Source: Nitrospinae bacterium CG11_big_fil_rev_8_21_14_0_20_45_15 (GTDB lineage Bacteria > Nitrospinota > Nitrospinia > Nitrospinales > VA-1). From it: a DNA stretch of 64,000 nucleotides. The notes beneath the pieces were generated by a model, which saw only the letters and a list, made by a program, of their open reading frames with translations, had not been told where the DNA came from and made no database searches. This document shows, in pieces, positions 1 to 64,000 of the stretch. Position numbers and translations under genes: made by a program. Each line of letters starts with the position of its first letter. Positions within the stretch are counted from its first letter, which is position 1. The stretch is taken from the NCBI GenBank assembly GCA_002787235.1, contig PCWG01000015.1, positions 1 through 64,000 of the forward strand, in the 5' to 3' direction.

Positions 1-2245
1 ACCGCATTTGTTTGAGCTTTTCCTTGTGTTTGACGCCGAAACGTTGTTCTTCATCAATGATGACCAATCCAAGATCAGCAAACTGAACATCTTTTGACAG
101 GATGCGATGGGTGCCTATGAGGATATCCACTTCTCCATGCTTCAAGCCTTTCAAAACCTGTTTCTGCTCTTTAGGAGATACAAAGCGGGACAGGCAGGCG
201 ATATTCAAGGCAACGTTTTTGAAGCGTTCGAGAAAAGTTTTATAATGTTGTTGTGCGAGCAATGTGGTGGGGACAAGAACCGCAACCTGTTTCTTCTCGA
301 ATGCCACCTTAAAAGCCGCACGCATCGCTACTTCGGTTTTTCCGTAACCCACATCTCCACAAACGAGCCGATCCATGGGTTTGTCTTTTTCCAGATCCTC
401 CTCGATTTCTTCAATCGCTTTCAACTGATCGTCTGTTTCGACGTATTCAAAGGAGTCGGCAAATTCCTGCATTGGAATGGGATTGGGTCGATAGGCGTGC
501 CCTTCTGCCAACTCTCGAACCGCATAGAGTTTTAACAAATCTCCCGCCATTTCCTGCAAGGCCTTTTTCACCTTGCCCGTTTGTCGTTTCCAGGCAACAC
601 TGCCCAACTTGCTCAACGGCGGTGTCCCCTCCCCCGCGCCGACATACTTTTGGAGCAAACCCAAACCTTCCATGGGCACGTAGAGACGTTCTTTATCGGC
701 AAATAATAATTCCAGAAATTCACCGCCACTGAAATCCGTTGTCAGTTCACGGGTTCCCATATAGAGCCCGATGCCGTAATCGACATGGACCAGATAATCC
801 CCCGATTTTAAATCTTTAAACCCTCTCTGAAAACTTTGTGATTTGGGTTTTCTTCGTGCCGGTGCTTTATAACCTCGACCAAAAATTTCGTGTTCGGCGA
901 CGAAAACCGTATCGAATTCTGGGAACTCAAATCCCATACTCAACACGCCTTGATCGACGTCGTAATGCAAACGGTATTCGTCCTGCAATTCCTGAAGTCT
1001 TTTCGCTTGCCCCTTCGTGGGGGCTACCGTGATGATTTTACGATCCTCACCTTCCCAACTGAGTGCCTGCTCCGCCAGATTTTCAAATTGTCCGCGAAAC
1101 GGTGGATTGAGGGACACGTTGAAATGAAAGGTTGCGGGCTCACTGCTCATTTTCAATGCATTGAGGAATAAAATCTTACTATCCTTCAAACGAGAGAAAA
1201 ACTCGTCCCGCTTCATGAAAAAATCTTCAACCGGCGGCAAGGCATCGCCACGTTCCACTCCAGACGCGAATTCTTCCTCCGCAATATTGATGAAGGCATC
1301 CATTTTTTCAAGCACGGCATCTTCTTCATCGATGACCAGCAAAGTGCCTTCGGGCAGATAATCCATTAAAAAAGATCTCTGCTCATAATAAAAAGGCAGA
1401 TACCGCTCCATCCCGGAGAACATTCTCAACTGCATGATCTGCTCGACCGTTTCTTTGACATGACGGTCATCGGCCTTTTGACTCTGAGCCCTTGCAAGTA
1501 ATTTCTCCACCGCGCGTTTTGCCTGTCCTTCTGAGGGGCAAATTTCCTTTACGGGAAACAGAGAAACACTTTCCAATTCATTTGTCGATACTTGTGTGAC
1601 ACCATCAAACTGGCGGATGGCTTCGATTTCATCACCAAAAAATTCGATCCGGTGTGGCGCATGTTCAGAGGGCATATAAAAATCAACAATATCTCCGCGC
1701 ACACTGTAATCACCCTTCACTTCAACAATCGATACCCGGTTGTAGCCATTTTCCGCCAAACAGGTTTCCAGGAATTCGCGTTCGAGACTGTCGCCTTTTG
1801 CCAATGGAAATCTTTGAGAGACCAATTCTTTAGGAGGAACTACCGCTTGCAGAAACGCCGTCAGGGGTGTGACAAGAAATACATCCTTGTCTTCCAGACA
1901 ATGTGACAGGACCGAAAGTCTTTCGCCTTCGGTTTCTTTGAGTGGAGAAATATTTTCATAGGGCAAAATTTCCCATGATGGGAAGAATCCAGGAGTCGTT
2001 CCAGATTTCACAACCCGCTCAAAATACTTCAAATCGCCAAACAGGGTTTCAGCGGAATTGAATTCCGAAGACAGCACGCAAATGGGACCGGAATATTTTT
2101 TTTTGATTTGCGCCAGCAAGTACGCTTTAGAGGAACCCGGCAAACCCTCTGCCCGGGCGATACCACTCTCATTGCTTTTCAACCAGTCCCACAAGAGACC
2201 CACTGCAGTCTCGGTTGAGGCATTGCTTTCAATCGAAATATTCAT
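1..2245 (-). CDS. mfd: Transcription-repair coupling factor Mfd, N-terminal part (runs off the window start)
   Basis: Reverse-strand translation from CAT at 2243-2245 is open to the window edge: MNISIESNASTETAVGLLWDQL...; contains YLVHVDYGIGLYMG, DRLVCGDVGYGKTEVAMRAAFKV and IIDEEQRFGVKHKEKLK, typical Mfd helicase motifs. Not in the ORF track because it has no stop in the window. Confidence 0.95.
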   Translation of the reverse strand, partial: MNISIESNASTETAVGLLWDWLKSNESGIARAEGLPGSSKAYLLAQIKKKYSGPICVLSSEFNSAETLFGDLKYFERVVKSGTTPGFFPSWEILPYENISPLKETEGERLSVLSHCLEDKDVFLVTPLTAFLQAVVPPKELVSQRFPLAKGDSLEREFLETCLAENGYNRVSIVEVKGDYSVRGDIVDFYMPSEHAPHRIEFFGDEIEAIRQFDGVTQVSTNELESVSLFPVKEICPSEGQAKRAVEKLLARAQSQKADDRHVKETVEQIMQLRMFSGMERYLPFYYEQRSFLMDYLPEGTLLVIDEEDAVLEKMDAFINIAEEEFASGVERGDALPPVEDFFMKRDEFFSRLKDSKILFLNALKMSSEPATFHFNVSLNPPFRGQFENLAEQALSWEGEDRKIITVAPTKGQAKRLQELQDEYRLHYDVDQGVLSMGFEFPEFDTVFVAEHEIFGRGYKAPARRKPKSQSFQRGFKDLKSGDYLVHVDYGIGLYMGTRELTTDFSGGEFLELLFADKERLYVPMEGLGLLQKYVGAGEGTPPLSKLGSVAWKRQTGKVKKALQEMAGDLLKLYAVRELAEGHAYRPNPIPMQEFADSFEYVETDDQLKAIEEIEEDLEKDKPMDRLVCGDVGYGKTEVAMRAAFKVAFEKKQVAVLVPTTLLAQQHYKTFLERFKNVALNIACLSRFVSPKEQKQVLKGLKHGEVDILIGTHRILSKDVQFADLGLVIIDEEQRFGVKHKEKLKQMR

Positions 2246-2316
2246 TCACTACCAGAAATTGGGAAAACGTTGGGGGAAGGTATCCAGGAATAGAGACAAG
2301 AAATAACGACAACTCG

Positions 2317-2697
2317 CTACGGATTATTACGTGCTGCTTGAGCCGGTGGGGATTTTAACAGATGCTCCCACTTGGGTTCCCCCTTGGGTTTGAAATTGAC
2401 GCAAACGATAAATGACGGTCCTTCAAAAAAATTCAATTTAAAATTCCCGCCGCCAAAACGATCTTTCAAGTACTCTTCAGGTCGGTCTCGAAATTGATTG
2501 AACTCTTCCAAAGTGAATTGGGCGATTTCGTGAAAGGAGATGACAACGCCTTCATAGATACCCACCAAAAGAACGCAATTCACATTCGCGTATATTTCTT
2601 CAAAACGACGGTCCATCTCTTCAGGAGAGGGATCACGCTTGAGTTCTCGTCTCAACTTGGGCTTATAATAGTCCCGGAAAGCTTTTTTAACCCACAC
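2317..2697 (-). CDS. Hypothetical protein, 126 aa
   Basis: Open frame co-directional with mfd; no recognised domain. Confidence 0.5.
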   Translation of the reverse strand: MWVKKAFRDYYKPKLRRELKRDPSPEEMDRRFEEIYANVNCVLLVGIYEGVVISFHEIAQFTLEEFNQFRDRPEEYLKDRFGGGNFKLNFFEGPSFIVCVNFKPKGEPKWEHLLKSPPAQAARNNP

Positions 2698-3041
2698 ATT
2701 GGCCTCGATTTATAGAGCGTTTTCTTATTCAAGAGAAAAGGAAACAGAGAAAGCCCCGCAAGTTAAAAATCCTTGAAGGGCGTAACAGAACTTTTATTTA
2801 ACTGTAGGGAAAAACAAAAAATCATTAAAGGTACATCATTACGGAATACAGGTTCATCTCAAGCTCCCTTTATATTTTCTAGCATAAATCAGTAAATGAA
2901 ACAATGAATTAAACCTGGCTAAAGCAACGGGTATCATTTTCTCAATTGTGAAATCCTCTCACTTTCCTTATACTTTCATCATTTTTCAGGCTCTGCCCTG
3001 AATGTGTTTTAAATTAATTCCTTACTTCAAAATTATATCTT

Positions 3042-3917
3042 ATGTCTTCTCCAAATACCGTTCGGCTGGGGCTGATCCAATCGGTCTGCGTTACCGACAC
3101 AGAAACAAATCTGCAAACGGCTTTGGATTCAGCCGCTACGGCTGTTGAGCGCGGTGCGCAAATCGTCTGCCTGCCGGAAATGTATCGTTCGCGCTACTTC
3201 TGCCAGACGGAAGATCATTCTCTCTTCGACCTCGCGGAGACCATTCCAGGTCCATCAACAAATGCGTTTCAAGCTTTTGCCTTGAAGCATCAGGTGGTGA
3301 TGGTGGTCCCGATTTTTGAAAAAAGAGCGCAGGGCCTCTATCACAATTCTGCGGTGGTGATCGATGCCGATGGTTCTATCGCGGGCATGTACAGGAAGAT
3401 GCACATCCCTGACGATCCCTGTTTTTACGAAAAATTTTATTTCACTCCCGGCGATCTTGGTTTCCGCAGTTTTGATACCAGATACGGACGCATCGGGGTT
3501 CTCATCTGCTGGGACCAATGGTTCCCGGAAGCGGCGCGTTTGACCGCTCTCACCGGGGCTCAAATCCTGTTCTATCCAACCGCTATCGGATTTCAGGATT
3601 GCGATGCTCAATATGCAACCCGGCAAAGGGAGGCCTGGCAAACGGTGCAACGCGGGCACGCCATAAGCAATGGGGTTTTTGTAGCATCAGTGAACCGTTT
3701 TGGCCGAGAGGATGCCCTGCAATTCTGGGGCAATTCTTTTGTATCCGATCCTTTTGGAGCAATCATCGCGCAGGGCCCTAATGATCGGGCGGAAATTCTG
3801 CTGGCGGATTGCGATTTGAACCTCATTGAGGAGACTCGAAGAAACTGGCCTTTTCTGCGCGACCGCCGTGTCGACGCCTATTCAAATATTTTAAAGCTCT
3901 ATGACGATGAAAAATAA
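3042..3917 (+). CDS. aguB: N-carbamoylputrescine amidase (nitrilase superfamily)
   Basis: CLPEMYRSRYFCQ, YRKMHIPDDPCFYEKFYFTPGD and GVLICWDQWFPEAARL nitrilase motifs; overlaps the agmatine deiminase gene. Confidence 0.93.
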   Translation: MSSPNTVRLGLIQSVCVTDTETNLQTALDSAATAVERGAQIVCLPEMYRSRYFCQTEDHSLFDLAETIPGPSTNAFQAFALKHQVVMVVPIFEKRAQGLYHNSAVVIDADGSIAGMYRKMHIPDDPCFYEKFYFTPGDLGFRSFDTRYGRIGVLICWDQWFPEAARLTALTGAQILFYPTAIGFQDCDAQYATRQREAWQTVQRGHAISNGVFVASVNRFGREDALQFWGNSFVSDPFGAIIAQGPNDRAEILLADCDLNLIEETRRNWPFLRDRRVDAYSNILKLYDDEK

Positions 3918-4956
3918 TCCCGCTTCTCTTGGCTACCGCATGCCTGCGGAATGGGAACCGCAGTCTGGCATTTGGCTTGCTTGGCCGCACAATCCCGATA
4001 CCTGGCCAGGTAAAAATCTGGCAGACATTGAATCCGTTTATATCGACATTGCCCAAGCTCTCTGCAACGAGGAAACGGTCCATATTCTGGTCAATGATTT
4101 TGCCGGACGCGATAAGGCAAAAATGCTTTTAGCGGAAAGGAAACTTTCCTCTGAGCAAATCAAACTGCACATCATTGCGCACAATGATTCCTGGATACGT
4201 GACTACGGTCCTAATTTTATCATTCGTGAATTTGAGGGCCAAAAACAACTGGCATTCAATAATTGGGGATTCAATTCCTGGGGCGGAAAGTATCCCTGGA
4301 ATCTGGACAACAAAGTGAATGACCATATCGCATCGGCTTTGTCTATCGATCAATTCAAACCGGGAATCGTTCTTGAAGGTGGTGCCATTGAAGTCAACGG
4401 TCAAGGCCTTTGTTTGACGACCGGATCCTGCCTTCTCAACGAAAGCCGAAATGGCAAGGTCACCCAAGAGGCAATGGAACGCTATCTACAGGATCATTTG
4501 GGGATATCGAAGACGATTTGGCTGGAAGGTGGTTTTCTGGATGGAGACGATACCGATGGACACATCGATAATCTGGCCCGGTTTGTTTCCCCTTCTACGG
4601 TTGTCTGTGTCGTAGAGGAGAACCCTGCGGACCCCAATTACGAGGGGCTTGCCAAAAACCGCAAAACACTGGAACAGGCAACCGATCTGGAAGGGAATCC
4701 TTTAACCGTCATCCCTCTTCCTATGCCCGATCCGGTCATGGATCAAGGTATTCGTCTGCCGGCAAGCTATGCTAATTTTTATATTGGGAATCGAACGGTT
4801 TTATTACCAGCCTACGGGGGGGAGAAGGATAAACTCGTAGAAAAACTACTGCGACCTCTATTTCCAAATCGTGAAATAGTACCCATTCACTCTACAGATT
4901 TGATCGCGGGCCTGGGAGGAATTCACTGCATCAGCCAGCAAATGCCCTCCACTTAA
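3901..4956 (+). CDS. aguA: Agmatine deiminase
   Basis: RMPAEWEPQSGIWLAWPHNPDTWPG, NDSWIRDYGPNFI, GGAIEVNGQG, DTDGHIDNLARFV and GGIHCISQQ motifs. Confidence 0.95.
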   Translation: MTMKNNPASLGYRMPAEWEPQSGIWLAWPHNPDTWPGKNLADIESVYIDIAQALCNEETVHILVNDFAGRDKAKMLLAERKLSSEQIKLHIIAHNDSWIRDYGPNFIIREFEGQKQLAFNNWGFNSWGGKYPWNLDNKVNDHIASALSIDQFKPGIVLEGGAIEVNGQGLCLTTGSCLLNESRNGKVTQEAMERYLQDHLGISKTIWLEGGFLDGDDTDGHIDNLARFVSPSTVVCVVEENPADPNYEGLAKNRKTLEQATDLEGNPLTVIPLPMPDPVMDQGIRLPASYANFYIGNRTVLLPAYGGEKDKLVEKLLRPLFPNREIVPIHSTDLIAGLGGIHCISQQMPST

Positions 4957-4986
4957 AATTAAAATCGACTGACTGCGTTCGTCTTC

Positions 4987-5322
4987 TCAGTTGGCTACTT
5001 TTTCGGGACTCTTAGCGACTGCAATATTTGCGGGAGGAGAAGTTTTCAAATGAGCTACTTCTTTTTCCAGAGACCGAACGGTCCTGTTAAGACACATATT
5101 AGCTCCCGACAATTTCACTTTTTCTAATTTTCCAAATAACCATGCAATGAAAAAACCAACTGCGAATGCAGTCAGAATTCCGTTGATCACTGTAATGTGA
5201 AAGGAATGCACCTGAAGTTGGAAATCATAATAGTGGATCTCCATAGAACCAAGATTTTCCAAGGCCAAAGCAGAGACAATGATAAGAAATAGAAGTGTCA
5301 GTATGATTTTAATAGCAGGCAT
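4987..5322 (-). CDS. LapA-like (DUF1049) small membrane protein
   Basis: Likely start MPAIKIILTLLFLIIVSALALENLGSMEIHYYDFQLQV; two TM segments plus a short coiled coil, typical of LapA-domain proteins. The track ORF extends to 5391. Confidence 0.7.
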   Translation of the reverse strand: MPAIKIILTLLFLIIVSALALENLGSMEIHYYDFQLQVHSFHITVINGILTAFAVGFFIAWLFGKLEKVKLSGANMCLNRTVRSLEKEVAHLKTSPPANIAVAKSPEKVAN

Positions 5323-5437
5323 TATTTGTCTTATACTAGAGGGGTTATAAACGGATACAATCCCCCTCAATAATTGAGGGGGACTTGCCATTATACGCTA
5401 ATTTAGTTAAGCCTCCACACCCATATAGCGACTTCGA

Positions 5438-6589
5438 CTAAAGGTCTTCATCTTCCTTTTCATCTTCGTCGTCATCTTCAGCGTCACCTTCTGGCTCTTC
5501 TGCAGGAGCTTCACTGGCGTGCTCTTCAGCAGGGGCGTCACTGGCATGCTCTTCAGCAGGGGCGTCACTGGCATGCTCTTCAGCAGGAGCTTCACTGGCA
5601 TGCTCTTCTGCAGGAGCTTCACTGGCATGCTCTTCAGCAGGAGCAGCTTCGCTCGCATGAGTTTCCTCCGCAGGGGCTTCACTGTCGTGTCCTTCAGAAG
5701 TTTCACCATCCTCGCCATCTTCGCCATCTTCAGCTTCGCCGTCCTCAGCCTCACCTTCTGGCTCTTCACTACCGCTGGCGTGCTCTTCTACAGCCTCACT
5801 GGCATGCTTTTCAGGAGCTTCGCTCACGTGCTCTTCTGCATGAGCCGGGCTTTTAGAGTGTGAAGTATCCAGATCGCTCTCGTCTTCTCGAACTTCAACG
5901 GTGCCAGTGGACGAACCGGAGGAGACACCAAAATCATTCAGTAACGCTTCGATACTTTTGGCAATGTTGCCGGACTTGGCTTTGACTTCTGCAGAATCAC
6001 CCATAGAAAGATCGGTGACAGTAACCAGAGCGCGTTTGAGCTCCATAATAGCCATGGATCGTTCGTAGTTCCCTACCTTAGACTTCAACTTATCTACGTT
6101 TGTATTGACTGTTTCAAATTTATCATCAATCTCTTTTCGCAGTGGATCAAACTTATCATTCAACTCAGCAACCGTTGCGCCCACCTCGTCAACCTTGGTC
6201 CCCATACCTTTTACGGAGTCTTCAACAGCTGTTACGCTGGCACCAAATGTTTTGATGCTGGCATCCACTTCGTTGACTTTAGAGTCAGCTTTGACCAGGC
6301 GGTCATCCAGATCGCGGATGAAAAACAGGACAAACAGAATACCAATACCAAGAAGTCCAAAACCTAAAAAGGCAATTGCCTTAAACATGCTCAGATCTTC
6401 CACTTCCTTATTTACGTCTGGAAGGGGCTTGTCATATTCAGCTTCGAGGTTATCTTCCTCACTGTCTCCTTGAGCATAATAAGAGCTGGCGTCTTCATTT
6501 TCTTCCTTTTTAATCTCTTCAAGCCGATCCTCGGAAGTTTCCTCCGCTTTGCTCTCTTCGTTCTCTTTTCCGTCTTTACTGTCGGTCAT
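5438..6589 (-). CDS. Acidic single-TM coiled-coil protein with C-terminal 9-aa tandem repeats (AEEHASEAP)
   Basis: 383 aa: acidic N-terminus, one TM (AIAFLGFGLLGIGILFVLFF), coiled coil, then repeated AEEHASE/DAP units. Confidence 0.8.
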   Translation of the reverse strand: MTDSKDGKENEESKAEETSEDRLEEIKKEENEDASSYYAQGDSEEDNLEAEYDKPLPDVNKEVEDLSMFKAIAFLGFGLLGIGILFVLFFIRDLDDRLVKADSKVNEVDASIKTFGASVTAVEDSVKGMGTKVDEVGATVAELNDKFDPLRKEIDDKFETVNTNVDKLKSKVGNYERSMAIMELKRALVTVTDLSMGDSAEVKAKSGNIAKSIEALLNDFGVSSGSSTGTVEVREDESDLDTSHSKSPAHAEEHVSEAPEKHASEAVEEHASGSEEPEGEAEDGEAEDGEDGEDGETSEGHDSEAPAEETHASEAAPAEEHASEAPAEEHASEAPAEEHASDAPAEEHASDAPAEEHASEAPAEEPEGDAEDDDEDEKEDEDL

Positions 6590-6902
6590 ACTTTCCTCCC
6601 AATCAACCTTTGTAAATTATATTTTGATTTACCTTTATTTAAATACTATAAACCCGAACACCAAGCTCGAGAATTTTCCAAATCAAAAACGCAAAATCTT
6701 CCCCAGTTTGTACTATAATAAACGTATGATATTTGCAACTTGATCTGACTCAATACGACTATTATTTTTGGACAATGACGGGGAATTCGCTCTCCCTTGG
6801 GTTCACCTAAGAATAAGTGTCTGATAGTCCCAATAATGCCAAGCCCTGAACGAATAACAGGCAGGCATTTAATCCTATACTAAAACAGGACTCTAAGCGA
6901 AA

Positions 6903-7847
6903 ATGAAGGTTGATCTTACTAGTGGCTTCGCATATTTGTCAAGAAAAAACAAATTTTTAAGTATCCCCATTCTGGGTCTCATTTGTATCACATTTTACTT
7001 CAATAGTTTCGCAATCGCAGAAGGTTTGGATCGTGGTTTTATATACTCAAAACAGCTGTCTGAACTCTCCACAGACAGACGCGTTATCATTGATACTCGC
7101 TCTGCCTGGAAATATTTTATCGGGCACATTCCTGATTCCGTTAATCTTTCCGATTGGCGAGATTTTACTGAAAAAGAAGGCGTTCCAGGCATCCTGATTA
7201 AAAATAAAACCGAAATTGCTAAAAAGCTGAGTGCTTTGGGCATTGACAAGTCTAAGGAGATCATCATTTACGGCGATCCTCTTGATCCCTGGCGTATCGA
7301 TGGAAGGATTTACTGGATGCTGGAGTTTTACGGTTTCTCCAATCTGTATTTATTGGATGGGGGGGTCGATCAGTGGAGCCAATCTGGCGGGGCAATATCT
7401 CGGGGTAAACAATTTGATACGGTGACAACTTCTTTGCAAGCTGAAGATATCCTCTTCAATTGGAATATCAGTGCGGATAAAAACTGGATAAAGCAACGAT
7501 TGGGCTCTGCGAACCTCGCGATCATTGATAATCGGATCGAAAAAGAGTATAAGGGCTCGACGCCATATGGCTCACCACGTGGAGGTCATATTCCTGGTGC
7601 GAAGCACATTGACTGGCGTGATTTTTTTAATCAACAGGGGCAACTAAAAAGTAAGCCTGAACTTTTATCCATTCTGAACAAAAACGGCATACAGGATGGA
7701 ATGGAAGTTGTCGTTTACTGCACCGGTGGGGTGCGTTCGGCAATGGCCTATTTCGTTTTCAAATACCTTGGATTTCCCGTAAGAAATTATGACGGCTCCT
7801 GGTGGGATTGGAGCCAAGACCTTGATATGCCAATAGAAAATTCCTAA
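6903..7847 (+). CDS. Exported tandem-rhodanese sulfurtransferase
   Basis: N-terminal hydrophobic signal; two rhodanese domains; active-site-like loop VVYCTGGVRSAMAYFVFKYLGF; VIIDTRSAWKYFIGHIPDSVNL. Confidence 0.85.
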   Translation: MKVDLTSGFAYLSRKNKFLSIPILGLICITFYFNSFAIAEGLDRGFIYSKQLSELSTDRRVIIDTRSAWKYFIGHIPDSVNLSDWRDFTEKEGVPGILIKNKTEIAKKLSALGIDKSKEIIIYGDPLDPWRIDGRIYWMLEFYGFSNLYLLDGGVDQWSQSGGAISRGKQFDTVTTSLQAEDILFNWNISADKNWIKQRLGSANLAIIDNRIEKEYKGSTPYGSPRGGHIPGAKHIDWRDFFNQQGQLKSKPELLSILNKNGIQDGMEVVVYCTGGVRSAMAYFVFKYLGFPVRNYDGSWWDWSQDLDMPIENS

Positions 7848-8167
7848 TGAGTGAAGACTACTTTATGGCGGGGAATTCCATCCCCGTTGGGCAACGACTA
7901 CGCATCGAAAAAGACGGGCAGAGGATCAGCGTTTTTAATATAGATGGAAATTATCACGCCATTGTCGATGCTTGCCCGCACAAACTGACAGCACCTTTAT
8001 TTCGCGGCACTCTGGAGGGTGAAACCATTCAATGCCCGAATCATGGTTTCTGCTTCGACTTGAATACCGGCGAGTGCAACAAAGGACCTCACCTCAAAGC
8101 CGTTGTTTTTCATGTGCGTGAAGAAAATGGGAAAATCTTCATTGGTCCTCCCAAAAACGAATCATAA
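7847..8167 (+). CDS. Rieske-type [2Fe-2S] domain protein
   Basis: CPHKLTAPLFRGTLEGETIQCPNHGFCFDLNTGEC, C-x-H...C-x2-H Rieske ligand pattern; TAATG overlap with the preceding gene. Confidence 0.88.
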   Translation: MSEDYFMAGNSIPVGQRLRIEKDGQRISVFNIDGNYHAIVDACPHKLTAPLFRGTLEGETIQCPNHGFCFDLNTGECNKGPHLKAVVFHVREENGKIFIGPPKNES

Positions 8168-8325
8168 AAAACACCTCCAACTCCAACTCGATCTACACTT
8201 TTTGCAATGGCTTGACTGAGAATATTTTTAACAAATTCATTTCCCCTGTAAAGTCAAGATTCAACTCGTGCTTTTCAAATCGGCCCGCCCGTCTTTAGCC
8301 CATACGAATTTTTCAAACCGATCTC

Positions 8326-8739
8326 TTAGTGATGTGATCCTTCCTCGGGACCCGGAGCGGGAGGTGCATAACCACCAGAACCTTCTTCCTGGCTACCTTC
8401 ATGACCGTGCTCGTGTTGTGATCCTTCCTCCATCATCTCATTTCTCATCGGGCGACCCAGTGCTTCCGAGGCATGCTTCAATGCTTCGCTGTAATGTGTC
8501 AATGCTTCCTTTGCATGATTCACCGCCGTTTGACCATGTTGCTTCAGTTCGGGACTGGCATCATCCATTTGCAATGCAAATTCCAGATGTTTGACCATTT
8601 CTTCCAAATGTAAAAAACCTTCTTCACCATGGCCCAAGGCAACGCTGGCATGCCCCATGGCCTGCCCGTAACTATTTCCAGTCAAAAACAAAAGCATCGT
8701 TAAAGATAAAAATAATTTATGCAAAACATTAAACCGCAT
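8326..8739 (-). CDS. Exported His-rich SmbP-like metal-binding protein
   Basis: Signal peptide (KLFLSLTMLLFLTGNSYGQA) followed by helical repeats HASVALGHGEEGFLHLEEMVKHLEFAL...HAKEALTHYSEALKHASEAL and a His/Glu-rich tail. Confidence 0.7.
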   Translation of the reverse strand: MRFNVLHKLFLSLTMLLFLTGNSYGQAMGHASVALGHGEEGFLHLEEMVKHLEFALQMDDASPELKQHGQTAVNHAKEALTHYSEALKHASEALGRPMRNEMMEEGSQHEHGHEGSQEEGSGGYAPPAPGPEEGSHH

Positions 8740-9075
8740 CGCTGTATCTCCTTAAAATTTATAATCCCGTGTCCCTATCCGTCAAGATAACTTGTTTTTG
8801 TATTCTAAGTGTTTTGGACACAAGAAAAAACAAAAAAGCCTCAAAAAACTTTAAGTGATTCAGCTTCATGTCAATCATAGAGTGATATTCACTTTTTGTA
8901 TTAAAAAAAAATTATAAAAAATACGGAATAAATCTCTTAGAGAAACTATCTTAGTTGTCTGTAAATTACAGCTACTGTATTGATAATTATATCCGTACTG
9001 TTGAACCCTCTGTGCCAATATGAGTGAGACACTTTACCCCTCTTAAATTACTGTAGGGCGGTGAGGTGAAATATC

Positions 9076-9582
9076 ATGAATAAGACAATGAAATCCATCC
9101 CGGTAATGGAAGGAGCCTTCAAGGCGACTGGAGTGAACGGGAGGGATGATAACCCGAATCAAATTTCTCCGCCCTTGGAGTCTGCCGTGAAACCGCCCAA
9201 CCCGGAAGTCTCGCAAATTGCAAAACGGCGACGCTTCTCCGCCGACTACAAGTTGAATATTCTGCGCCAGGTGGACGCCTGCTCGGAGGTTGGGGAAATC
9301 TCCGCGCTTCTTCGTCGCGAAGGGCTTTACGCTTCTCACTTGAGTGTCTGGCGTCGTCAACGCGACGCCGGTTCTTTGCAAGCTCTCAAACCGAAAACGA
9401 GGGGACGCAAGCCCGCACAGAAAAATCCTCTCGCTGATGAAAATGCACGCCAGCAGAGGGAAATCAAACGTCTTCAATTGCGCCTCAAGAAGGCCGAGAT
9501 CATTATCGACGTCCAAAAAAAAGTCTCGGAGATGTTGGGGATCACGCTCGCCTCCCCGGAAGGGAGCGAGAACGAATCATGA
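9076..9582 (+). CDS. IS3-family transposase OrfA
   Basis: KRRRFSADYKLNILRQVDACSEVGEISALLRREGLYASHLSVWRRQRDAG HTH; C-terminal leucine-zipper-like IKRLQLRLKKAEIIIDVQKKVSEML. Confidence 0.92.
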   Translation: MNKTMKSIPVMEGAFKATGVNGRDDNPNQISPPLESAVKPPNPEVSQIAKRRRFSADYKLNILRQVDACSEVGEISALLRREGLYASHLSVWRRQRDAGSLQALKPKTRGRKPAQKNPLADENARQQREIKRLQLRLKKAEIIIDVQKKVSEMLGITLASPEGSENES

Positions 9583-10592
9583 CCCACACTCAAACTCTAT
9601 CAAATAATATCGGCGTCTGGCCTGCTTGCAAGGCCCTCGGCGTCTCACGCGCCGGGTATTACCGAGCCTGCAAACCATCGCTATTTCCTGAGAAGAAATC
9701 AGTGCGTCCTGCTTCACCAAGGGCTTTGCGGTCAGCCGAAAAACAAACCGTGCTCGATCTCCTGCATTCGGAGCGTTTTGTTGATACGGCACCGCAGGAA
9801 ATCTACGCAACCCTTCTCGATGAAGGGAAATACCATTGCTCTGCCCGAACGATGTACCGCATTTTGCACGAGAACAAAGAGGTTCGGGAGCGGCGCGATC
9901 AACTCAGGCATCCCAAGTACAAGAAACCGGAGTTACTGGCAACATCGCCCAATCGGGTTTGGTCATGGGACATAACCAAACTGCTCGGGCCACGCAAGTG
10001 GAGCTATTTTTATCTCTACGTCATCCTCGATATTTTCAGTCGTTACGTGGTCGGGTGGATGGTTGCGGATCGAGAATCGGCAAAGCTTGCAACCAGACTC
10101 ATTCAGGAAACCTGCGAGAAGCAAGGCATTCAGCAAGGCCAGTTGACGCTTCATGCCGACCGCGGATCGTCTATGAGATCCAAAGCCGTGGCCTTCCTGC
10201 TGGCTGATCTTGGCGTTACGAAGACTCACAGTCGGCCTTATACCAGTGACGATAACCCGTTCTCCGAATCGCAATTTAAGACTTTAAAATACCGACCCGG
10301 GTTCCCGGATCGTTTCGGTTGCATTCAGGATGCGAGAGCTTACAGTCAAAGTTTTTTTGATTGGTACAACAAGGAGCATCGGCATTCCGGGATTGGATTG
10401 TTCACGCCAGAGGCTGTTCATTATGGACAAGCGGAGGAAATACGGAAGCAGAGAGAAAATGTTTTGCTTGAGGCATACGAGGCGCATCCCGAGCGATTCG
10501 TGAAAAAGATTCCAGAACCCGCGCCCTTGCCGACGGCAGTTTGGATCAATCTGCCAAAACTGGAGAAGAGCTTGGAAAAGTACACTAATTAA
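9579..10592 (+). CDS. IS3-family transposase OrfB (rve integrase domain)
   Basis: NRVWSWDITKLLGPRKWSYFYLYVILDIFSRYVVGW, LHADRGSSMRSKAVAFLLADLGVTKTHSRPYTSDDNPFSESQFKTLKY, DWYNKEHRHSGIGLFTPEAVHYG; ATGA overlap with OrfA. Confidence 0.95.
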   Translation: MTHTQTLSNNIGVWPACKALGVSRAGYYRACKPSLFPEKKSVRPASPRALRSAEKQTVLDLLHSERFVDTAPQEIYATLLDEGKYHCSARTMYRILHENKEVRERRDQLRHPKYKKPELLATSPNRVWSWDITKLLGPRKWSYFYLYVILDIFSRYVVGWMVADRESAKLATRLIQETCEKQGIQQGQLTLHADRGSSMRSKAVAFLLADLGVTKTHSRPYTSDDNPFSESQFKTLKYRPGFPDRFGCIQDARAYSQSFFDWYNKEHRHSGIGLFTPEAVHYGQAEEIRKQRENVLLEAYEAHPERFVKKIPEPAPLPTAVWINLPKLEKSLEKYTN

Positions 10593-10667
10593 TCACTTTC
10601 AGTGTCTCAAAGTCATTGACACGTTCCGGAATTTAAATGCTAAGCGGAAAATTCCTAAGCATACGTT

Positions 10668-12008
10668 GTGAATATTAATTTTAAGGACAACATAATGGAA
10701 TCGCTCTCTCCTAAAAATTCACAGGAAAATTTAACGACTACTGATATCTCCATATCATCATTTGATATGGTGGCCTCCTTATCCACCGCACTGGATTTGA
10801 TCGATCCTAAACTTATTAACCACCATAAACGTGTTTGTTATATCGCCACAAGCCTTGCATCTTTCATGGGATTCGCTCACGATGAACTACAAAAAATTTA
10901 TCTGGCATCTATCCTGCACGATATAGGAGCTATAGCTTTTGAAGACCGACTCAATAGTGTTGAATTTGAGTACGGTGGTGGTGAAACCCACGGTATTTTA
11001 GGTGCGAAATTATTGTTAGAGTTCTCTCCATTCGCCAATCTGGCACCGCTGGTCATGTATCACCACACCTGGTGGGATCATGGCAAAGGAAAACTTTCCT
11101 TAGATCAAAAGGTACCCTACACCAGCCACCTGATTCATCTTGCGGATAGAATTGCGATTTTAGTCAACGATCAGCAACCCATTCTTTCCCAAATCTCTGA
11201 AATAGAAAAAGATATCATTGGGCAATCAGACAAGATGTTCTCCTCTGAATTTGTCAGTGTATTCCTAAAAATCTCAAAGAAAAATACTTTCTGGCTGGAT
11301 CTGGCATCACCCAACATAGGATGGATTCTGGGTAGAAAATTTAGTTTTCTGCAAACCATGCTGGGATTGGACGATTTGAGTGACTGGTCTCGTTTTTTTG
11401 CGGTCATCATAGACACACGATCCCGGTTCACAGCGACTCATTCCAGTGGTGTCGCCGCCACCGCGCAGAAACTCGCCAGCCTATTTAATTTTTCAGCTCT
11501 TGATTGCAAAAAAATGGAAATAGCAGGTCACCTGCACGATATCGGAAAGCTGGCGGTACCTAATTCGATTTTGGAAAAATCGGGTCAGTTAAACACCAAG
11601 GAATGGCGAGTTGTGCATGCTCATTCCTATTACACCCACTCTATTTTGGATCAGATCACAGGCTTTGAAGAAATCACTCGTTGGGCTTCTAATCACCACG
11701 AGACCCTTGATGGAAGAGGATACCCTTTTGGACACAGTGGTGAAGAATTATGCATAGGCTCCAGAATCATGATGGTGGCAGATATTTTTACCGCCTTGGC
11801 AGAAGACCGTCCCTATCGAAAAGGACTGAATGAACAAAAAATCCAGAACGTGTTTTTTGAATGTATTCAAAAAAACAAACTCGATCCTCTAGTGACAGAA
11901 GCTCTACTCGATAATTATGAAATCATGAATTGCATTCGAATTGGCGCACAGGTCAAGGAAGCCCAAAGATTACAGAAATTTTGGGAAACTGCGACTTCTC
12001 ATAATTAA
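10668..12008 (+). CDS. HD-GYP domain protein (two HD domains)
   Basis: Second half HLHDIGKLAVPNSILEKSGQL...HHETLDGRGYPFG; first half has a degenerate HD domain (ILHDIGAIAFEDRL). Confidence 0.88.
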   Translation: MNINFKDNIMESLSPKNSQENLTTTDISISSFDMVASLSTALDLIDPKLINHHKRVCYIATSLASFMGFAHDELQKIYLASILHDIGAIAFEDRLNSVEFEYGGGETHGILGAKLLLEFSPFANLAPLVMYHHTWWDHGKGKLSLDQKVPYTSHLIHLADRIAILVNDQQPILSQISEIEKDIIGQSDKMFSSEFVSVFLKISKKNTFWLDLASPNIGWILGRKFSFLQTMLGLDDLSDWSRFFAVIIDTRSRFTATHSSGVAATAQKLASLFNFSALDCKKMEIAGHLHDIGKLAVPNSILEKSGQLNTKEWRVVHAHSYYTHSILDQITGFEEITRWASNHHETLDGRGYPFGHSGEELCIGSRIMMVADIFTALAEDRPYRKGLNEQKIQNVFFECIQKNKLDPLVTEALLDNYEIMNCIRIGAQVKEAQRLQKFWETATSHN

Positions 12009-12080
12009 ATCTAAAGATATAAATGGGATTTTAAATTCACCAATTGACTTAATTTATTTCGCAAATGCAGTTATTTAATT

Positions 12081-12632
12081 TTGGAGAATCTAAAAATGGG
12101 CGCACTTTATGGAAATACTCAATTGACCGGAAAAGAACGGTTTTTTGAAGACATTATCGTCTCGAAAACTGATCTACAGGGAAAAATCACTTATGCAAAC
12201 CGTACTTTTCTGGAAATTGCGGGTTTCCCAAATGAAAAGTCATGCCTGGGTCAACCTCATAACACCATCAGACATCCAGATATGCCCCGGGCCGTATTTT
12301 ACCTACTGTGGGAAACAATAAAAAAAGATCAGGAAATTTTCGCTTATGTTTTAAACCGCTCTCTCAACGGAGATCACTACTGGGTGCTCGCGCACGTAAC
12401 CCCCAGCCATGACATAAATAACAATATCATCGGATATCATTCCAATCGACGTATCCCGAATAGAAAGGTGCTGGAAGAAAATATTATTCCTCTGTACAAA
12501 AATTTATTGAGCATAGAAAAATCATGTTCCAGTCCTCAAACGGGAATGGAAAAGGCTTTTCAAACAGTTCTCAATCTTTTAAGCGATGCCAAGTTGGGAT
12601 ACAACGAATTCATATTTTCTCTGGGGGTATAA
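12081..12632 (+). CDS. PAS domain sensory protein (Aer-like PAS)
   Basis: TYANRTFLEIAGFPNEKSCLGQPHNTIRHPDMPRAVFYLLWETIKKDQEIFAYVLNRSLNGDHYWVLAHVTP. Confidence 0.88.
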   Translation: MENLKMGALYGNTQLTGKERFFEDIIVSKTDLQGKITYANRTFLEIAGFPNEKSCLGQPHNTIRHPDMPRAVFYLLWETIKKDQEIFAYVLNRSLNGDHYWVLAHVTPSHDINNNIIGYHSNRRIPNRKVLEENIIPLYKNLLSIEKSCSSPQTGMEKAFQTVLNLLSDAKLGYNEFIFSLGV

Positions 12633-12636
12633 ATCA

Positions 12637-13839
12637 ATGAACATACCAATAAAAAAAGAGTTCAATCATTTTTCTGTGAGCACTCCTTCGGATGAAAGCG
12701 TCAACGTTGCAGAAATTGAAACAGCACTGGTTACGATCAAACAAATATGTGCTGGCAACTTTGAAGTACGTATCACTGACATTAAATCCACGGGACCATT
12801 AGGAGAACTGCTCAATACTGTAAACGATCTAGTGGATCGTTGCGACGCTTACATCCGTGAATCAAAAGCCTGTATGGAACATGTCAATAACAACCAATAT
12901 TTCCGAAAGATCATTGAAACCAATATGGAAGGTTCATTTCTCATTGCCAGCAAGACGATCAATGGGGCTCTTCTGGCCATGAAGAATAAATCTCAACAAT
13001 TCAAACAACTAACGGATCACTTTGAAGATTCAGTGGAAGCTTCTATGGGAATGATTGTCAATTCCTCATTTGAATTGAACCAATCTTCCAAAACAATGGA
13101 AGACGTGGCAAGCAAAACCAGCTCACAGGCCATGCTTTTAACCGAACACGCCGCAGAATCATCGGCCAATGTTCAAACAGTTGCCGCCGCATCAGAACAG
13201 CTCTCTGCATCCATCAATGAAATCAGCCAGCAAATTATATTAACAAACAAACTTGTTGGGGAAACCACCCTTGTAACGACGGATACAACACAAAAAGTCA
13301 ATGAATTGCAAACGGCGGGAAAACAAATTCGCAATGCGATAGATATTATTCAAAAAATTGCAAAACAAACCAATCTCCTCGCATTGAATGCCACCATTGA
13401 AGCCTCTCGTGCAGGCGAAGCCGGTAGAGGATTTGCGGTTGTTGCGAATGAGGTAAAAAATCTGGCCAAGCAAACGGCCGAAGCAACAGAGGAAATTCGT
13501 GGTTACGTAACGAATATCGAATTTGCAATCGATGGAACCAAATCCAGCATTGAAAAAATCTCGGATCAAGTGGAAGAAATAAGCGCGTCAAACACTTCCG
13601 TTTCTGCGGCTGTAGAAGAACAAGGTGCTGCAACAAATGAAATAGCCCGCAATATAGAACAGACTTCCGCACGAATAAAGGAAATGACTTCAAATATCGT
13701 CGAAGTCTCCAACTCAGCAGAAAACGTAGGCAATATAGCCGCTGAAGTCAATACTGCCGCGACCAACCTTTCTACTCAATCCGATGCGCTGCAAACGGCT
13801 GTTGAAGCCTATTTGAAGGAAGCAAGAGCGGCTATTTAA
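12637..13839 (+). CDS. Methyl-accepting chemotaxis protein without obvious TM segments
   Basis: MCP signalling hairpin IQKIAKQTNLLALNATIEASRAGEAGRGFAVVANEVKNLAKQTAEATEEI; start chosen at MNIPIKKEF after the PAS gene (track ORF starts at 12586). Confidence 0.92.
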   Translation: MNIPIKKEFNHFSVSTPSDESVNVAEIETALVTIKQICAGNFEVRITDIKSTGPLGELLNTVNDLVDRCDAYIRESKACMEHVNNNQYFRKIIETNMEGSFLIASKTINGALLAMKNKSQQFKQLTDHFEDSVEASMGMIVNSSFELNQSSKTMEDVASKTSSQAMLLTEHAAESSANVQTVAAASEQLSASINEISQQIILTNKLVGETTLVTTDTTQKVNELQTAGKQIRNAIDIIQKIAKQTNLLALNATIEASRAGEAGRGFAVVANEVKNLAKQTAEATEEIRGYVTNIEFAIDGTKSSIEKISDQVEEISASNTSVSAAVEEQGAATNEIARNIEQTSARIKEMTSNIVEVSNSAENVGNIAAEVNTAATNLSTQSDALQTAVEAYLKEARAAI

Positions 13840-13913
13840 AACAAGAGTGATCGCAGATAAGTACAAACCCTAGCCCTACCTCTAAAGTTTTCCACGAATG
13901 CAGGAGAAAAAAA

Positions 13914-13937
13914 AGCCCCCGGATATTTCCGGGGGCT
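13914..13937 (-). terminator. Rho-independent terminator of the fliE transcript
   Basis: Perfect 10-bp stem AGCCCCCGGA-TATT-TCCGGGGGCT with an A8 run on the plus strand (T-run on minus) directly beyond it. Confidence 0.85.
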
Positions 13938-13962
13938 GTAGACTTTATCAAGCTGATTCTCT

Positions 13963-14289
13963 CTATACCTGCATTCGCATGACTTCTTGATAGGCTTCGA
14001 CAATTTTGTTGCGAACCTGCATGGTCAGACGGAAAGCCAGATCGGCCTTTCCAACAGCAATCATGGTCTCATGAATATTGCCTGTTTTACCTGCCGCAAA
14101 ATCTTCAATTGCCGTATCGGCCTGCTTCTGCAGATCATTTACTTTCTGTAAGGACTCTGAAAGAGTGTCTGCAAAACTCACTCCTCCATCAGCACCATCA
14201 GCAGGTTTGGATTGGGCCGGCTTGGGAGCCCCTACACCCTGCAATCCCTTCAAACTGGACTGTAATGTGATGTCGTTCATTTTATGCAA
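13963..14289 (-). CDS. fliE: Flagellar hook-basal body protein FliE
   Basis: VSFADTLSESLQKVNDLQKQADTAIEDFAAGKTGNIHETMIAVGKADLAFRLTMQVRNKIVEAYQEVMRMQV. Confidence 0.92.
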   Translation of the reverse strand: MHKMNDITLQSSLKGLQGVGAPKPAQSKPADGADGGVSFADTLSESLQKVNDLQKQADTAIEDFAAGKTGNIHETMIAVGKADLAFRLTMQVRNKIVEAYQEVMRMQV

Positions 14290-14444
14290 CCATCGATCAT
14301 TATTTCTAACTATATTTAAAAACTCACACCAACCTGAAAACCTGTTTCTTATGTTTTCAAGCGGATAAATTCAAATCCTAAAACCTACCACTACTTCTTT
14401 ATAATTTAAAATCTTCTTGCAATATTGTCAATGCTTAAAAACCG

Positions 14445-14867
14445 TTATTGAGCCTGTTCTGTGATTGCCGCTCGTACAGTAGAGGCACGTTTCATCATCA
14501 ATGCAATCGTGGCGTTGTACTGAATCTGGTTTTCTGCCAGTTTCGCCATTTCTTTGTCCACATTAACATTGTTGCCATTCGACTTTGCCGCATCGACTTC
14601 TTCAAAAACATCGGCCTCCAGATTTTTGATCCCTTCATTCGAAGGCCCCATGTGTTTTGAATTGGTTGAACTCATGCTCACTTTGCCATCCATATTCAAA
14701 ACACTTCGCAATTGAGCTCCAAAATCCAGATCCTGTGCTTTAAAATCGGGTGTCTCTGCATTGGACAAATTACTTGATATCAGCATATGACGCTGAGAAT
14801 TGAAATCCAGGCTCTTTTTCATCATCGCCGGAACATTGTCCGAAAATAAAATTTTATCTATAAGCAT
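14445..14867 (-). CDS. flgB: Flagellar basal-body rod protein FlgB
   Basis: QRHMLISSNLSNAETPDFKAQDLDFGAQL...NNVNVDKEMAKLAENQIQYNATIALMMKR. Confidence 0.9.
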   Translation of the reverse strand: MLIDKILFSDNVPAMMKKSLDFNSQRHMLISSNLSNAETPDFKAQDLDFGAQLRSVLNMDGKVSMSSTNSKHMGPSNEGIKNLEADVFEEVDAAKSNGNNVNVDKEMAKLAENQIQYNATIALMMKRASTVRAAITEQAQ

Positions 14868-15159
14868 AGGCCATCTCCTTTAGCACTTGATAAAGCAAGT
14901 TATGTGCCATCGCAGAATGACTCATGCCTATGCATGATTTTTCGGGATAAACCATTTAAAACATTAGCTTTATATATTTCTTAAAAAGAGATTTTCTCCC
15001 TCTATTTTTTGTCAGAAGGAAATTATTACCTCCTCAAATGTGGAAATTTTGACGCAACTCCAATTTTTTACGACAAACGAACATACCTACCCAGTTTTAT
15101 GTAAGTTTGTTATAATTTTTACTAAAATAAATACAAGCACCCATTTCAAACGTCTGGCC

Positions 15160-18006
15160 ATGCCCATTGAATTAGAAAAATTGAATCAAACGCTCCAGGG
15201 TTTTGGCAAAGAAAATTTGTCGGACATCTTGCATTACACCGCAACAGGTCTGCAGAATATTTACAATTGTCAGTTCCTTCGGATTTACCTGGAAGATTTG
15301 TATGAGGGGATGCTGATCTGCCAATATGTTGCAGGCGACAATCCTTCTGAAGGAGAACCTGTGACGCAGTTCATAGCTCCTCAAAAATCTCTGATGTTTC
15401 ATTCTTTTTTTGAGAATGAACTGATATTGTCCTGGGATCCCAAGCGCAGGGCAAACAACAACGAAGACCCGTTTGATAAAATATCGGGTGTGAAAAGTTC
15501 CGCCATTTTCCCCATCGCCCATCAACTGCGCCCTATTGGCACTTTGAGTCTGGACTGGCTGGAGGAAGGCGTTTTTCTGAGTCCGGATCAAATTCAAGAA
15601 ATACAGCAGTTCTTGTCAGAAAACAGTTCGGTCATCGACCGCGCCAAACGTTTCCATCAACAGATTTCATTTTCCAATCATCTGGATCTGGCGCGAAAAA
15701 AAGAAGCCGCCTGGCGGATGGTGAGATCGGCTGTCAAATTGATCGACAGTCTTTCTCTGGCTTCGGTGCTGGTCCCCTCTTCCACTCAAAACCCGATCAG
15801 AAGTTCTCAGACTCCCACCGATTGGCTGGAGGTCATGGCGGTTTTCTCAAAGGATAAAAATGACGCACTGGTATACGGAAACAAGGATCAAATCAGCATC
15901 GTCAATAACGATAACCTGATCAACCGAATTGTAAAGCATGATCCCGAACGCGGCCTGATCGCACGGGAACCGGGTAGAGATTCTATTTTGATCGAAAATA
16001 TTGGCGACGAAGATTTTGCCAGAAAAGAGATCACCCGCAAAATAAATCTTGTTTCGCTCTATCAGTTTCCCCGCTTCCATCCCGAAACAAACCAATTCAT
16101 CTGCGCGGTCAATTATTACACCAACACTCCGCATGAATTCACCGAATTTGAGAAACGTCTGCTCAGCGATCATGCCTCAATGATAGAACAGATGATCGTG
16201 GAAAAAACTCCTGAGCGTGTTGAAATTCAAATTCTATCTGAAATTGAAGAACTGCTCTCTGATGACCGCGATACCTTGCAGGATTTCCTGCATAAAATTC
16301 TGGATAAGGTCTCCGAACTCATTGGAGCCGCCTGTGGTTCGGTCTCCATTTTACAAGTTCGTGACGGCAAGCGATGGCTGGTCTTCGAAACCAACGACGG
16401 GAAATTGATTGGTGCCAAATCCCGTGGCTGGATCAAGAAAAAAAAGATCCCTCCTCTCCTCGTAGGAGGCGAAGAATTGCCCATGGATCAGCGTTCCCTG
16501 AACGGGTACTGCGCTCATACCGCACGCTCTGTTCTGGCCAACGACGTTTTTGATCTGGAACAAACGAAGGGATTTTACAAAAGCATTTCACCCATCATCC
16601 GTTCCGAGCTAGCGGTTCCCATCATTTACGGCAACCATGTCATCGGTGTCATCACACAGGATGGTTATCGCAAAAACTCGTTCACGGAAGAGCATAAGCG
16701 GATACTCCAGATCATCGCCAGCTTGATCAGTCAAAAAGTTTACACTCGGATACAAATCGAGGATTTGAAATTGGAGACCGTTCAAGTCAGACGCGATATT
16801 GAATATCGCGATCCTAAAGTATCCTCCTATCATTTCGGCAACGTGATCGGTAAAAGCGAAAAAATCCATCGTCTCGTTCGACAAATCGACATCGTTGTGG
16901 AATCCACTTGCCGACGCATGTTGAACTGGAGCGCAGGCAAAAATGAAGAATCCATCATGGGTCTGCCCTGCCTGTTGATTCAAGGCCCCACAGGGACGGG
17001 CAAGGAATTTTTCTTCAACAATATCTATTCGCGTATTTCTGAAATTTTTCAGGCAGAAAAGGGAGCTCATTTTAAAACACCCTTACGTAAAACCAATATT
17101 GCCGCGTATAGCGGGGAATTGACTTATTCTGAATTGTTTGGACACGCCAAAGGCGCGTTCACCGGGGCAGAATTCCAGCGCAGAGGTATTTTAGAAGAAG
17201 CCGATGGCGGCGTCGTTTTCCTCGACGAAATCGGGGACGCCGATCCAAAAACCCAGGTCCAGTTATTGCGTTTTCTCGACACCGGGGTTTTCATGCGGCT
17301 GGGAGAAAATCAGGCTCGCTACTCGCGTATCTTCCTCATCGCCGCGACCAACAAGAACCTGAGAGAGGAAATCGAAATGGGAAATTTCCGCGAAGATTTG
17401 TTCCAGCGACTCAACGCCCTTGGATTCCATATCCCCAGTCTCAACGACCGCCGGGAAGACATTCAGGACCTTGCCACGCATTTTCTGGGAATACTCGACC
17501 AAACCTACCGCAATAGTGACTCGCAGAACGCCTTAAAAATAGAACAAAGTGCGATCGAATACCTCAGCACTTATTCCTACAGGGGAAACGTTCGCGAACT
17601 GAAGAACATTTTGCTCCGGGCCACACTCTTTTGCCAGAACGATATGATAACGCTTGACGACGTGATCGCCTCCTGCGAGGTCGATCCCCATTCACAAACA
17701 AGCATCGGGCTCACCACAACAACACCGGAAGCGGCCATACTCAGTCGGCTCGAATCTGGCGCAGGAGACTTCTGGAGCGAAATTCACCAACCCTTCAAGC
17801 AAAATAAAATCACACGGGAAACCGTCTTATCCATCTACAATACTGCTAAAAATCGTTACCGGGCCAACCTGCCTGGATTGGCCCTGAAACTTCGCGCTAT
17901 ATCTCATGAGGTTGAAGGCAATCCTGTCGAACAAAAAAAATTTTTAAGCTTCAAAAACTTCCTCTACAAAACCATACGTATCACGCAGGATTCAATTTCT
18001 GGCTGA
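15160..18006 (+). CDS. GAF-domain sigma-54-interacting AAA+ transcriptional activator
   Basis: Walker A GPTGTGKEFFFNN, GELTYSELFGHAKGAFTGAEF, Walker B GGVVFLDEIGD, AATNKNLREEIEMGNFREDLFQRLNAL; several upstream GAF-like domains. Start chosen at MPIELEKLNQ (track ORF starts at 15040). Confidence 0.88.
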   Translation: MPIELEKLNQTLQGFGKENLSDILHYTATGLQNIYNCQFLRIYLEDLYEGMLICQYVAGDNPSEGEPVTQFIAPQKSLMFHSFFENELILSWDPKRRANNNEDPFDKISGVKSSAIFPIAHQLRPIGTLSLDWLEEGVFLSPDQIQEIQQFLSENSSVIDRAKRFHQQISFSNHLDLARKKEAAWRMVRSAVKLIDSLSLASVLVPSSTQNPIRSSQTPTDWLEVMAVFSKDKNDALVYGNKDQISIVNNDNLINRIVKHDPERGLIAREPGRDSILIENIGDEDFARKEITRKINLVSLYQFPRFHPETNQFICAVNYYTNTPHEFTEFEKRLLSDHASMIEQMIVEKTPERVEIQILSEIEELLSDDRDTLQDFLHKILDKVSELIGAACGSVSILQVRDGKRWLVFETNDGKLIGAKSRGWIKKKKIPPLLVGGEELPMDQRSLNGYCAHTARSVLANDVFDLEQTKGFYKSISPIIRSELAVPIIYGNHVIGVITQDGYRKNSFTEEHKRILQIIASLISQKVYTRIQIEDLKLETVQVRRDIEYRDPKVSSYHFGNVIGKSEKIHRLVRQIDIVVESTCRRMLNWSAGKNEESIMGLPCLLIQGPTGTGKEFFFNNIYSRISEIFQAEKGAHFKTPLRKTNIAAYSGELTYSELFGHAKGAFTGAEFQRRGILEEADGGVVFLDEIGDADPKTQVQLLRFLDTGVFMRLGENQARYSRIFLIAATNKNLREEIEMGNFREDLFQRLNALGFHIPSLNDRREDIQDLATHFLGILDQTYRNSDSQNALKIEQSAIEYLSTYSYRGNVRELKNILLRATLFCQNDMITLDDVIASCEVDPHSQTSIGLTTTTPEAAILSRLESGAGDFWSEIHQPFKQNKITRETVLSIYNTAKNRYRANLPGLALKLRAISHEVEGNPVEQKKFLSFKNFLYKTIRITQDSISG

Positions 18007-18111
18007 GATTGTTCAAAACTTAAATAAGAACTTTCGGCTTTAATAAAAGTTAAGAGGCCTCCCTCAAGGATCTGCAAAAAATCAGCTACATATTACCGAG
18101 CTTCGAAACCG

Positions 18112-20295
18112 TCACGACTTTTGAACCAAAAACTCCAGAGTGACCGTTGTCCCTTTACCCAGCTCGCTGTCAATCAAAACAGTCCCATGGTTATTTTCAA
18201 CAAAAGACAGGCACACAGGCAAACCCATCCCCACGCCATAAATATCCTTTTTGGTAGAAAAAAATGGATCAAATAATTTGTCCTGATCTTCTTTTGAAAT
18301 ACCGCAACCTGAATCTGAAAAAATGATCTTCAAGCAGTCAAGGTCTTTTGTATGCAACAAACTTGTTTTTATTTCAATCCACCCGGGGCCCTGTATGGCT
18401 TCTACAGCATTCCTTAGGATGGATAAAAAAGCCTCTTTCATTTCGTGGGCATCCCAATCCATATTAGGAACATTGGGGTCAAAAAATTTTCTTATCTCAA
18501 TCGATCGTGCTTTGATGTCGGGATCCAGCTTGACTAGAATATCCTCAAGCAAAAGATGAGGAGAAATATTCTTGATAGTCACACTCTCCTTTTCCGAATA
18601 AAAGGACAAGGCACTGACAATGTTTCCAATTCGTTTGATTTCATTCTTGATTTTCAACAGAGGTTTCTTCTCCATTTCCTGATCGGTCTTTTTCAAAAGC
18701 ATTTGCACGTGCATGGAAATGATGTTCAAAGGATTCAATACTTCATGAGCAACCCCGTCAGCCAATCGACCGATGCCTGCCAGTTTTTCAACCTGTCGAA
18801 CTTGTTGCTCCGCCAGCTTCAATTGATTTTCTTTCTCTAGCCGTTCAGCAATATCTTTAAACAACACAACCGCACCTTTGATCGTATTGTTCTCCTTTAT
18901 GGGATGGACCAAATACTCAATCGGGATGGGCTTTTGATCTTTTGTCCAGAAAAATTCATTTGAGGCCGAAAATATTTCCCCACTATGCATGATTTTGTTA
19001 ACAGGGCATTGGTCCCAAGGGTACTCATCCCCATCCATTTTTTTGTGATGTACTATTGAGTGCAGGTGTTTCCCCGTCAGTTCCTCACTCGTATACCCCA
19101 GCATCTTAGCCCCTGCCAGGTTGATGAATGTTGTGTTGCCTTCTAAATCCAATCCATAAATACCTTCTCCTGCGGAGTTCAATATCAATTGGTATTGCAA
19201 AGAAAGCTCATGATACTGCAATGCGACCTGCTTTCGTTGGATGATTTCAGCATCCAAACTCTCATACAGGCTGTGCAAATCCGTTTCCAAACTTTTTACA
19301 TATCGACAGTAGAAAAGGAACATAAGACCACCAATAAAAACAAGGATGAGCAACACTCCAGCTTTCAACTGTTTGACCAAATCTACTTCAAGGGAAACAT
19401 TTCTGAAAATAAAGACATTTCCGACCTGCTGGTTTCCCGCATCCATCAAAGCCGTTGTGCCAGCTTGCCATTGGCTTCCATCCCGTTCATCCTCAAACAA
19501 ATACAAGGATTGCTTGCCCTGCGTGTTTGAAACAACGTCACGAAGTCTTTCTAAAAATCTAGGGGAGGACTGACTCGTCACCACAAATGAGTCGAACTCA
19601 TCCCAATTGGCTTCAGTACCCATCATACGAAGCCCTTCGTCCCAGGACTGCTTATTCAGGTGACTTTTAAAGATTGTAAAAACCAGCCCTACATCCAGTA
19701 AACCAGACAATTCAGAAGTCAAGTATTCGATTTCTTTACCCAACTCAATGTAGCCAACGATCTTCCCATCGATTCGCCATGGTTGAACCATACGCAAAGT
19801 GAAGGTACCCAATACGCCCAGTTCTATACCATAGGCAGGTTTCCCGGTCGCCACGGCTTGCTTCAAGGTAAACCGTTCGATGGTATCTCCAAATCGCGGG
19901 GGATTGTGCGCCCGAAGAAAGCAGGTTTGATCTTCACCGATAAAATAAAAATGGGTGATATTGTAATCGGTCTTTATTTTTTCAAAGATCTCTTTTGAAT
20001 GTTCAATCAATTCATTGCGATTCTGAGCCAGGAAAGCTTTTTGTAATCCACTTTTTTCGCCGAAAAAGTGCAGCAATCCACCCAACAATTCTGCGTCCAA
20101 AGATAAGAATTTCTGAAAGTCTTTTTTAAACCTCTCAATATACGAAAAGGTTTCCTTCGCCATATGCTTTTCTAATTCAAGAGCAGAGTAACTTGCCAAT
20201 GAAAAAAACAGCACCGTGACCAATAAAAAGGCGGGAACAATAACAGGCAAGCGAATTTTTTTTACGGAGTGATTTTTGTAGGAGGAAGGATTCAT
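18112..20295 (-). CDS. Membrane sensor histidine kinase with PAS domain
   Basis: Two TM segments; PAS (EGIYGLDLEGNTTFINLAGAKMLGYTSEEL); HisKA GRLADGVAHEVLNPLNIISMHVQML; HATPase FSDSGCGISKEDQDKLFDPFFSTKKDIYGVGMGLPVCLSFVENNHGTVLIDSE. Confidence 0.93.
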   Translation of the reverse strand: MNPSSYKNHSVKKIRLPVIVPAFLLVTVLFFSLASYSALELEKHMAKETFSYIERFKKDFQKFLSLDAELLGGLLHFFGEKSGLQKAFLAQNRNELIEHSKEIFEKIKTDYNITHFYFIGEDQTCFLRAHNPPRFGDTIERFTLKQAVATGKPAYGIELGVLGTFTLRMVQPWRIDGKIVGYIELGKEIEYLTSELSGLLDVGLVFTIFKSHLNKQSWDEGLRMMGTEANWDEFDSFVVTSQSSPRFLERLRDVVSNTQGKQSLYLFEDERDGSQWQAGTTALMDAGNQQVGNVFIFRNVSLEVDLVKQLKAGVLLILVFIGGLMFLFYCRYVKSLETDLHSLYESLDAEIIQRKQVALQYHELSLQYQLILNSAGEGIYGLDLEGNTTFINLAGAKMLGYTSEELTGKHLHSIVHHKKMDGDEYPWDQCPVNKIMHSGEIFSASNEFFWTKDQKPIPIEYLVHPIKENNTIKGAVVLFKDIAERLEKENQLKLAEQQVRQVEKLAGIGRLADGVAHEVLNPLNIISMHVQMLLKKTDQEMEKKPLLKIKNEIKRIGNIVSALSFYSEKESVTIKNISPHLLLEDILVKLDPDIKARSIEIRKFFDPNVPNMDWDAHEMKEAFLSILRNAVEAIQGPGWIEIKTSLLHTKDLDCLKIIFSDSGCGISKEDQDKLFDPFFSTKKDIYGVGMGLPVCLSFVENNHGTVLIDSELGKGTTVTLEFLVQKS

Positions 20296-20523
20296 TTTGA
20301 TTTTTACCCAAGACTTCCTTTTTGCAAACTATTTATAGTTGCATAATCGTTTATCCCTTACAAAAGGTTATCACTAAACTAAAAATTTTGTGTAGTGAAA
20401 ATTTTTGCTTCAAACTAGAATATAAAACAATTCTTTGCCAGCCCCATTGACAAATGATCCAGCAGACCCCAACTTTACTATAGTAGCTGTGTAGAGTATC
20501 AATAGCAGGGAGGGCAGCCTCCC

Positions 20524-20619
20524 AAACGTGCCAGAGTGTACCGTGGAATGGTGCAAACACCTCTAGGTCTCCTCCATGAAGTAAAAATCCATTCCCTCCG
20601 GACACTCTGGTGTTTTATG
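20524..20619 (+). repeat. Diverged repeat, copy A
   Basis: Shares AAACGTGCC, TGTGGAATG-like, TGAAGTA(A/G)AAATCCATT and ACACT(C/T)TGGTGTTTTATG, in order, with copy B at 21077-21161. Confidence 0.75.
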
Positions 20620-20642
20620 TACTCCCTATTTATTGCAACTTG

Positions 20643-20669
20643 GCCCATTCTTGTGGGCTTTTTTTTTTT
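20643..20669 (+). terminator. Rho-independent terminator
   Basis: GCCCAT-TCTT-GTGGGC stem followed by 11 T. Confidence 0.85.
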
Positions 20670-20764
20670 GCAACAACACCTCTCACGTTTCCTGTCTTAA
20701 TCTGCAAAAATAACCCAACCGGAATTTTATGTCATCTATTGGCAAGTGGCTTTTTGCACCCCTC

Positions 20765-20792
20765 TTGACATGTTAATATCTGTGGTTATAAT
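20765..20792 (+). promoter_or_regulatory. Consensus sigma-70-type promoter
   Basis: TTGACA (20765-20770), 16-bp spacer, TATAAT (20787-20792). Confidence 0.7.
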
Positions 20793-20851
20793 TACTCTGA
20801 AAAGTAGTTTACCCAGTCAACCTGCGAGTTCAATAGAAAAGGAGGAAACCA

Positions 20852-20971
20852 ATGGAAAATAGAAAATCAAGTGATAGAAGAGGAAGGGACCGACGCAAGG
20901 GCTTACCCTATTTTGGCGTAGACACACGTAAAAAAAGTCGAAGAGAAACAAGTGATCGTAGAAACCAGTAA
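20852..20971 (+). CDS. 39-aa Arg-rich small protein
   Basis: GGAGGA Shine-Dalgarno at 20841 then ATG; MENRKSSDRRGRDRRKGLPYFGVDTRKKSRRETSDRRNQ*; consensus promoter just upstream. Absent from the ORF track (below length cutoff). Confidence 0.6.
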   Translation: MENRKSSDRRGRDRRKGLPYFGVDTRKKSRRETSDRRNQ

Positions 20972-21076
20972 CCCTGCAAAAGAGATCCACCAGCTAGAAA
21001 CACGCTATATCAGCTCCTTTATTCTGAAAAAACAACAAGTCCGGTCCCCTGAGATAGATATTCTGAAGGCAACCTA

Positions 21077-21161
21077 AAACGTGCCCATTTTACTGTGGAA
21101 TGAGAAACCTGTTCGCCCTGAAGTAGAAATCCATTTCTCACAAACACTTTGGTGTTTTATG
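21077..21161 (+). repeat. Diverged repeat, copy B
   Basis: Same ordered conserved blocks as copy A; can form TGAGAAA/TTTCTCA and GTGCC/GGCAC pairings. Confidence 0.7.
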
Positions 21162-21234
21162 GCACCTTTCGCAACACCCCCCAACATCGCCCCTAATCTT
21201 TGAAAAAGAGACGCTCCAAATATAGAAGAATACG

Positions 21235-21629
21235 GTGAGTCTCATCCATACACACCAAACCGGTAGCATACATTCACTCGTAAAAGGGGCTAGTCATGCA
21301 AGAAGAAGTCAAAAACAGGCGGTCCACAAAAAGGGTTCTCTATTGATTGAAAAAATGGGGAGTATGTGGGGATTGTTACTGAAGGAGATATATCACGAAG
21401 AGTCATTGCTCAAATCAAACAGCCCATTGACGTTCAAGTTGAAGCCATTGTGTCAAAACCCATCATCACCATAGAATCGAATCAGTTGATGGTCACAGCA
21501 TTTTTAACTATGGAACAATATGGGATACGCCATATCGCAGTCAGCGAAAACAAAAAAATCATTGGTATGCTTTCTATCAGGGATTTCTCCAAATATTATA
21601 TCAGGAAGTTCAGCAAGCGTACAAAATAA
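21235..21629 (+). pseudogene. Frameshifted CBS-domain protein remnant
   Basis: Frame 1 gives ...KKGSLLIEK then loses homology; frame 3 resumes VGIVTEGDISRRVIAQIKQPIDVQVEAIVSKPIITIESNQLMVTAFLTMEQYGIRHIAVSENKKIIGMLSIRDF. Adding one A in the 21350-21355 A-run restores GSLLIEKNGEYVGIVTEGDISRRV. Confidence 0.75.
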
Positions 21630-21669
21630 GCCGTTGAATACAATAGATTCCTTCGAAGCACGAGAGATA

Positions 21670-22971
21670 TCAGTTCGATTTGATCGCATGCGCTATCGGT
21701 ATTTCGTCAATGCGTGTTGTGTAGGCCGGCGTTTTTCTTTCGGCTTTGGGTTGCCATTTCTTTTGCAATCCCTCGCCCGTGAATTTGATCGTCCCCGCTC
21801 CCATCATGCCGTTGATCCTGTCGATGGCCTGCATGAGCAATGCGGAATGAACCTGTAGTTCTACGTCTTCAAACAATTCCTTTTGTTGTGTGCCTGCAGG
21901 CGACAACTCATTGAGCATGACACCTGCTTTTTTGTAGGCAAATCCCGGTCGATAAATTCGTTTTAATCCTGCGAGTGCGGCTCCTGTCAACAAGCGCGTG
22001 TCACTGCTGGGCTGGGATAATGGCACCAACAGTCCGCTATTGTACTGCGGTTCTCTTTCCTTGAATCGATTGGTCTCGATGAAAACATAAACCAATGCCG
22101 CGACTGATTTTTGATGACGTAACTTTTCAGCCGCCCGGGTGCTGTAAGTGATGACCGCCTGACTGAGATCGCTCAATGAGAATATCGGCGCACCAAAAGA
22201 CCGTGAGCACATCAACTGTTCTTTCGGCGGCGCAATTTCTTCCAGAGAGATACAAGACTCCCCGTTCAATTCTCTAACGGTTCGTTCCATGACCACTGAG
22301 AATTGTTTGCGTAAAACTTTAGGTGAGGATTTTTTAAGATCGAAGACCGTGTGGATGCCCCATTCCGCAAGTCGCTTTTCGGTTCGACTTCCCACACCCC
22401 ACACCTCGCCCACCGCTATTTCTGAAAACAATCTGTCCAAAACCTCTGGTGGCATCACATTCAAATCGCACACACCCTCAAAAGCCAGTCGTTTTTTTGC
22501 CAAATGATTGGCAAGCTTCGCCAGTGTCTTGGAAGCCCCAATGCCCACGCAAACCGGTAACCCGACAAACTGTTTGATCGTCGCCCGCATACGCTGGCCA
22601 TAATCGCTGAGGTTCAAATGCTGAAAACCGGTGAGTTCCAGAAAGCATTCGTCGATTGAGTAGACTTCCTGGTTGGGACTGAAATGGGAGAGGATCTTCA
22701 TCACCCGATTCGACATATCTGCATAGAGCGTGTAATTGCTGGAAAGGGCGATGAGGTTGTGGCGTTTGGCCCATTCCTGAATTTTAAACCAGGGGACTCC
22801 CATTTTGATGCCGAGGTCTTTCACCTCTTGCGAGCGTGCGATGACACAACCATCGTTATTGGAAAGCACCGCAACCGGTTTTCCCTGTAACGCCGGATTG
22901 AAAACCCGCTCGCAGGAGACATAAAAATTATTACAGTCCACCAGTGCAATGCTACGTCGGGTCATGGCCAC
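21670..22971 (-). CDS. umuC: Y-family DNA polymerase V subunit UmuC
   Basis: ALVDCNNFYVSCERVFNPALQGKPVAVLSNNDGCVIARSQEVKDLGIKMGVPWFK, YSIDECFLELTGF; overlaps umuD. Confidence 0.95.
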   Translation of the reverse strand: MAMTRRSIALVDCNNFYVSCERVFNPALQGKPVAVLSNNDGCVIARSQEVKDLGIKMGVPWFKIQEWAKRHNLIALSSNYTLYADMSNRVMKILSHFSPNQEVYSIDECFLELTGFQHLNLSDYGQRMRATIKQFVGLPVCVGIGASKTLAKLANHLAKKRLAFEGVCDLNVMPPEVLDRLFSEIAVGEVWGVGSRTEKRLAEWGIHTVFDLKKSSPKVLRKQFSVVMERTVRELNGESCISLEEIAPPKEQLMCSRSFGAPIFSLSDLSQAVITYSTRAAEKLRHQKSVAALVYVFIETNRFKEREPQYNSGLLVPLSQPSSDTRLLTGAALAGLKRIYRPGFAYKKAGVMLNELSPAGTQQKELFEDVELQVHSALLMQAIDRINGMMGAGTIKFTGEGLQKKWQPKAERKTPAYTTRIDEIPIAHAIKSN

Positions 22972-23384
22972 AGCTTATGAATTGCCCAGCGCACCACTCC
23001 CCAGATTTCCAGATCGCCTTCGGGATCGATGAGAATATCGTTGTAGGCCGGATTACCCGCCTTCAAAACCGGATGCCCCTCACAAAAAGCGAACTGTTTG
23101 ACCGTAAATTCGCCGTCAATCGCCGCAATCACGATATTGCCAACCACAACCGGCAAAGAGCGGTCGACAACCAGTAAATCACCGTCAAGAATTCCACATT
23201 GAACCATAGAATCGCCTCGAACCCTTAAAAAGAAGGTCGCCTCTTTGTGTTGAATGAGGTGTTCGTTCAAGTCGATCCGGCTCTCAATGTAATCATCTGC
23301 AGGAGAGGGGAAACCCGCTGAAACGCGGGCCCCAAATACGGGAAACAAGGTTTGTTGAACATCAGACATAGGCACTCTTTTCAT
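22962..23384 (-). CDS. umuD: UmuD/LexA-type S24 peptidase
   Basis: VSAGFPSPADDYIESRIDLNEHLIQHKEATFFLRVRGDSMVQCGILDGDLLVVDRS...VIAAIDGEFTVKQ: Ser/Lys dyad and Ala-Gly cleavage-site-like context. Confidence 0.95.
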   Translation of the reverse strand: MKRVPMSDVQQTLFPVFGARVSAGFPSPADDYIESRIDLNEHLIQHKEATFFLRVRGDSMVQCGILDGDLLVVDRSLPVVVGNIVIAAIDGEFTVKQFAFCEGHPVLKAGNPAYNDILIDPEGDLEIWGVVRWAIHKLWP

Positions 23385-23513
23385 TGTTCAGAATAGACTG
23401 ATTGTCATCGATTTCTCGAGCAGAGTCAACAAATTTTCGCTTTTTATTCGCTATTATTTACCGAATGATCTTGCAGGTTTTGCTGAGGGGGGATTCGAAG
23501 CGGTTTCTCTCGG

Positions 23514-26036
23514 TCAAACAGGGTCAATCGTTACTATAGAAACCGTTTCCAGTATTTTGGTGATGGCTTCCATATCGTACTTGTTCGCAAAATACCTCAG
23601 ACATTTAACAAATTCCTTTGGCATCCCATCCGTTAAATCCATCTCCGCGATACATTTTTCGAGTTCCGTAATATTGTATAGCTCGGCAGAGTTTTTCAAT
23701 TTCAAGTACAGATCTTCCCGTATCGAAACCTCAGAAAAGTTCATTTCACCTACAGGGTCTGATTCATCAGCAATGTTCTCTACCTCATAAACGAATTCAA
23801 CATCGAGCAGATCGTTGAGACAACGAAATATGTCTTCGTCCTTGAAAGGTTTGGAAATATACTCGTCACAACCCAATTCCAAATAATGCTCACGTCGGCG
23901 ATCAAAGGCCGATGCGGTGATCGCTACAATTTTAATCCGTTCATTCCCAAATTTTTCCCGGATTGATTTGATCGCCTCTTTGCCATCCATGACGGGCATT
24001 CGCATGTCCATGAAAACAATATCGGGTTGATGTTCGATAGTTTTTTCCACGCCCTCTTTTCCATTGTCTGCAGTGATGACTTGAACGCAGATATCAACCA
24101 GTAATTTCGATAGCACATCACGGTTTTCTTTGACATCATCCACCACCAACGCTTTGACTGCGTAGCCCGGTGCCAAATGAAGAACTTTTTCAGTTTTCTG
24201 ACTTTGATTTTTTATCCCCTCTTTTGCCGGAGGCAGGCTAAGAATAAAATGAAAATGCGCTCCCTCATTAGCACCCGATTCTAAAAACAAATCAGAACCC
24301 ATGAGCTCAAGGAATTTTTTGGAAATAGCCAGTCCCAACCCCGTCCCCCCTTTCCTTGCGCCCTCCTCTTCCTGTTGAAAAGCATCAAACACCTTCTGGT
24401 GGGATTCAATGGGAATACCAGGCCCGGAATCCTTAATATCAAATCGATATTGATCATTTCCAAGAAAGACGACTGAAAATGAAATCTCCCCGGAATCCGT
24501 GAACTTGATCGCATTTCCAAGAAGATTGACTAAAACCTGATGAATTTTTGTTTCATCTCCCCGCACCAGAACCGGATCGGAGAATCCTTTCACAAGCCAG
24601 CGCAATTGCTTTTGTTGACAACGCAGGTCGAACAAAGCAGAAAGGTTCGAAATCAATTCATTGAGATCAAAATCGCAGGCATGGAGTTCCATTTTTCCGG
24701 CTTCGATTTTGGAAATGTCCAAAATTTCGTTGATCATTTTCAGGAGATTCTTGCCACTGGAATCGATGGTTCGTATGGCTTCTCGAGTATCCTCATCCAA
24801 ATTCTTTTTCCGGAGCAATATCTGCGAATAACCCAGGACAGCGTTCATAGGCGTACGGATCTCATGACTCATATTCGCAAGAAATACAGATTTAGCCCTG
24901 TTGGCTTTTTCAGCCTCTTCTTTAGCCACTTCCAGCTCTTTGGTACGCTCAAGCATATCCTGAACAGCTTGCCTTCTCGTAGTAAACGCACCGTTAACGA
25001 CAGCAAAACATAAAAAACTGAATATCCCACCCAATGCCAGAATATAGGTTGGCTGATGCTCATCCATTGATACTTCAAAGTCAGAGAGAGAATTAAAATC
25101 AAGCGTCCACAAATGACCGTAAAGGTTCACCCCTCTCGCTTCCGTAAACATAGGCACATTGCCCAAACCATTCCCCTCGGTGCCTTTGAATAAAACACGA
25201 TAGGAATCATACATCATGGTAGATTCATTCATTTTTTCCCCATCGTACAAATAAAAACCAATGTCTGACGTTTTGGGACCAAGAATTCCAGACATGAGAT
25301 CATTGACGCGAAAAGGGCTGTACACAAAGCCTTCAAGAGCCTTGCGTCTCTGCGCGACAGTTTCTATCGGCATATTTTTTTTATACAGAGGGAGGTAAAC
25401 GAGAAATCCACTTTGCACATCGTCATCAATTTCCTGCACAAGAATAACTTTTCCCGAAATGGTTGTGTCCCCCGTGTCTCTCGCCTCTTCCATTGCTTGC
25501 CGGCGCGTGCTTTCCGAAAACATGTCGTATCCAAAAGCCTGTCGGTTACGAGGAGTAAACGGTTCCAGATAAAGAACAGGAGTATATTCTTCTCGATCGC
25601 CCTCTGGTTTGATTTGATAGTCTGAAAAACCTTCGGCTTGAATTTGTCGGATATGTGCCTCTTTATTTTCAGGAGTTACCCTGAGGGCAAATCCAATTCC
25701 TTGAATTCCGGGAAATCTTTCATCAATTTGTAAATTTTCAACATAAGTTTTCCACTCAACTCGACTCACCTGGGTCGAAGCTTTGAACAAACCGATGCCC
25801 CCGCGCAACACCTGCTCATAAGTTTTCATCCTCTCATTCAGAGCCGAAGTGATCTCCTCCACTCTGAATGAAAATCGTGCCTGAGCATCCCTGTAGACCG
25901 CATTCCGGGTAGAATTCCAAAAGAAAATTGTAAGGAGAAGGTTGAAAATCAGTATGAACCATGCAAATTTTTCACGATGCATTTGCCATAAAGAAACCTG
26001 TCTGCCTATGATTTTTTCTTTAAGAAATTCTTCCAT
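23514..26036 (-). CDS. CHASE1-domain hybrid sensor histidine kinase with receiver domain
   Basis: CHASE1-like ectodomain flanked by TMs; HisKA KSVFLANMSHEIRTPMNAVLGYSQILL; HATPase DSGPGIPIESHQKVFDAFQQEEEGARKGGTGLGLAISKK; REC DIVFMDMRMPVMDGKEAI. Confidence 0.93.
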   Translation of the reverse strand: MEEFLKEKIIGRQVSLWQMHREKFAWFILIFNLLLTIFFWNSTRNAVYRDAQARFSFRVEEITSALNERMKTYEQVLRGGIGLFKASTQVSRVEWKTYVENLQIDERFPGIQGIGFALRVTPENKEAHIRQIQAEGFSDYQIKPEGDREEYTPVLYLEPFTPRNRQAFGYDMFSESTRRQAMEEARDTGDTTISGKVILVQEIDDDVQSGFLVYLPLYKKNMPIETVAQRRKALEGFVYSPFRVNDLMSGILGPKTSDIGFYLYDGEKMNESTMMYDSYRVLFKGTEGNGLGNVPMFTEARGVNLYGHLWTLDFNSLSDFEVSMDEHQPTYILALGGIFSFLCFAVVNGAFTTRRQAVQDMLERTKELEVAKEEAEKANRAKSVFLANMSHEIRTPMNAVLGYSQILLRKKNLDEDTREAIRTIDSSGKNLLKMINEILDISKIEAGKMELHACDFDLNELISNLSALFDLRCQQKQLRWLVKGFSDPVLVRGDETKIHQVLVNLLGNAIKFTDSGEISFSVVFLGNDQYRFDIKDSGPGIPIESHQKVFDAFQQEEEGARKGGTGLGLAISKKFLELMGSDLFLESGANEGAHFHFILSLPPAKEGIKNQSQKTEKVLHLAPGYAVKALVVDDVKENRDVLSKLLVDICVQVITADNGKEGVEKTIEHQPDIVFMDMRMPVMDGKEAIKSIREKFGNERIKIVAITASAFDRRREHYLELGCDEYISKPFKDEDIFRCLNDLLDVEFVYEVENIADESDPVGEMNFSEVSIREDLYLKLKNSAELYNITELEKCIAEMDLTDGMPKEFVKCLRYFANKYDMEAITKILETVSIVTIDPV

Positions 26037-26314
26037 AATCGATTCAGATCAAAATTTAAATTTCATCCCTCAAGCCAATACTTCAAAAATTTTTGAATTA
26101 AGGGCCGTCGACCTCAAAGCCTTTGTCGCGCTAATTCCAAGGGCCAGTATACCGTATTGTTAGATATCCAATAGATGAGATAGAAAATATTTTTGAAATT
26201 TAATAGCAAACACGAATGAAAGTAAGACAATTATTTTTTTTTAAATGATAAAATAAGACAGGGATACTTGGGCAAATGGCAAACAAAAACCAATACTACC
26301 TAAATGGAGGCTCT

Positions 26315-26530
26315 ATGTTTATCAAGTCCTACGACGACGAGTGGACCACTTTCGTAAACCTGAATAACTGTACCGGAATTATTGTGATGGAAAAAATAGA
26401 TGGGATGCCTGGGAAATGGCTTGTCCGCTTCCAAACCACGGGAGGAACCAACTACGACTCAACGGTATTTGGATCAAGAGAAGATGCTCAAAAATGGCTC
26501 AACGAAATTCTAAAGCAGTCTGGCGGGTGA
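26315..26530 (+). CDS. Small hypothetical protein
   Basis: GGAGG ribosome-binding site before ATG (MFIKSYDDEWTTFVNLNNCTGIIVMEK...); track ORF starts at 26276. Confidence 0.6.
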   Translation: MFIKSYDDEWTTFVNLNNCTGIIVMEKIDGMPGKWLVRFQTTGGTNYDSTVFGSREDAQKWLNEILKQSGG

Positions 26531-26660
26531 TACCAGCCCAGAAAATCATGCGCTGACCCGGTGCAACACAAGCAACCTGGCTGGCGTTCTCCCTGACCTA
26601 TTCTACAAAATTATTCTTTAGAAAGAACGGTGCTAAGGGCAAAACCTGCTTCCCACAAAA

Positions 26661-26698
26661 AGCCCACTTCCCATTACACGGGGCAAGTGGGTTCTTTT
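26661..26698 (+). terminator. Intrinsic terminator
   Basis: AGCCCACTT(CCC).../(GGG)..AAGTGGGTT stem followed by CTTTT. Confidence 0.7.
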
Positions 26699-26745
26699 GC
26701 GTTAGGCGATGATGAAGTTTGTGAGCCAAGTGTCCAGTCCGAAGT

Positions 26746-26952
26746 CTACCCCCTCACAAACCACGGTAGCAGAATCAGGAGTGTCCCGATCAGGGCCATT
26801 AGATAGGGATCGGACACGAGATAAGGGAAAGCGCACAGGCCGATGCCTGCAAATCCAGCAATGGCATTTTGCTGTTTCTTGCCGTAGATGAAGTACCCCA
26901 CACCTATGGAACCAAAGAAGACCGAAAATAAAAATTCCGTCATAGTATCCAA
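26746..26952 (-). CDS. Small membrane protein, 68 aa
   Basis: MDTMTEFLFSVFFGSIGVGYFIYGKKQQNAIAGFAGIGLCAFPYLVSDPYLMALIGTLLILLPWFVRG; two hydrophobic segments. Confidence 0.65.
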   Translation of the reverse strand: MDTMTEFLFSVFFGSIGVGYFIYGKKQQNAIAGFAGIGLCAFPYLVSDPYLMALIGTLLILLPWFVRG

Positions 26953-27167
26953 TCGTAAAGGGAATATTTTTACAACTTTGGAAACACGTTAGGCCTGTTC
27001 GGCAGGACAATCAACTCTTTTGTGAGAAGTCAAAACACAAGAATTCTCGCAATCCCATTTAAGCCCGGAAACCACAGGAAACGGAGGCCGGTTTTTGCGC
27101 CCGATTGACAATATCCGAGAACTGAAATACTATAGCAGTAATTCCTAAAATATTTCAGAGGCTTCCC

Positions 27168-27662
27168 ATGAAAAAACTGGCCCTGTTCATTTTGATACTT
27201 TGTATCTTCCCTGCCGTTGCCTTTGCTCATAGTGGAGGCCTCGACTCAAACGGGGGCCATTTCAACAGGCGTACGGGAACGTATCATTGCCATAGGGCAA
27301 AATGCGTCATGCCGGAATCAAGCAACACCTCTACCGATGCTCCCCAAGAGTACGAAGAACCCCAAAATAATACAACGGTCATGGAATTCAGCCGCAAGAA
27401 TCGGAAGCATTCGATCGACACCGACCGCAACTGTCAAAAGACACGCAATGAAACATTGATTCATGATTCTAAAACACCTGTAAAGAAAACAGAGAAGGAC
27501 TGCAAAGTTGAATCTGAGGAATAGATTGACTCCTTTACAGGCAAACACTCAACCCGTTCTGGAGAAATGGACATCGACCACATTGTTCCTTTTGGTCATG
27601 CGTTTGAGGTTGGAGCGGTAACTTGGATCAAGAAACAAAAAACGGTATCACTCTCAAGATGA
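27168..27662 (+). pseudogene. YHYH-domain/HNH nuclease-like gene interrupted by an in-frame TAG
   Basis: Signal peptide, HSGGLDSNGGHFNRRTGTYHCHRAKC, then ...DCKVESEE*IDSFTGKHSTRSGEMDIDHIVPFGHAFEVGAVTWIKKQ; TAG at 27522-27524, same frame continues into an HNH core. Confidence 0.65.
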
Positions 27663-27802
27663 CAGAGATCGGGCCGGAGAAATATAAAGGTCTGTGTCTC
27701 AATCCAAAAGATATTCCACCGGATGACCTAGACGACGAGATACTTGCCCAGATGATTTACGAAGCTGGAATATTTTATGAAATGGAGAAAAATAGGAGAT
27801 AG
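27659..27802 (+). CDS. Small ORF, 47 aa, or gene fragment
   Basis: MTEIGPEKYKGLCLNPKDIPPDDLDDEILAQMIYEAGIFYEMEKNRR*; frame is open upstream without ATG, so it may be a 3' fragment. Confidence 0.3.
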   Translation: MTEIGPEKYKGLCLNPKDIPPDDLDDEILAQMIYEAGIFYEMEKNRR

Positions 27803-27804
27803 TT

Positions 27805-27996
27805 ATGAAAATATTACTTTTTTTGCTGGCTATTTTGGCATTTATTACGGGATTAGAAATTTTATATTCTGCAAAAAGTGCAATTCACGAGATTGAAGCA
27901 TTTGTTTTGTTTATTGTTAGTTCCGTACTTTTTTCTGGTGCCGCTATTGTTGAGTCAGTAAATAAGATGACTAAAGAGTTAAAGTCCTTATCCTGA
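27805..27996 (+). CDS. Small membrane protein, 63 aa
   Basis: Two hydrophobic segments; preceded by AGGAG. Confidence 0.55.
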   Translation: MKILLFLLAILAFITGLEILYSAKSAIHEIEAFVLFIVSSVLFSGAAIVESVNKMTKELKSLS

Positions 27997-28146
27997 TCAA
28001 ACATAGTATCTCGCATTTGCGGAACATCATCGGTATGTGTGAAGCTGATCTTGCCTCGAAATAGTGGGTATGAATGGACGGAAAGAAATAAATTGAAGGC
28101 ATGATTATTCACAATAATAAAATCTGGTATATGGGCAAGAAAAAAT

Positions 28147-28569
28147 ATGTCATTAAAAAAATGTTATGACTGCGGTCAACAAGTCAGCACAAAAGCTAAA
28201 GCATGCCCAAATTGCGGAGCTCCCGTCAAAGTTAGCGGTTACTTACCTCTATTGGTTTTTGTCGGCATACTTTTTCCTCTATTTTATTATGTGCTTTCAA
28301 AGGATAATCAAAAGTCCATAAAACAATTTATTAGTTTCCCGGGTGAAAGTGCCCCAAAAGAAGAAAGTCCTTCAGACGAATCTTACGAACCAGAATGGAA
28401 CACAGAGTTTAATGTTGGAATCAGTAAGACTCTAGCAAGTCATCGCTTACCAAATTGTGGCGAATACACATGGAAAGAAACTACCAACCGCGGGGAATAC
28501 TTAGTTAAATGTTCGCGTGATGGGAAAAACTGGGTTTCATATTTGTTTCTCCTTGGAACAATGAGGTAA
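28147..28569 (+). CDS. Zinc-ribbon membrane protein
   Basis: CYDCGQQVSTKAKACPNCGAPV followed by a TM segment. Confidence 0.7.
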   Translation: MSLKKCYDCGQQVSTKAKACPNCGAPVKVSGYLPLLVFVGILFPLFYYVLSKDNQKSIKQFISFPGESAPKEESPSDESYEPEWNTEFNVGISKTLASHRLPNCGEYTWKETTNRGEYLVKCSRDGKNWVSYLFLLGTMR

Positions 28570-28596
28570 CACCAAAATGAGAACTAAAACCGCAAC

Positions 28597-28622
28597 ACCG
28601 GCTCATCAGAGGGCCGGTTTTT
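28597..28622 (+). terminator. Intrinsic terminator
   Basis: ACCGGC...GCCGGT followed by a T-run. Confidence 0.75.
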
Positions 28623-28645
28623 GTATCTTCATTTAGAGGTATGGC

Positions 28646-29143
28646 ATGGATAAGGCATTGGATGAAATACGGGAGAAGTGGCTTACATTGCAGGGCTTGA
28701 AGAAAATTGGGTTCTCTATTTTGGCACTATGGTTTCTCTATGGATTAATCGTTTTCTTACCTTTCTGGAATATGGAAAGTAAGGGCCAATTCGGCGACAT
28801 GTATGGAGCTCTCAATTCTCTATTTTCAGGGCTGGCCTTTGCCGGAGTTATCATTACCATCCTACTCCAAAGCAAGGAACTGGGACTTCAAAGAGAAGAA
28901 TTAAAGGCACAAAGGGAAGAAATGAAAAGGTTTGCCGACGCTCAAGAGAAATCTGAAATGGCTCTCACAAAGCAGGCGCAATCCATGGAAGTTGCGGCAA
29001 AGCTGAATGTGCTTAGTGCTCAAATACAGGTTCAATCCGCCAAGGCACATAACGGACGCTATGGACCGGGGACGGCAGTCGAAATAAATAGATTAGTGGA
29101 GGAAGCTAAGAGACTCACTCTGCCAGACACAAAAGACAACTGA
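28646..29143 (+). CDS. Two-TM coiled-coil hypothetical protein
   Basis: Two TM segments then LQREELKAQREEMKRFADAQEKSEMALTKQAQ coiled coil. Confidence 0.65.
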   Translation: MDKALDEIREKWLTLQGLKKIGFSILALWFLYGLIVFLPFWNMESKGQFGDMYGALNSLFSGLAFAGVIITILLQSKELGLQREELKAQREEMKRFADAQEKSEMALTKQAQSMEVAAKLNVLSAQIQVQSAKAHNGRYGPGTAVEINRLVEEAKRLTLPDTKDN

Positions 29144-29189
29144 AGTTACTGGCGTCTAGGAATTTACAGGAAAGCCTGACTCCCTCAAG

Positions 29190-29228
29190 GCTCACTTGCC
29201 AATATTCCGGTGGCAGGTGGGCTTTTTT
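29190..29228 (+). terminator. Intrinsic terminator
   Basis: GCTCACTTGCCA/TGGCAGGTGGGC 12-bp stem (G-U pairs) then TTTTTT. Confidence 0.8.
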
Positions 29229-29339
29229 GTGCCTTGAGATACGCAGAACAGAACGGAGAGGCGTTTGATTGGGATGGCTGAGGGCCTGATTTAGAAAGCC
29301 GCTCAAACGGTAAACAATTTGGTAAACATTAACAAAAAA

Positions 29340-29363
29340 GGGTTACGGCCTAAACCGTAACCC
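29340..29363 (-). terminator. Intrinsic terminator for tRNA-Pro
   Basis: GGGTTACGG-CCTAAA-CCGTAACCC with A-run on the plus strand (T-run on minus). Confidence 0.85.
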
Positions 29364-29374
29364 ATTGATATGAG

Positions 29375-29451
<77 letters not shown>

Positions 29452-29633
29452 TTTGTTCTTTTTTACCGGATGAAAGGGAGAGTCATTCTAGCAAAAAGCA
29501 AAAAAAAACCAAGCCTTTTCTATCGCTCTCTTGAAGATGGATTTTTATCTTCGAGGATCGGTCTGTAACAAGGAATTTCCCTTGTCAGCCCGATGCGAAA
29601 CCTCGCGCCACCGTCTTCCTGCACGGCACTCGT

Positions 29634-30767
29634 CTAGTTTTTCTTGTAGAACAGAGGTTTCAGAAATTTCCAGATGACGATGGAGCCGATCTGGTTGCCC
29701 ACGGACTTCCACCAAGTGCTTCCGCCCAGACATTTCTGACAATAGGGATGCTTCACCTTAAAGTTCTTGAACCCTTCAATGGCATCAATGATGGGCTCGG
29801 AATTGAGGATGTCGACAATCGGTGTCTCAAACACGTTTCCAGCCGTGGTCTTGCCGTCGAAATCTTTGCAACAATAGGACAGGTTGCCGTTGCACTGGAT
29901 CGCGAAATGGTCGGTGAGCGCGCTACAGTATCCAATCGTTGACGGCACGACTTTTTCTCCGCCGACAAATGCGTTGCCCCAGGTATCGAGTAGATAGGTT
30001 TCAAAAAAAACGTTGGGGAGTACTTCCACGACGTTCCATTTGAAAGCGGATAATTTACCAATTTTTGCAAAAATCTCCGCACGAGCGGTCTCGCTTTTGG
30101 GTGGATAAATTTTGTGCAGTTCCTCGGCCCAGTAGGCAAAGGTTTTTCTCAGCTCATTTGTGTTATTGATGACTTTCATCGTTCCCAGACTCCAGTCTTC
30201 GCCGGGTACGTCGGACTGAATGGTGGTGTTGAGAAAATGCATCTTGATCTTCGGCGGTTCTGCCTGTTTGAGACAAGCTCCCATGAACTCCAGAATCTTG
30301 CGTTTGTACTCATCAAACTCCATACGCCGTGCTTTACGGGTTTTGAAAGATTCCTCATCCGGCGTTTGCAGGGAGATGTTCATCTGCGACACGGTGACTT
30401 TTTCGAGTTTTGCCGCTATTTCTTCATTCAGATAGGTTCCGTTGGTGGTGACACCGGTCTTGACTCCGCGCTGAGCGGAATAGTCCAGAATGTCAAAAAA
30501 TCGCGGATGCATGAAGGGTTCGCCCATGATATGGAAAGTGATTTTTTCTGCCATATTGTAATCAGCGATTTCATCGATGATCCGGCACACGTTGTCGAAT
30601 TCCATGTACTCATACTTCCGAGTCATTTCCTGTTTCGGGCAAAACGTGCAATCAAAATTACAAACATTGGTGATTTCTATATGAATGCGTTGCAGGGGGA
30701 ATTGGACCAATTGTCCGATTCGCCCGGGAACTTTTTTAGGAGCCTGTGTTTTTAGTAAGGTCGTCAT
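29634..30767 (-). CDS. Radical SAM/SPASM-type protein
   Basis: ITNVCNFDCTFCPKQEMTRKY (CxxxCxxC) and C-terminal Cys-rich CNGNLSYCCKDFDG...HPYCQKCLGG. Confidence 0.88.
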   Translation of the reverse strand: MTTLLKTQAPKKVPGRIGQLVQFPLQRIHIEITNVCNFDCTFCPKQEMTRKYEYMEFDNVCRIIDEIADYNMAEKITFHIMGEPFMHPRFFDILDYSAQRGVKTGVTTNGTYLNEEIAAKLEKVTVSQMNISLQTPDEESFKTRKARRMEFDEYKRKILEFMGACLKQAEPPKIKMHFLNTTIQSDVPGEDWSLGTMKVINNTNELRKTFAYWAEELHKIYPPKSETARAEIFAKIGKLSAFKWNVVEVLPNVFFETYLLDTWGNAFVGGEKVVPSTIGYCSALTDHFAIQCNGNLSYCCKDFDGKTTAGNVFETPIVDILNSEPIIDAIEGFKNFKVKHPYCQKCLGGSTWWKSVGNQIGSIVIWKFLKPLFYKKN

Positions 30768-30826
30768 AGGGGGATAGTTTTCAAATCTCAGAGGAATGAG
30801 TGGGCAAACTTATTTTTGACCCGCCT

Positions 30827-31012
30827 TCAATCTGTTTTCCAAACGTAGCGGTTGATGCTCTCACTGGTAAAGGAAGTGTTGGTAACGTTGCGTGATACCT
30901 TGGTCGAGCCGCATTCAGAGCAAACCACTTTCTTTTTATCGAGTTCAGAGATTTTCATCTCCACCACAAAATCCTTTTTACATTTTTCACAGGTGTAATC
31001 GTAATGAGGCAT
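30827..31012 (-). CDS. FmdB-like zinc-ribbon protein
   Basis: MPHYDYTCEKCKKDFVVEM...VVCSECGSTKVSR. Confidence 0.8.
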   Translation of the reverse strand: MPHYDYTCEKCKKDFVVEMKISELDKKKVVCSECGSTKVSRNVTNTSFTSESINRYVWKTD

Positions 31013-31090
31013 AGTATGGTTTTTCCTTTACTTGCAAAATTTGGCTGAGGACAGCATTTCTAAACGCCGTTTAAAACGATACAACATAAA

Positions 31091-31807
31091 TTATTTCAAC
31101 GCAATGAGACCGGCAAAATTATTCCATTTGAAAAAAATTTCTGTTCTGGAAAATCCAGCCTCGTGCAGTAAATCGATGTTTTCCGTCAGGGTGCGCGCTA
31201 TGAGAACTTCTTCAAGAGCGTCTCTTTTTCTGGAAATTTCCAGTTCCGAGTATCCCATCCTGCGTTTGAATTCATGATAAAAATCGATGAATACGGCGTC
31301 GCTCTCCGGGTGCTCGCCTTTGATCTTTTCTATGAGAATCAACCGACCTTGCTCCAGTAATCCCGAATGAATTTTTTGGAGCAGTGCGAGTCGTGAAGAT
31401 GGCGGAACAAATTGCAGGGTGTAGTTCAAAATCACAACGCTGGCCGATTTCACTTCAAAGCACTCATCAGCCAGATCGGCTTCTTCCAACCGCACCGACC
31501 GCCCTTTGAGGCGTTTACGCGCCCGTTCCAGCATGGGTACCGAGTTGTCCACACCAATGATTTCTGCTGGAAATGCAGCTCCGAGCCGATCCGTCAAATG
31601 CTCCAGAAAGCTCCCGGCCGAACATCCCAAATCATAAATCCGGGATTGTGGCTGGGCGTAGCGCATACAAAACTGGATCGCCAGATCGCGGCATTCCCTG
31701 TAAAGCGGAATGCTACGCTCCAGCATATCATCGAATACTTTAGCGACTTCTGCGTTGAACTGAAATTTCTCGCAGGGGGCCTCTTTGGCAAAAAATTCGT
31801 CTTTCAT
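31091..31807 (-). CDS. cmoA: Carboxy-S-adenosyl-L-methionine synthase-like methyltransferase
   Basis: FNAEVAKVFDDMLERSIPLYRECRDLAIQF...IYDLGCSAGSFLEHL...VVILNYTLQFVPPSSRLALLQKIHSGLLEQGRLILIEK. Confidence 0.85.
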   Translation of the reverse strand: MKDEFFAKEAPCEKFQFNAEVAKVFDDMLERSIPLYRECRDLAIQFCMRYAQPQSRIYDLGCSAGSFLEHLTDRLGAAFPAEIIGVDNSVPMLERARKRLKGRSVRLEEADLADECFEVKSASVVILNYTLQFVPPSSRLALLQKIHSGLLEQGRLILIEKIKGEHPESDAVFIDFYHEFKRRMGYSELEISRKRDALEEVLIARTLTENIDLLHEAGFSRTEIFFKWNNFAGLIALK

Positions 31808-31836
31808 GGATGAAAACGACCGGCAATCAGGACCCG

Positions 31837-33396
31837 TCAGGGTCCCGGTATTTCGCCTTGTGAGGATTGGGACAACTGGTCTTTCAAAATCAGTTTGTTG
31901 ACCGCATTGACATAGGCTTGCGCACTGGCATCCAGAGTATTGACACCAATCCCCTTGCCCAGAACTTTCATGTTCTTGTAGGATGTTTGAATGGAAACCT
32001 CACCCAGAGCATCGGTGCCTTTGGTTTTGGACAGCACCTGATAGTCGAGCAGTTTGCAGGAAAGCCCGGTGATCTTGTCAATCGCGTCGCAGATCGCATC
32101 GACAGGCCCATCTCCTGAACCTTTCGCGGAACGCTCCACACCGTCTTTGCCAACCAGGGTAATTTCCGCTGAGGGTGTTGTTCCCGTTGAAACGGAGGCT
32201 TCCAGTTTTTTCAATTTCCAGACATTCTGATTTTCCTCAGACACCACTACTTTTTGCACGAGGGTCAAAATATCTTCTTCAAAAACATCTTTCTTTTCGT
32301 CAGCAAGGATTTTGAACTCATCAAAAACCCGGTCCAGTTCCTCAGTGCTCAATTCATGTCCCAATTCCTTGATACGGAACTGCAGGGCATTGCGTCCTGA
32401 ATGCTTGCCCATCACCAATTCGGACTCTTCCCCCCCTATTTCACTGGGATTCATGATCTCGAAGGTGTCCTTCTTTTTGAGGAATCCATGTTGATGGATA
32501 CCCGACTCGTGGGCAAAGGCATTTTTCCCGACGATGGCTTTGTTCCTTTGCACAAAGAATCCCGTGAAACTGCTCACCATCTTGGAACAAGCCATGATGT
32601 GTTGCGTATCAATGTTCGTGTGCTTATTAAAAAAATCTTTGCGCGTTTTGAGGGCCATGACAATCTCTTCCATCGAAGCATTGCCCGCGCGCTCACCGAT
32701 GCCATTCACAGTACATTCGACCTGCCGCACTCCTGCCTGAATTGCGGCAAGTGAGTTGGCAACCGCAAGGCCCAGATCGTTGTGACAATGCACACTCAAA
32801 ATCGCCTTGTCAATGTTCGGAACATTGGCTTGAAGATAACGAATCAGTCCCGCAAATTCATCGGGAATCGCATAACCGACGGTATCGGGAATATTGACGG
32901 TCGTTGCACCCGCATCAATCGCCGCAGTCACCACTTCCGCAAGAAATTCCGGTTCCGTTCGCGATGCGTCCATGGGAGAGAATTCCAGATTAGAACAGAA
33001 TTTTCCGGCAAATTTGAGTGAAGAAATCGCCATCTCGACAATCTCGGCCTTGGCTTTATGCACCATATGAACGCGATGCGATTTAGAGGTCGATAGAAAA
33101 ACATGGATGCGAGGGTTCTCCGCAGGTTCCAAAGCGCGAGCCGCCGCCTCGATGTCCTTTTCCAAAGCGCGAGCCAAACCCGCAATGGAGGCCGTTCGCA
33201 CTTCTTGTGCGATTTGGCGCACGGCCTCAAAATCGCCCGGAGAAGCGATCGGGAACCCCGCTTCAATCACGTCAACCTTTAGTTGAGCCAATTGCCGCGC
33301 GACTTCCATCTTCTCTTTGATATTCATACTTGCGCCGGGGCACTGTTCCCCATCGCGTAATGTCGTGTCGAAAATTATAATTCTGTCTTTATCCAT
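31837..33396 (-). CDS. leuA: 2-isopropylmalate synthase
   Basis: IIIFDTTLRDGEQCPGASMNIKEK, HCHNDLGLAVANSLAAIQAGVRQVECTVNGIGERAGN, HESGIHQHGFLK; C-terminal regulatory domain. Confidence 0.96.
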   Translation of the reverse strand: MDKDRIIIFDTTLRDGEQCPGASMNIKEKMEVARQLAQLKVDVIEAGFPIASPGDFEAVRQIAQEVRTASIAGLARALEKDIEAAARALEPAENPRIHVFLSTSKSHRVHMVHKAKAEIVEMAISSLKFAGKFCSNLEFSPMDASRTEPEFLAEVVTAAIDAGATTVNIPDTVGYAIPDEFAGLIRYLQANVPNIDKAILSVHCHNDLGLAVANSLAAIQAGVRQVECTVNGIGERAGNASMEEIVMALKTRKDFFNKHTNIDTQHIMACSKMVSSFTGFFVQRNKAIVGKNAFAHESGIHQHGFLKKKDTFEIMNPSEIGGEESELVMGKHSGRNALQFRIKELGHELSTEELDRVFDEFKILADEKKDVFEEDILTLVQKVVVSEENQNVWKLKKLEASVSTGTTPSAEITLVGKDGVERSAKGSGDGPVDAICDAIDKITGLSCKLLDYQVLSKTKGTDALGEVSIQTSYKNMKVLGKGIGVNTLDASAQAYVNAVNKLILKDQLSQSSQGEIPGP

Positions 33397-33533
33397 GATT
33401 TCACTCTAAATTTGAAAACTCTAAAAATAAGGCACCGCTTTGTCAAAAAAGCTTTTTGCTACATTATGGCACAAATGGAATAATCTTTTAAATAAGGAAG
33501 ATTACTGAATTGCAAAAAAAATCACCTGCCGCT

Positions 33534-34037
33534 TTATTCTGCGTAGTTTTGGCGGGGAAATAACTCACTTCTTCGGCAAACCAGACGGTCTAGGAAGAGA
33601 CGGCCGTCCAGATGGTCGATTTCGTGCTGGGCCACTCGTGCTTCGAAGCCTTTCATCTCATAACTCTGTGGATTGCCCTCTTCGTCATAAGCGGACAGGG
33701 TGATATTCTTGGCTCGGACGATATTACCTGTGTAATCGGGGACGGACAGGCAACCCTCGCGCCCTATTTTCTCCCCGCTGGACTCGACGATAACAGGATT
33801 TATCAACACCAGCTTGCCATGATTGGGATTTTTGGGCTTTGAAGTGAGGTCAACAATCACGATGCGCTCAAAATGACCCACTTGAGGGGCCGCAATGCCG
33901 ACACAGCCGGGTCCTGCAAGCATCGTGTCGTTCAAATCCCGAATGAAATCTTGCAGAGCGGAATCAAATTTTGTGACCGGACTCGAAATCTGCTTCAAGC
34001 GCGGATCGGGATAGACCAGAACATCTCGTATTGCCAT
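33534..34037 (-). CDS. def: Peptide deformylase
   Basis: GPGCVGIAAPQVG, EGCLSVPD, QHEIDHLDGRLFLDRL. Confidence 0.95.
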   Translation of the reverse strand: MAIRDVLVYPDPRLKQISSPVTKFDSALQDFIRDLNDTMLAGPGCVGIAAPQVGHFERIVIVDLTSKPKNPNHGKLVLINPVIVESSGEKIGREGCLSVPDYTGNIVRAKNITLSAYDEEGNPQSYEMKGFEARVAQHEIDHLDGRLFLDRLVCRRSELFPRQNYAE

Positions 34038-34040
34038 GAC

Positions 34041-34592
34041 TCATCCAATCAAAGTATCAATGGGACTGAGCCGGGTTTCCAGATTTTTCTCACGCGCCAG
34101 ATTGTCCAGAACCTTTTGCAAGGCATCGATGCCCTGACTTGCGGTGCCCTCTATGATCAGGATGTAAATAGCTCCCCCTACATCGGTTTCCAGATTGAGG
34201 ATATTGAGTCCCGCTTCAGCGAGTGCCGTGGTCACCTCGGCAACGATACCCGCCCGATCGGCTCCGTACACGGTGATACGCACATCGGGAATGCTGGCCT
34301 GATGCCGGGGTTCCAAAACAGGATCAACATGGAGGCGCAGATCGAAATCTTTCGCAACGGGAAGGATGGCTTTGCTGAGCTCATCGGTCGTCCCTTCGTA
34401 TTGCGCCAAAACCATGATCGTGAAATTTCCGCCCAGTTGCACCATGGATGCTTCGCCAAGATTTGCACCTTCTTTATACAAAGCACTGGTCACTCCGGCG
34501 ACGATTCCGGGGCGGTCTTTCCCAACAAGGGTGAGTAAATACCAAGGATTCACGAGGTTATCGCTCCTATTTGAATTAGATTCTGAATTCAT
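34041..34592 (-). CDS. Tandem ACT-domain protein (GcvR-like)
   Basis: WYLLTLVGKDRPGIVAGVTSALYKEGANLGEASMVQLGGNFTIMVLAQ and VRITVYGADRAGIVAEVTTALAEAGLNILNLETDV. Confidence 0.85.
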   Translation of the reverse strand: MNSESNSNRSDNLVNPWYLLTLVGKDRPGIVAGVTSALYKEGANLGEASMVQLGGNFTIMVLAQYEGTTDELSKAILPVAKDFDLRLHVDPVLEPRHQASIPDVRITVYGADRAGIVAEVTTALAEAGLNILNLETDVGGAIYILIIEGTASQGIDALQKVLDNLAREKNLETRLSPIDTLIG

Positions 34593-34672
34593 GCTATTTC
34601 AGCCAACTGTTTTTGTCAATTGCCGTGCTATAATCTCCCCAAAAAATCCTTCCACCGTGCTAAACATTCATC

Positions 34673-37387
34673 ATGGCAAAAAATCAAACGCTATATCTCA
34701 TAGATGGTTCTTCATACATATTCCGAGCCTATTTTGGCATCCGCCACAACCTGTCCACCTCCAATGGTTTGCCAACCAATGCGCTTTACGGATACGTGAA
34801 CATGCTCAATCGGGTCGTGCGCGAAGAACAGCCGGACTATCTTGCCGTCGCTTTTGATTGTAAGGAAAAAACATTCCGTCATGAAATCTTTCCCGAATAC
34901 AAATCCAACAGGGAAACGCCGCCGGAAGATCTGCAAGCCCAGTTTCCCTATTTTCAACCTTTGACCGATGCCTACAATATTACGACCCTCAAACAACCCG
35001 GATTTGAAGCCGATGATTTGATAGGCACGCTCGCCCGGCGCGGTGCGGAGGCGGGACTCGATGTCGTGATCGTCAGCGGCGACAAGGACATGATGCAATT
35101 GATAACGGATCGCATCTGTATGCTCGACACGATGAAAAACAAATGGATTCGTGCGCCTGAAGTTTTGGAGAAATTCAATGTTACGCCCGACAAGGTCATC
35201 GAGGTCATGGGCCTCATGGGAGACTCAAGCGACCATATTCCGGGAGTCAAGGGTGTGGGTCCCAAAACCGCCGGGGATTTGATCGGCAAATACGGCTCCA
35301 TCTCCAATGTCTACGAGCACATCGACGAGATCACTCAAAAAAAAGTGAAGGAAAATCTGGAACGCGACAAGGACCAGGCTTTCCTCAGCAGAAAATTGGT
35401 GACGATCGAGACGCACATGCCTCTGGACATCAACATGGATCAGTTAAAACGTCGATCCACGAATATTGATGATCTGAGAAAATGGTTCACTCAATTTGAG
35501 TTCAAATCACTCTTGAACGATCTGGGTACGGAATACAGTGCTGAAATTGCAGACGAGTCAGAATCGCCCGCACCTGCAACTGCACCTGAAAGACATTATC
35601 GGACAATTCTTGAAAAGGAAGATTTTCTGGCTCTTGTTCAAGAATTGAAAGAAACAAAAATATTCGCTTTTGATCTGGAAACAACGAGCAAACACCCGGT
35701 ACAGGCCCGTGCGGTAGGAATCTCATTTTCTTGGAAAGAAGGCCATGCTTGTTACATTCCACTGGACCATCGTTACCTGGGCGTCCCCGATCAATTGGAC
35801 AAACAATGGGTATTTGAAACACTCAAACCTTTATTTGAAGATCCCAAGCTTTACAAAATCGGGCAGAACCTGAAATACGACTTGATTGTTTTACGCAATG
35901 AAGGCATTGCCTTGAAGGGAATCTCTTTCGACACCATGCTGGCACATTATATCCTCGACCCTGCCAGCCGAGGACATGGCCTGGACGACCTTGCGCAAAA
36001 ATATCTCGGCATAAAAACCATCACCTACAAAGACGTCACGGGAGCAGGAAAAAATCAGTTGTCTTTCGATGAAGTGGAAATCGAACAAGCCTCCGAATAC
36101 GCCGCAGAGGATTCTGATATTTCCTGGCAATTGTATAAAAAGTTTGATACCCAGATCGTCGATGACGACCGAAAATTGTTGCTGGAAATGGAAATTCCAT
36201 TGATAGATGTGCTCGCAAATATGGAAACCGCTGGCATCTTGCTGGATGTTCCTCACCTCGAAAAACTTTCCAAAGAAATAGAAAAAAAACTGGCGGAATA
36301 CGAAATACAGATTCATGCAGAGGCGGGCGAGGTTTTCAATATCAATTCCCCAAAACAACTGGCGGTCATTCTATTTGAAAAACTGGGATTGCCTGCAGTG
36401 AAGAAAACGAAAAGCGGATATTCGACAGATGTTTCGGTTCTGGAAGAATTGGCTGACAAACACCGCTTGCCAGAATTGATGCTGAACTACCGACAATTGG
36501 CAAAGCTGAATTCTACTTATGTATCGTCACTACCAAAGGACATCTATTCTAAAACAGGTCGAGTGCACACTTCCTACAATCAAACCGTCGCGGCTACCGG
36601 TCGGTTGAGCAGCAGCGATCCCAACTTGCAGAACATCCCGATCCGCGCTGAAATGGGACGCGAAATCCGAAAAGCGTTCATTGCTCAAGCGGGAAGTTTT
36701 TTGCTGGCGGCAGATTATTCGCAAATTGAATTGCGGCTTCTCGCTCATTTGTCAGGCGACCCTGCCCTCCGCTCTGCGTTTGAAAACGGAGAGGACATTC
36801 ACGCACGCACAGCCGCCGAAATTTTTGGTCAACCCCTCAATGCGGTGAATCCCGAATACCGACGCATGGCGAAAGCCGTCAATTTCGGCATCGTTTATGG
36901 GCTCAGCCCTTTCGGTCTTTCCCGACAATTGAAAATCTCACAAAGCGAGTCCAAGGCATTCATCGATCAATACTTCGCCCTTTACAGTTCTGTGAAAACA
37001 TTTATGGATGAAACCATAGAGACCGCACGTAAGCGGGGATACACCTTGACGCTGTTCAATCGAAAACGCTATTTACCCGATTTGAACAGTAGCAATCGGC
37101 AGACACGTCAATCGGCTGAACGAGTGGCGATCAACTCACCCGTGCAAGGTGGGGCCGCTGATTTGATCAAGCTTGCAATGATCCGACTCAATCGAAGTCT
37201 GCAAGAGAATGGAATGAAATCGCGGATGATACTTCAAGTTCACGACGAACTCGTATTAGAATGCCCCGAAAATGAGAAGGATCGAATCACAAACATGGTC
37301 AAAGAAAAAATGGAATCAGCCGTAAAACTCTCCGTCCCTTTAGTCGTTGACATCGGCTGGGGGAAAAACTGGAACGATGCACATTGA
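34673..37387 (+). CDS. polA: DNA polymerase I
   Basis: N-terminal 5' nuclease (LYLIDGSSYIFRAYF), 3'-5' exonuclease (FAFDLETTS), polymerase (ADYSQIELRLLAHLSGD, RRMAKAVNFGIVYGLSPFGLSRQL, LQVHDELVLE). Confidence 0.97.
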   Translation: MAKNQTLYLIDGSSYIFRAYFGIRHNLSTSNGLPTNALYGYVNMLNRVVREEQPDYLAVAFDCKEKTFRHEIFPEYKSNRETPPEDLQAQFPYFQPLTDAYNITTLKQPGFEADDLIGTLARRGAEAGLDVVIVSGDKDMMQLITDRICMLDTMKNKWIRAPEVLEKFNVTPDKVIEVMGLMGDSSDHIPGVKGVGPKTAGDLIGKYGSISNVYEHIDEITQKKVKENLERDKDQAFLSRKLVTIETHMPLDINMDQLKRRSTNIDDLRKWFTQFEFKSLLNDLGTEYSAEIADESESPAPATAPERHYRTILEKEDFLALVQELKETKIFAFDLETTSKHPVQARAVGISFSWKEGHACYIPLDHRYLGVPDQLDKQWVFETLKPLFEDPKLYKIGQNLKYDLIVLRNEGIALKGISFDTMLAHYILDPASRGHGLDDLAQKYLGIKTITYKDVTGAGKNQLSFDEVEIEQASEYAAEDSDISWQLYKKFDTQIVDDDRKLLLEMEIPLIDVLANMETAGILLDVPHLEKLSKEIEKKLAEYEIQIHAEAGEVFNINSPKQLAVILFEKLGLPAVKKTKSGYSTDVSVLEELADKHRLPELMLNYRQLAKLNSTYVSSLPKDIYSKTGRVHTSYNQTVAATGRLSSSDPNLQNIPIRAEMGREIRKAFIAQAGSFLLAADYSQIELRLLAHLSGDPALRSAFENGEDIHARTAAEIFGQPLNAVNPEYRRMAKAVNFGIVYGLSPFGLSRQLKISQSESKAFIDQYFALYSSVKTFMDETIETARKRGYTLTLFNRKRYLPDLNSSNRQTRQSAERVAINSPVQGGAADLIKLAMIRLNRSLQENGMKSRMILQVHDELVLECPENEKDRITNMVKEKMESAVKLSVPLVVDIGWGKNWNDAH

Positions 37388-37458
37388 GTTAAAAGTATTC
37401 CCCCAACAAGGAGATGTGAATGTTTTCCAGTTGTTACCCGCCCTATTCCCAACATCTG

Positions 37459-38055
37459 TCACGAAAATTTCTTCTCGATCGAAATCATTAAGGAATTGTC
37501 ATTATGAGACACTTTTAAAGACTCTGCTTTGACAGGCGCAGGAAGCGTCAAATAGCGTTCAAAATGCTGAGACTGACGACTTTCAAAAAATTTATCATTT
37601 TTATTGGATTCATTTTTTTGTTCCAAATCTCCTGTCACTTTCAGCGATTGACCTTCCACACTGACATCCAAATTTGTACGATTCAAATTCGGAATTTTTA
37701 ATTCGAAGATGAATTTCCCATCCTCGTCCTTCATACCCATAGTGTTTGAAAGCGAACTGTCGAATGGAAAGTTCTTCAAACCTGGCAGGGCGTTGTCAAG
37801 GGCTGGAAAATCTTTATCAAAGAAATGATCCATCTGTTCCTGCATTTTGCGAAAATCTGCAAAAGGATCCCAGGGCCGAATGGAATTTTCAGAAGAAAAA
37901 TCATCATTCCTTTGCTCGCCTGAAATATCACTTTTGAATGGATTCGCAGAGTCGGACTTTTGAGAAAGAAGATACGTTTGAAAACCAGTCACACAAAGAA
38001 GAACGAGAATAACTGCTAAAAAATATTTGTTAGGATTTTTAGTGAAAGAGTTCAT
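37459..38055 (-). CDS. Membrane-anchored or exported Hsp20-like protein
   Basis: N-terminal TM (KYFLAVILVLLCVTGFQTYLL) followed by an alpha-crystallin-like domain (FIFELKIPNLNRTNLDVSVEGQSLKVTGDLEQ). Track ORF extends to 38094. Confidence 0.75.
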   Translation of the reverse strand: MNSFTKNPNKYFLAVILVLLCVTGFQTYLLSQKSDSANPFKSDISGEQRNDDFSSENSIRPWDPFADFRKMQEQMDHFFDKDFPALDNALPGLKNFPFDSSLSNTMGMKDEDGKFIFELKIPNLNRTNLDVSVEGQSLKVTGDLEQKNESNKNDKFFESRQSQHFERYLTLPAPVKAESLKVSHNDNSLMISIEKKFS

Positions 38056-38142
38056 AGCACACCTCATTGGAGACGACAGGGGCAACGGAGACAAGCACCC
38101 ATTGCCCCTCTGAAAATCACTATTACACTCTATTTAAAAGTT

Positions 38143-38652
38143 TCATTCGCAATTGATTTTTATCTTTTTTGTTTCCTTTTGCGCTTCAGCAGTTTTTGGC
38201 AATGTTACCTTGAGAACACCATTCTTAAGTTTTGCATCCACTTTGTCTCTGTCAACGGCTGTAGAAATTGGGATCGATCTGTGAAAAGAACCATAAGACC
38301 TTTCCGTAAAACAATAGTCTTCTTTCTTTTCTTCTTTTTCAGACTTTTTCTCACCCTTGATGACCAGCATGTCACCGGCAAAATTAACATTGATGTCTTT
38401 TTCTTCCATGCCGGGTAATTCAACGGTGACCTTGATTTCCTTCTCGGTTTCAACCACATCAATCTTAGGAGAAATCAATTGAGTCAAACCCATGTCATTT
38501 TGCATTGCAGGAAAATCAAAAAATGATTTAGAAAAGTTTTCGAACATTCGGTTCATTTCTTTTTGCAACGTAACAATAGGATGATTAGAATCTGATTTAA
38601 AAACTCCATTTTCCTTGTCACGGTTCCAAGGAATCAATTCTCTTACATTCAT
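38143..38652 (-). CDS. Hsp20/alpha-crystallin family protein
   Basis: PKIDVVETEKEIKVTVELPGMEEKDINVNFAGDMLVIKGEKKSE...YGSFHRSIPI...LKNGVLKVTLPK. Confidence 0.93.
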   Translation of the reverse strand: MNVRELIPWNRDKENGVFKSDSNHPIVTLQKEMNRMFENFSKSFFDFPAMQNDMGLTQLISPKIDVVETEKEIKVTVELPGMEEKDINVNFAGDMLVIKGEKKSEKEEKKEDYCFTERSYGSFHRSIPISTAVDRDKVDAKLKNGVLKVTLPKTAEAQKETKKIKINCE

Positions 38653-38712
38653 GACAAGCCTCCTTTCAAACCCATAGCTAAAGTCTTTATATCATCAAAA
38701 AACGCCTTGTTA

Positions 38713-39132
38713 TTATTCCGCCTTGACAGCAACTCGTTTTGGCCCGAGATCTTCCCTCTTCGGTAAAGTAATACAAAGAACACCATTTTTCATTTTCGCC
38801 TGTATGTCTTCACAGTTGAACTCCTGACTGAGCTTGAAAGTTCTTCTATAATTTCCCACAGGGTACTCACTGATCTTCAGAGCATAACCTTCTGGTTGCA
38901 AAGACATCGGCAGTTGACCTTCAAGTGTCAACACGTTCTTATCCAAAATAATGTTGACCGAGTTACTGTCCAGACCCGGCATTTCTGCCCAAATTTTAAC
39001 CTCCACATCCGAATCAACAATATCTGTCCTTGGTAAATAGGTGCTCATCGGTACTTCAGTATTTGCATGCTCTCGGTGAACAGATTTCTGTTCGGATTGA
39101 TTTTCTATTTTTTCAAGAGTAGTCATTATCAT
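38713..39132 (-). CDS. Hsp20/alpha-crystallin family protein
   Basis: VKIWAEMPGLDSNSVNIILDKNVLTLEGQL...YRRTFKLSQEFNCEDIQAKMKNGVLCITLPK. Confidence 0.92.
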   Translation of the reverse strand: MIMTTLEKIENQSEQKSVHREHANTEVPMSTYLPRTDIVDSDVEVKIWAEMPGLDSNSVNIILDKNVLTLEGQLPMSLQPEGYALKISEYPVGNYRRTFKLSQEFNCEDIQAKMKNGVLCITLPKREDLGPKRVAVKAE

Positions 39133-39144
39133 TCTCCATCTCGT

Positions 39145-39567
39145 TTAATTATTAGTAACCTGAATATTTTTGGGTTTTTCTGCATCCGGTCGATGCAATG
39201 TGATGCTCAGTATGCCATTTCGAAGTTTCGCTTCCACCCTGTCAGCGTCAATACGATAAGGTAGCTTTACAGAACGGGAAAAACTCCCATACGTCAACTC
39301 TTTCTTCAGATAGGAATCCTTTTCACCCAACTCGAAAACTTTTTTATTTCCCTTAACAGTGAGGGTGTCGTTGGTAGCAACGATATCCAAATCCTCTGGC
39401 TCAACTCCCGGCAGTTCGGTTGTCATCAAGAGACCGTTCGGGTCTTCCCACACATTGAACTGTGGATAATCCTTTTGACCGCGATCTTCCTGTAAAGTTG
39501 AAAAAAAATGACCCATCTCACCAAAGGGATCCAAAGAATCCCAATTTCCCACGCGATTGATCAACAT
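39145..39567 (-). CDS. Hsp20/alpha-crystallin family protein
   Basis: GLLMTTELPGVEPEDLDIVATNDTLTVKGNKK...YGSFSRSVKLPYRIDADRVEAKLRNGILSITLHR; start at MLINRVGNWDS. Confidence 0.92.
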   Translation of the reverse strand: MLINRVGNWDSLDPFGEMGHFFSTLQEDRGQKDYPQFNVWEDPNGLLMTTELPGVEPEDLDIVATNDTLTVKGNKKVFELGEKDSYLKKELTYGSFSRSVKLPYRIDADRVEAKLRNGILSITLHRPDAEKPKNIQVTNN

Positions 39568-39884
39568 AATTTCCTCCTTTATAATTTTTATTAGTAAATT
39601 ATTACTCCAACACCTTCTCTGCAAAATATATAAAATTGCATTTTTATTGCGTCAAGTTTCTTAAAAAAATTTTTAATATTTTTTTATTTTCGGAGAGGAA
39701 AAATACAAAAGCAAAAAGTTATTGGGGTAGGGAGAAAAGAAGAGATAATCAATTGACTTGGTTATGAAATGAGTAAAGCACAATGAGCCGGAAAAACTAT
39801 CGGTATCCTGATTTTTTACCCATGAGCTAAGAAAGTAACTGAAAATATTTTTAGAATCTTTACACTGCCATTAGTTTACCGGGG

Positions 39885-40472
39885 TCATTTTATATCTTCA
39901 AATCGACGTCTCACTTCTTCGATCTTGGCCCGATAGCCTTCTGCATCACCGTAGTCAAAGAAGTTTTTATATCGACTGTGAAAAGATTTAATTTTTCGGG
40001 CATGCTTAATCGGGCACCAATACTGCTCGGTTCGGCCTGCTATTTCTCTAGAATAAGCAATCACTCCATTAAAATAGCTACAATACACACAATTCAATCT
40101 TTCGATAAGATTCAGATAACTGAGATGCTGTCGGTCAATAACGACATAGTCGCTACGACGGACCTTGGGGATACCGTACACGGGAAAACATACGTTCTGG
40201 AATACGGTCATGACTAAATCCATCATCAGGGCGGGTATCAAACAAGCCCAAATGAAGGGTGCTGTCAGGATATTTTTGATCGAAGCGTCGCGTAAGTAAT
40301 GGCGGATTTTTTTGATCAGAATTTTATGCGCTTTTTTGGTCTCACTTTCAAAAAGGACCTTTTTCTTGTGAATTTCATAAGCAAACTGTTGTTCTTTTTT
40401 GTCGATCTCTTGCAAAATATCATTTTCAAGAGATTGTAATTTTTCCAGCAAACTTATGAGTCGATCATTCAT
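39885..40472 (-). CDS. Conserved-looking hypothetical membrane-associated protein
   Basis: 195 aa; coiled-coil N-terminus, hydrophobic segment, then RLNCVYCSYFNGVIAYSREIAGRTEQYWCPIKHARK. Confidence 0.65.
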   Translation of the reverse strand: MNDRLISLLEKLQSLENDILQEIDKKEQQFAYEIHKKKVLFESETKKAHKILIKKIRHYLRDASIKNILTAPFIWACLIPALMMDLVMTVFQNVCFPVYGIPKVRRSDYVVIDRQHLSYLNLIERLNCVYCSYFNGVIAYSREIAGRTEQYWCPIKHARKIKSFHSRYKNFFDYGDAEGYRAKIEEVRRRFEDIK

Positions 40473-40564
40473 ATTTTTTCCTTTAAATTAATTATGAGAA
40501 CGCTGACCAACTTGTAACAACTGCATGCATTTGAAATTTAGAATCGTATTTAAAATTTTAGAAT

Positions 40565-41749
40565 TTACATTCCGTCATGTATGGATTTAACTTTTTCAAT
40601 CAGATAGTCGATGTCGTTCACGTCGTGAGCCGCTGATATCTGAAAGCGGATACGCGCCTCTCCGTTGGGCACGACGGGAAAACTGAATCCCACAACGTAG
40701 ATACCTTCTTGTAACAAACGATCGGCCATTTCGTGGGCTTGTTTGGCGTCACCAATCATAAATGGGACGATCGGATGCACTCCCGATTTCACATCGAGTC
40801 CTGATTCTTTGAGGCTGTTTCTGAAATAAGCGGTATTCGATTGAAGCTTCTGAATCAGTTGTGGTGACTCTTCGATCAAATCAATGGCACGGCAAGTAAC
40901 CCCTGCAACAACGGGAGAGAGTGCGTTTGAAAACAGATAAGGCCGTGATCGCTGGCGCAATAGATCAATCACTTCATTCCGTCCTGAAGTAAATCCACCC
41001 GATGCGCCACCGAGTGCTTTTCCAAAAGTGGACGTTACCAGATCAACGCGGCCCATCACATCCTGATATTCAATACTCCCTCTACCAGTCGGACCAAAGA
41101 ATCCAGTCGCGTGCGAGTCGTCCACCATCACCATCGCACCATAACGGTCCGCCAAATCACAGATTTCTTTCAATCGAGCAACGTCCCCGTCCATACTGAA
41201 CACGCCGTCTGTAGCTATGACACGCAACCGATACTTTTTAGCCCTCTGCAATTGTGTTTCCAGATGATCCATATCTGCATGATTGAATCGGAACCGCATG
41301 GCTTTGCAAAGTCGAGTCCCATCTATAATGCTGGCATGATTAAGACGGTCACTGATGATCGCATCTTTTTCATTGAACAGAGTTTCGAACAAACCCGTAT
41401 TGGCATCGAAACAGGAAGAATACAAAATAGTGTCTTCCATTCTCAAAAACTTTGAAACCCTGTCTTCCAGTCGTTTGTGAATTTCATTTGTTCCGCAGAT
41501 GAATCTTACCGAGGCCATGCCAAGACCGTAGCGGTCCAATGCCTCTTTCCCTGCCTGAATCAATTCAGGATGATTCGCCAGTCCCAAATAATTATTCGCA
41601 CAAAAATTTAAAACCTCTCCCTGTGCGGTTTTGATATGGGCCTGTTGAGGAGACAGCAATACACGTTCTGCCTTATAGAGACCTGCAGATTGAATTTCAT
41701 CCAATTCTGTGCGAAAAATTTTAAGGGATTCGTTTTCCATATTTTCCAC
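40565..41749 (-). CDS. kbl: Glycine C-acetyltransferase (2-amino-3-ketobutyrate CoA ligase)
   Basis: [68 protein letters not shown]. Confidence 0.95.
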
Positions 41750-41777
41750 CAGAGTTTCAGTTGAGAAAACAGATAAT

Positions 41778-42956
41778 TTAATATTTAAAAATTACTTTGG
41801 GATATTTTTGAATGGTTTTTTCAAAGGTGCTACGTTCAAAGGAATGGAAGGGAATGATCGTTCCTTCCCCTTTATTTAAAATAATTTCAAAAATCTTTTC
41901 CTGAAGAGGATGACTTTTGGATTTGAGAAGATTGCTAAGGATGTACCAGGTTTGGAAAACGCGCCGACCCACTACACTGTGTAAGGATTTTCCATACATG
42001 ATGATTTCCTGAAAATTTGACAACGTATAATCCCCTGCAGACAGACCGAATAAAATGATATCCCCGCCTGCTCGTGTGCTGGCAATGGCCGTATTCAGGG
42101 CCTGATTGCTCCCAGCCATTTCCATCGCGACATCAACCCCTTCGCCATAACATTTGTCTTTGATCCTCTGAACAATGCTCATGTCAGGATCGTAGGGTCT
42201 TTCCGAATCATTGGAAGCACTCACTTGTATAGAAACATCCACGCCCAAAGATTCCGCAAGTTTTAAATTTTGAGGATTGGGGTCTACGCCAATGATGACG
42301 GCGGCCCCCATGGAGCGTGCAACAAGTATGGAGAGCAATCCGATGGTTCCACAACCAAATATCGCCAGAGTTTTTCCACGTAAATCAACACGACTGCAGG
42401 CATGAACCGCATTGCCCAGAGGTTCCTGAATAGCGGCAACTTCCGGTCGTATCAAATCAATGTCTGTCTTCCACAATTCTCTTGCGGGCAACTTCACCAA
42501 CTCCGCAAAACAACCGTCTGTTGAAATACCTATGATTTTATGATCGGAACAAACATGCGCGTCACCAATCTTGCATTGATGGCATCGACCGCAAAAAATA
42601 TGCGACTCTGTAGAAACAATGTCTCCGGGTTTGTAACCGTAATAACTTTTGGCATAAGAACCCACATCAAGAATTTCGCCCAATAACTCGTGGCCACAAA
42701 TCCGGTAGGATTGATTTTCAGATTGGAGCGAATCAAAGATCAGGTCTTTAAATGCGTGGCGAAACCAGATGCCTTTATCCGATCCGCAAAAACCGGTGTA
42801 GCGAGGTTTGATGATGACTTTGCTGGCGTCTTCGGGACGTTTGCTTTCATTGAGGTCGGGTGAATCAACATCAGAAAATATCAAGCCTCTGGTATGTTCC
42901 CATTCTTCCCTTTGAATATTCAGGATCAAGGCTTTCATGACACTTCCTTTCATCAA
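41778..42956 (-). CDS. Zinc-type alcohol dehydrogenase family, possibly threonine 3-dehydrogenase-like
   Basis: [49 protein letters not shown]; upstream of and co-directional with kbl. Confidence 0.8.
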
Positions 42957-43075
42957 TCAGTGAACTATAAAGACCTTTGATAAAGACAATCTTAAGCATG
43001 AGAATCTCTTTTAAATATAGTCTTATGCATGACAATAATGTATTAAATTAATTTAATAAAAAGATTGCAAATCAA

Positions 43076-45793
43076 TCACTTTTTCGATTTCTTTTTGTTC
43101 CACCACCATTTATGTAATTCCATCCAAACTAAAATAGTGGATGACATTCCTATGATTAAAAACCATGTTTCGCTATCAACCGGATGAGTTTTCAAAATCA
43201 TTTGACCAGAGGGCAAATACATCGCCAGGAGATGGATTAAAAACGCCCCCAACACTCCAAAAAGTAAAAATGGGTTTTGCAAAAAAGGGACTTTAAACGC
43301 GGACTTCGTTTCAGACCGGCAGTTGAACATATGCACGTTTTCAAACAAGACCATGAATAGAAGCAGTTGATTTCGGGCAGTTTCTTCCGGGACACCAGAA
43401 TCCAGCATTACTTTAAAATAATAAAATCCCAATCCTCCCATCCAAAGTGCAACAATCAAGGAACGTTCAATCATTAAAGGATTGAATATGGGCTCGTTGA
43501 CATCGCGTGGTTTACGCTTCAACTCATCACCCTCACCGGGTTCAAAAGCCATCGACACGTCTTGAATGCCTTGTGTGACCAGATTCAACCACAGCAGTTG
43601 CACCGCCGTCAGAGGCAATGGGAGTCCCGCTACAACGGACAAGATGACCAGAACAACTTCTGCCGCCCCTGTTGACACCAGCATGAAGATAACCTTGCGA
43701 ATATTATCGTAAGCGATACGTCCTTTTTCCACGCCTTTAACGATGGTCGCAAAATTATCGTCACTGATGACCAATTCGGCGGCTTCGCGTGCGACATCGG
43801 TGCCCGACCGTCCCATTGCCGCTCCTATATTCGCCGTTCGAAGAGCGGGTGCATCATTGACTCCATCCCCTGTAACCGCTACAAAATGTCCGTTCGCCTT
43901 CATCGCGTTGACCAGGTCTAACTTTTGATGCGGGGCAACACGAGCGAAAACACGCGCCATTTTTGCAATTTTTTGAATTTCATCGGGCGACTTATCTTTC
44001 AATTCGGCTCCGGTGACGACATGCCCTTCATTCAAATTCAAACCCAGGCTTCTAGCAATAGTCAATGCCGTTAAAGGATGATCCCCCGTAATGATTGCCA
44101 CTTCAATTCCTGCATCTTGACAGGAATGAATGGCCTCCAGAACCCCCTCCCTCAGCGGGTCCACCATCCCGGTAAAACCAAGAAATTCCAGTTCGGTCAA
44201 CTCAGAAATCATATTGCCATCACCCATCGGCTTGGGAACGATGCCCTGAGCAAAAGCCAAAACCCGATATCCCTCTGCCGCCATTTCATCAGCAGCCTGC
44301 ATCACCCTTTGGCTGAATTCTTCATTCTCCCTTCCCCTGCACATTGCAAGGACACGCTCGGGAGAACCTTTGACATGAACACCGACTTTACCACTGGGCA
44401 ATTCATGGTACGAGGCTGAAAACTGGATTTCAGGTTCAAAAGGTATCAGGTCGATCTGAGGGTAAGTTTCCAACAATGCTTTTCGTTCCACACCCAGTTT
44501 TATTCCCAGGCTCAAAAGTGCAATGTCGGTGGGATCGCCTCTTTGAATCCAAGCCCCATTCTCTGCTTGCAAATCTCCTTCATTACACAGAACTGCAGAC
44601 TTTACCAGAGACTCCAATCCACCCCATTCGTTAAAAGAAGAAATTTTTCTACCCTCAATCAACGCTTCTCCGATGGGTGCAAAACCTTGACCTGTGATTT
44701 CAAAATTGTCTTCGTTTACAGTACGGACCTCTTTTACAGTCAGTTCATTGCAAGTCAAAGTTCCTGTCTTATCACTGGCAATCAAGGTGCAACTGCCCAA
44801 ACCTTCTACAGCCGCCAGACGTCTCACAATAACGCCACGCTCCGCCATCCGTGAAGTAGCAATCGCCAAGGCAATCGTTAAGGCCACAGGAAGTCCTTCG
44901 GGAATAACCGCTACCGCAAGCGCAACACCAAACATGAACATCTCCAGAACACCGTAGCCCTGAATCAGCACTCCTAAAATCCCCACCAGAAAAATCACTG
45001 CCATCACTATCCAGGCCAGAGTCTGACTGAATCGTTCCATACGGACAAGCAAAGGAGGCTTGCCCGGTCCGGTGTCCATCATGACTTTTGCCAGATGACC
45101 GATTTCAGTATTCATGCCAGTACCCACAACAACACCCCTACCCCGTCCTCGAATAACAATGGAGCCTGCATACGCCATATTCAGTCGGTCTGCTACGGGA
45201 GTAGAGCTTTCTCCACTCCATTTCGCATCCTTAGAGACCGCCAAGGATTCTCCCGTGAGTAAAGATTCATCAATTTCAAGGCTCTGGCTTTGGATCAATC
45301 GAAGATCGGCAGGCACTCGATTGCCCGATTCAAGCCAGATGATATCTCCCGGCACTACCTCTTCGGCACCAATCTCCGTAACTTTTCCTTCGCGTTCTAC
45401 CGTCGCTCGAATTTGCAAAAGTTTTTGCAATGCTTTGGCATTTTGCTCTGCTCTGAATTCCTGACCCCCCCCTATCAGAGCATTCAAACAAAGCACTCCA
45501 AAAATAAAACCCGCATCAATTAGCTCGCCAATGGCAAGCGATACGACCGCCGCTACAGCTAAAATATAAACGAAAGGGCTTTGAAATTGGCGGATGCCAA
45601 TTTCCCACCAGGAAGGAGGCTTCGATTGAGGAAGCCGGTTTGCGCCGTGTGTTTTTATCCGCGCAGTAGCATCTTGTTTTGATAATCCTTTAAAGCCTGT
45701 CTCAAGTTTATCAAACAGCTCTTTTTCGGTTTGCGTGTGCCAAATTTCGTGAGAAGAACTTTGTGAATCTTTGGAGTCAGATGAATGAATCAT
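43076..45793 (-). CDS. Cation-transporting P-type ATPase (Ca2+-type, P2)
   Basis: SDKTGTLTCNELTVKEV, AVAVIPEGLPVALTIALA, AVTGDGVNDAPALRTANIGAAMG. Confidence 0.93.
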   Translation of the reverse strand: MIHSSDSKDSQSSSHEIWHTQTEKELFDKLETGFKGLSKQDATARIKTHGANRLPQSKPPSWWEIGIRQFQSPFVYILAVAAVVSLAIGELIDAGFIFGVLCLNALIGGGQEFRAEQNAKALQKLLQIRATVEREGKVTEIGAEEVVPGDIIWLESGNRVPADLRLIQSQSLEIDESLLTGESLAVSKDAKWSGESSTPVADRLNMAYAGSIVIRGRGRGVVVGTGMNTEIGHLAKVMMDTGPGKPPLLVRMERFSQTLAWIVMAVIFLVGILGVLIQGYGVLEMFMFGVALAVAVIPEGLPVALTIALAIATSRMAERGVIVRRLAAVEGLGSCTLIASDKTGTLTCNELTVKEVRTVNEDNFEITGQGFAPIGEALIEGRKISSFNEWGGLESLVKSAVLCNEGDLQAENGAWIQRGDPTDIALLSLGIKLGVERKALLETYPQIDLIPFEPEIQFSASYHELPSGKVGVHVKGSPERVLAMCRGRENEEFSQRVMQAADEMAAEGYRVLAFAQGIVPKPMGDGNMISELTELEFLGFTGMVDPLREGVLEAIHSCQDAGIEVAIITGDHPLTALTIARSLGLNLNEGHVVTGAELKDKSPDEIQKIAKMARVFARVAPHQKLDLVNAMKANGHFVAVTGDGVNDAPALRTANIGAAMGRSGTDVAREAAELVISDDNFATIVKGVEKGRIAYDNIRKVIFMLVSTGAAEVVLVILSVVAGLPLPLTAVQLLWLNLVTQGIQDVSMAFEPGEGDELKRKPRDVNEPIFNPLMIERSLIVALWMGGLGFYYFKVMLDSGVPEETARNQLLLFMVLFENVHMFNCRSETKSAFKVPFLQNPFLLFGVLGAFLIHLLAMYLPSGQMILKTHPVDSETWFLIIGMSSTILVWMELHKWWWNKKKSKK

Positions 45794-45811
45794 TATTCGT
45801 AAGTTAGTGTG

Positions 45812-47218
45812 CTATATGTCAATGTTCATAACGTATTGATGAATTCCCTGTGCCGCCTTTTTTCCGGCACCCATGGCAGAAATGACCGTGGCGGCTCCGG
45901 TAACGATATCCCCTCCGGCAAATACACCGGGACGTGAGGTCAGGTTGATGTCTGAATCGGCCAACTCGATATGCCCATGTGTGTCTGTTTTTAAATCAGA
46001 CGAGTTTTTGGCGATCAAAGGATTCACACCACTGCCCAGAGCAATGATGACCGCATCCACTTCCAAAGAAAGTGTGCTGTCTTTAACCGGATAAGGTTGT
46101 TTGCGTCCCGTAGCATCGGGCTCGCCCAATTCCATTTTTTGACAGACAATTTCAGAAACCCATCCCTTGTCACCTTTAATTTCCAGCGGGCTCACTAAAA
46201 AGTGAAACTCGATTCCCTCCGCTTCCGCATGTTCAATTTCCTCTAACCTTGCAGGCAATTCATCTCGCGACCGTCGATAAAGTAACATGACCTTGTGGGT
46301 ACTGGGTAAGCGCAGAGCTGTTCGGGCCGCATCCAAAGCCGTGTTACCACCCCCTATAACCGCAAATGTTTTGTGTTGATGCACAGGCGTATCAAACAAT
46401 GGGAATTCCCAGGCGTGCATTAAATTGATCCGAGTCAGAAATTCATTCGCAGAATACACACCGTTCAAATTTTCACCGGGTATATCCAGAAAATAAGGCA
46501 GGCCCGCACCGGTTCCAATGAACACCGCATTGAACCCATCTTCCTGCATCAGTTCGTCCAGCGTTTTAATTTTTCCGATAACATAATTGACTTTGATTTC
46601 GATTCCCAAACGTTTCAGATAGTCAATTTCGGCTTCAAGGATTTCTTTGGGCAGACGAAACTCCGGGATACCATAAAACAAGACCCCTCCCGGCTTGTGC
46701 AAGGCTTCAAAAATGACCACTTCATGACCCAGTTTTGCAAGATCACCTGCAGCCGCCAGGCCTGCAGGGCCGGCACCTATGACCGCTATTTTCTTTCCGG
46801 TAGGAGGTGCTTTTTCTGTTGGTTCCAGCAGCTCATTGTGTGTGCGCTCATAATCGGCAACGAAACGCTCCAACTTCCCGATCGCAAGGGGTTCGCCCTT
46901 GATGCCCACCACGCAATGTTTTTCGCATTGGTCTTCTTGCGGACAGACACGCCCGGTGACGGCGGGTAACGGATTGGAATTCTTAATGGTTTTTGCGGCC
47001 CCCAGAAAATCTCCTACCGCAACTTGTTTGAGAAATTCAGGAATCGCTACGTGTACCGGGCATCCCATCACGCATTTTGGTTTTTTACATTGAACACAAC
47101 GCGACGCCTCTAACTGAGCCATTGCCGGTGTGTAGCCCAGACTGACTTCCTGAAAGTTTTTTCTTCTTTCTTCAGGGCTTTGCTCTGGAGCTTTTGTTCT
47201 TGGGATTTTATTTCCCAT
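45812..47218 (-). CDS. GltD/NfnB-like NAD(P)H flavoprotein (annotated class: glutamate synthase small subunit)
   Basis: CVQCKKPKCVMGCPVHVAIPEFLKQV Fe-S domain, VIGAGPAGLAAAGDLAKLGHEV, VIGGGNTALDAARTALR, GVFAGGDIVTGAATVISAMGAGKKAAQ. Confidence 0.88.
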   Translation of the reverse strand: MGNKIPRTKAPEQSPEERRKNFQEVSLGYTPAMAQLEASRCVQCKKPKCVMGCPVHVAIPEFLKQVAVGDFLGAAKTIKNSNPLPAVTGRVCPQEDQCEKHCVVGIKGEPLAIGKLERFVADYERTHNELLEPTEKAPPTGKKIAVIGAGPAGLAAAGDLAKLGHEVVIFEALHKPGGVLFYGIPEFRLPKEILEAEIDYLKRLGIEIKVNYVIGKIKTLDELMQEDGFNAVFIGTGAGLPYFLDIPGENLNGVYSANEFLTRINLMHAWEFPLFDTPVHQHKTFAVIGGGNTALDAARTALRLPSTHKVMLLYRRSRDELPARLEEIEHAEAEGIEFHFLVSPLEIKGDKGWVSEIVCQKMELGEPDATGRKQPYPVKDSTLSLEVDAVIIALGSGVNPLIAKNSSDLKTDTHGHIELADSDINLTSRPGVFAGGDIVTGAATVISAMGAGKKAAQGIHQYVMNIDI

Positions 47219-47260
47219 GAGCTTTCTGACCTTTTTTAAAAAATATTGCGAGATTAAAAT

Positions 47261-48127
47261 TTAATCCATTTTTAAAGGTTCCAGCAAACGGCAGGGATCC
47301 TCTGCTTCATGCATGTATCTTTCTTTCGCTGAATTTTCTTCCAAAGTATAGGATTTCAGTCGGTTGAGCAGACCTTCAAAGTCAACAGCATGCCCATCAA
47401 ATTCTGGCCCATCCACACAAGCGAATTTCATCGTTCCATCCACCGTGACGCGACATGCACCGCACATACCCGTCCCATCAATCATAATGGGATTCAAGCT
47501 GACCAGCGTTTTTATTTTATGAGGGCGCGTCAAATCTGAGATCGCTTTCATCATCACCAAGGGACCGATGGCAATGACGCGATCTATCGTTTCATGCTCA
47601 TCAATCATTGTCTGAAGCAGATCCGTGACCAAGCCCTTGGAACCATAGCTTCCATCATTTGTGACCACACGAACTTCTGAGGAAACTTTCAGCATCTCAT
47701 CCTCCAAAATGACACGTTCTTTGGTCTGCACACCTAAAATCGAGATGGTTTTGTTGCCAACCAGGGTCAGGGCTCGGGCGATGGGATGAATCGCGGCTAT
47801 GCCAAACCCTCCTCCCACAAGCACAACGGTTCCATATAAATCTATCTCACTGGGATTACCGAGAGGACCCACAACGTCCAATATCGAATCACCAACATTC
47901 AACAGACTCATTTCCATTGAAGTTTTCCCTATTGCCTGAACGTACAATGTGAGGGTCCCTCTATCTGGATCGGCATCGGCTATCGTGATTGGAATCCGCT
48001 CTCCCGTTTCATTCAGTCGTATGATAATAAAATGTCCTGGAAGTGCTTTTCTTGATATATCGAGCGCATCCAATACATAAAAAAACACTTGCGAGGCTAA
48101 TTGTTTTTTTTCAAGAATTTTGAACAT
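47261..48127 (-). CDS. NfnA/sulfide dehydrogenase-like FAD/NAD-binding subunit with C-terminal [2Fe-2S]
   Basis: GHFIIIRLNETGERIPITIAD, VVLVGGGFGIAAIHPIARAL, IMIDGTGMCGACRVTVDGTMKFACVDGPEFDGHAVDF. Confidence 0.88.
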   Translation of the reverse strand: MFKILEKKQLASQVFFYVLDALDISRKALPGHFIIIRLNETGERIPITIADADPDRGTLTLYVQAIGKTSMEMSLLNVGDSILDVVGPLGNPSEIDLYGTVVLVGGGFGIAAIHPIARALTLVGNKTISILGVQTKERVILEDEMLKVSSEVRVVTNDGSYGSKGLVTDLLQTMIDEHETIDRVIAIGPLVMMKAISDLTRPHKIKTLVSLNPIMIDGTGMCGACRVTVDGTMKFACVDGPEFDGHAVDFEGLLNRLKSYTLEENSAKERYMHEAEDPCRLLEPLKMD

Positions 48128-48334
48128 TTTACAATTTCACAATCCGTATCGTTTAAAGTCACCGAGATGGATTTAGTGGTTGTGGGTTTAGTGAAATGCA
48201 ATATCTCCTCTTATTGTAACATTCTACGTAGAAATGATTTGAGGTAAAAATATTTCACTTGTTTCGAATATCTCATATAATAAATTTTTCAGGAATCAGA
48301 ACGTTCCAATAGTTAACCTTAAATATAAATCATT

Positions 48335-49963
48335 ATGGAACCTATCCTCAACATCGCCAAAAAGCTGGGTCTGCAAGAATCTGATCTGATTCCCTATGGT
48401 GCTGATAAAGCCAAACTACGATTAGAGATATTGGACAAGTTTCCAAAAAGAGGAAAGTTGATTTTAGTCTCGGCCATCACTCCTACCTCGGCAGGCGAAG
48501 GAAAAACCACTACAACCATAGGACTCGGGCAAGCATTGTCTCAACTTGGTCAGTCCGTGTGTCTTGCTTTGCGAGAACCTTCGTTGGGCCCTTGTCTTGG
48601 ATTGAAAGGGGGTGCCACTGGCGGCGGGAAAAGTCAGGTGATTCCCTTCGAGGATATCAATTTGCATTTCACAGGTGATTTTCATGCCATCACCTCGGCA
48701 CATAATTTATTAGCCGCAATGCTGGACAACAGCATTCATCACAAAGGTCTGTCTGATATCGATCCACGCCGCATCTTATGGAGACGCGTCATAGATATGA
48801 ACGACCGGGCACTGCGAAACATCATCATTGGTTTGGGCGGAGTTTTGCAGGGCGTGCCAAGAGAATCGGGATTCGATATCACAGCGGCTTCAGAGATCAT
48901 GGCCATTTTATGTCTTGCGGAAAGTTATGCCGACCTCAAAACACGGCTGGAAAAAATTTTAGTTGCCTTCACCTATCAAGGTGAACCCATCACAGCAAAG
49001 TCATTGAATACCGTTGGAGCGATGATGGCACTTTTGAAAGATGCTTTACTACCCAATCTGGTGCAAACGACGGAAGGTGTTCCTGCATTGATCCACGGAG
49101 GTCCTTTTGCCAATATCGCGCATGGATGCAATTCCGTCCTTGCAACAAAAATGGCATTGTCACTATCTGACTGGAGCATCACCGAAGCTGGTTTTGGCTT
49201 CGATCTCGGTGCAGAAAAATTTTTTGACATCAAATGTCGCGGTGCAGGATTAGATACCGCCGCTGTGGTTCTCGTCGCAACCTGCCGGGCATTGAAGACA
49301 CATGGAGGCGTTTTAAAAACCGATCTGGAAAAAATAGATCTACAGGCCATTCAAAAGGGATTGCCCAACCTGGACCGACATGTGGAGAACATCAAACAAT
49401 TTTGCGAACCACCGATTGTCTGCCTCAATCGATTTAAGGGTGATCATCCTGAAGAAATTTCATTGGTAAGAGAGCATTGTGAAAAAGTTCTCAAGGTTCC
49501 TTTTGCATTGAGCAATGTGTTTGAAGAAGGTGGCAAAGGTGGCATTGAACTGGCAGAAAAAGTAATGCTCCATGCAGAAAAAAATTCCCAGCCATTCCGC
49601 CCCCTATATGATTGGGATGAAGATATAAAAACTAAAATATGGAAGGTTGCCAATAAAATGTATGGGGCTGAAACGATCCGATACAGCCCAAAAGCTGAAA
49701 GAGACAGGCTCTCTATAGAAAAATTGGGTTATCAAAACCTTCCCGTGTGCATTGCAAAAACCCCGGCTTCATTGACAGACGACCCCAAACGTCTCGGACG
49801 ACCCGAACATTTCACTGTCACTGTACGAGAAATTTTGATATCTGCCGGAGCGGGATTTCTCATTCCCCTCACGGGAGATATATTAAGAATGCCGGGTTTG
49901 CCCAAGAACCCTCAAGCTGAGCAAATTGATTTGATTGGTAACCAGATAACTGGATTGAGATGA
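48335..49963 (+). CDS. fhs: Formate-tetrahydrofolate ligase
   Basis: LVSAITPTSAGEGKTTTTIGLGQAL, LREPSLGPCLGLKGGATGGGKSQVIPFEDINLHFTGDFHAITSAHNLLAAMLDN. Confidence 0.97.
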   Translation: MEPILNIAKKLGLQESDLIPYGADKAKLRLEILDKFPKRGKLILVSAITPTSAGEGKTTTTIGLGQALSQLGQSVCLALREPSLGPCLGLKGGATGGGKSQVIPFEDINLHFTGDFHAITSAHNLLAAMLDNSIHHKGLSDIDPRRILWRRVIDMNDRALRNIIIGLGGVLQGVPRESGFDITAASEIMAILCLAESYADLKTRLEKILVAFTYQGEPITAKSLNTVGAMMALLKDALLPNLVQTTEGVPALIHGGPFANIAHGCNSVLATKMALSLSDWSITEAGFGFDLGAEKFFDIKCRGAGLDTAAVVLVATCRALKTHGGVLKTDLEKIDLQAIQKGLPNLDRHVENIKQFCEPPIVCLNRFKGDHPEEISLVREHCEKVLKVPFALSNVFEEGGKGGIELAEKVMLHAEKNSQPFRPLYDWDEDIKTKIWKVANKMYGAETIRYSPKAERDRLSIEKLGYQNLPVCIAKTPASLTDDPKRLGRPEHFTVTVREILISAGAGFLIPLTGDILRMPGLPKNPQAEQIDLIGNQITGLR

Positions 49964-49978
49964 AAGGTTGACGGCTCT

Positions 49979-51439
49979 ATGAGTGAAAGGATGGAAACGC
50001 TTAGACTGCTTTATCTAGCCATTGGGCCGGGCATTGCAATTGCCGTTTTCATATTTTACTCAAACAAATTGGACCGAGGACCCGGTACCCTTGCAATCAA
50101 AAGTTTTTTTCTTGGCGGCTTGGCGGTTTTCCCAAGTCATTATTTTGAAGGCGTCGTTGAAGGTGTCTTGGGAATGCAAGAACTGCAAAGCATCGATGCC
50201 CCCCTATACTGGCCAAAGACCCTCTTTTACGCTTTTTTTGGAGTCGCGCTGGCTGAAGAATTCTGTAAATTTTTATTTTTAAAAGCTTTCATCTGCGATG
50301 ACAGAGAGTTCGACGAGCCTTTTGATGGCATCATCTACGGTGCCATGGTCGGGTGCGGATTTGCGACGATAGAAAACATCATGTACGTCCTTCCCCAGGG
50401 ACAAGAAGTCGGAATAATAAGAATGCTCACTGCCGTTCCAGGGCACGCATTTTTTGGTGTCATACTGGGTTATTTCATTGGCAGGGCAAAATTCAGTATC
50501 AATGGAGCCAGACATTCTTTCAACGGACTGGCCCTGGTCATTGCCCTTCACGGACTCTATGACACCGCAGCCTTTAGCAATACCATCGGGTCTTATTACC
50601 TGATGTTCGCAATCGTTTTTTTAGGAATTTATCTTGGATTAAAAGCAAAGAGAGAACTGGAAAAACTCGCGACAGTGATTCAGTTTTCAGCAAAACAATT
50701 TTTCCCGTTAAAAGGACCTGAAAAAAAAGTTCCTCTACATTTGAAAGATATCAGATGCCTTTTATCGAAAGGGAAATTGATTCCCGAAGACAATCTGATC
50801 GATAAAAAGAGTGGGAAAATTAAATCCATCCGCGAAATATTTTCCACAAAAATGATATCGCAGTACCGTTCTCTGCCAAGAATTCCTTTCTCTGGCTTTC
50901 CTGTCAAACTCTTCCTGATATTTTACCAGCTTACTTTTGGACTCTACCTGTATTTCTGGTACCTCGGGAATTACAGGGATTTTGCAAGTTACAAAAAATT
51001 AAAGATAAATCCAGAACTGCGCGCATTGAGCCTGTTTATCCTCACAATTCTGCCTTATTTTTTTTACAGAATTGCGCCCAATGCATTAGGAATGCAACGC
51101 GCAAGCCCGGAAATGGATATTTTTTTCAACCTGGCAATGGCTGGCATTGAAACTGTGTTTCTCTATTTTCAATTTAAAATGTTTGCCCGGTTCTTAAAAA
51201 ATAAATTGGAAAAGCCTTTTTCCATTACATTGATTATCTGTCTTTTCTTCATTCTCAGTGCATTAAAAAAAACACTACCGCAAACGGTTCCATACTATTT
51301 AATATGGGAAATATTATTAATTTTTCTTCAAGGAGGGGTATTAGCCATTGTCCAGAATGACTTGAACCTGTACTGGAAAGCTGAAGATAAAACAACACCT
51401 GCAAATCATCAGGATAAACTGGCACCACTAAAAGTTTGA
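49979..51439 (+). CDS. PrsW-like intramembrane protease family protein
   Basis: ALAEEFCKFLFLKAF, FDGIIYGAMVGCGFATIENIMYV, AVPGHAFFGVILGYFIG, ALHGLYDT motifs. Confidence 0.83.
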   Translation: MSERMETLRLLYLAIGPGIAIAVFIFYSNKLDRGPGTLAIKSFFLGGLAVFPSHYFEGVVEGVLGMQELQSIDAPLYWPKTLFYAFFGVALAEEFCKFLFLKAFICDDREFDEPFDGIIYGAMVGCGFATIENIMYVLPQGQEVGIIRMLTAVPGHAFFGVILGYFIGRAKFSINGARHSFNGLALVIALHGLYDTAAFSNTIGSYYLMFAIVFLGIYLGLKAKRELEKLATVIQFSAKQFFPLKGPEKKVPLHLKDIRCLLSKGKLIPEDNLIDKKSGKIKSIREIFSTKMISQYRSLPRIPFSGFPVKLFLIFYQLTFGLYLYFWYLGNYRDFASYKKLKINPELRALSLFILTILPYFFYRIAPNALGMQRASPEMDIFFNLAMAGIETVFLYFQFKMFARFLKNKLEKPFSITLIICLFFILSALKKTLPQTVPYYLIWEILLIFLQGGVLAIVQNDLNLYWKAEDKTTPANHQDKLAPLKV

Positions 51440-51498
51440 TGTTAATTTCACAATAAGTCTTGGGCTGAATCTATAAAAACCCTAAAGAGACTCTTTCT

Positions 51499-52122
51499 AT
51501 GAAACAAAATTTTTTCTGTACAAAATGGTCTGTTTCATTTTTTTATGAACGAATATTTTTATTGTTAATAGTTATGATCGTCTTCCCTGTAAATCCTTCT
51601 TATGCCGACGATAGATTCCAGTGCGCACCACCGAAAGCTCCGTATGAAGCTCCACCCTACGTCGAGCCTCTAAAAGAACCCGAAATTTCTAAGTTACACC
51701 TGATTGACAATTGTGACGGAACCATCACAGATCCCGACTCTGGCTTGATGTGGACACAAAAAGACAGCTACGCTGATTTGGGAAAATGCCTGACTTGGAA
51801 TGAATCTGTAGAATACGTCAAGAAGTTGGATACTCGAGGTTTTAAAGATTGGAGAATACCCACGATTAAAGAAGTTTCTACTCTGTACGATCCAACAAAA
51901 GAGAATAACATGGCATGGGATCACGATCCTGATTTTCTGCTCAGGCTAGATGAAAAGTTTGCAGACGGTTCCGCTTACTGGTACTGGGCTAGTGACAACA
52001 TCCTTGAAGATCAAAAAAATGATTTCGCAAAAACATTTTATTTTGTTAAGGGTTTGATACATTATCGCAGTATAGATCAATGCAATAATGGTGGAGTTCG
52101 TGCGGTAAGAAGTGCGAGGTAG
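51499..52122 (+). CDS. Exported DUF1566-type protein
   Basis: DNCDGTITDPDSGLMWTQK...WNESVEYVKKLDTRGFKDWRIPTIKEVSTLYD...GGVRAVRSAR. Confidence 0.8.
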   Translation: MKQNFFCTKWSVSFFYERIFLLLIVMIVFPVNPSYADDRFQCAPPKAPYEAPPYVEPLKEPEISKLHLIDNCDGTITDPDSGLMWTQKDSYADLGKCLTWNESVEYVKKLDTRGFKDWRIPTIKEVSTLYDPTKENNMAWDHDPDFLLRLDEKFADGSAYWYWASDNILEDQKNDFAKTFYFVKGLIHYRSIDQCNNGGVRAVRSAR

Positions 52123-52178
52123 TAACCAGATGTATCCGGATATGTAAAATTCTATCAGCATCGAATTTTTTTTATTTT

Positions 52179-52778
52179 ATGAATAAAACAAAAATCATTG
52201 CTCTATTTATTGCAATTATAGGAACGATGCTGTTTCTTAAGAGCTATTTAAAAGAAGCTGAAAGCTGGGACAATCTTAACCAAAAAGGGGTTTCAGCTTT
52301 TAAGGAATCGCGCTATACCGAAGCAGAAAAATATTTCGTGCGAGCCGTCGATGTGGCTGAAAATTTTTCTCAAGACGATCTCAGAATTAACTTCAGCCTC
52401 AATCAACTCGCTGAAATTTACAGAATTCAATCCAAATATATTGAAGCAGAGCAAGTACTCAAACAACTTCTAGAAATCTATAAAAAACAATCAGGTCCCG
52501 AACATATCAATGTGGCACTGACACTCAATAACCTGGCTGTAAATCTAAGAATGCAAGAGAAGTACGAAGAAGCCGAAACTTCATTAAAGGAAGCTATTGA
52601 AATTCTTGAAAAATCTTTGGGACATGATCATTCTCTTGTCTCAGGTCTGCTTGCACATTATGCTTATTTGCTTGATAAAATGGGAAGAAAAACGGAAGCA
52701 GAGTCTGTTACAAAACGTATGAACCAAATAGATTCTAAATCTAAAACTGGGAAAGTTAAATCTACCACCACAAATTAA
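52179..52778 (+). CDS. TPR-repeat protein with N-terminal TM
   Basis: LNQLAEIYRIQSKYIEAEQVLKQLLEIYKKQSGPEHINVALTLNNLAVNLRMQEKYEEAETSLKEAIEILEKSLG. Confidence 0.85.
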   Translation: MNKTKIIALFIAIIGTMLFLKSYLKEAESWDNLNQKGVSAFKESRYTEAEKYFVRAVDVAENFSQDDLRINFSLNQLAEIYRIQSKYIEAEQVLKQLLEIYKKQSGPEHINVALTLNNLAVNLRMQEKYEEAETSLKEAIEILEKSLGHDHSLVSGLLAHYAYLLDKMGRKTEAESVTKRMNQIDSKSKTGKVKSTTTN

Positions 52779-52908
52779 CCGTCGTTGATTTTATTATTAT
52801 ATGGAATATTTTATATTGATCATGGACCCTGTAGATAGACAGGTTAAAAATTTTAACTATTCGATAAGCTTCATTTAAAATTACCAATCTACAGAATATT
52901 CAGAGGCT

Positions 52909-54243
52909 TTGATGATGGCAATAAAACGAAAACGAGTTCTAATCATGGGGGCCGCAGGGAGGGATTTTCATACATTCAACACCACCTTCAGAAACGACTC
53001 TTCTTGCGAGGTCGTCGCATTCACCGCGACCCAGATTCCTGGAATTGAAAAAAAGATTTACCCCGCCGCTTTATCCGGCAATCTCTATCCCAATGGAATT
53101 CCCATACATCCTGAAAGTGAATTAGACGATCTCATTCGAAATGAGAAAGTCGACGTGGTTGTATTTGCCTACAGTGATGTCTCTCACGAATACATCATGC
53201 ACAAAGCATCCAGCGTGATCGCAGCGGGAGCAGATTTTTGGTTGCTCGGCACGGCCGCTTCCATGATCCCTTCCAGCAAAAAAATAATTTCCATTTGTGC
53301 GGTACGAACCGGGTGTGGGAAATCTCAAACATCGCGAAAAGTCGCTCAAATTTTAAAAAACTGGGACAAAAATATCGTTGCTGTGCGTCACGCCATGCCT
53401 TACGGAAATCTGGAAAAACAAAAAGTTCAACGCTATGCAACCCTCGACGATCTTACCAAACACGACTGCACGATTGAAGAAATGGAAGAATACGAGCCCT
53501 ATATTGACATAGGCATCCCCATTTATGCGGGAGTCGATTATGAAGCCATTTTGAGGGAAGCAGAAAAAGAGGCCGACATCATTATCTGGGACGGAGGCAA
53601 CAATGATTTTTCATTTTTTCTACCCGATCTCGAAATTGTTGTGATGGATCCTCATCGCCCCGGTGACGAGCTGTCTTATTTCCCTGGGGAAGTGAACCTT
53701 CTACGTGCAGATGTGCTTATAATCAACAAAGTGGATACTGCAGATTACGGCAATGTTCTAAAAATCAGAAATAATATAAGCCATAACAATCCAACCGCCA
53801 CGATCATTGAAGCCGCTTCACCTATTTACGTAGAGCAACCGCAACAAATATCAGGCCAACGTGTTCTGGTCGTCGAAGACGGCCCTACTTTGACCCACGG
53901 AGGAATGAAATACGGAGCCGGAACCTTGGCGGCGCAACGTTATGGAGCCAAAGAAATTGTTGATCCCAGACCCTGGCTGGTCGGAACTCTTATAGAAACT
54001 TTTGAAAAATATCCTGATATCGGTCATCTCCTTCCAGCCATGGGTTATGGTAAGGATCAAATGAATGATTTGCAGGCAACGATCAATTCCGCAGACTGCG
54101 ATTTAGTCATCATTGGCACCCCCATTGACCTGACGCGCATTATAAAAATCAACAAACCCTCTGTCAGAGTGACTTATGAACTACAGGAAATCGGTTATCC
54201 GACTCTGGAGTCCACGTTAAAAGATTTTCTTAATAAAGCTTGA
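52909..54243 (+). CDS. Cyclic 2,3-diphosphoglycerate synthase-like P-loop NTPase
   Basis: VLIMGAAGRDFHTFNTTFRND, P-loop AVRTGCGKSQTSRKV, NKVDTADYGNV; THGGMKYGAGTLAAQRYGAKEIVDPRPWLVGT. Confidence 0.8.
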   Translation: MMMAIKRKRVLIMGAAGRDFHTFNTTFRNDSSCEVVAFTATQIPGIEKKIYPAALSGNLYPNGIPIHPESELDDLIRNEKVDVVVFAYSDVSHEYIMHKASSVIAAGADFWLLGTAASMIPSSKKIISICAVRTGCGKSQTSRKVAQILKNWDKNIVAVRHAMPYGNLEKQKVQRYATLDDLTKHDCTIEEMEEYEPYIDIGIPIYAGVDYEAILREAEKEADIIIWDGGNNDFSFFLPDLEIVVMDPHRPGDELSYFPGEVNLLRADVLIINKVDTADYGNVLKIRNNISHNNPTATIIEAASPIYVEQPQQISGQRVLVVEDGPTLTHGGMKYGAGTLAAQRYGAKEIVDPRPWLVGTLIETFEKYPDIGHLLPAMGYGKDQMNDLQATINSADCDLVIIGTPIDLTRIIKINKPSVRVTYELQEIGYPTLESTLKDFLNKA

Positions 54244-54283
54244 ACGATATGAGCTGTGGACTGTTATCACTCACATTGACCCA

Positions 54284-55240
54284 ATGACTCGAAAGCCAGT
54301 TCTGTTAATATCATTTGGTGGAAATGCACTCACTCCTGCAGACACAATTCATCCGCATCAAAGGGAAGAATTTGACATCGCATACAAAAGCATGTCTGCG
54401 GTTGTGGACTTAGTGGAAAAGGGTTTTGACAAGATTATACTGACACACGGTAACGGACCTCAAGTCGGACAAATTTTTTTGCAACAGGAACTCACCAAAC
54501 ATGAATTTCCACGGCAAGTCACACTGGATGTATGCGTTGCCGATAGCCAGGGTCGAATAGGATACATACTGCAAAATGTCTTCGATAATATCTGTCAGGA
54601 AAGAAAAATAGATAAAAAATCGTTCGCAGTAATCACACAGGTCATCGTCGATTCAAAGGATCCTGCATTTAACAGACCCACAAAACCTATTGGCCTGTTT
54701 TATTCAAAAATCGATGCCGACAAACTCATCAAGGAACGTGGCTGGGAATTTATGGAAGACGCGGGACGTGGTTATCGACGCGTCGTTGCCTCCCCTATTC
54801 CGCTGGAAATTGTCGAGTCAGAAATTTTCCATGAACTTCTCGAACGTGGCTTTATTGCCATAGGTGGTGGCGGTGGCGGAATCCCGGTGATCAGAAAATC
54901 TAATGGGGCCTTGGTTGGCGTCGAGGCCGTCATTGATAAAGATCGGACCAGTGCGCTTTTAGCAAATGCGTTGAAAGTGGATCAATTGATCATTTTGACC
55001 AGCGTCGACGGTGCCTGTCTGAATTTCAACTCCGCTAACCCTCAGCTCATAAAAGAGGTTACAATAAGTCAAATGGAAGCTTATATCGAGCAGGGGGAAT
55101 TTTCCGAAGGAAGCATGAAACCCAAAGCCGAAGCGGTTGTACAATTTATAAAAAATGGTGGGGAAAAAGCAATCATCGCAAACTTGAACGCCCTGATTCC
55201 TGCGATTGAAGGTAAAGCCGGTACACATGTCACGGCATAA
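54284..55240 (+). CDS. arcC: Carbamate kinase
   Basis: FGGNALTP, THGNGPQVGQIFLQQE, GRGYRRVVASPIP, GGGGGGIPVI, VIDKDRTSALLA, FSEGSMKPKAEAVVQFI. Confidence 0.94.
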   Translation: MTRKPVLLISFGGNALTPADTIHPHQREEFDIAYKSMSAVVDLVEKGFDKIILTHGNGPQVGQIFLQQELTKHEFPRQVTLDVCVADSQGRIGYILQNVFDNICQERKIDKKSFAVITQVIVDSKDPAFNRPTKPIGLFYSKIDADKLIKERGWEFMEDAGRGYRRVVASPIPLEIVESEIFHELLERGFIAIGGGGGGIPVIRKSNGALVGVEAVIDKDRTSALLANALKVDQLIILTSVDGACLNFNSANPQLIKEVTISQMEAYIEQGEFSEGSMKPKAEAVVQFIKNGGEKAIIANLNALIPAIEGKAGTHVTA

Positions 55241-55275
55241 AACCCAACACATAGAAATGTCTGGTTCTAGAATCA

Positions 55276-56436
55276 ATGACTGAAAAAAAAATCATAGACC
55301 GTGAAGGGTTGAATCAACTCATCAAGGTATTGCTGGATATGGGATTCCAGGTGGCTGGCCCCACCCTTCGAGATGAAGCCATTGTCTATGAGAACATCCA
55401 ATCGATCAAAGATCTTCCTGAAGGATGGACCGATGAACAAGATGGCGGCATCTATCGATTGAAAAAACGTTCGGATAAAGCTTTGTTTGGCTATGTGGTC
55501 GGCCCACACTCTTGGAAAAAATTCCTGCATCCTCCCGAAAGACGTTTATGGAAAGCCACGTTGAATGAATCGGACTTTGAAATCATTCCAGAAGAATCCG
55601 ATCCACGCAAATTTGCTTTTTTGGGAGTCCGCTCATGCGAACTACACGCAATTGCTATTCAAGACAAAGTTTTTTTAGAGGGCAACCACAAAGACCCCTC
55701 TTATCAGCTTCGCAGGGAGAACGCTTTTTTCATCGCAGTTCATTGCGGACAAGCGGGAGGAACCTGTTTTTGCGTCTCCATGAACACGGGGCCTCGGGCG
55801 GAATCCGGTTTTGACCTGGCTCTAACGGAAGTTATCCATGACAACGATCACTACTTTGTCGTTGAAACGGGAAGCGATCGGGGAATGGACGTCATAAAGA
55901 AAATCCCAAACAGAAAAGCCGAAGCCAGGGAAGTCGAGCATGCCGATTCAAAAATTGCTGAAGCTACAGCGCAAATGGGACGCGTTTTAGATACAACAAA
56001 TATCAAAGAATTGCTTTATCAGAATCTGGAGCACCCTCAGTGGGATGACATCGCGAACCGTTGTCTGTCTTGCGCAAATTGCACAATGGTTTGTCCCACT
56101 TGCTTTTGTTCGACGGTAGAGGATGTAACCGACATTACGGGAGATCATGCTGAAAGATGGCAAAAATGGGATTCCTGTTTCACGATGGACTTCTCACATT
56201 TGCATGGTGGCGAAGTACGGACATCCACCAAATCCCGCTACCGACAGTGGATGACGCACAAACTCGCCAGTTGGCAGGATCAGTTTGGTTCCTCTGGTTG
56301 TGTGGGTTGCGGTCGATGCATCACATGGTGCCCGGTCGCAATTGATTTCACGGAAGAGGTTCCAAAAATTTGTGGTTCTGAAAATTCAAACACCGCGGTT
56401 ACTAAAGAAAATGAGGCACCTCATGAAAACTCTTGA
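55276..56436 (+). CDS. hydB: Group 3b [NiFe] hydrogenase iron-sulfur (beta) subunit
   Basis: CLSCANCTMVCPTCFC and CVGCGRCITWCPVAIDF ferredoxin motifs; synteny with hydGDA. Confidence 0.9.
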   Translation: MTEKKIIDREGLNQLIKVLLDMGFQVAGPTLRDEAIVYENIQSIKDLPEGWTDEQDGGIYRLKKRSDKALFGYVVGPHSWKKFLHPPERRLWKATLNESDFEIIPEESDPRKFAFLGVRSCELHAIAIQDKVFLEGNHKDPSYQLRRENAFFIAVHCGQAGGTCFCVSMNTGPRAESGFDLALTEVIHDNDHYFVVETGSDRGMDVIKKIPNRKAEAREVEHADSKIAEATAQMGRVLDTTNIKELLYQNLEHPQWDDIANRCLSCANCTMVCPTCFCSTVEDVTDITGDHAERWQKWDSCFTMDFSHLHGGEVRTSTKSRYRQWMTHKLASWQDQFGSSGCVGCGRCITWCPVAIDFTEEVPKICGSENSNTAVTKENEAPHENS

Positions 56437-56884
56437 GTCCATACTTTCAGTGCATCCCTTTTTTGTAAATCTGGAGTCGAAATACATGGCTCTGATAACA
56501 GGTTGTGCCTCTAATGTCAGATTTGAAGCGGGTGAATTCATTCATCGACAAGGTGAGGAAGCAAACAGCTTTTGTATTATACGGCAAGGTAAGGTGGCGT
56601 TACAGGTATGTCCGCCACACAAGAATCCAGTTACCGTTCAAACCGTGAGCGATGGAGAAATCCTGGGATGGGCCTGGCTGGTTCCACCCTACCATTGGCA
56701 GTTCGATGCACAAGCCGTCGAATTGACACGAGCAATTGTTCTCGATGGCAAGTGTCTTCGAAATAAATGCAATGAAGATCACACTCTGGGTTATGAACTT
56801 CTCAGTCGCTTGCTTCCCATTGTCGGGCAAACCATGGAAGCAACACGGATACAACTTTTGGATCTTTACGGAGCCCGGAGCTGA
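56423..56884 (+). CDS. Cyclic-nucleotide-binding-domain protein embedded in hydrogenase operon (HoxI-like)
   Basis: FEAGEFIHRQGEEANSFCIIRQGKVALQV...VSDGEILGWAWLV; start at MKTLESILSVHPFF; overlaps hydB end by 14 nt. Track ORF starts at 56285. Confidence 0.82.
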   Translation: MKTLESILSVHPFFVNLESKYMALITGCASNVRFEAGEFIHRQGEEANSFCIIRQGKVALQVCPPHKNPVTVQTVSDGEILGWAWLVPPYHWQFDAQAVELTRAIVLDGKCLRNKCNEDHTLGYELLSRLLPIVGQTMEATRIQLLDLYGARS

Positions 56885-56895
56885 GTACTGCAACA

Positions 56896-57735
56896 ATGAA
56901 TCCTATCTCGACATCTCCAATGACTCCATCGCTCTATACGGTCAAGAAAAAGATTGCCGAATCGCACGATACCTTCAGTCTGGATCTGGCCCCAAGAGAT
57001 GGCTCTCCGCTCATTACTTTTCAACCCGGTCAATTCAATATGCTTTATGCATTTGGAGTGGGAGAAGTCCCCATTTCTATAAGTGGACCGGCACCGGGCA
57101 CCTCGGGTTTGATACACACCATTCGAGAGGTAGGGAACGTGACCCGGGCTCTGCATCAATTAAAAAAAGGTGCTACGCTGGGTCTTCGTGGACCTTTTGG
57201 CAGTTCCTGGCCAATAGAAGAAGCCCGAGGAAAAGATGTCGTCATCATCGCCGGAGGCATCGGCCTGGCACCTTTGCGACCGGTCATCTATAAATTACTG
57301 GAACAACGAAATCAGTTCGGAAACATTGCACTCCTCTACGGGACACGCGAGCCCAATGACTTGCTCTTTACAAAAGAGTTTGAAATCTGGCGCGGGAAAT
57401 ACGGAATTCAGGTAAAAATAACGGTGGATACGGCGGATAGTAACTGGCGTGGAAACGTGGGAGTCGTGACCACCTCCATCGCAAGGGTCTCATTCGAACC
57501 CGCCCATACCATTGCCATGATATGTGGGCCAGAGATCATGATGCGTTATGCGGTCCTCGAAATGAAACGTCGCGGAGTGAGTGAAGACCATATCTATATG
57601 ACAATGGAGCGCAACATGAAATGCGCCATTGGTTTTTGTGGACACTGTCAATTCGGACCTGCATTTATATGTAAAGACGGCCCTGTATTCAGATACGACA
57701 AGGTCAAACATTTTTTTGGAATTCGCGAAATCTAA
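56896..57735 (+). CDS. hydG: Group 3b hydrogenase FAD/NAD(P)-binding (gamma) subunit
   Basis: [77 protein letters not shown]. Confidence 0.94.
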
Positions 57736-57737
57736 CA

Positions 57738-58535
57738 ATGACACAAAGCGTAAAAAAACCTAAAGTTGCGGTCTGGAAATTTGCATCCTGTGATGGCTGT
57801 CAACTCAGTCTCCTGGATTGCGAAGACGAGCTTCTTGCCGTCACCGAACAAATTGAAATCGCAAATTTTCCTGAAGCCTCTCGAGCTGTGATCAAAGGAC
57901 CGTACGATCTCTCTCTGGTTGAAGGCTCTATCACAACACCGCACGATGCAGAACGCATTCAAATGGTTCGCAGTGTCTCAAAATTCGTCATTACCATTGG
58001 CGCATGCGCCACAGCAGGTGGGATACAGGCCCTGCGAAATTTTAAGGATGTGAATGAATTCATTTCCGTTGTGTATGCAAGCCCGGATTATATAAGTACT
58101 CTGGACAAATCCACTCCTATCTCCGAACATATCAAAGTTGACTTCGAATTGCGCGGGTGCCCGATTGACAAAATGCAACTGGTAGAAGTGATCAGTGCGT
58201 TTCTCAAAGGCAGAAAACCCAACACCCCAGCACACAGCACCTGTATTGATTGCAAACGTCGCGGCACCGTTTGTGTGATGGTTTCACAAGGGAAAATGTG
58301 TATGGGACCCGTCACACACTCTGGTTGTGGAGCCCTCTGCCCCAGCTACAACCGTGGATGTTACGGATGTTTCGGCCCCAAAGAAACGGCCAATACCAGT
58401 TCCTTGAGTTCCTGGCATAAAAAACAGGGTTCAGATAATGATGAAATTCTAAGGGCTTTTCGGGGATTCAACGCCTACTCTGAACCCTTTCGCAAAGAAA
58501 GCGAATTGCATGAAAAAGAAAACACGAACGATTAA
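57738..58535 (+). CDS. hydD: Group 3b hydrogenase small (delta) subunit
   Basis: [69 protein letters not shown]. Confidence 0.95.
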
Positions 58536-59805
58536 AGTCGATTACCTGGCTCGGGTAGAAGGTGAAGGCGGTCTTCATATCAAAGTCAAAAACGACGAAG
58601 TCGTTGATGTGAAATTAAAAATATTTGAACCTCCTCGATTTTTTGAAGCCTTTCTGAGAGGACGTGATTATAAAGAGGCTCCCGATATCACCGCACGTAT
58701 TTGCGGCATCTGCCCCGTGGCCTATCAAATGAGCACCGTCCACGCCATGGAGAATGCGTTTGGCGTTCAACTGGACCGACCCTTGCGCGATTTGCGCCGA
58801 TTGCTTTATTGTGGAGAATGGATCGAAAGCCACACGCTACATATCTATATGCTTCATGCTCCCGATTTTCTGGGTTATCCAGATGCCATCCAAATGGCTA
58901 AGGATCATAGGGAAATCGTTGAACGGGGCCTGAAGTTGAAAAAGGCCGGCAACGCAATTGTTTCCATGCTTGGAGGTCGAGAGATTCACCCTATCAATGT
59001 TCGCGTCGGTGGATTTTACAAATTATTTTCCCGACAGGAATTCGAACCTCTGATCGAAACCTTAAAGTGGGCGCGTGACGCCGCGTTGGAAACGGTCCGA
59101 TGGACTTCTCAACTCACGTTCCCGGAATTTGAGCAGGATTACGAGTTTGTAGCGTTGCGACATCCTGATGAGTATCCTTTCAATGAGGGCAACATTGTTT
59201 CAAACAAAGGACTGGACATCAACTGCTCTGAATATGAAGATCATTTTGAAGAACAGCATGTAGAACATTCCAATGCATTGCATTCGATATTAAAAAAGCG
59301 CGGAGCGTATTTTGTCGGCCCCATGGCCCGCTACAATTTAAACTTCGACCGACTGTCCCCACTGGCTCAAGAATCAGCTCTTCAATCCGGTTTGGGAAAA
59401 GAATGCAGAAATCCGTTTAAAAGCATCAGCATTCGAAGCATTGAAGTGCTGTATGCCTGTGATGAGGCCTTGAGAATTCTTGAGGCTTATGAAAAGCCGG
59501 AGCAACCTTTTGTGACAGTAGAACCTCGGGAAGGTATCGGCTATTCTTGCACAGAAGCACCGCGAGGCATTTTATATCACCATTACCGTCTGGATGAAAA
59601 AGGAATCATTTTAGAAGCCAAGATCGTTCCACCAACCTCTCAAAATCAAAAAACCATTGAGAATGACTTGAAAGAATTTGTCCCCAAATATATCAATCTG
59701 TCAAAAGAAGAATTGACCTGGCAATGCGAACAAGCCGTTCGCAACTACGATCCATGCATCTCATGCGCAACCCATTTTCTTAAATTAGACATTGTACACT
59801 CCTGA
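58510..59805 (+). CDS. hydA: Group 3b hydrogenase large (alpha) subunit
   Basis: L1 motif [15 protein letters not shown]2 motif DPCISCATH followed by C-terminal extension FLKLDIVHS. Confidence 0.96.
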
Positions 59806-60262
59806 GAATACAACCCTGATCTTGGGCGTCGGTAATTTATATCGATGCGACGACGCCATAGGAATTTTAATCGCCCGAAATTTAAAAAATAAAAATTGCG
59901 GGAATATGATTGTCCGCGAACAAAGTGGTGAAGGAACGTCTCTCATGGAAGCCTGGCAACACTTCAACAGGGTTATCCTCGTAGATGCGGTGTCATCCGG
60001 GGCATCGCCGGGAACCCTGCATTGTCTGGATGCTTCAACAGATTCTATTCCCTCTAGATTTTTCTCCTGCTCATCGCATAATTTTAGTGTTGCAGAGGCC
60101 ATTGAACTCGCACGGACCCTGAATCAACTGCCCCAATCCCTGAAATTGTATGGAATTGAAGGAAAGAATTTTCAGCATGGAGAAACCGTGACTCCCGAAC
60201 TGGAGGCAATGATCGAACCCGTTACCAATCAAATTATTCAATTTGTTTCTTCACCCCATTAA
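59792..60262 (+). CDS. Hydrogenase maturation protease
   Basis: [59 protein letters not shown] start overlapping hydA by 14 nt. Confidence 0.88.
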
Positions 60263-60271
60263 AGAGGTCAC

Positions 60272-60535
60272 ATGCACGAACAATCATTGATGGTCGATTT
60301 GATGCGCAAAATAAACGCAATTGGCACGGAACAAAAAGCTAAAAATATCGTCCGTATCAAAGTCAAACTCGGTGCCCTTTCACATATTTCGGCCGATCAT
60401 TTCAAAGAGCATTTTGTTATAGCGGCGAAAGGCAGTTGTGCCGAAGACGCTCAATTGGATGTCGAAGTTCTCACCGATTTGAACGATCCACAAGCTCAGG
60501 AAATTTTATTGGACAGCATCGAAATTGAAGAATAG
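60272..60535 (+). CDS. hypA: HypA-like protein lacking the zinc-finger cysteines
   Basis: MHEQSLMVDLMRKI...IVRIKVKLGALSHISADHFKEHF...LLDSIEIEE matches HypA ends; only one Cys in 87 aa. Confidence 0.75.
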   Translation: MHEQSLMVDLMRKINAIGTEQKAKNIVRIKVKLGALSHISADHFKEHFVIAAKGSCAEDAQLDVEVLTDLNDPQAQEILLDSIEIEE

Positions 60536-62906
60536 TTCCATGCGTCCGCCCCTACTCCTCAGTCGTTTGCACTTGTCTATTCAAGGATTGTTGCAAGGCA
60601 TCGGCTTCCGCCCTTTTATTTACAATCTCGCTCATGCAATGGGCCTGACCGGCTGGATTCAGAATTCACCGCAAGGCGTATCGATTGAAGTGGAAGGCGA
60701 ACGCGAAAAACTTGATGATTTTTTACAGCGTGTATTGACGGAAAGCCCTCCGAACGCATTCATTCATCATTACGAAACTTCTTATCTTGCAGCTACAGGT
60801 TATGAACATTTTGAAATAAGAGAGAGCAAGAGCACAGGCGAACAATCGACTCTCATTTCACCGGACATTGCAACCTGCTCCGATTGTCTGCAGGAATTAT
60901 TTGATCCTGCAAATTCCCGATATTTGTACCCCTTCACAAACTGTTCTCACTGCGGTCCTCGTTTCAGCATCATCGAATCGTTGCCTTACGATCGTCAGAA
61001 CACCGCAATGAAAATATTTGAGATGTGCGCTGTCTGCCAAAACGAATACAACAATCCACGAGATCGAAGATTTCATGCCCAACCCACTGCCTGCCCTGAT
61101 TGTGGACCGTATTTGGAGTTCTGGGATTCCAAATGCCTGTCCAAAAGAAAAGAAGCTCTAGACGCTACTGTAACCGCTTTAAGGGATGGGGCCATCGTTG
61201 CTGTTAAAGGTTTGGCTGGTTTTCATTTGATGGTCAGTGCTTGCGACGATGACGCCGTCCGCCGACTGCGCCTGCGCAAACAGAGAGAAGCAAAACCCTT
61301 TGCCTTAATGTTTCCCGATTTGCAAAGTGTAAAAAAACTGTGCGAATGCTCTTTACTGGAAGAACAACTGTTGCTATCGCAAGAAGCACCGATCGTTTTA
61401 TTACAACGCCGACTCGACGCAATCCAAAATGAATGTTTTGCCATCTCTCGTGAGGTGGCACCATCGACCCCTTGCCTTGGTGTGATGTTCCCCTCCAATC
61501 CCCTGCATCACATTCTAATGAGACAGTTGAATGCTCCTGTAATTGCGACCAGTGGCAATGTATCGGATGAAACTATTTGCACGCAGGATGAAGAAGCTTT
61601 TTCGCGCCTGCACGGCATCGCCGATTTTTTTCTCATTCACAATCGACCGATTGTACGTGCTGTCGACGATTCTATCGTGCGTGAAATTTTGGGTTCCCCT
61701 CAGGTGTTACGACGATCCCGAGGATATGCCCCCTCCCCCATCACCTGTAAAAATTCGGATCGGGATTACATCAGTGTGGGAGCTTATCTGAAAAACACGA
61801 TCGCTCTCGCAAAACACAGTCATATTATTTTAAGCCAGCACATTGGTGATCTGGGAAATTTGCAGACCACAGAGGCTTTTGAAAGTACCATCCAATCGTT
61901 TACAAAACTTTATGACATTCAACCCGACGCTGTCGCTTGTGATTTTCATCCCGATTACGCCTCTACCGAATGGGCGGATAAAAATCACGAAAATCTCATT
62001 CCAGTTCAGCACCATGTCGCGCACCTTTTTTCCTGCATGGCCGAGCATGATTTGGAAGGTCCGTTATTGGGCGTCACCTGGGATGGTTCGGGATATGGAT
62101 TGGATGGAACCTTATGGGGAGGAGAATTTTTTCACGTCAAAAAAGAATCCATTCATCGAGTCGCTTGCTGGAAACCTTTCCCTTTACCGGGTGCAGAGGC
62201 CGCAATGAAAGAACCTCGACGCAGTGCTCTGGGTCTTCTCTATTCTGTTTTAGACGAATCTATTTTTGATCGCCCCGAACTGATGAAGTTTTTCAATTCA
62301 GAAGAAACGGTCGTTCTGAAAACCATGCTGGATAAAAAACTCAACTGCCCGGTAACATCGAGTTGCGGAAGGTTGTTCGATGCCGTCGCTTCAATGACAG
62401 GCATTCGGCAGGTGAATTCATTTGAAGCGCAAGCCGCCATCGAACTCGAATTTTTCAGACAAGGTTCATTTTCTGAAAGTTACTATCCTGTGGATTTGGT
62501 CAAAAACTCAAAACCGCTTCCAATTTTTAAAAACAACAAAATCATACCCGCCTGTTATGATTTGAATTTAAAATATCATTTGGATCAAACTTCGCTCGTC
62601 CGAGAGTTGTTGCAGGACATTGTCGGGAAATGCAGTCTTAACCTCATCCTGACCAAATTCCACAATGCTCTTGCAGAGTCGATCGTGTCTGTCGCAAAAC
62701 AAATCGGTGAAGAGCGCGTGCTTTTATCTGGTGGTTGTTTCCAAAATAAATTTCTGACCGAACGAACGGTTCAACGATTGCTCCGGGAAGGTTTTCATCC
62801 CTACTGGCACCAGCGCATTCCCCCGAATGATGGGGGGCTGGCTCTGGGCCAAATCTTTGCCGCTTCATGGAGTGAAAGAAAAAAGGAAGGTTTCTCATGT
62901 GCTTAG
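60525..62906 (+). CDS. hypF: Carbamoyltransferase HypF
   Basis: Acylphosphatase domain (SIQGLLQGIGFRPFIYNLAH), two zinc fingers (CSDCLQEL...CSHCGPRF; CAVCQNEY...CPDCGPY), YrdC-like and Kae1-like domains. Confidence 0.97.
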   Translation: MKNSSMRPPLLLSRLHLSIQGLLQGIGFRPFIYNLAHAMGLTGWIQNSPQGVSIEVEGEREKLDDFLQRVLTESPPNAFIHHYETSYLAATGYEHFEIRESKSTGEQSTLISPDIATCSDCLQELFDPANSRYLYPFTNCSHCGPRFSIIESLPYDRQNTAMKIFEMCAVCQNEYNNPRDRRFHAQPTACPDCGPYLEFWDSKCLSKRKEALDATVTALRDGAIVAVKGLAGFHLMVSACDDDAVRRLRLRKQREAKPFALMFPDLQSVKKLCECSLLEEQLLLSQEAPIVLLQRRLDAIQNECFAISREVAPSTPCLGVMFPSNPLHHILMRQLNAPVIATSGNVSDETICTQDEEAFSRLHGIADFFLIHNRPIVRAVDDSIVREILGSPQVLRRSRGYAPSPITCKNSDRDYISVGAYLKNTIALAKHSHIILSQHIGDLGNLQTTEAFESTIQSFTKLYDIQPDAVACDFHPDYASTEWADKNHENLIPVQHHVAHLFSCMAEHDLEGPLLGVTWDGSGYGLDGTLWGGEFFHVKKESIHRVACWKPFPLPGAEAAMKEPRRSALGLLYSVLDESIFDRPELMKFFNSEETVVLKTMLDKKLNCPVTSSCGRLFDAVASMTGIRQVNSFEAQAAIELEFFRQGSFSESYYPVDLVKNSKPLPIFKNNKIIPACYDLNLKYHLDQTSLVRELLQDIVGKCSLNLILTKFHNALAESIVSVAKQIGEERVLLSGGCFQNKFLTERTVQRLLREGFHPYWHQRIPPNDGGLALGQIFAASWSERKKEGFSCA

Positions 62907-63151
62907 CGATACCGGGTAAAATAATCCAGATATCAGGAGATGATCCCTTGATCAGAACGGGCCATGTCAGCTTTGGCGGCATCATCAAAGAGATCAATCT
63001 GGCTTATACTCCAGAAGCAACTCTGGATGATTATGTGATCGTCCATGTTGGATTTGCCATCAGCATCCTTGATGAAAAGGAAGCGCAAAGAGTTTTTGAC
63101 ACCCTGAATCAGCTCGATTCATTTGGAAATTCAGAGGAACGCCTCCAATGA
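62897..63151 (+). CDS. hypC: Hydrogenase assembly chaperone HypC
   Basis: [12 protein letters not shown]...[16 protein letters not shown]...[20 protein letters not shown]. Confidence 0.96.
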
Positions 63152-64000
63152 AATATGTAGATGAATACAGAAATTCCAAAGAAGCAAAAATGTTTGCCGA
63201 AGCCATTGCCCGCACCGTCACGCGCACATGGACCGTGATGGAGATTTGCGGAGGTCAAACACATTCCATAGCAAAATACAGTTTGCAGGATTTATTGCCG
63301 CCTGAGCTTTCCCTGTTACATGGCCCCGGATGCCCCGTATGCGTCACGCCAGTAGAGCTGATCGACAAGGCCATTCATATCGCGGCAATGCCCAATGTGA
63401 TTTTCTGCTCATTCGGAGACATGTTGCGAGTTCCCGGTTCCAGTGCCGATCTGTTCAAGGTCAAATCCAAAGGCGGCGACATACGCATCGTTTATTCGCC
63501 CATGGATGCCCTGAACATTGCCCGGGACAATCCTCAAAAAGAAGTGGTATTTTTCGCAATCGGATTCGAAACTACGGCTCCAGCCAACGCCATGGCTATT
63601 TATCAAACAAAATCAGAAAATATTAAAAATTTATCTTTTCTGGTTTCACAAGTGATCGTTCCCCCTGCCATTTGTTCGATTTTGGAATCACCTCAAAACC
63701 GCGTGCAGGGATTTTTAGCGGCGGGTCACGTTTGCACGATCATGGGCTACAGTGAGTATGAGCCCATCGCAAAGGACTACAAAATCCCTATCGTTGTAAC
63801 AGGATTCGAGCCTCTGGATATCCTTCAGGGAATTTTCATGTGTGTCAAACAACTGGAAGAAGGACGCTTTGAAGTGGAAAACCAATATTCCCGCTCGGTC
63901 CGCAAAGAAGGAAATTTAGCGGCTCAAAAAATAATCCAGGAAGTCTTTCAAATAATTCCCCGTCAATGGCGCGGCATTGGAGAAATCAAACAAAGTGGGC
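63148..64000 (+). CDS. hypD: Hydrogenase formation protein HypD (runs off window end)
   Basis: [73 protein letters not shown]...[17 protein letters not shown]...[13 protein letters not shown]; no stop within window, so absent from the ORF track. Confidence 0.96.

Follow-up and report, generated by a model that had tools for sequence, protein, structure and literature searches.

The hydrogenase operon in the analysed stretch of 64,000 nucleotides (the window) encodes an 87-residue HypA without a zinc domain, here called sHypA. It is a member of a conserved zinc-less subfamily whose genes are linked to group 3b operons devoid of HypB. The zinc domain of HypA and the HypB GTPase are usually regarded as essential. 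The occurrence of the same half-size HypA without HypB in about 14 phyla suggests a simpler, HypB-independent route of nickel insertion.

The product of the sHypA open reading frame, MHEQSLMVDLMRKINAIGTEQKAKNIVRIKVKLGALSHISADHFKEHFVIAAKGSCAEDAQLDVEVLTDLNDPQAQEILLDSIEIEE, starts with MHEQSLM, ends with SIEIEE and contains one cysteine and no CxxC motif. It matches the Pfam HypA profile PF01155 with 42.8 bits (gathering cut-off 28.9, E 5.8e-11), residues 1–66 aligning with positions 1–66 of the 112-position profile; the CxxC...CxxC part of the profile has no counterpart in the protein. The NCBIfam equivalog TIGR00100 covers the same range, 1–66, with 39.9 bits and stays under its cut-off of 88.1. 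Direct BLASTP of sHypA against a full HypA of the same family gave no alignment, so that the kinship with it is visible only by profile and fold. The AF2 model of sHypA (pLDDT 87, pTM 0.74) retrieved solely solved HypA structures in Foldseek at E<1e-3, with TMq values of 0.68–0.82. By these computations, sHypA is homologous to HypA, shares its fold and has lost the zinc site. The model includes a strand at residues 78–85 and, as its order is that of the C-terminal strand of HypA, the zinc domain was apparently excised from a loop; judged from the model and an unrooted tree (see below), it seems to have been either excised in this way or never inserted. Strictly, sHypA is not a canonical HypA, having neither the zinc site nor a HypB partner, but a homologue of the HypA nickel domain.

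The original prediction had read the gene as a HypA in the right operon position that lacks the central domain with two CxxC pairs and keeps a single cysteine; profile match, translation and the position between protease and hypF bear this out. Its proposal of an in-frame deletion stands as regards the missing domain but not as an isolated event at this locus, since the short form is a single-clade subfamily in about 14 phyla. Membership of a different known family, which had been named as a refutation, is not found: HypA is the sole Pfam family matched by the aligned members (72/72).

The features of the window are collected in the table below. The operon runs in the order β-cNMP-FNR-small-large-protease-sHypA-HypF-HypC-HypD-HypE, with HypE following HypD on contig C26 up to position 65306, and the protease lies directly upstream of sHypA. 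The large subunit matches the alpha subunit of P. furiosus sulfhydrogenase I and T. kodakarensis HyhL (5yxy_A, 235 bits) over its full length. The label "group 3b" denotes gene content, i.e. beta (FeS), gamma (FAD/NAD), small and full-length sulfhydrogenase-type large subunits, together with homology to sulfhydrogenase/HyhL; none of the hydrogenase subunits of the operon attains the cut-off of the NCBIfam ShyA/HydA equivalogs. As separate observations, the hydrogenase operon of Nitrospinota starts with the carbamate kinase and a P-loop protein, the latter without a Pfam or NCBIfam match and presumably COG2403-like; the kinase could supply carbamoyl phosphate, the substrate of HypF. Likewise, the cyclic-nucleotide-binding-domain gene stands between beta and gamma subunits in 59/75 sHypA loci, across phyla.

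Table. Features of the hydrogenase operon in the window
Feature	Position	Strand	Evidence or remark
COG2403-like (presumed name) P-loop protein	52909..54243	+	GKS and NKxD motifs; Nitrospinota loci only
Carbamate kinase, heads the operon	54284..55240	+	NF009007 329.7 bits, over cut-off; Nitrospinota loci only
4Fe-4S beta subunit	55276..56436	+	PF17179 2.5e-33
Cyclic-nucleotide-binding-domain protein	56285..56884	+	PF00027 3e-13
FAD/NAD(P)-binding gamma subunit	56896..57735	+	Pfam profile match
Hydrogenase small subunit	57738..58535	+	NF040836/NF040831 162–169 bits, under their cut-offs
Group 3b-type [NiFe]-hydrogenase large subunit	58510..59805	+	full-length homology
HycI/HyaD-type hydrogenase maturation protease	59792..60262	+	PF01750 7e-12; TIGR00072 102 bits, over cut-off
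sHypA, zinc-less HypA (nickel domain and closing C-terminal strand)	60272..60535	+	87 aa
HypF carbamoyltransferase	60525..62906	+	TIGR00143 809 bits; directly downstream of sHypA
HypC	62897..63151	+	TIGR00074 75.9 bits
HypD	63148..64000	+	PF01924 E 2e-153; runs to ~64239, past the window

The window genome, that of a nitrite-oxidiser-type bacterium (3.37 Mb, 97.5% complete), contains one HypD and one HypA, namely sHypA, with the next best HypA matches at about 16 bits or less. The second, full-length hypA for which a genome search had been advised was not found, and a canonical HypA elsewhere in this genome was rejected. The initial remark that the 64-kb window holds no hypB is confirmed and extends to the genome, where a TIGR00073 search found no HypB. 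The sole match, at 30 bits, is a CobW/COG0523-type GTPase (C37:465169-466137). As the PF02492 matches are Era and one COG0523 GTPase, a hidden HypB elsewhere in the window genome was rejected as well.

Scanning the genome collection for the short form by means of its alignment yielded 75 loci in about 14 phyla (Nitrospinota, Pseudomonadota, Planctomycetota, Verrucomicrobiota, Myxococcota, Chloroflexota, Armatimonadota, Ignavibacteriota, Fidelibacterota, Bdellovibrionota, Binatota, Zixibacteria, Omnitrophota and KSB1), a lower bound because the scan uses two peptide patterns. The 72 aligned proteins have 84–95 residues; CxxC occurs in none (0/72) and 47 have no cysteine at all, so the length of 87 residues is not a sequencing artefact. 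In a tree of 68 nickel-domain columns, with 59 short rows (near-copies thinned) and 21 full-length HypA, the short forms make up one clade with support of 99/98; the inner branching is unsure, as 68 columns are few. Eleven sHypA pairs gave NG86 dN/dS values of 0.05–0.12, i.e. sHypA is under purifying selection. Among 299 Pseudomonadota genomes, sampled without selection for the short form, all 75 with HypA, the chosen centre genome not counted, carry it full-length, meaning that the HypA profile is matched to position 110 or beyond; an apparent second zinc-less case, G166, was rejected since the gene is cut by the contig end. HypA thus occurs in two discrete forms, of which the short one is rare. 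The sHypA operons are essentially one lineage, transferred around or retained from an old ancestor, rather than the outcome of many independent losses.

The surroundings of sHypA are similarly constant. The next annotated gene upstream is the protease in 70/74 loci, the next one downstream HypF in 60/74, and the large subunit is present in 69/75. HypB is found in none of the 75 loci, and the 40 whole sHypA genomes contain neither a HypB over cut-off (0/40) nor a full-length HypA (0/40). Within the order of the window genome, the short form is the only HypA in 23 genomes, the window genome counted, and none of these has HypB (0/23), compared to 19/22 relatives with full-length HypA (Fisher p 6e-10, a value that ignores shared ancestry). 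Of the three relatives that have full-length HypA without HypB, one is fragmented, one 59% complete and one divergent. Weak HypB matches fell on ORFs of 444–472 aa, some of which share a contig with sHypA; this initially made the P-loop protein a promising candidate for a HypB substitute (see below). Absence of the zinc domain and absence of HypB go together, and this coupling is a correlation within essentially one operon lineage. Elsewhere in the collection, a distant, 96%-complete genome (G087) encodes two divergent HypA proteins of nearly the whole profile (C1:2115949 and 2725246) and no HypB over cut-off.

The N-terminal Met-His-Glu nickel motif is strictly retained. M1, H2 and E3 are present in 72/72 aligned sHypA, as are H43 and H47, which form an HxxxH motif. 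H38 occurs in 61/72 and is replaced by Q or N in the remaining 11; position 40 is Ser or Thr. The conservation of H43 and H47 does not stem from the search itself, because 12 of the 72 rows do not contain the exact HFxxHF motif used for searching and yet have both histidines. In the AF2 model, they lie one turn apart on a helix comprising residues 41–52, just past the loop that holds position 40. The region bearing His98 in T. kodakarensis HypA is lost. In T. kodakarensis, formation of the HypA-HypB complex draws in His98, which makes up a nanomolar nickel site together with His2 and the N-terminal amine; the site of free HypA in H. pylori uses Met1, His2, Glu3 and Asp40 (PMC7055735; PMC5557546). 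Single zinc-cysteine mutants of H. pylori HypA leave 9–60% of hydrogenase activity, several being as low as the hypA null (PMC5557546); the zinc domain is therefore needed in this HypB-dependent system.

From these data we consider it reasonably probable that sHypA is a group 3b nickel chaperone cut to the nickel domain of HypA, with a self-completed nickel site and without a nucleotide-driven HypB step. Ni(II) would be bound by the predicted ligands Met1 (amine), His2 and Glu3. Further ligands are probably supplied by the protein's own histidines, H43 and H47 on helix 2 and usually H38 in the preceding loop, which may stand in for the ligand that joins the site of canonical HypA solely on assembly with HypB. 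If the histidines complete the site in this manner, HypB-induced closure would not be needed. HypF, HypE, HypC and HypD would first place Fe(CN)2CO in the large subunit, sHypA would then hand over nickel without HypB-dependent nucleotide turnover, and the dedicated protease would close the site last. Two points speak against this scheme: position 38 is Q or N in 11/72 sequences, and hypB is reported to be located elsewhere in Rhodothermus marinus, which has the same cluster (according to passages of PMC7285500). Still, sHypA most likely acts as a self-sufficient nickel chaperone with ligands deduced from conservation and model, and it most likely does the same job as canonical HypA, as judged from sequence. 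That it binds nickel through these residues, with no other replacement for HypB, is likewise the most likely reading. The suggestion of the original prediction that nickel delivery may work differently here is upheld in this conditional sense. A role of the zinc domain in HypB-coupled loading fits its absence where HypB is absent. Whether sHypA, by means of a histidine-completed site, alone replaces the nucleotide-hydrolysing HypA-HypB pair as a minimal HypB-free apparatus for [NiFe] nickel insertion appears to us evenly balanced; if true, the main job of the zinc domain would be HypB-coupled gating of the nickel site.

Alternatively, a different GTPase of the metallochaperone type may have taken the place of HypB, namely UreG, a member of COG0523/CobW or, in Nitrospinota, the P-loop protein, so that only the zinc domain was dispensed with; we consider this rather unlikely. 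UreG has been put forward for Nitrosococcus oceani AFC132 (in passages of PMC7285500), and UreG-like matches are indeed present in 9/40 sHypA genomes (three confirmed with TIGR00101, the rest called by a conserved CPHT-type motif and alignment range); together with one CobW-like match they account for the sub-threshold HypB matches in 10/40 genomes. However, 31/40 genomes have no UreG-like match, and 17/40 have no PF02492 (HypB/UreG/CobW) member at E<=1e-10, isolates of Nitrosomonas mobilis and three of Novosphingobium included, in a census that scored the best 64 candidates for a few large genomes and for which completeness of the 40 is unstated. UreG as a general explanation is at odds with this census and was rejected as a general substitute, being missing from most sHypA genomes; the data argue against UreG necessarily replacing HypB. 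The window genome does encode one COG0523 GTPase, and the P-loop protein sits within hydrogenase operons of Nitrospinota but not in sHypA loci of other phyla, so that it was rejected as a general substitute, too. No other gene recurs across sHypA loci: a conserved extra operon partner was rejected, as the clusters of unannotated ORFs amount to apparent opposite-strand shadow ORFs of the operon genes and a few small chance families.

A less probable explanation gives sHypA a docking or scaffolding role only; nickel would then reach the open site passively or be drawn from the pool in the cell. High nickel partly rescues hypA and hypB mutants (PMC3287977; PMC12134894), which would agree with such a role, but a scaffold would not need invariant M1-H2-E3 or the gained, equally invariant H43/H47, and a pure scaffold is disfavoured for this reason. 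It is also possible that an unrelated or unlinked nickel donor acts instead. Decay of the operon or gene, with the short HypA as a truncation remnant, is highly improbable: physiological evidence for hydrogenase activity is lacking in Nitrospinia (PMC10839748), but the single clade of constant length over about 14 phyla, the low dN/dS and the intact hyp operon around sHypA all contradict it.

Compared to canonical HypA/HybF (T. kodakarensis 3a43/5aun, H. pylori 2kdx/6g81), the self-sufficient chaperone envisaged here shares the N-terminal M-H-E, the nickel-domain fold with its closing C-terminal strand and the site among hydrogenase maturation genes. It differs in lacking the CxxC...CxxC zinc domain of about 30 residues and the ligand from that part, in the gained helical HxxxH, and in the absence of HypB from its genome. 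T. kodakarensis HypA serves HyhL, the homologue of the window's large subunit, yet it is full-length and works with an ATPase-type nucleotide-hydrolysing HypB, neither of which applies to sHypA. The absence of hypB from clusters of the hypAFCDE type was noted in 2020 for several bacteria, Rhodothermus marinus excepted; the passages in question describe a cluster of the same type as the window operon in Nitrosococcus oceani AFC132, name Nitrospina gracilis among the carriers, favour UreG as substitute and do not mention loss of the HypA zinc domain (PMC7285500). HypB absence from such clusters was thus already known, and a search of the open-access literature, outside which most subscription papers lie, returned no report of zinc-domain loss or description of a zinc-less HypA. 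A review from 2025 states that the mechanism of a nickel-binding HypAB pair seems to have been kept throughout evolution (PMC12134894). A widespread lineage without both zinc domain and HypB represents a natural experiment on the role of each. With short HypA, HypC, HypD, HypE, HypF and protease, it also provides a reduced set of maturation proteins for producing group 3b hydrogenases in other hosts.

A related genome encodes another zinc-less protein, an 80-aa mini-HypA (L043:17953-18192; G026:C70) that also adjoins a protease gene. In contrast to sHypA, it belongs to a membrane hydrogenase/Mrp cluster resembling group 4g, lacks H43/H47 and falls outside the sHypA clade; its genome has two HypB and a full-length HypA. 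Finally, the related genome G002 carries two copies of sHypA type on contigs C15 and C85 (L045 and L046), possibly reflecting two operons.
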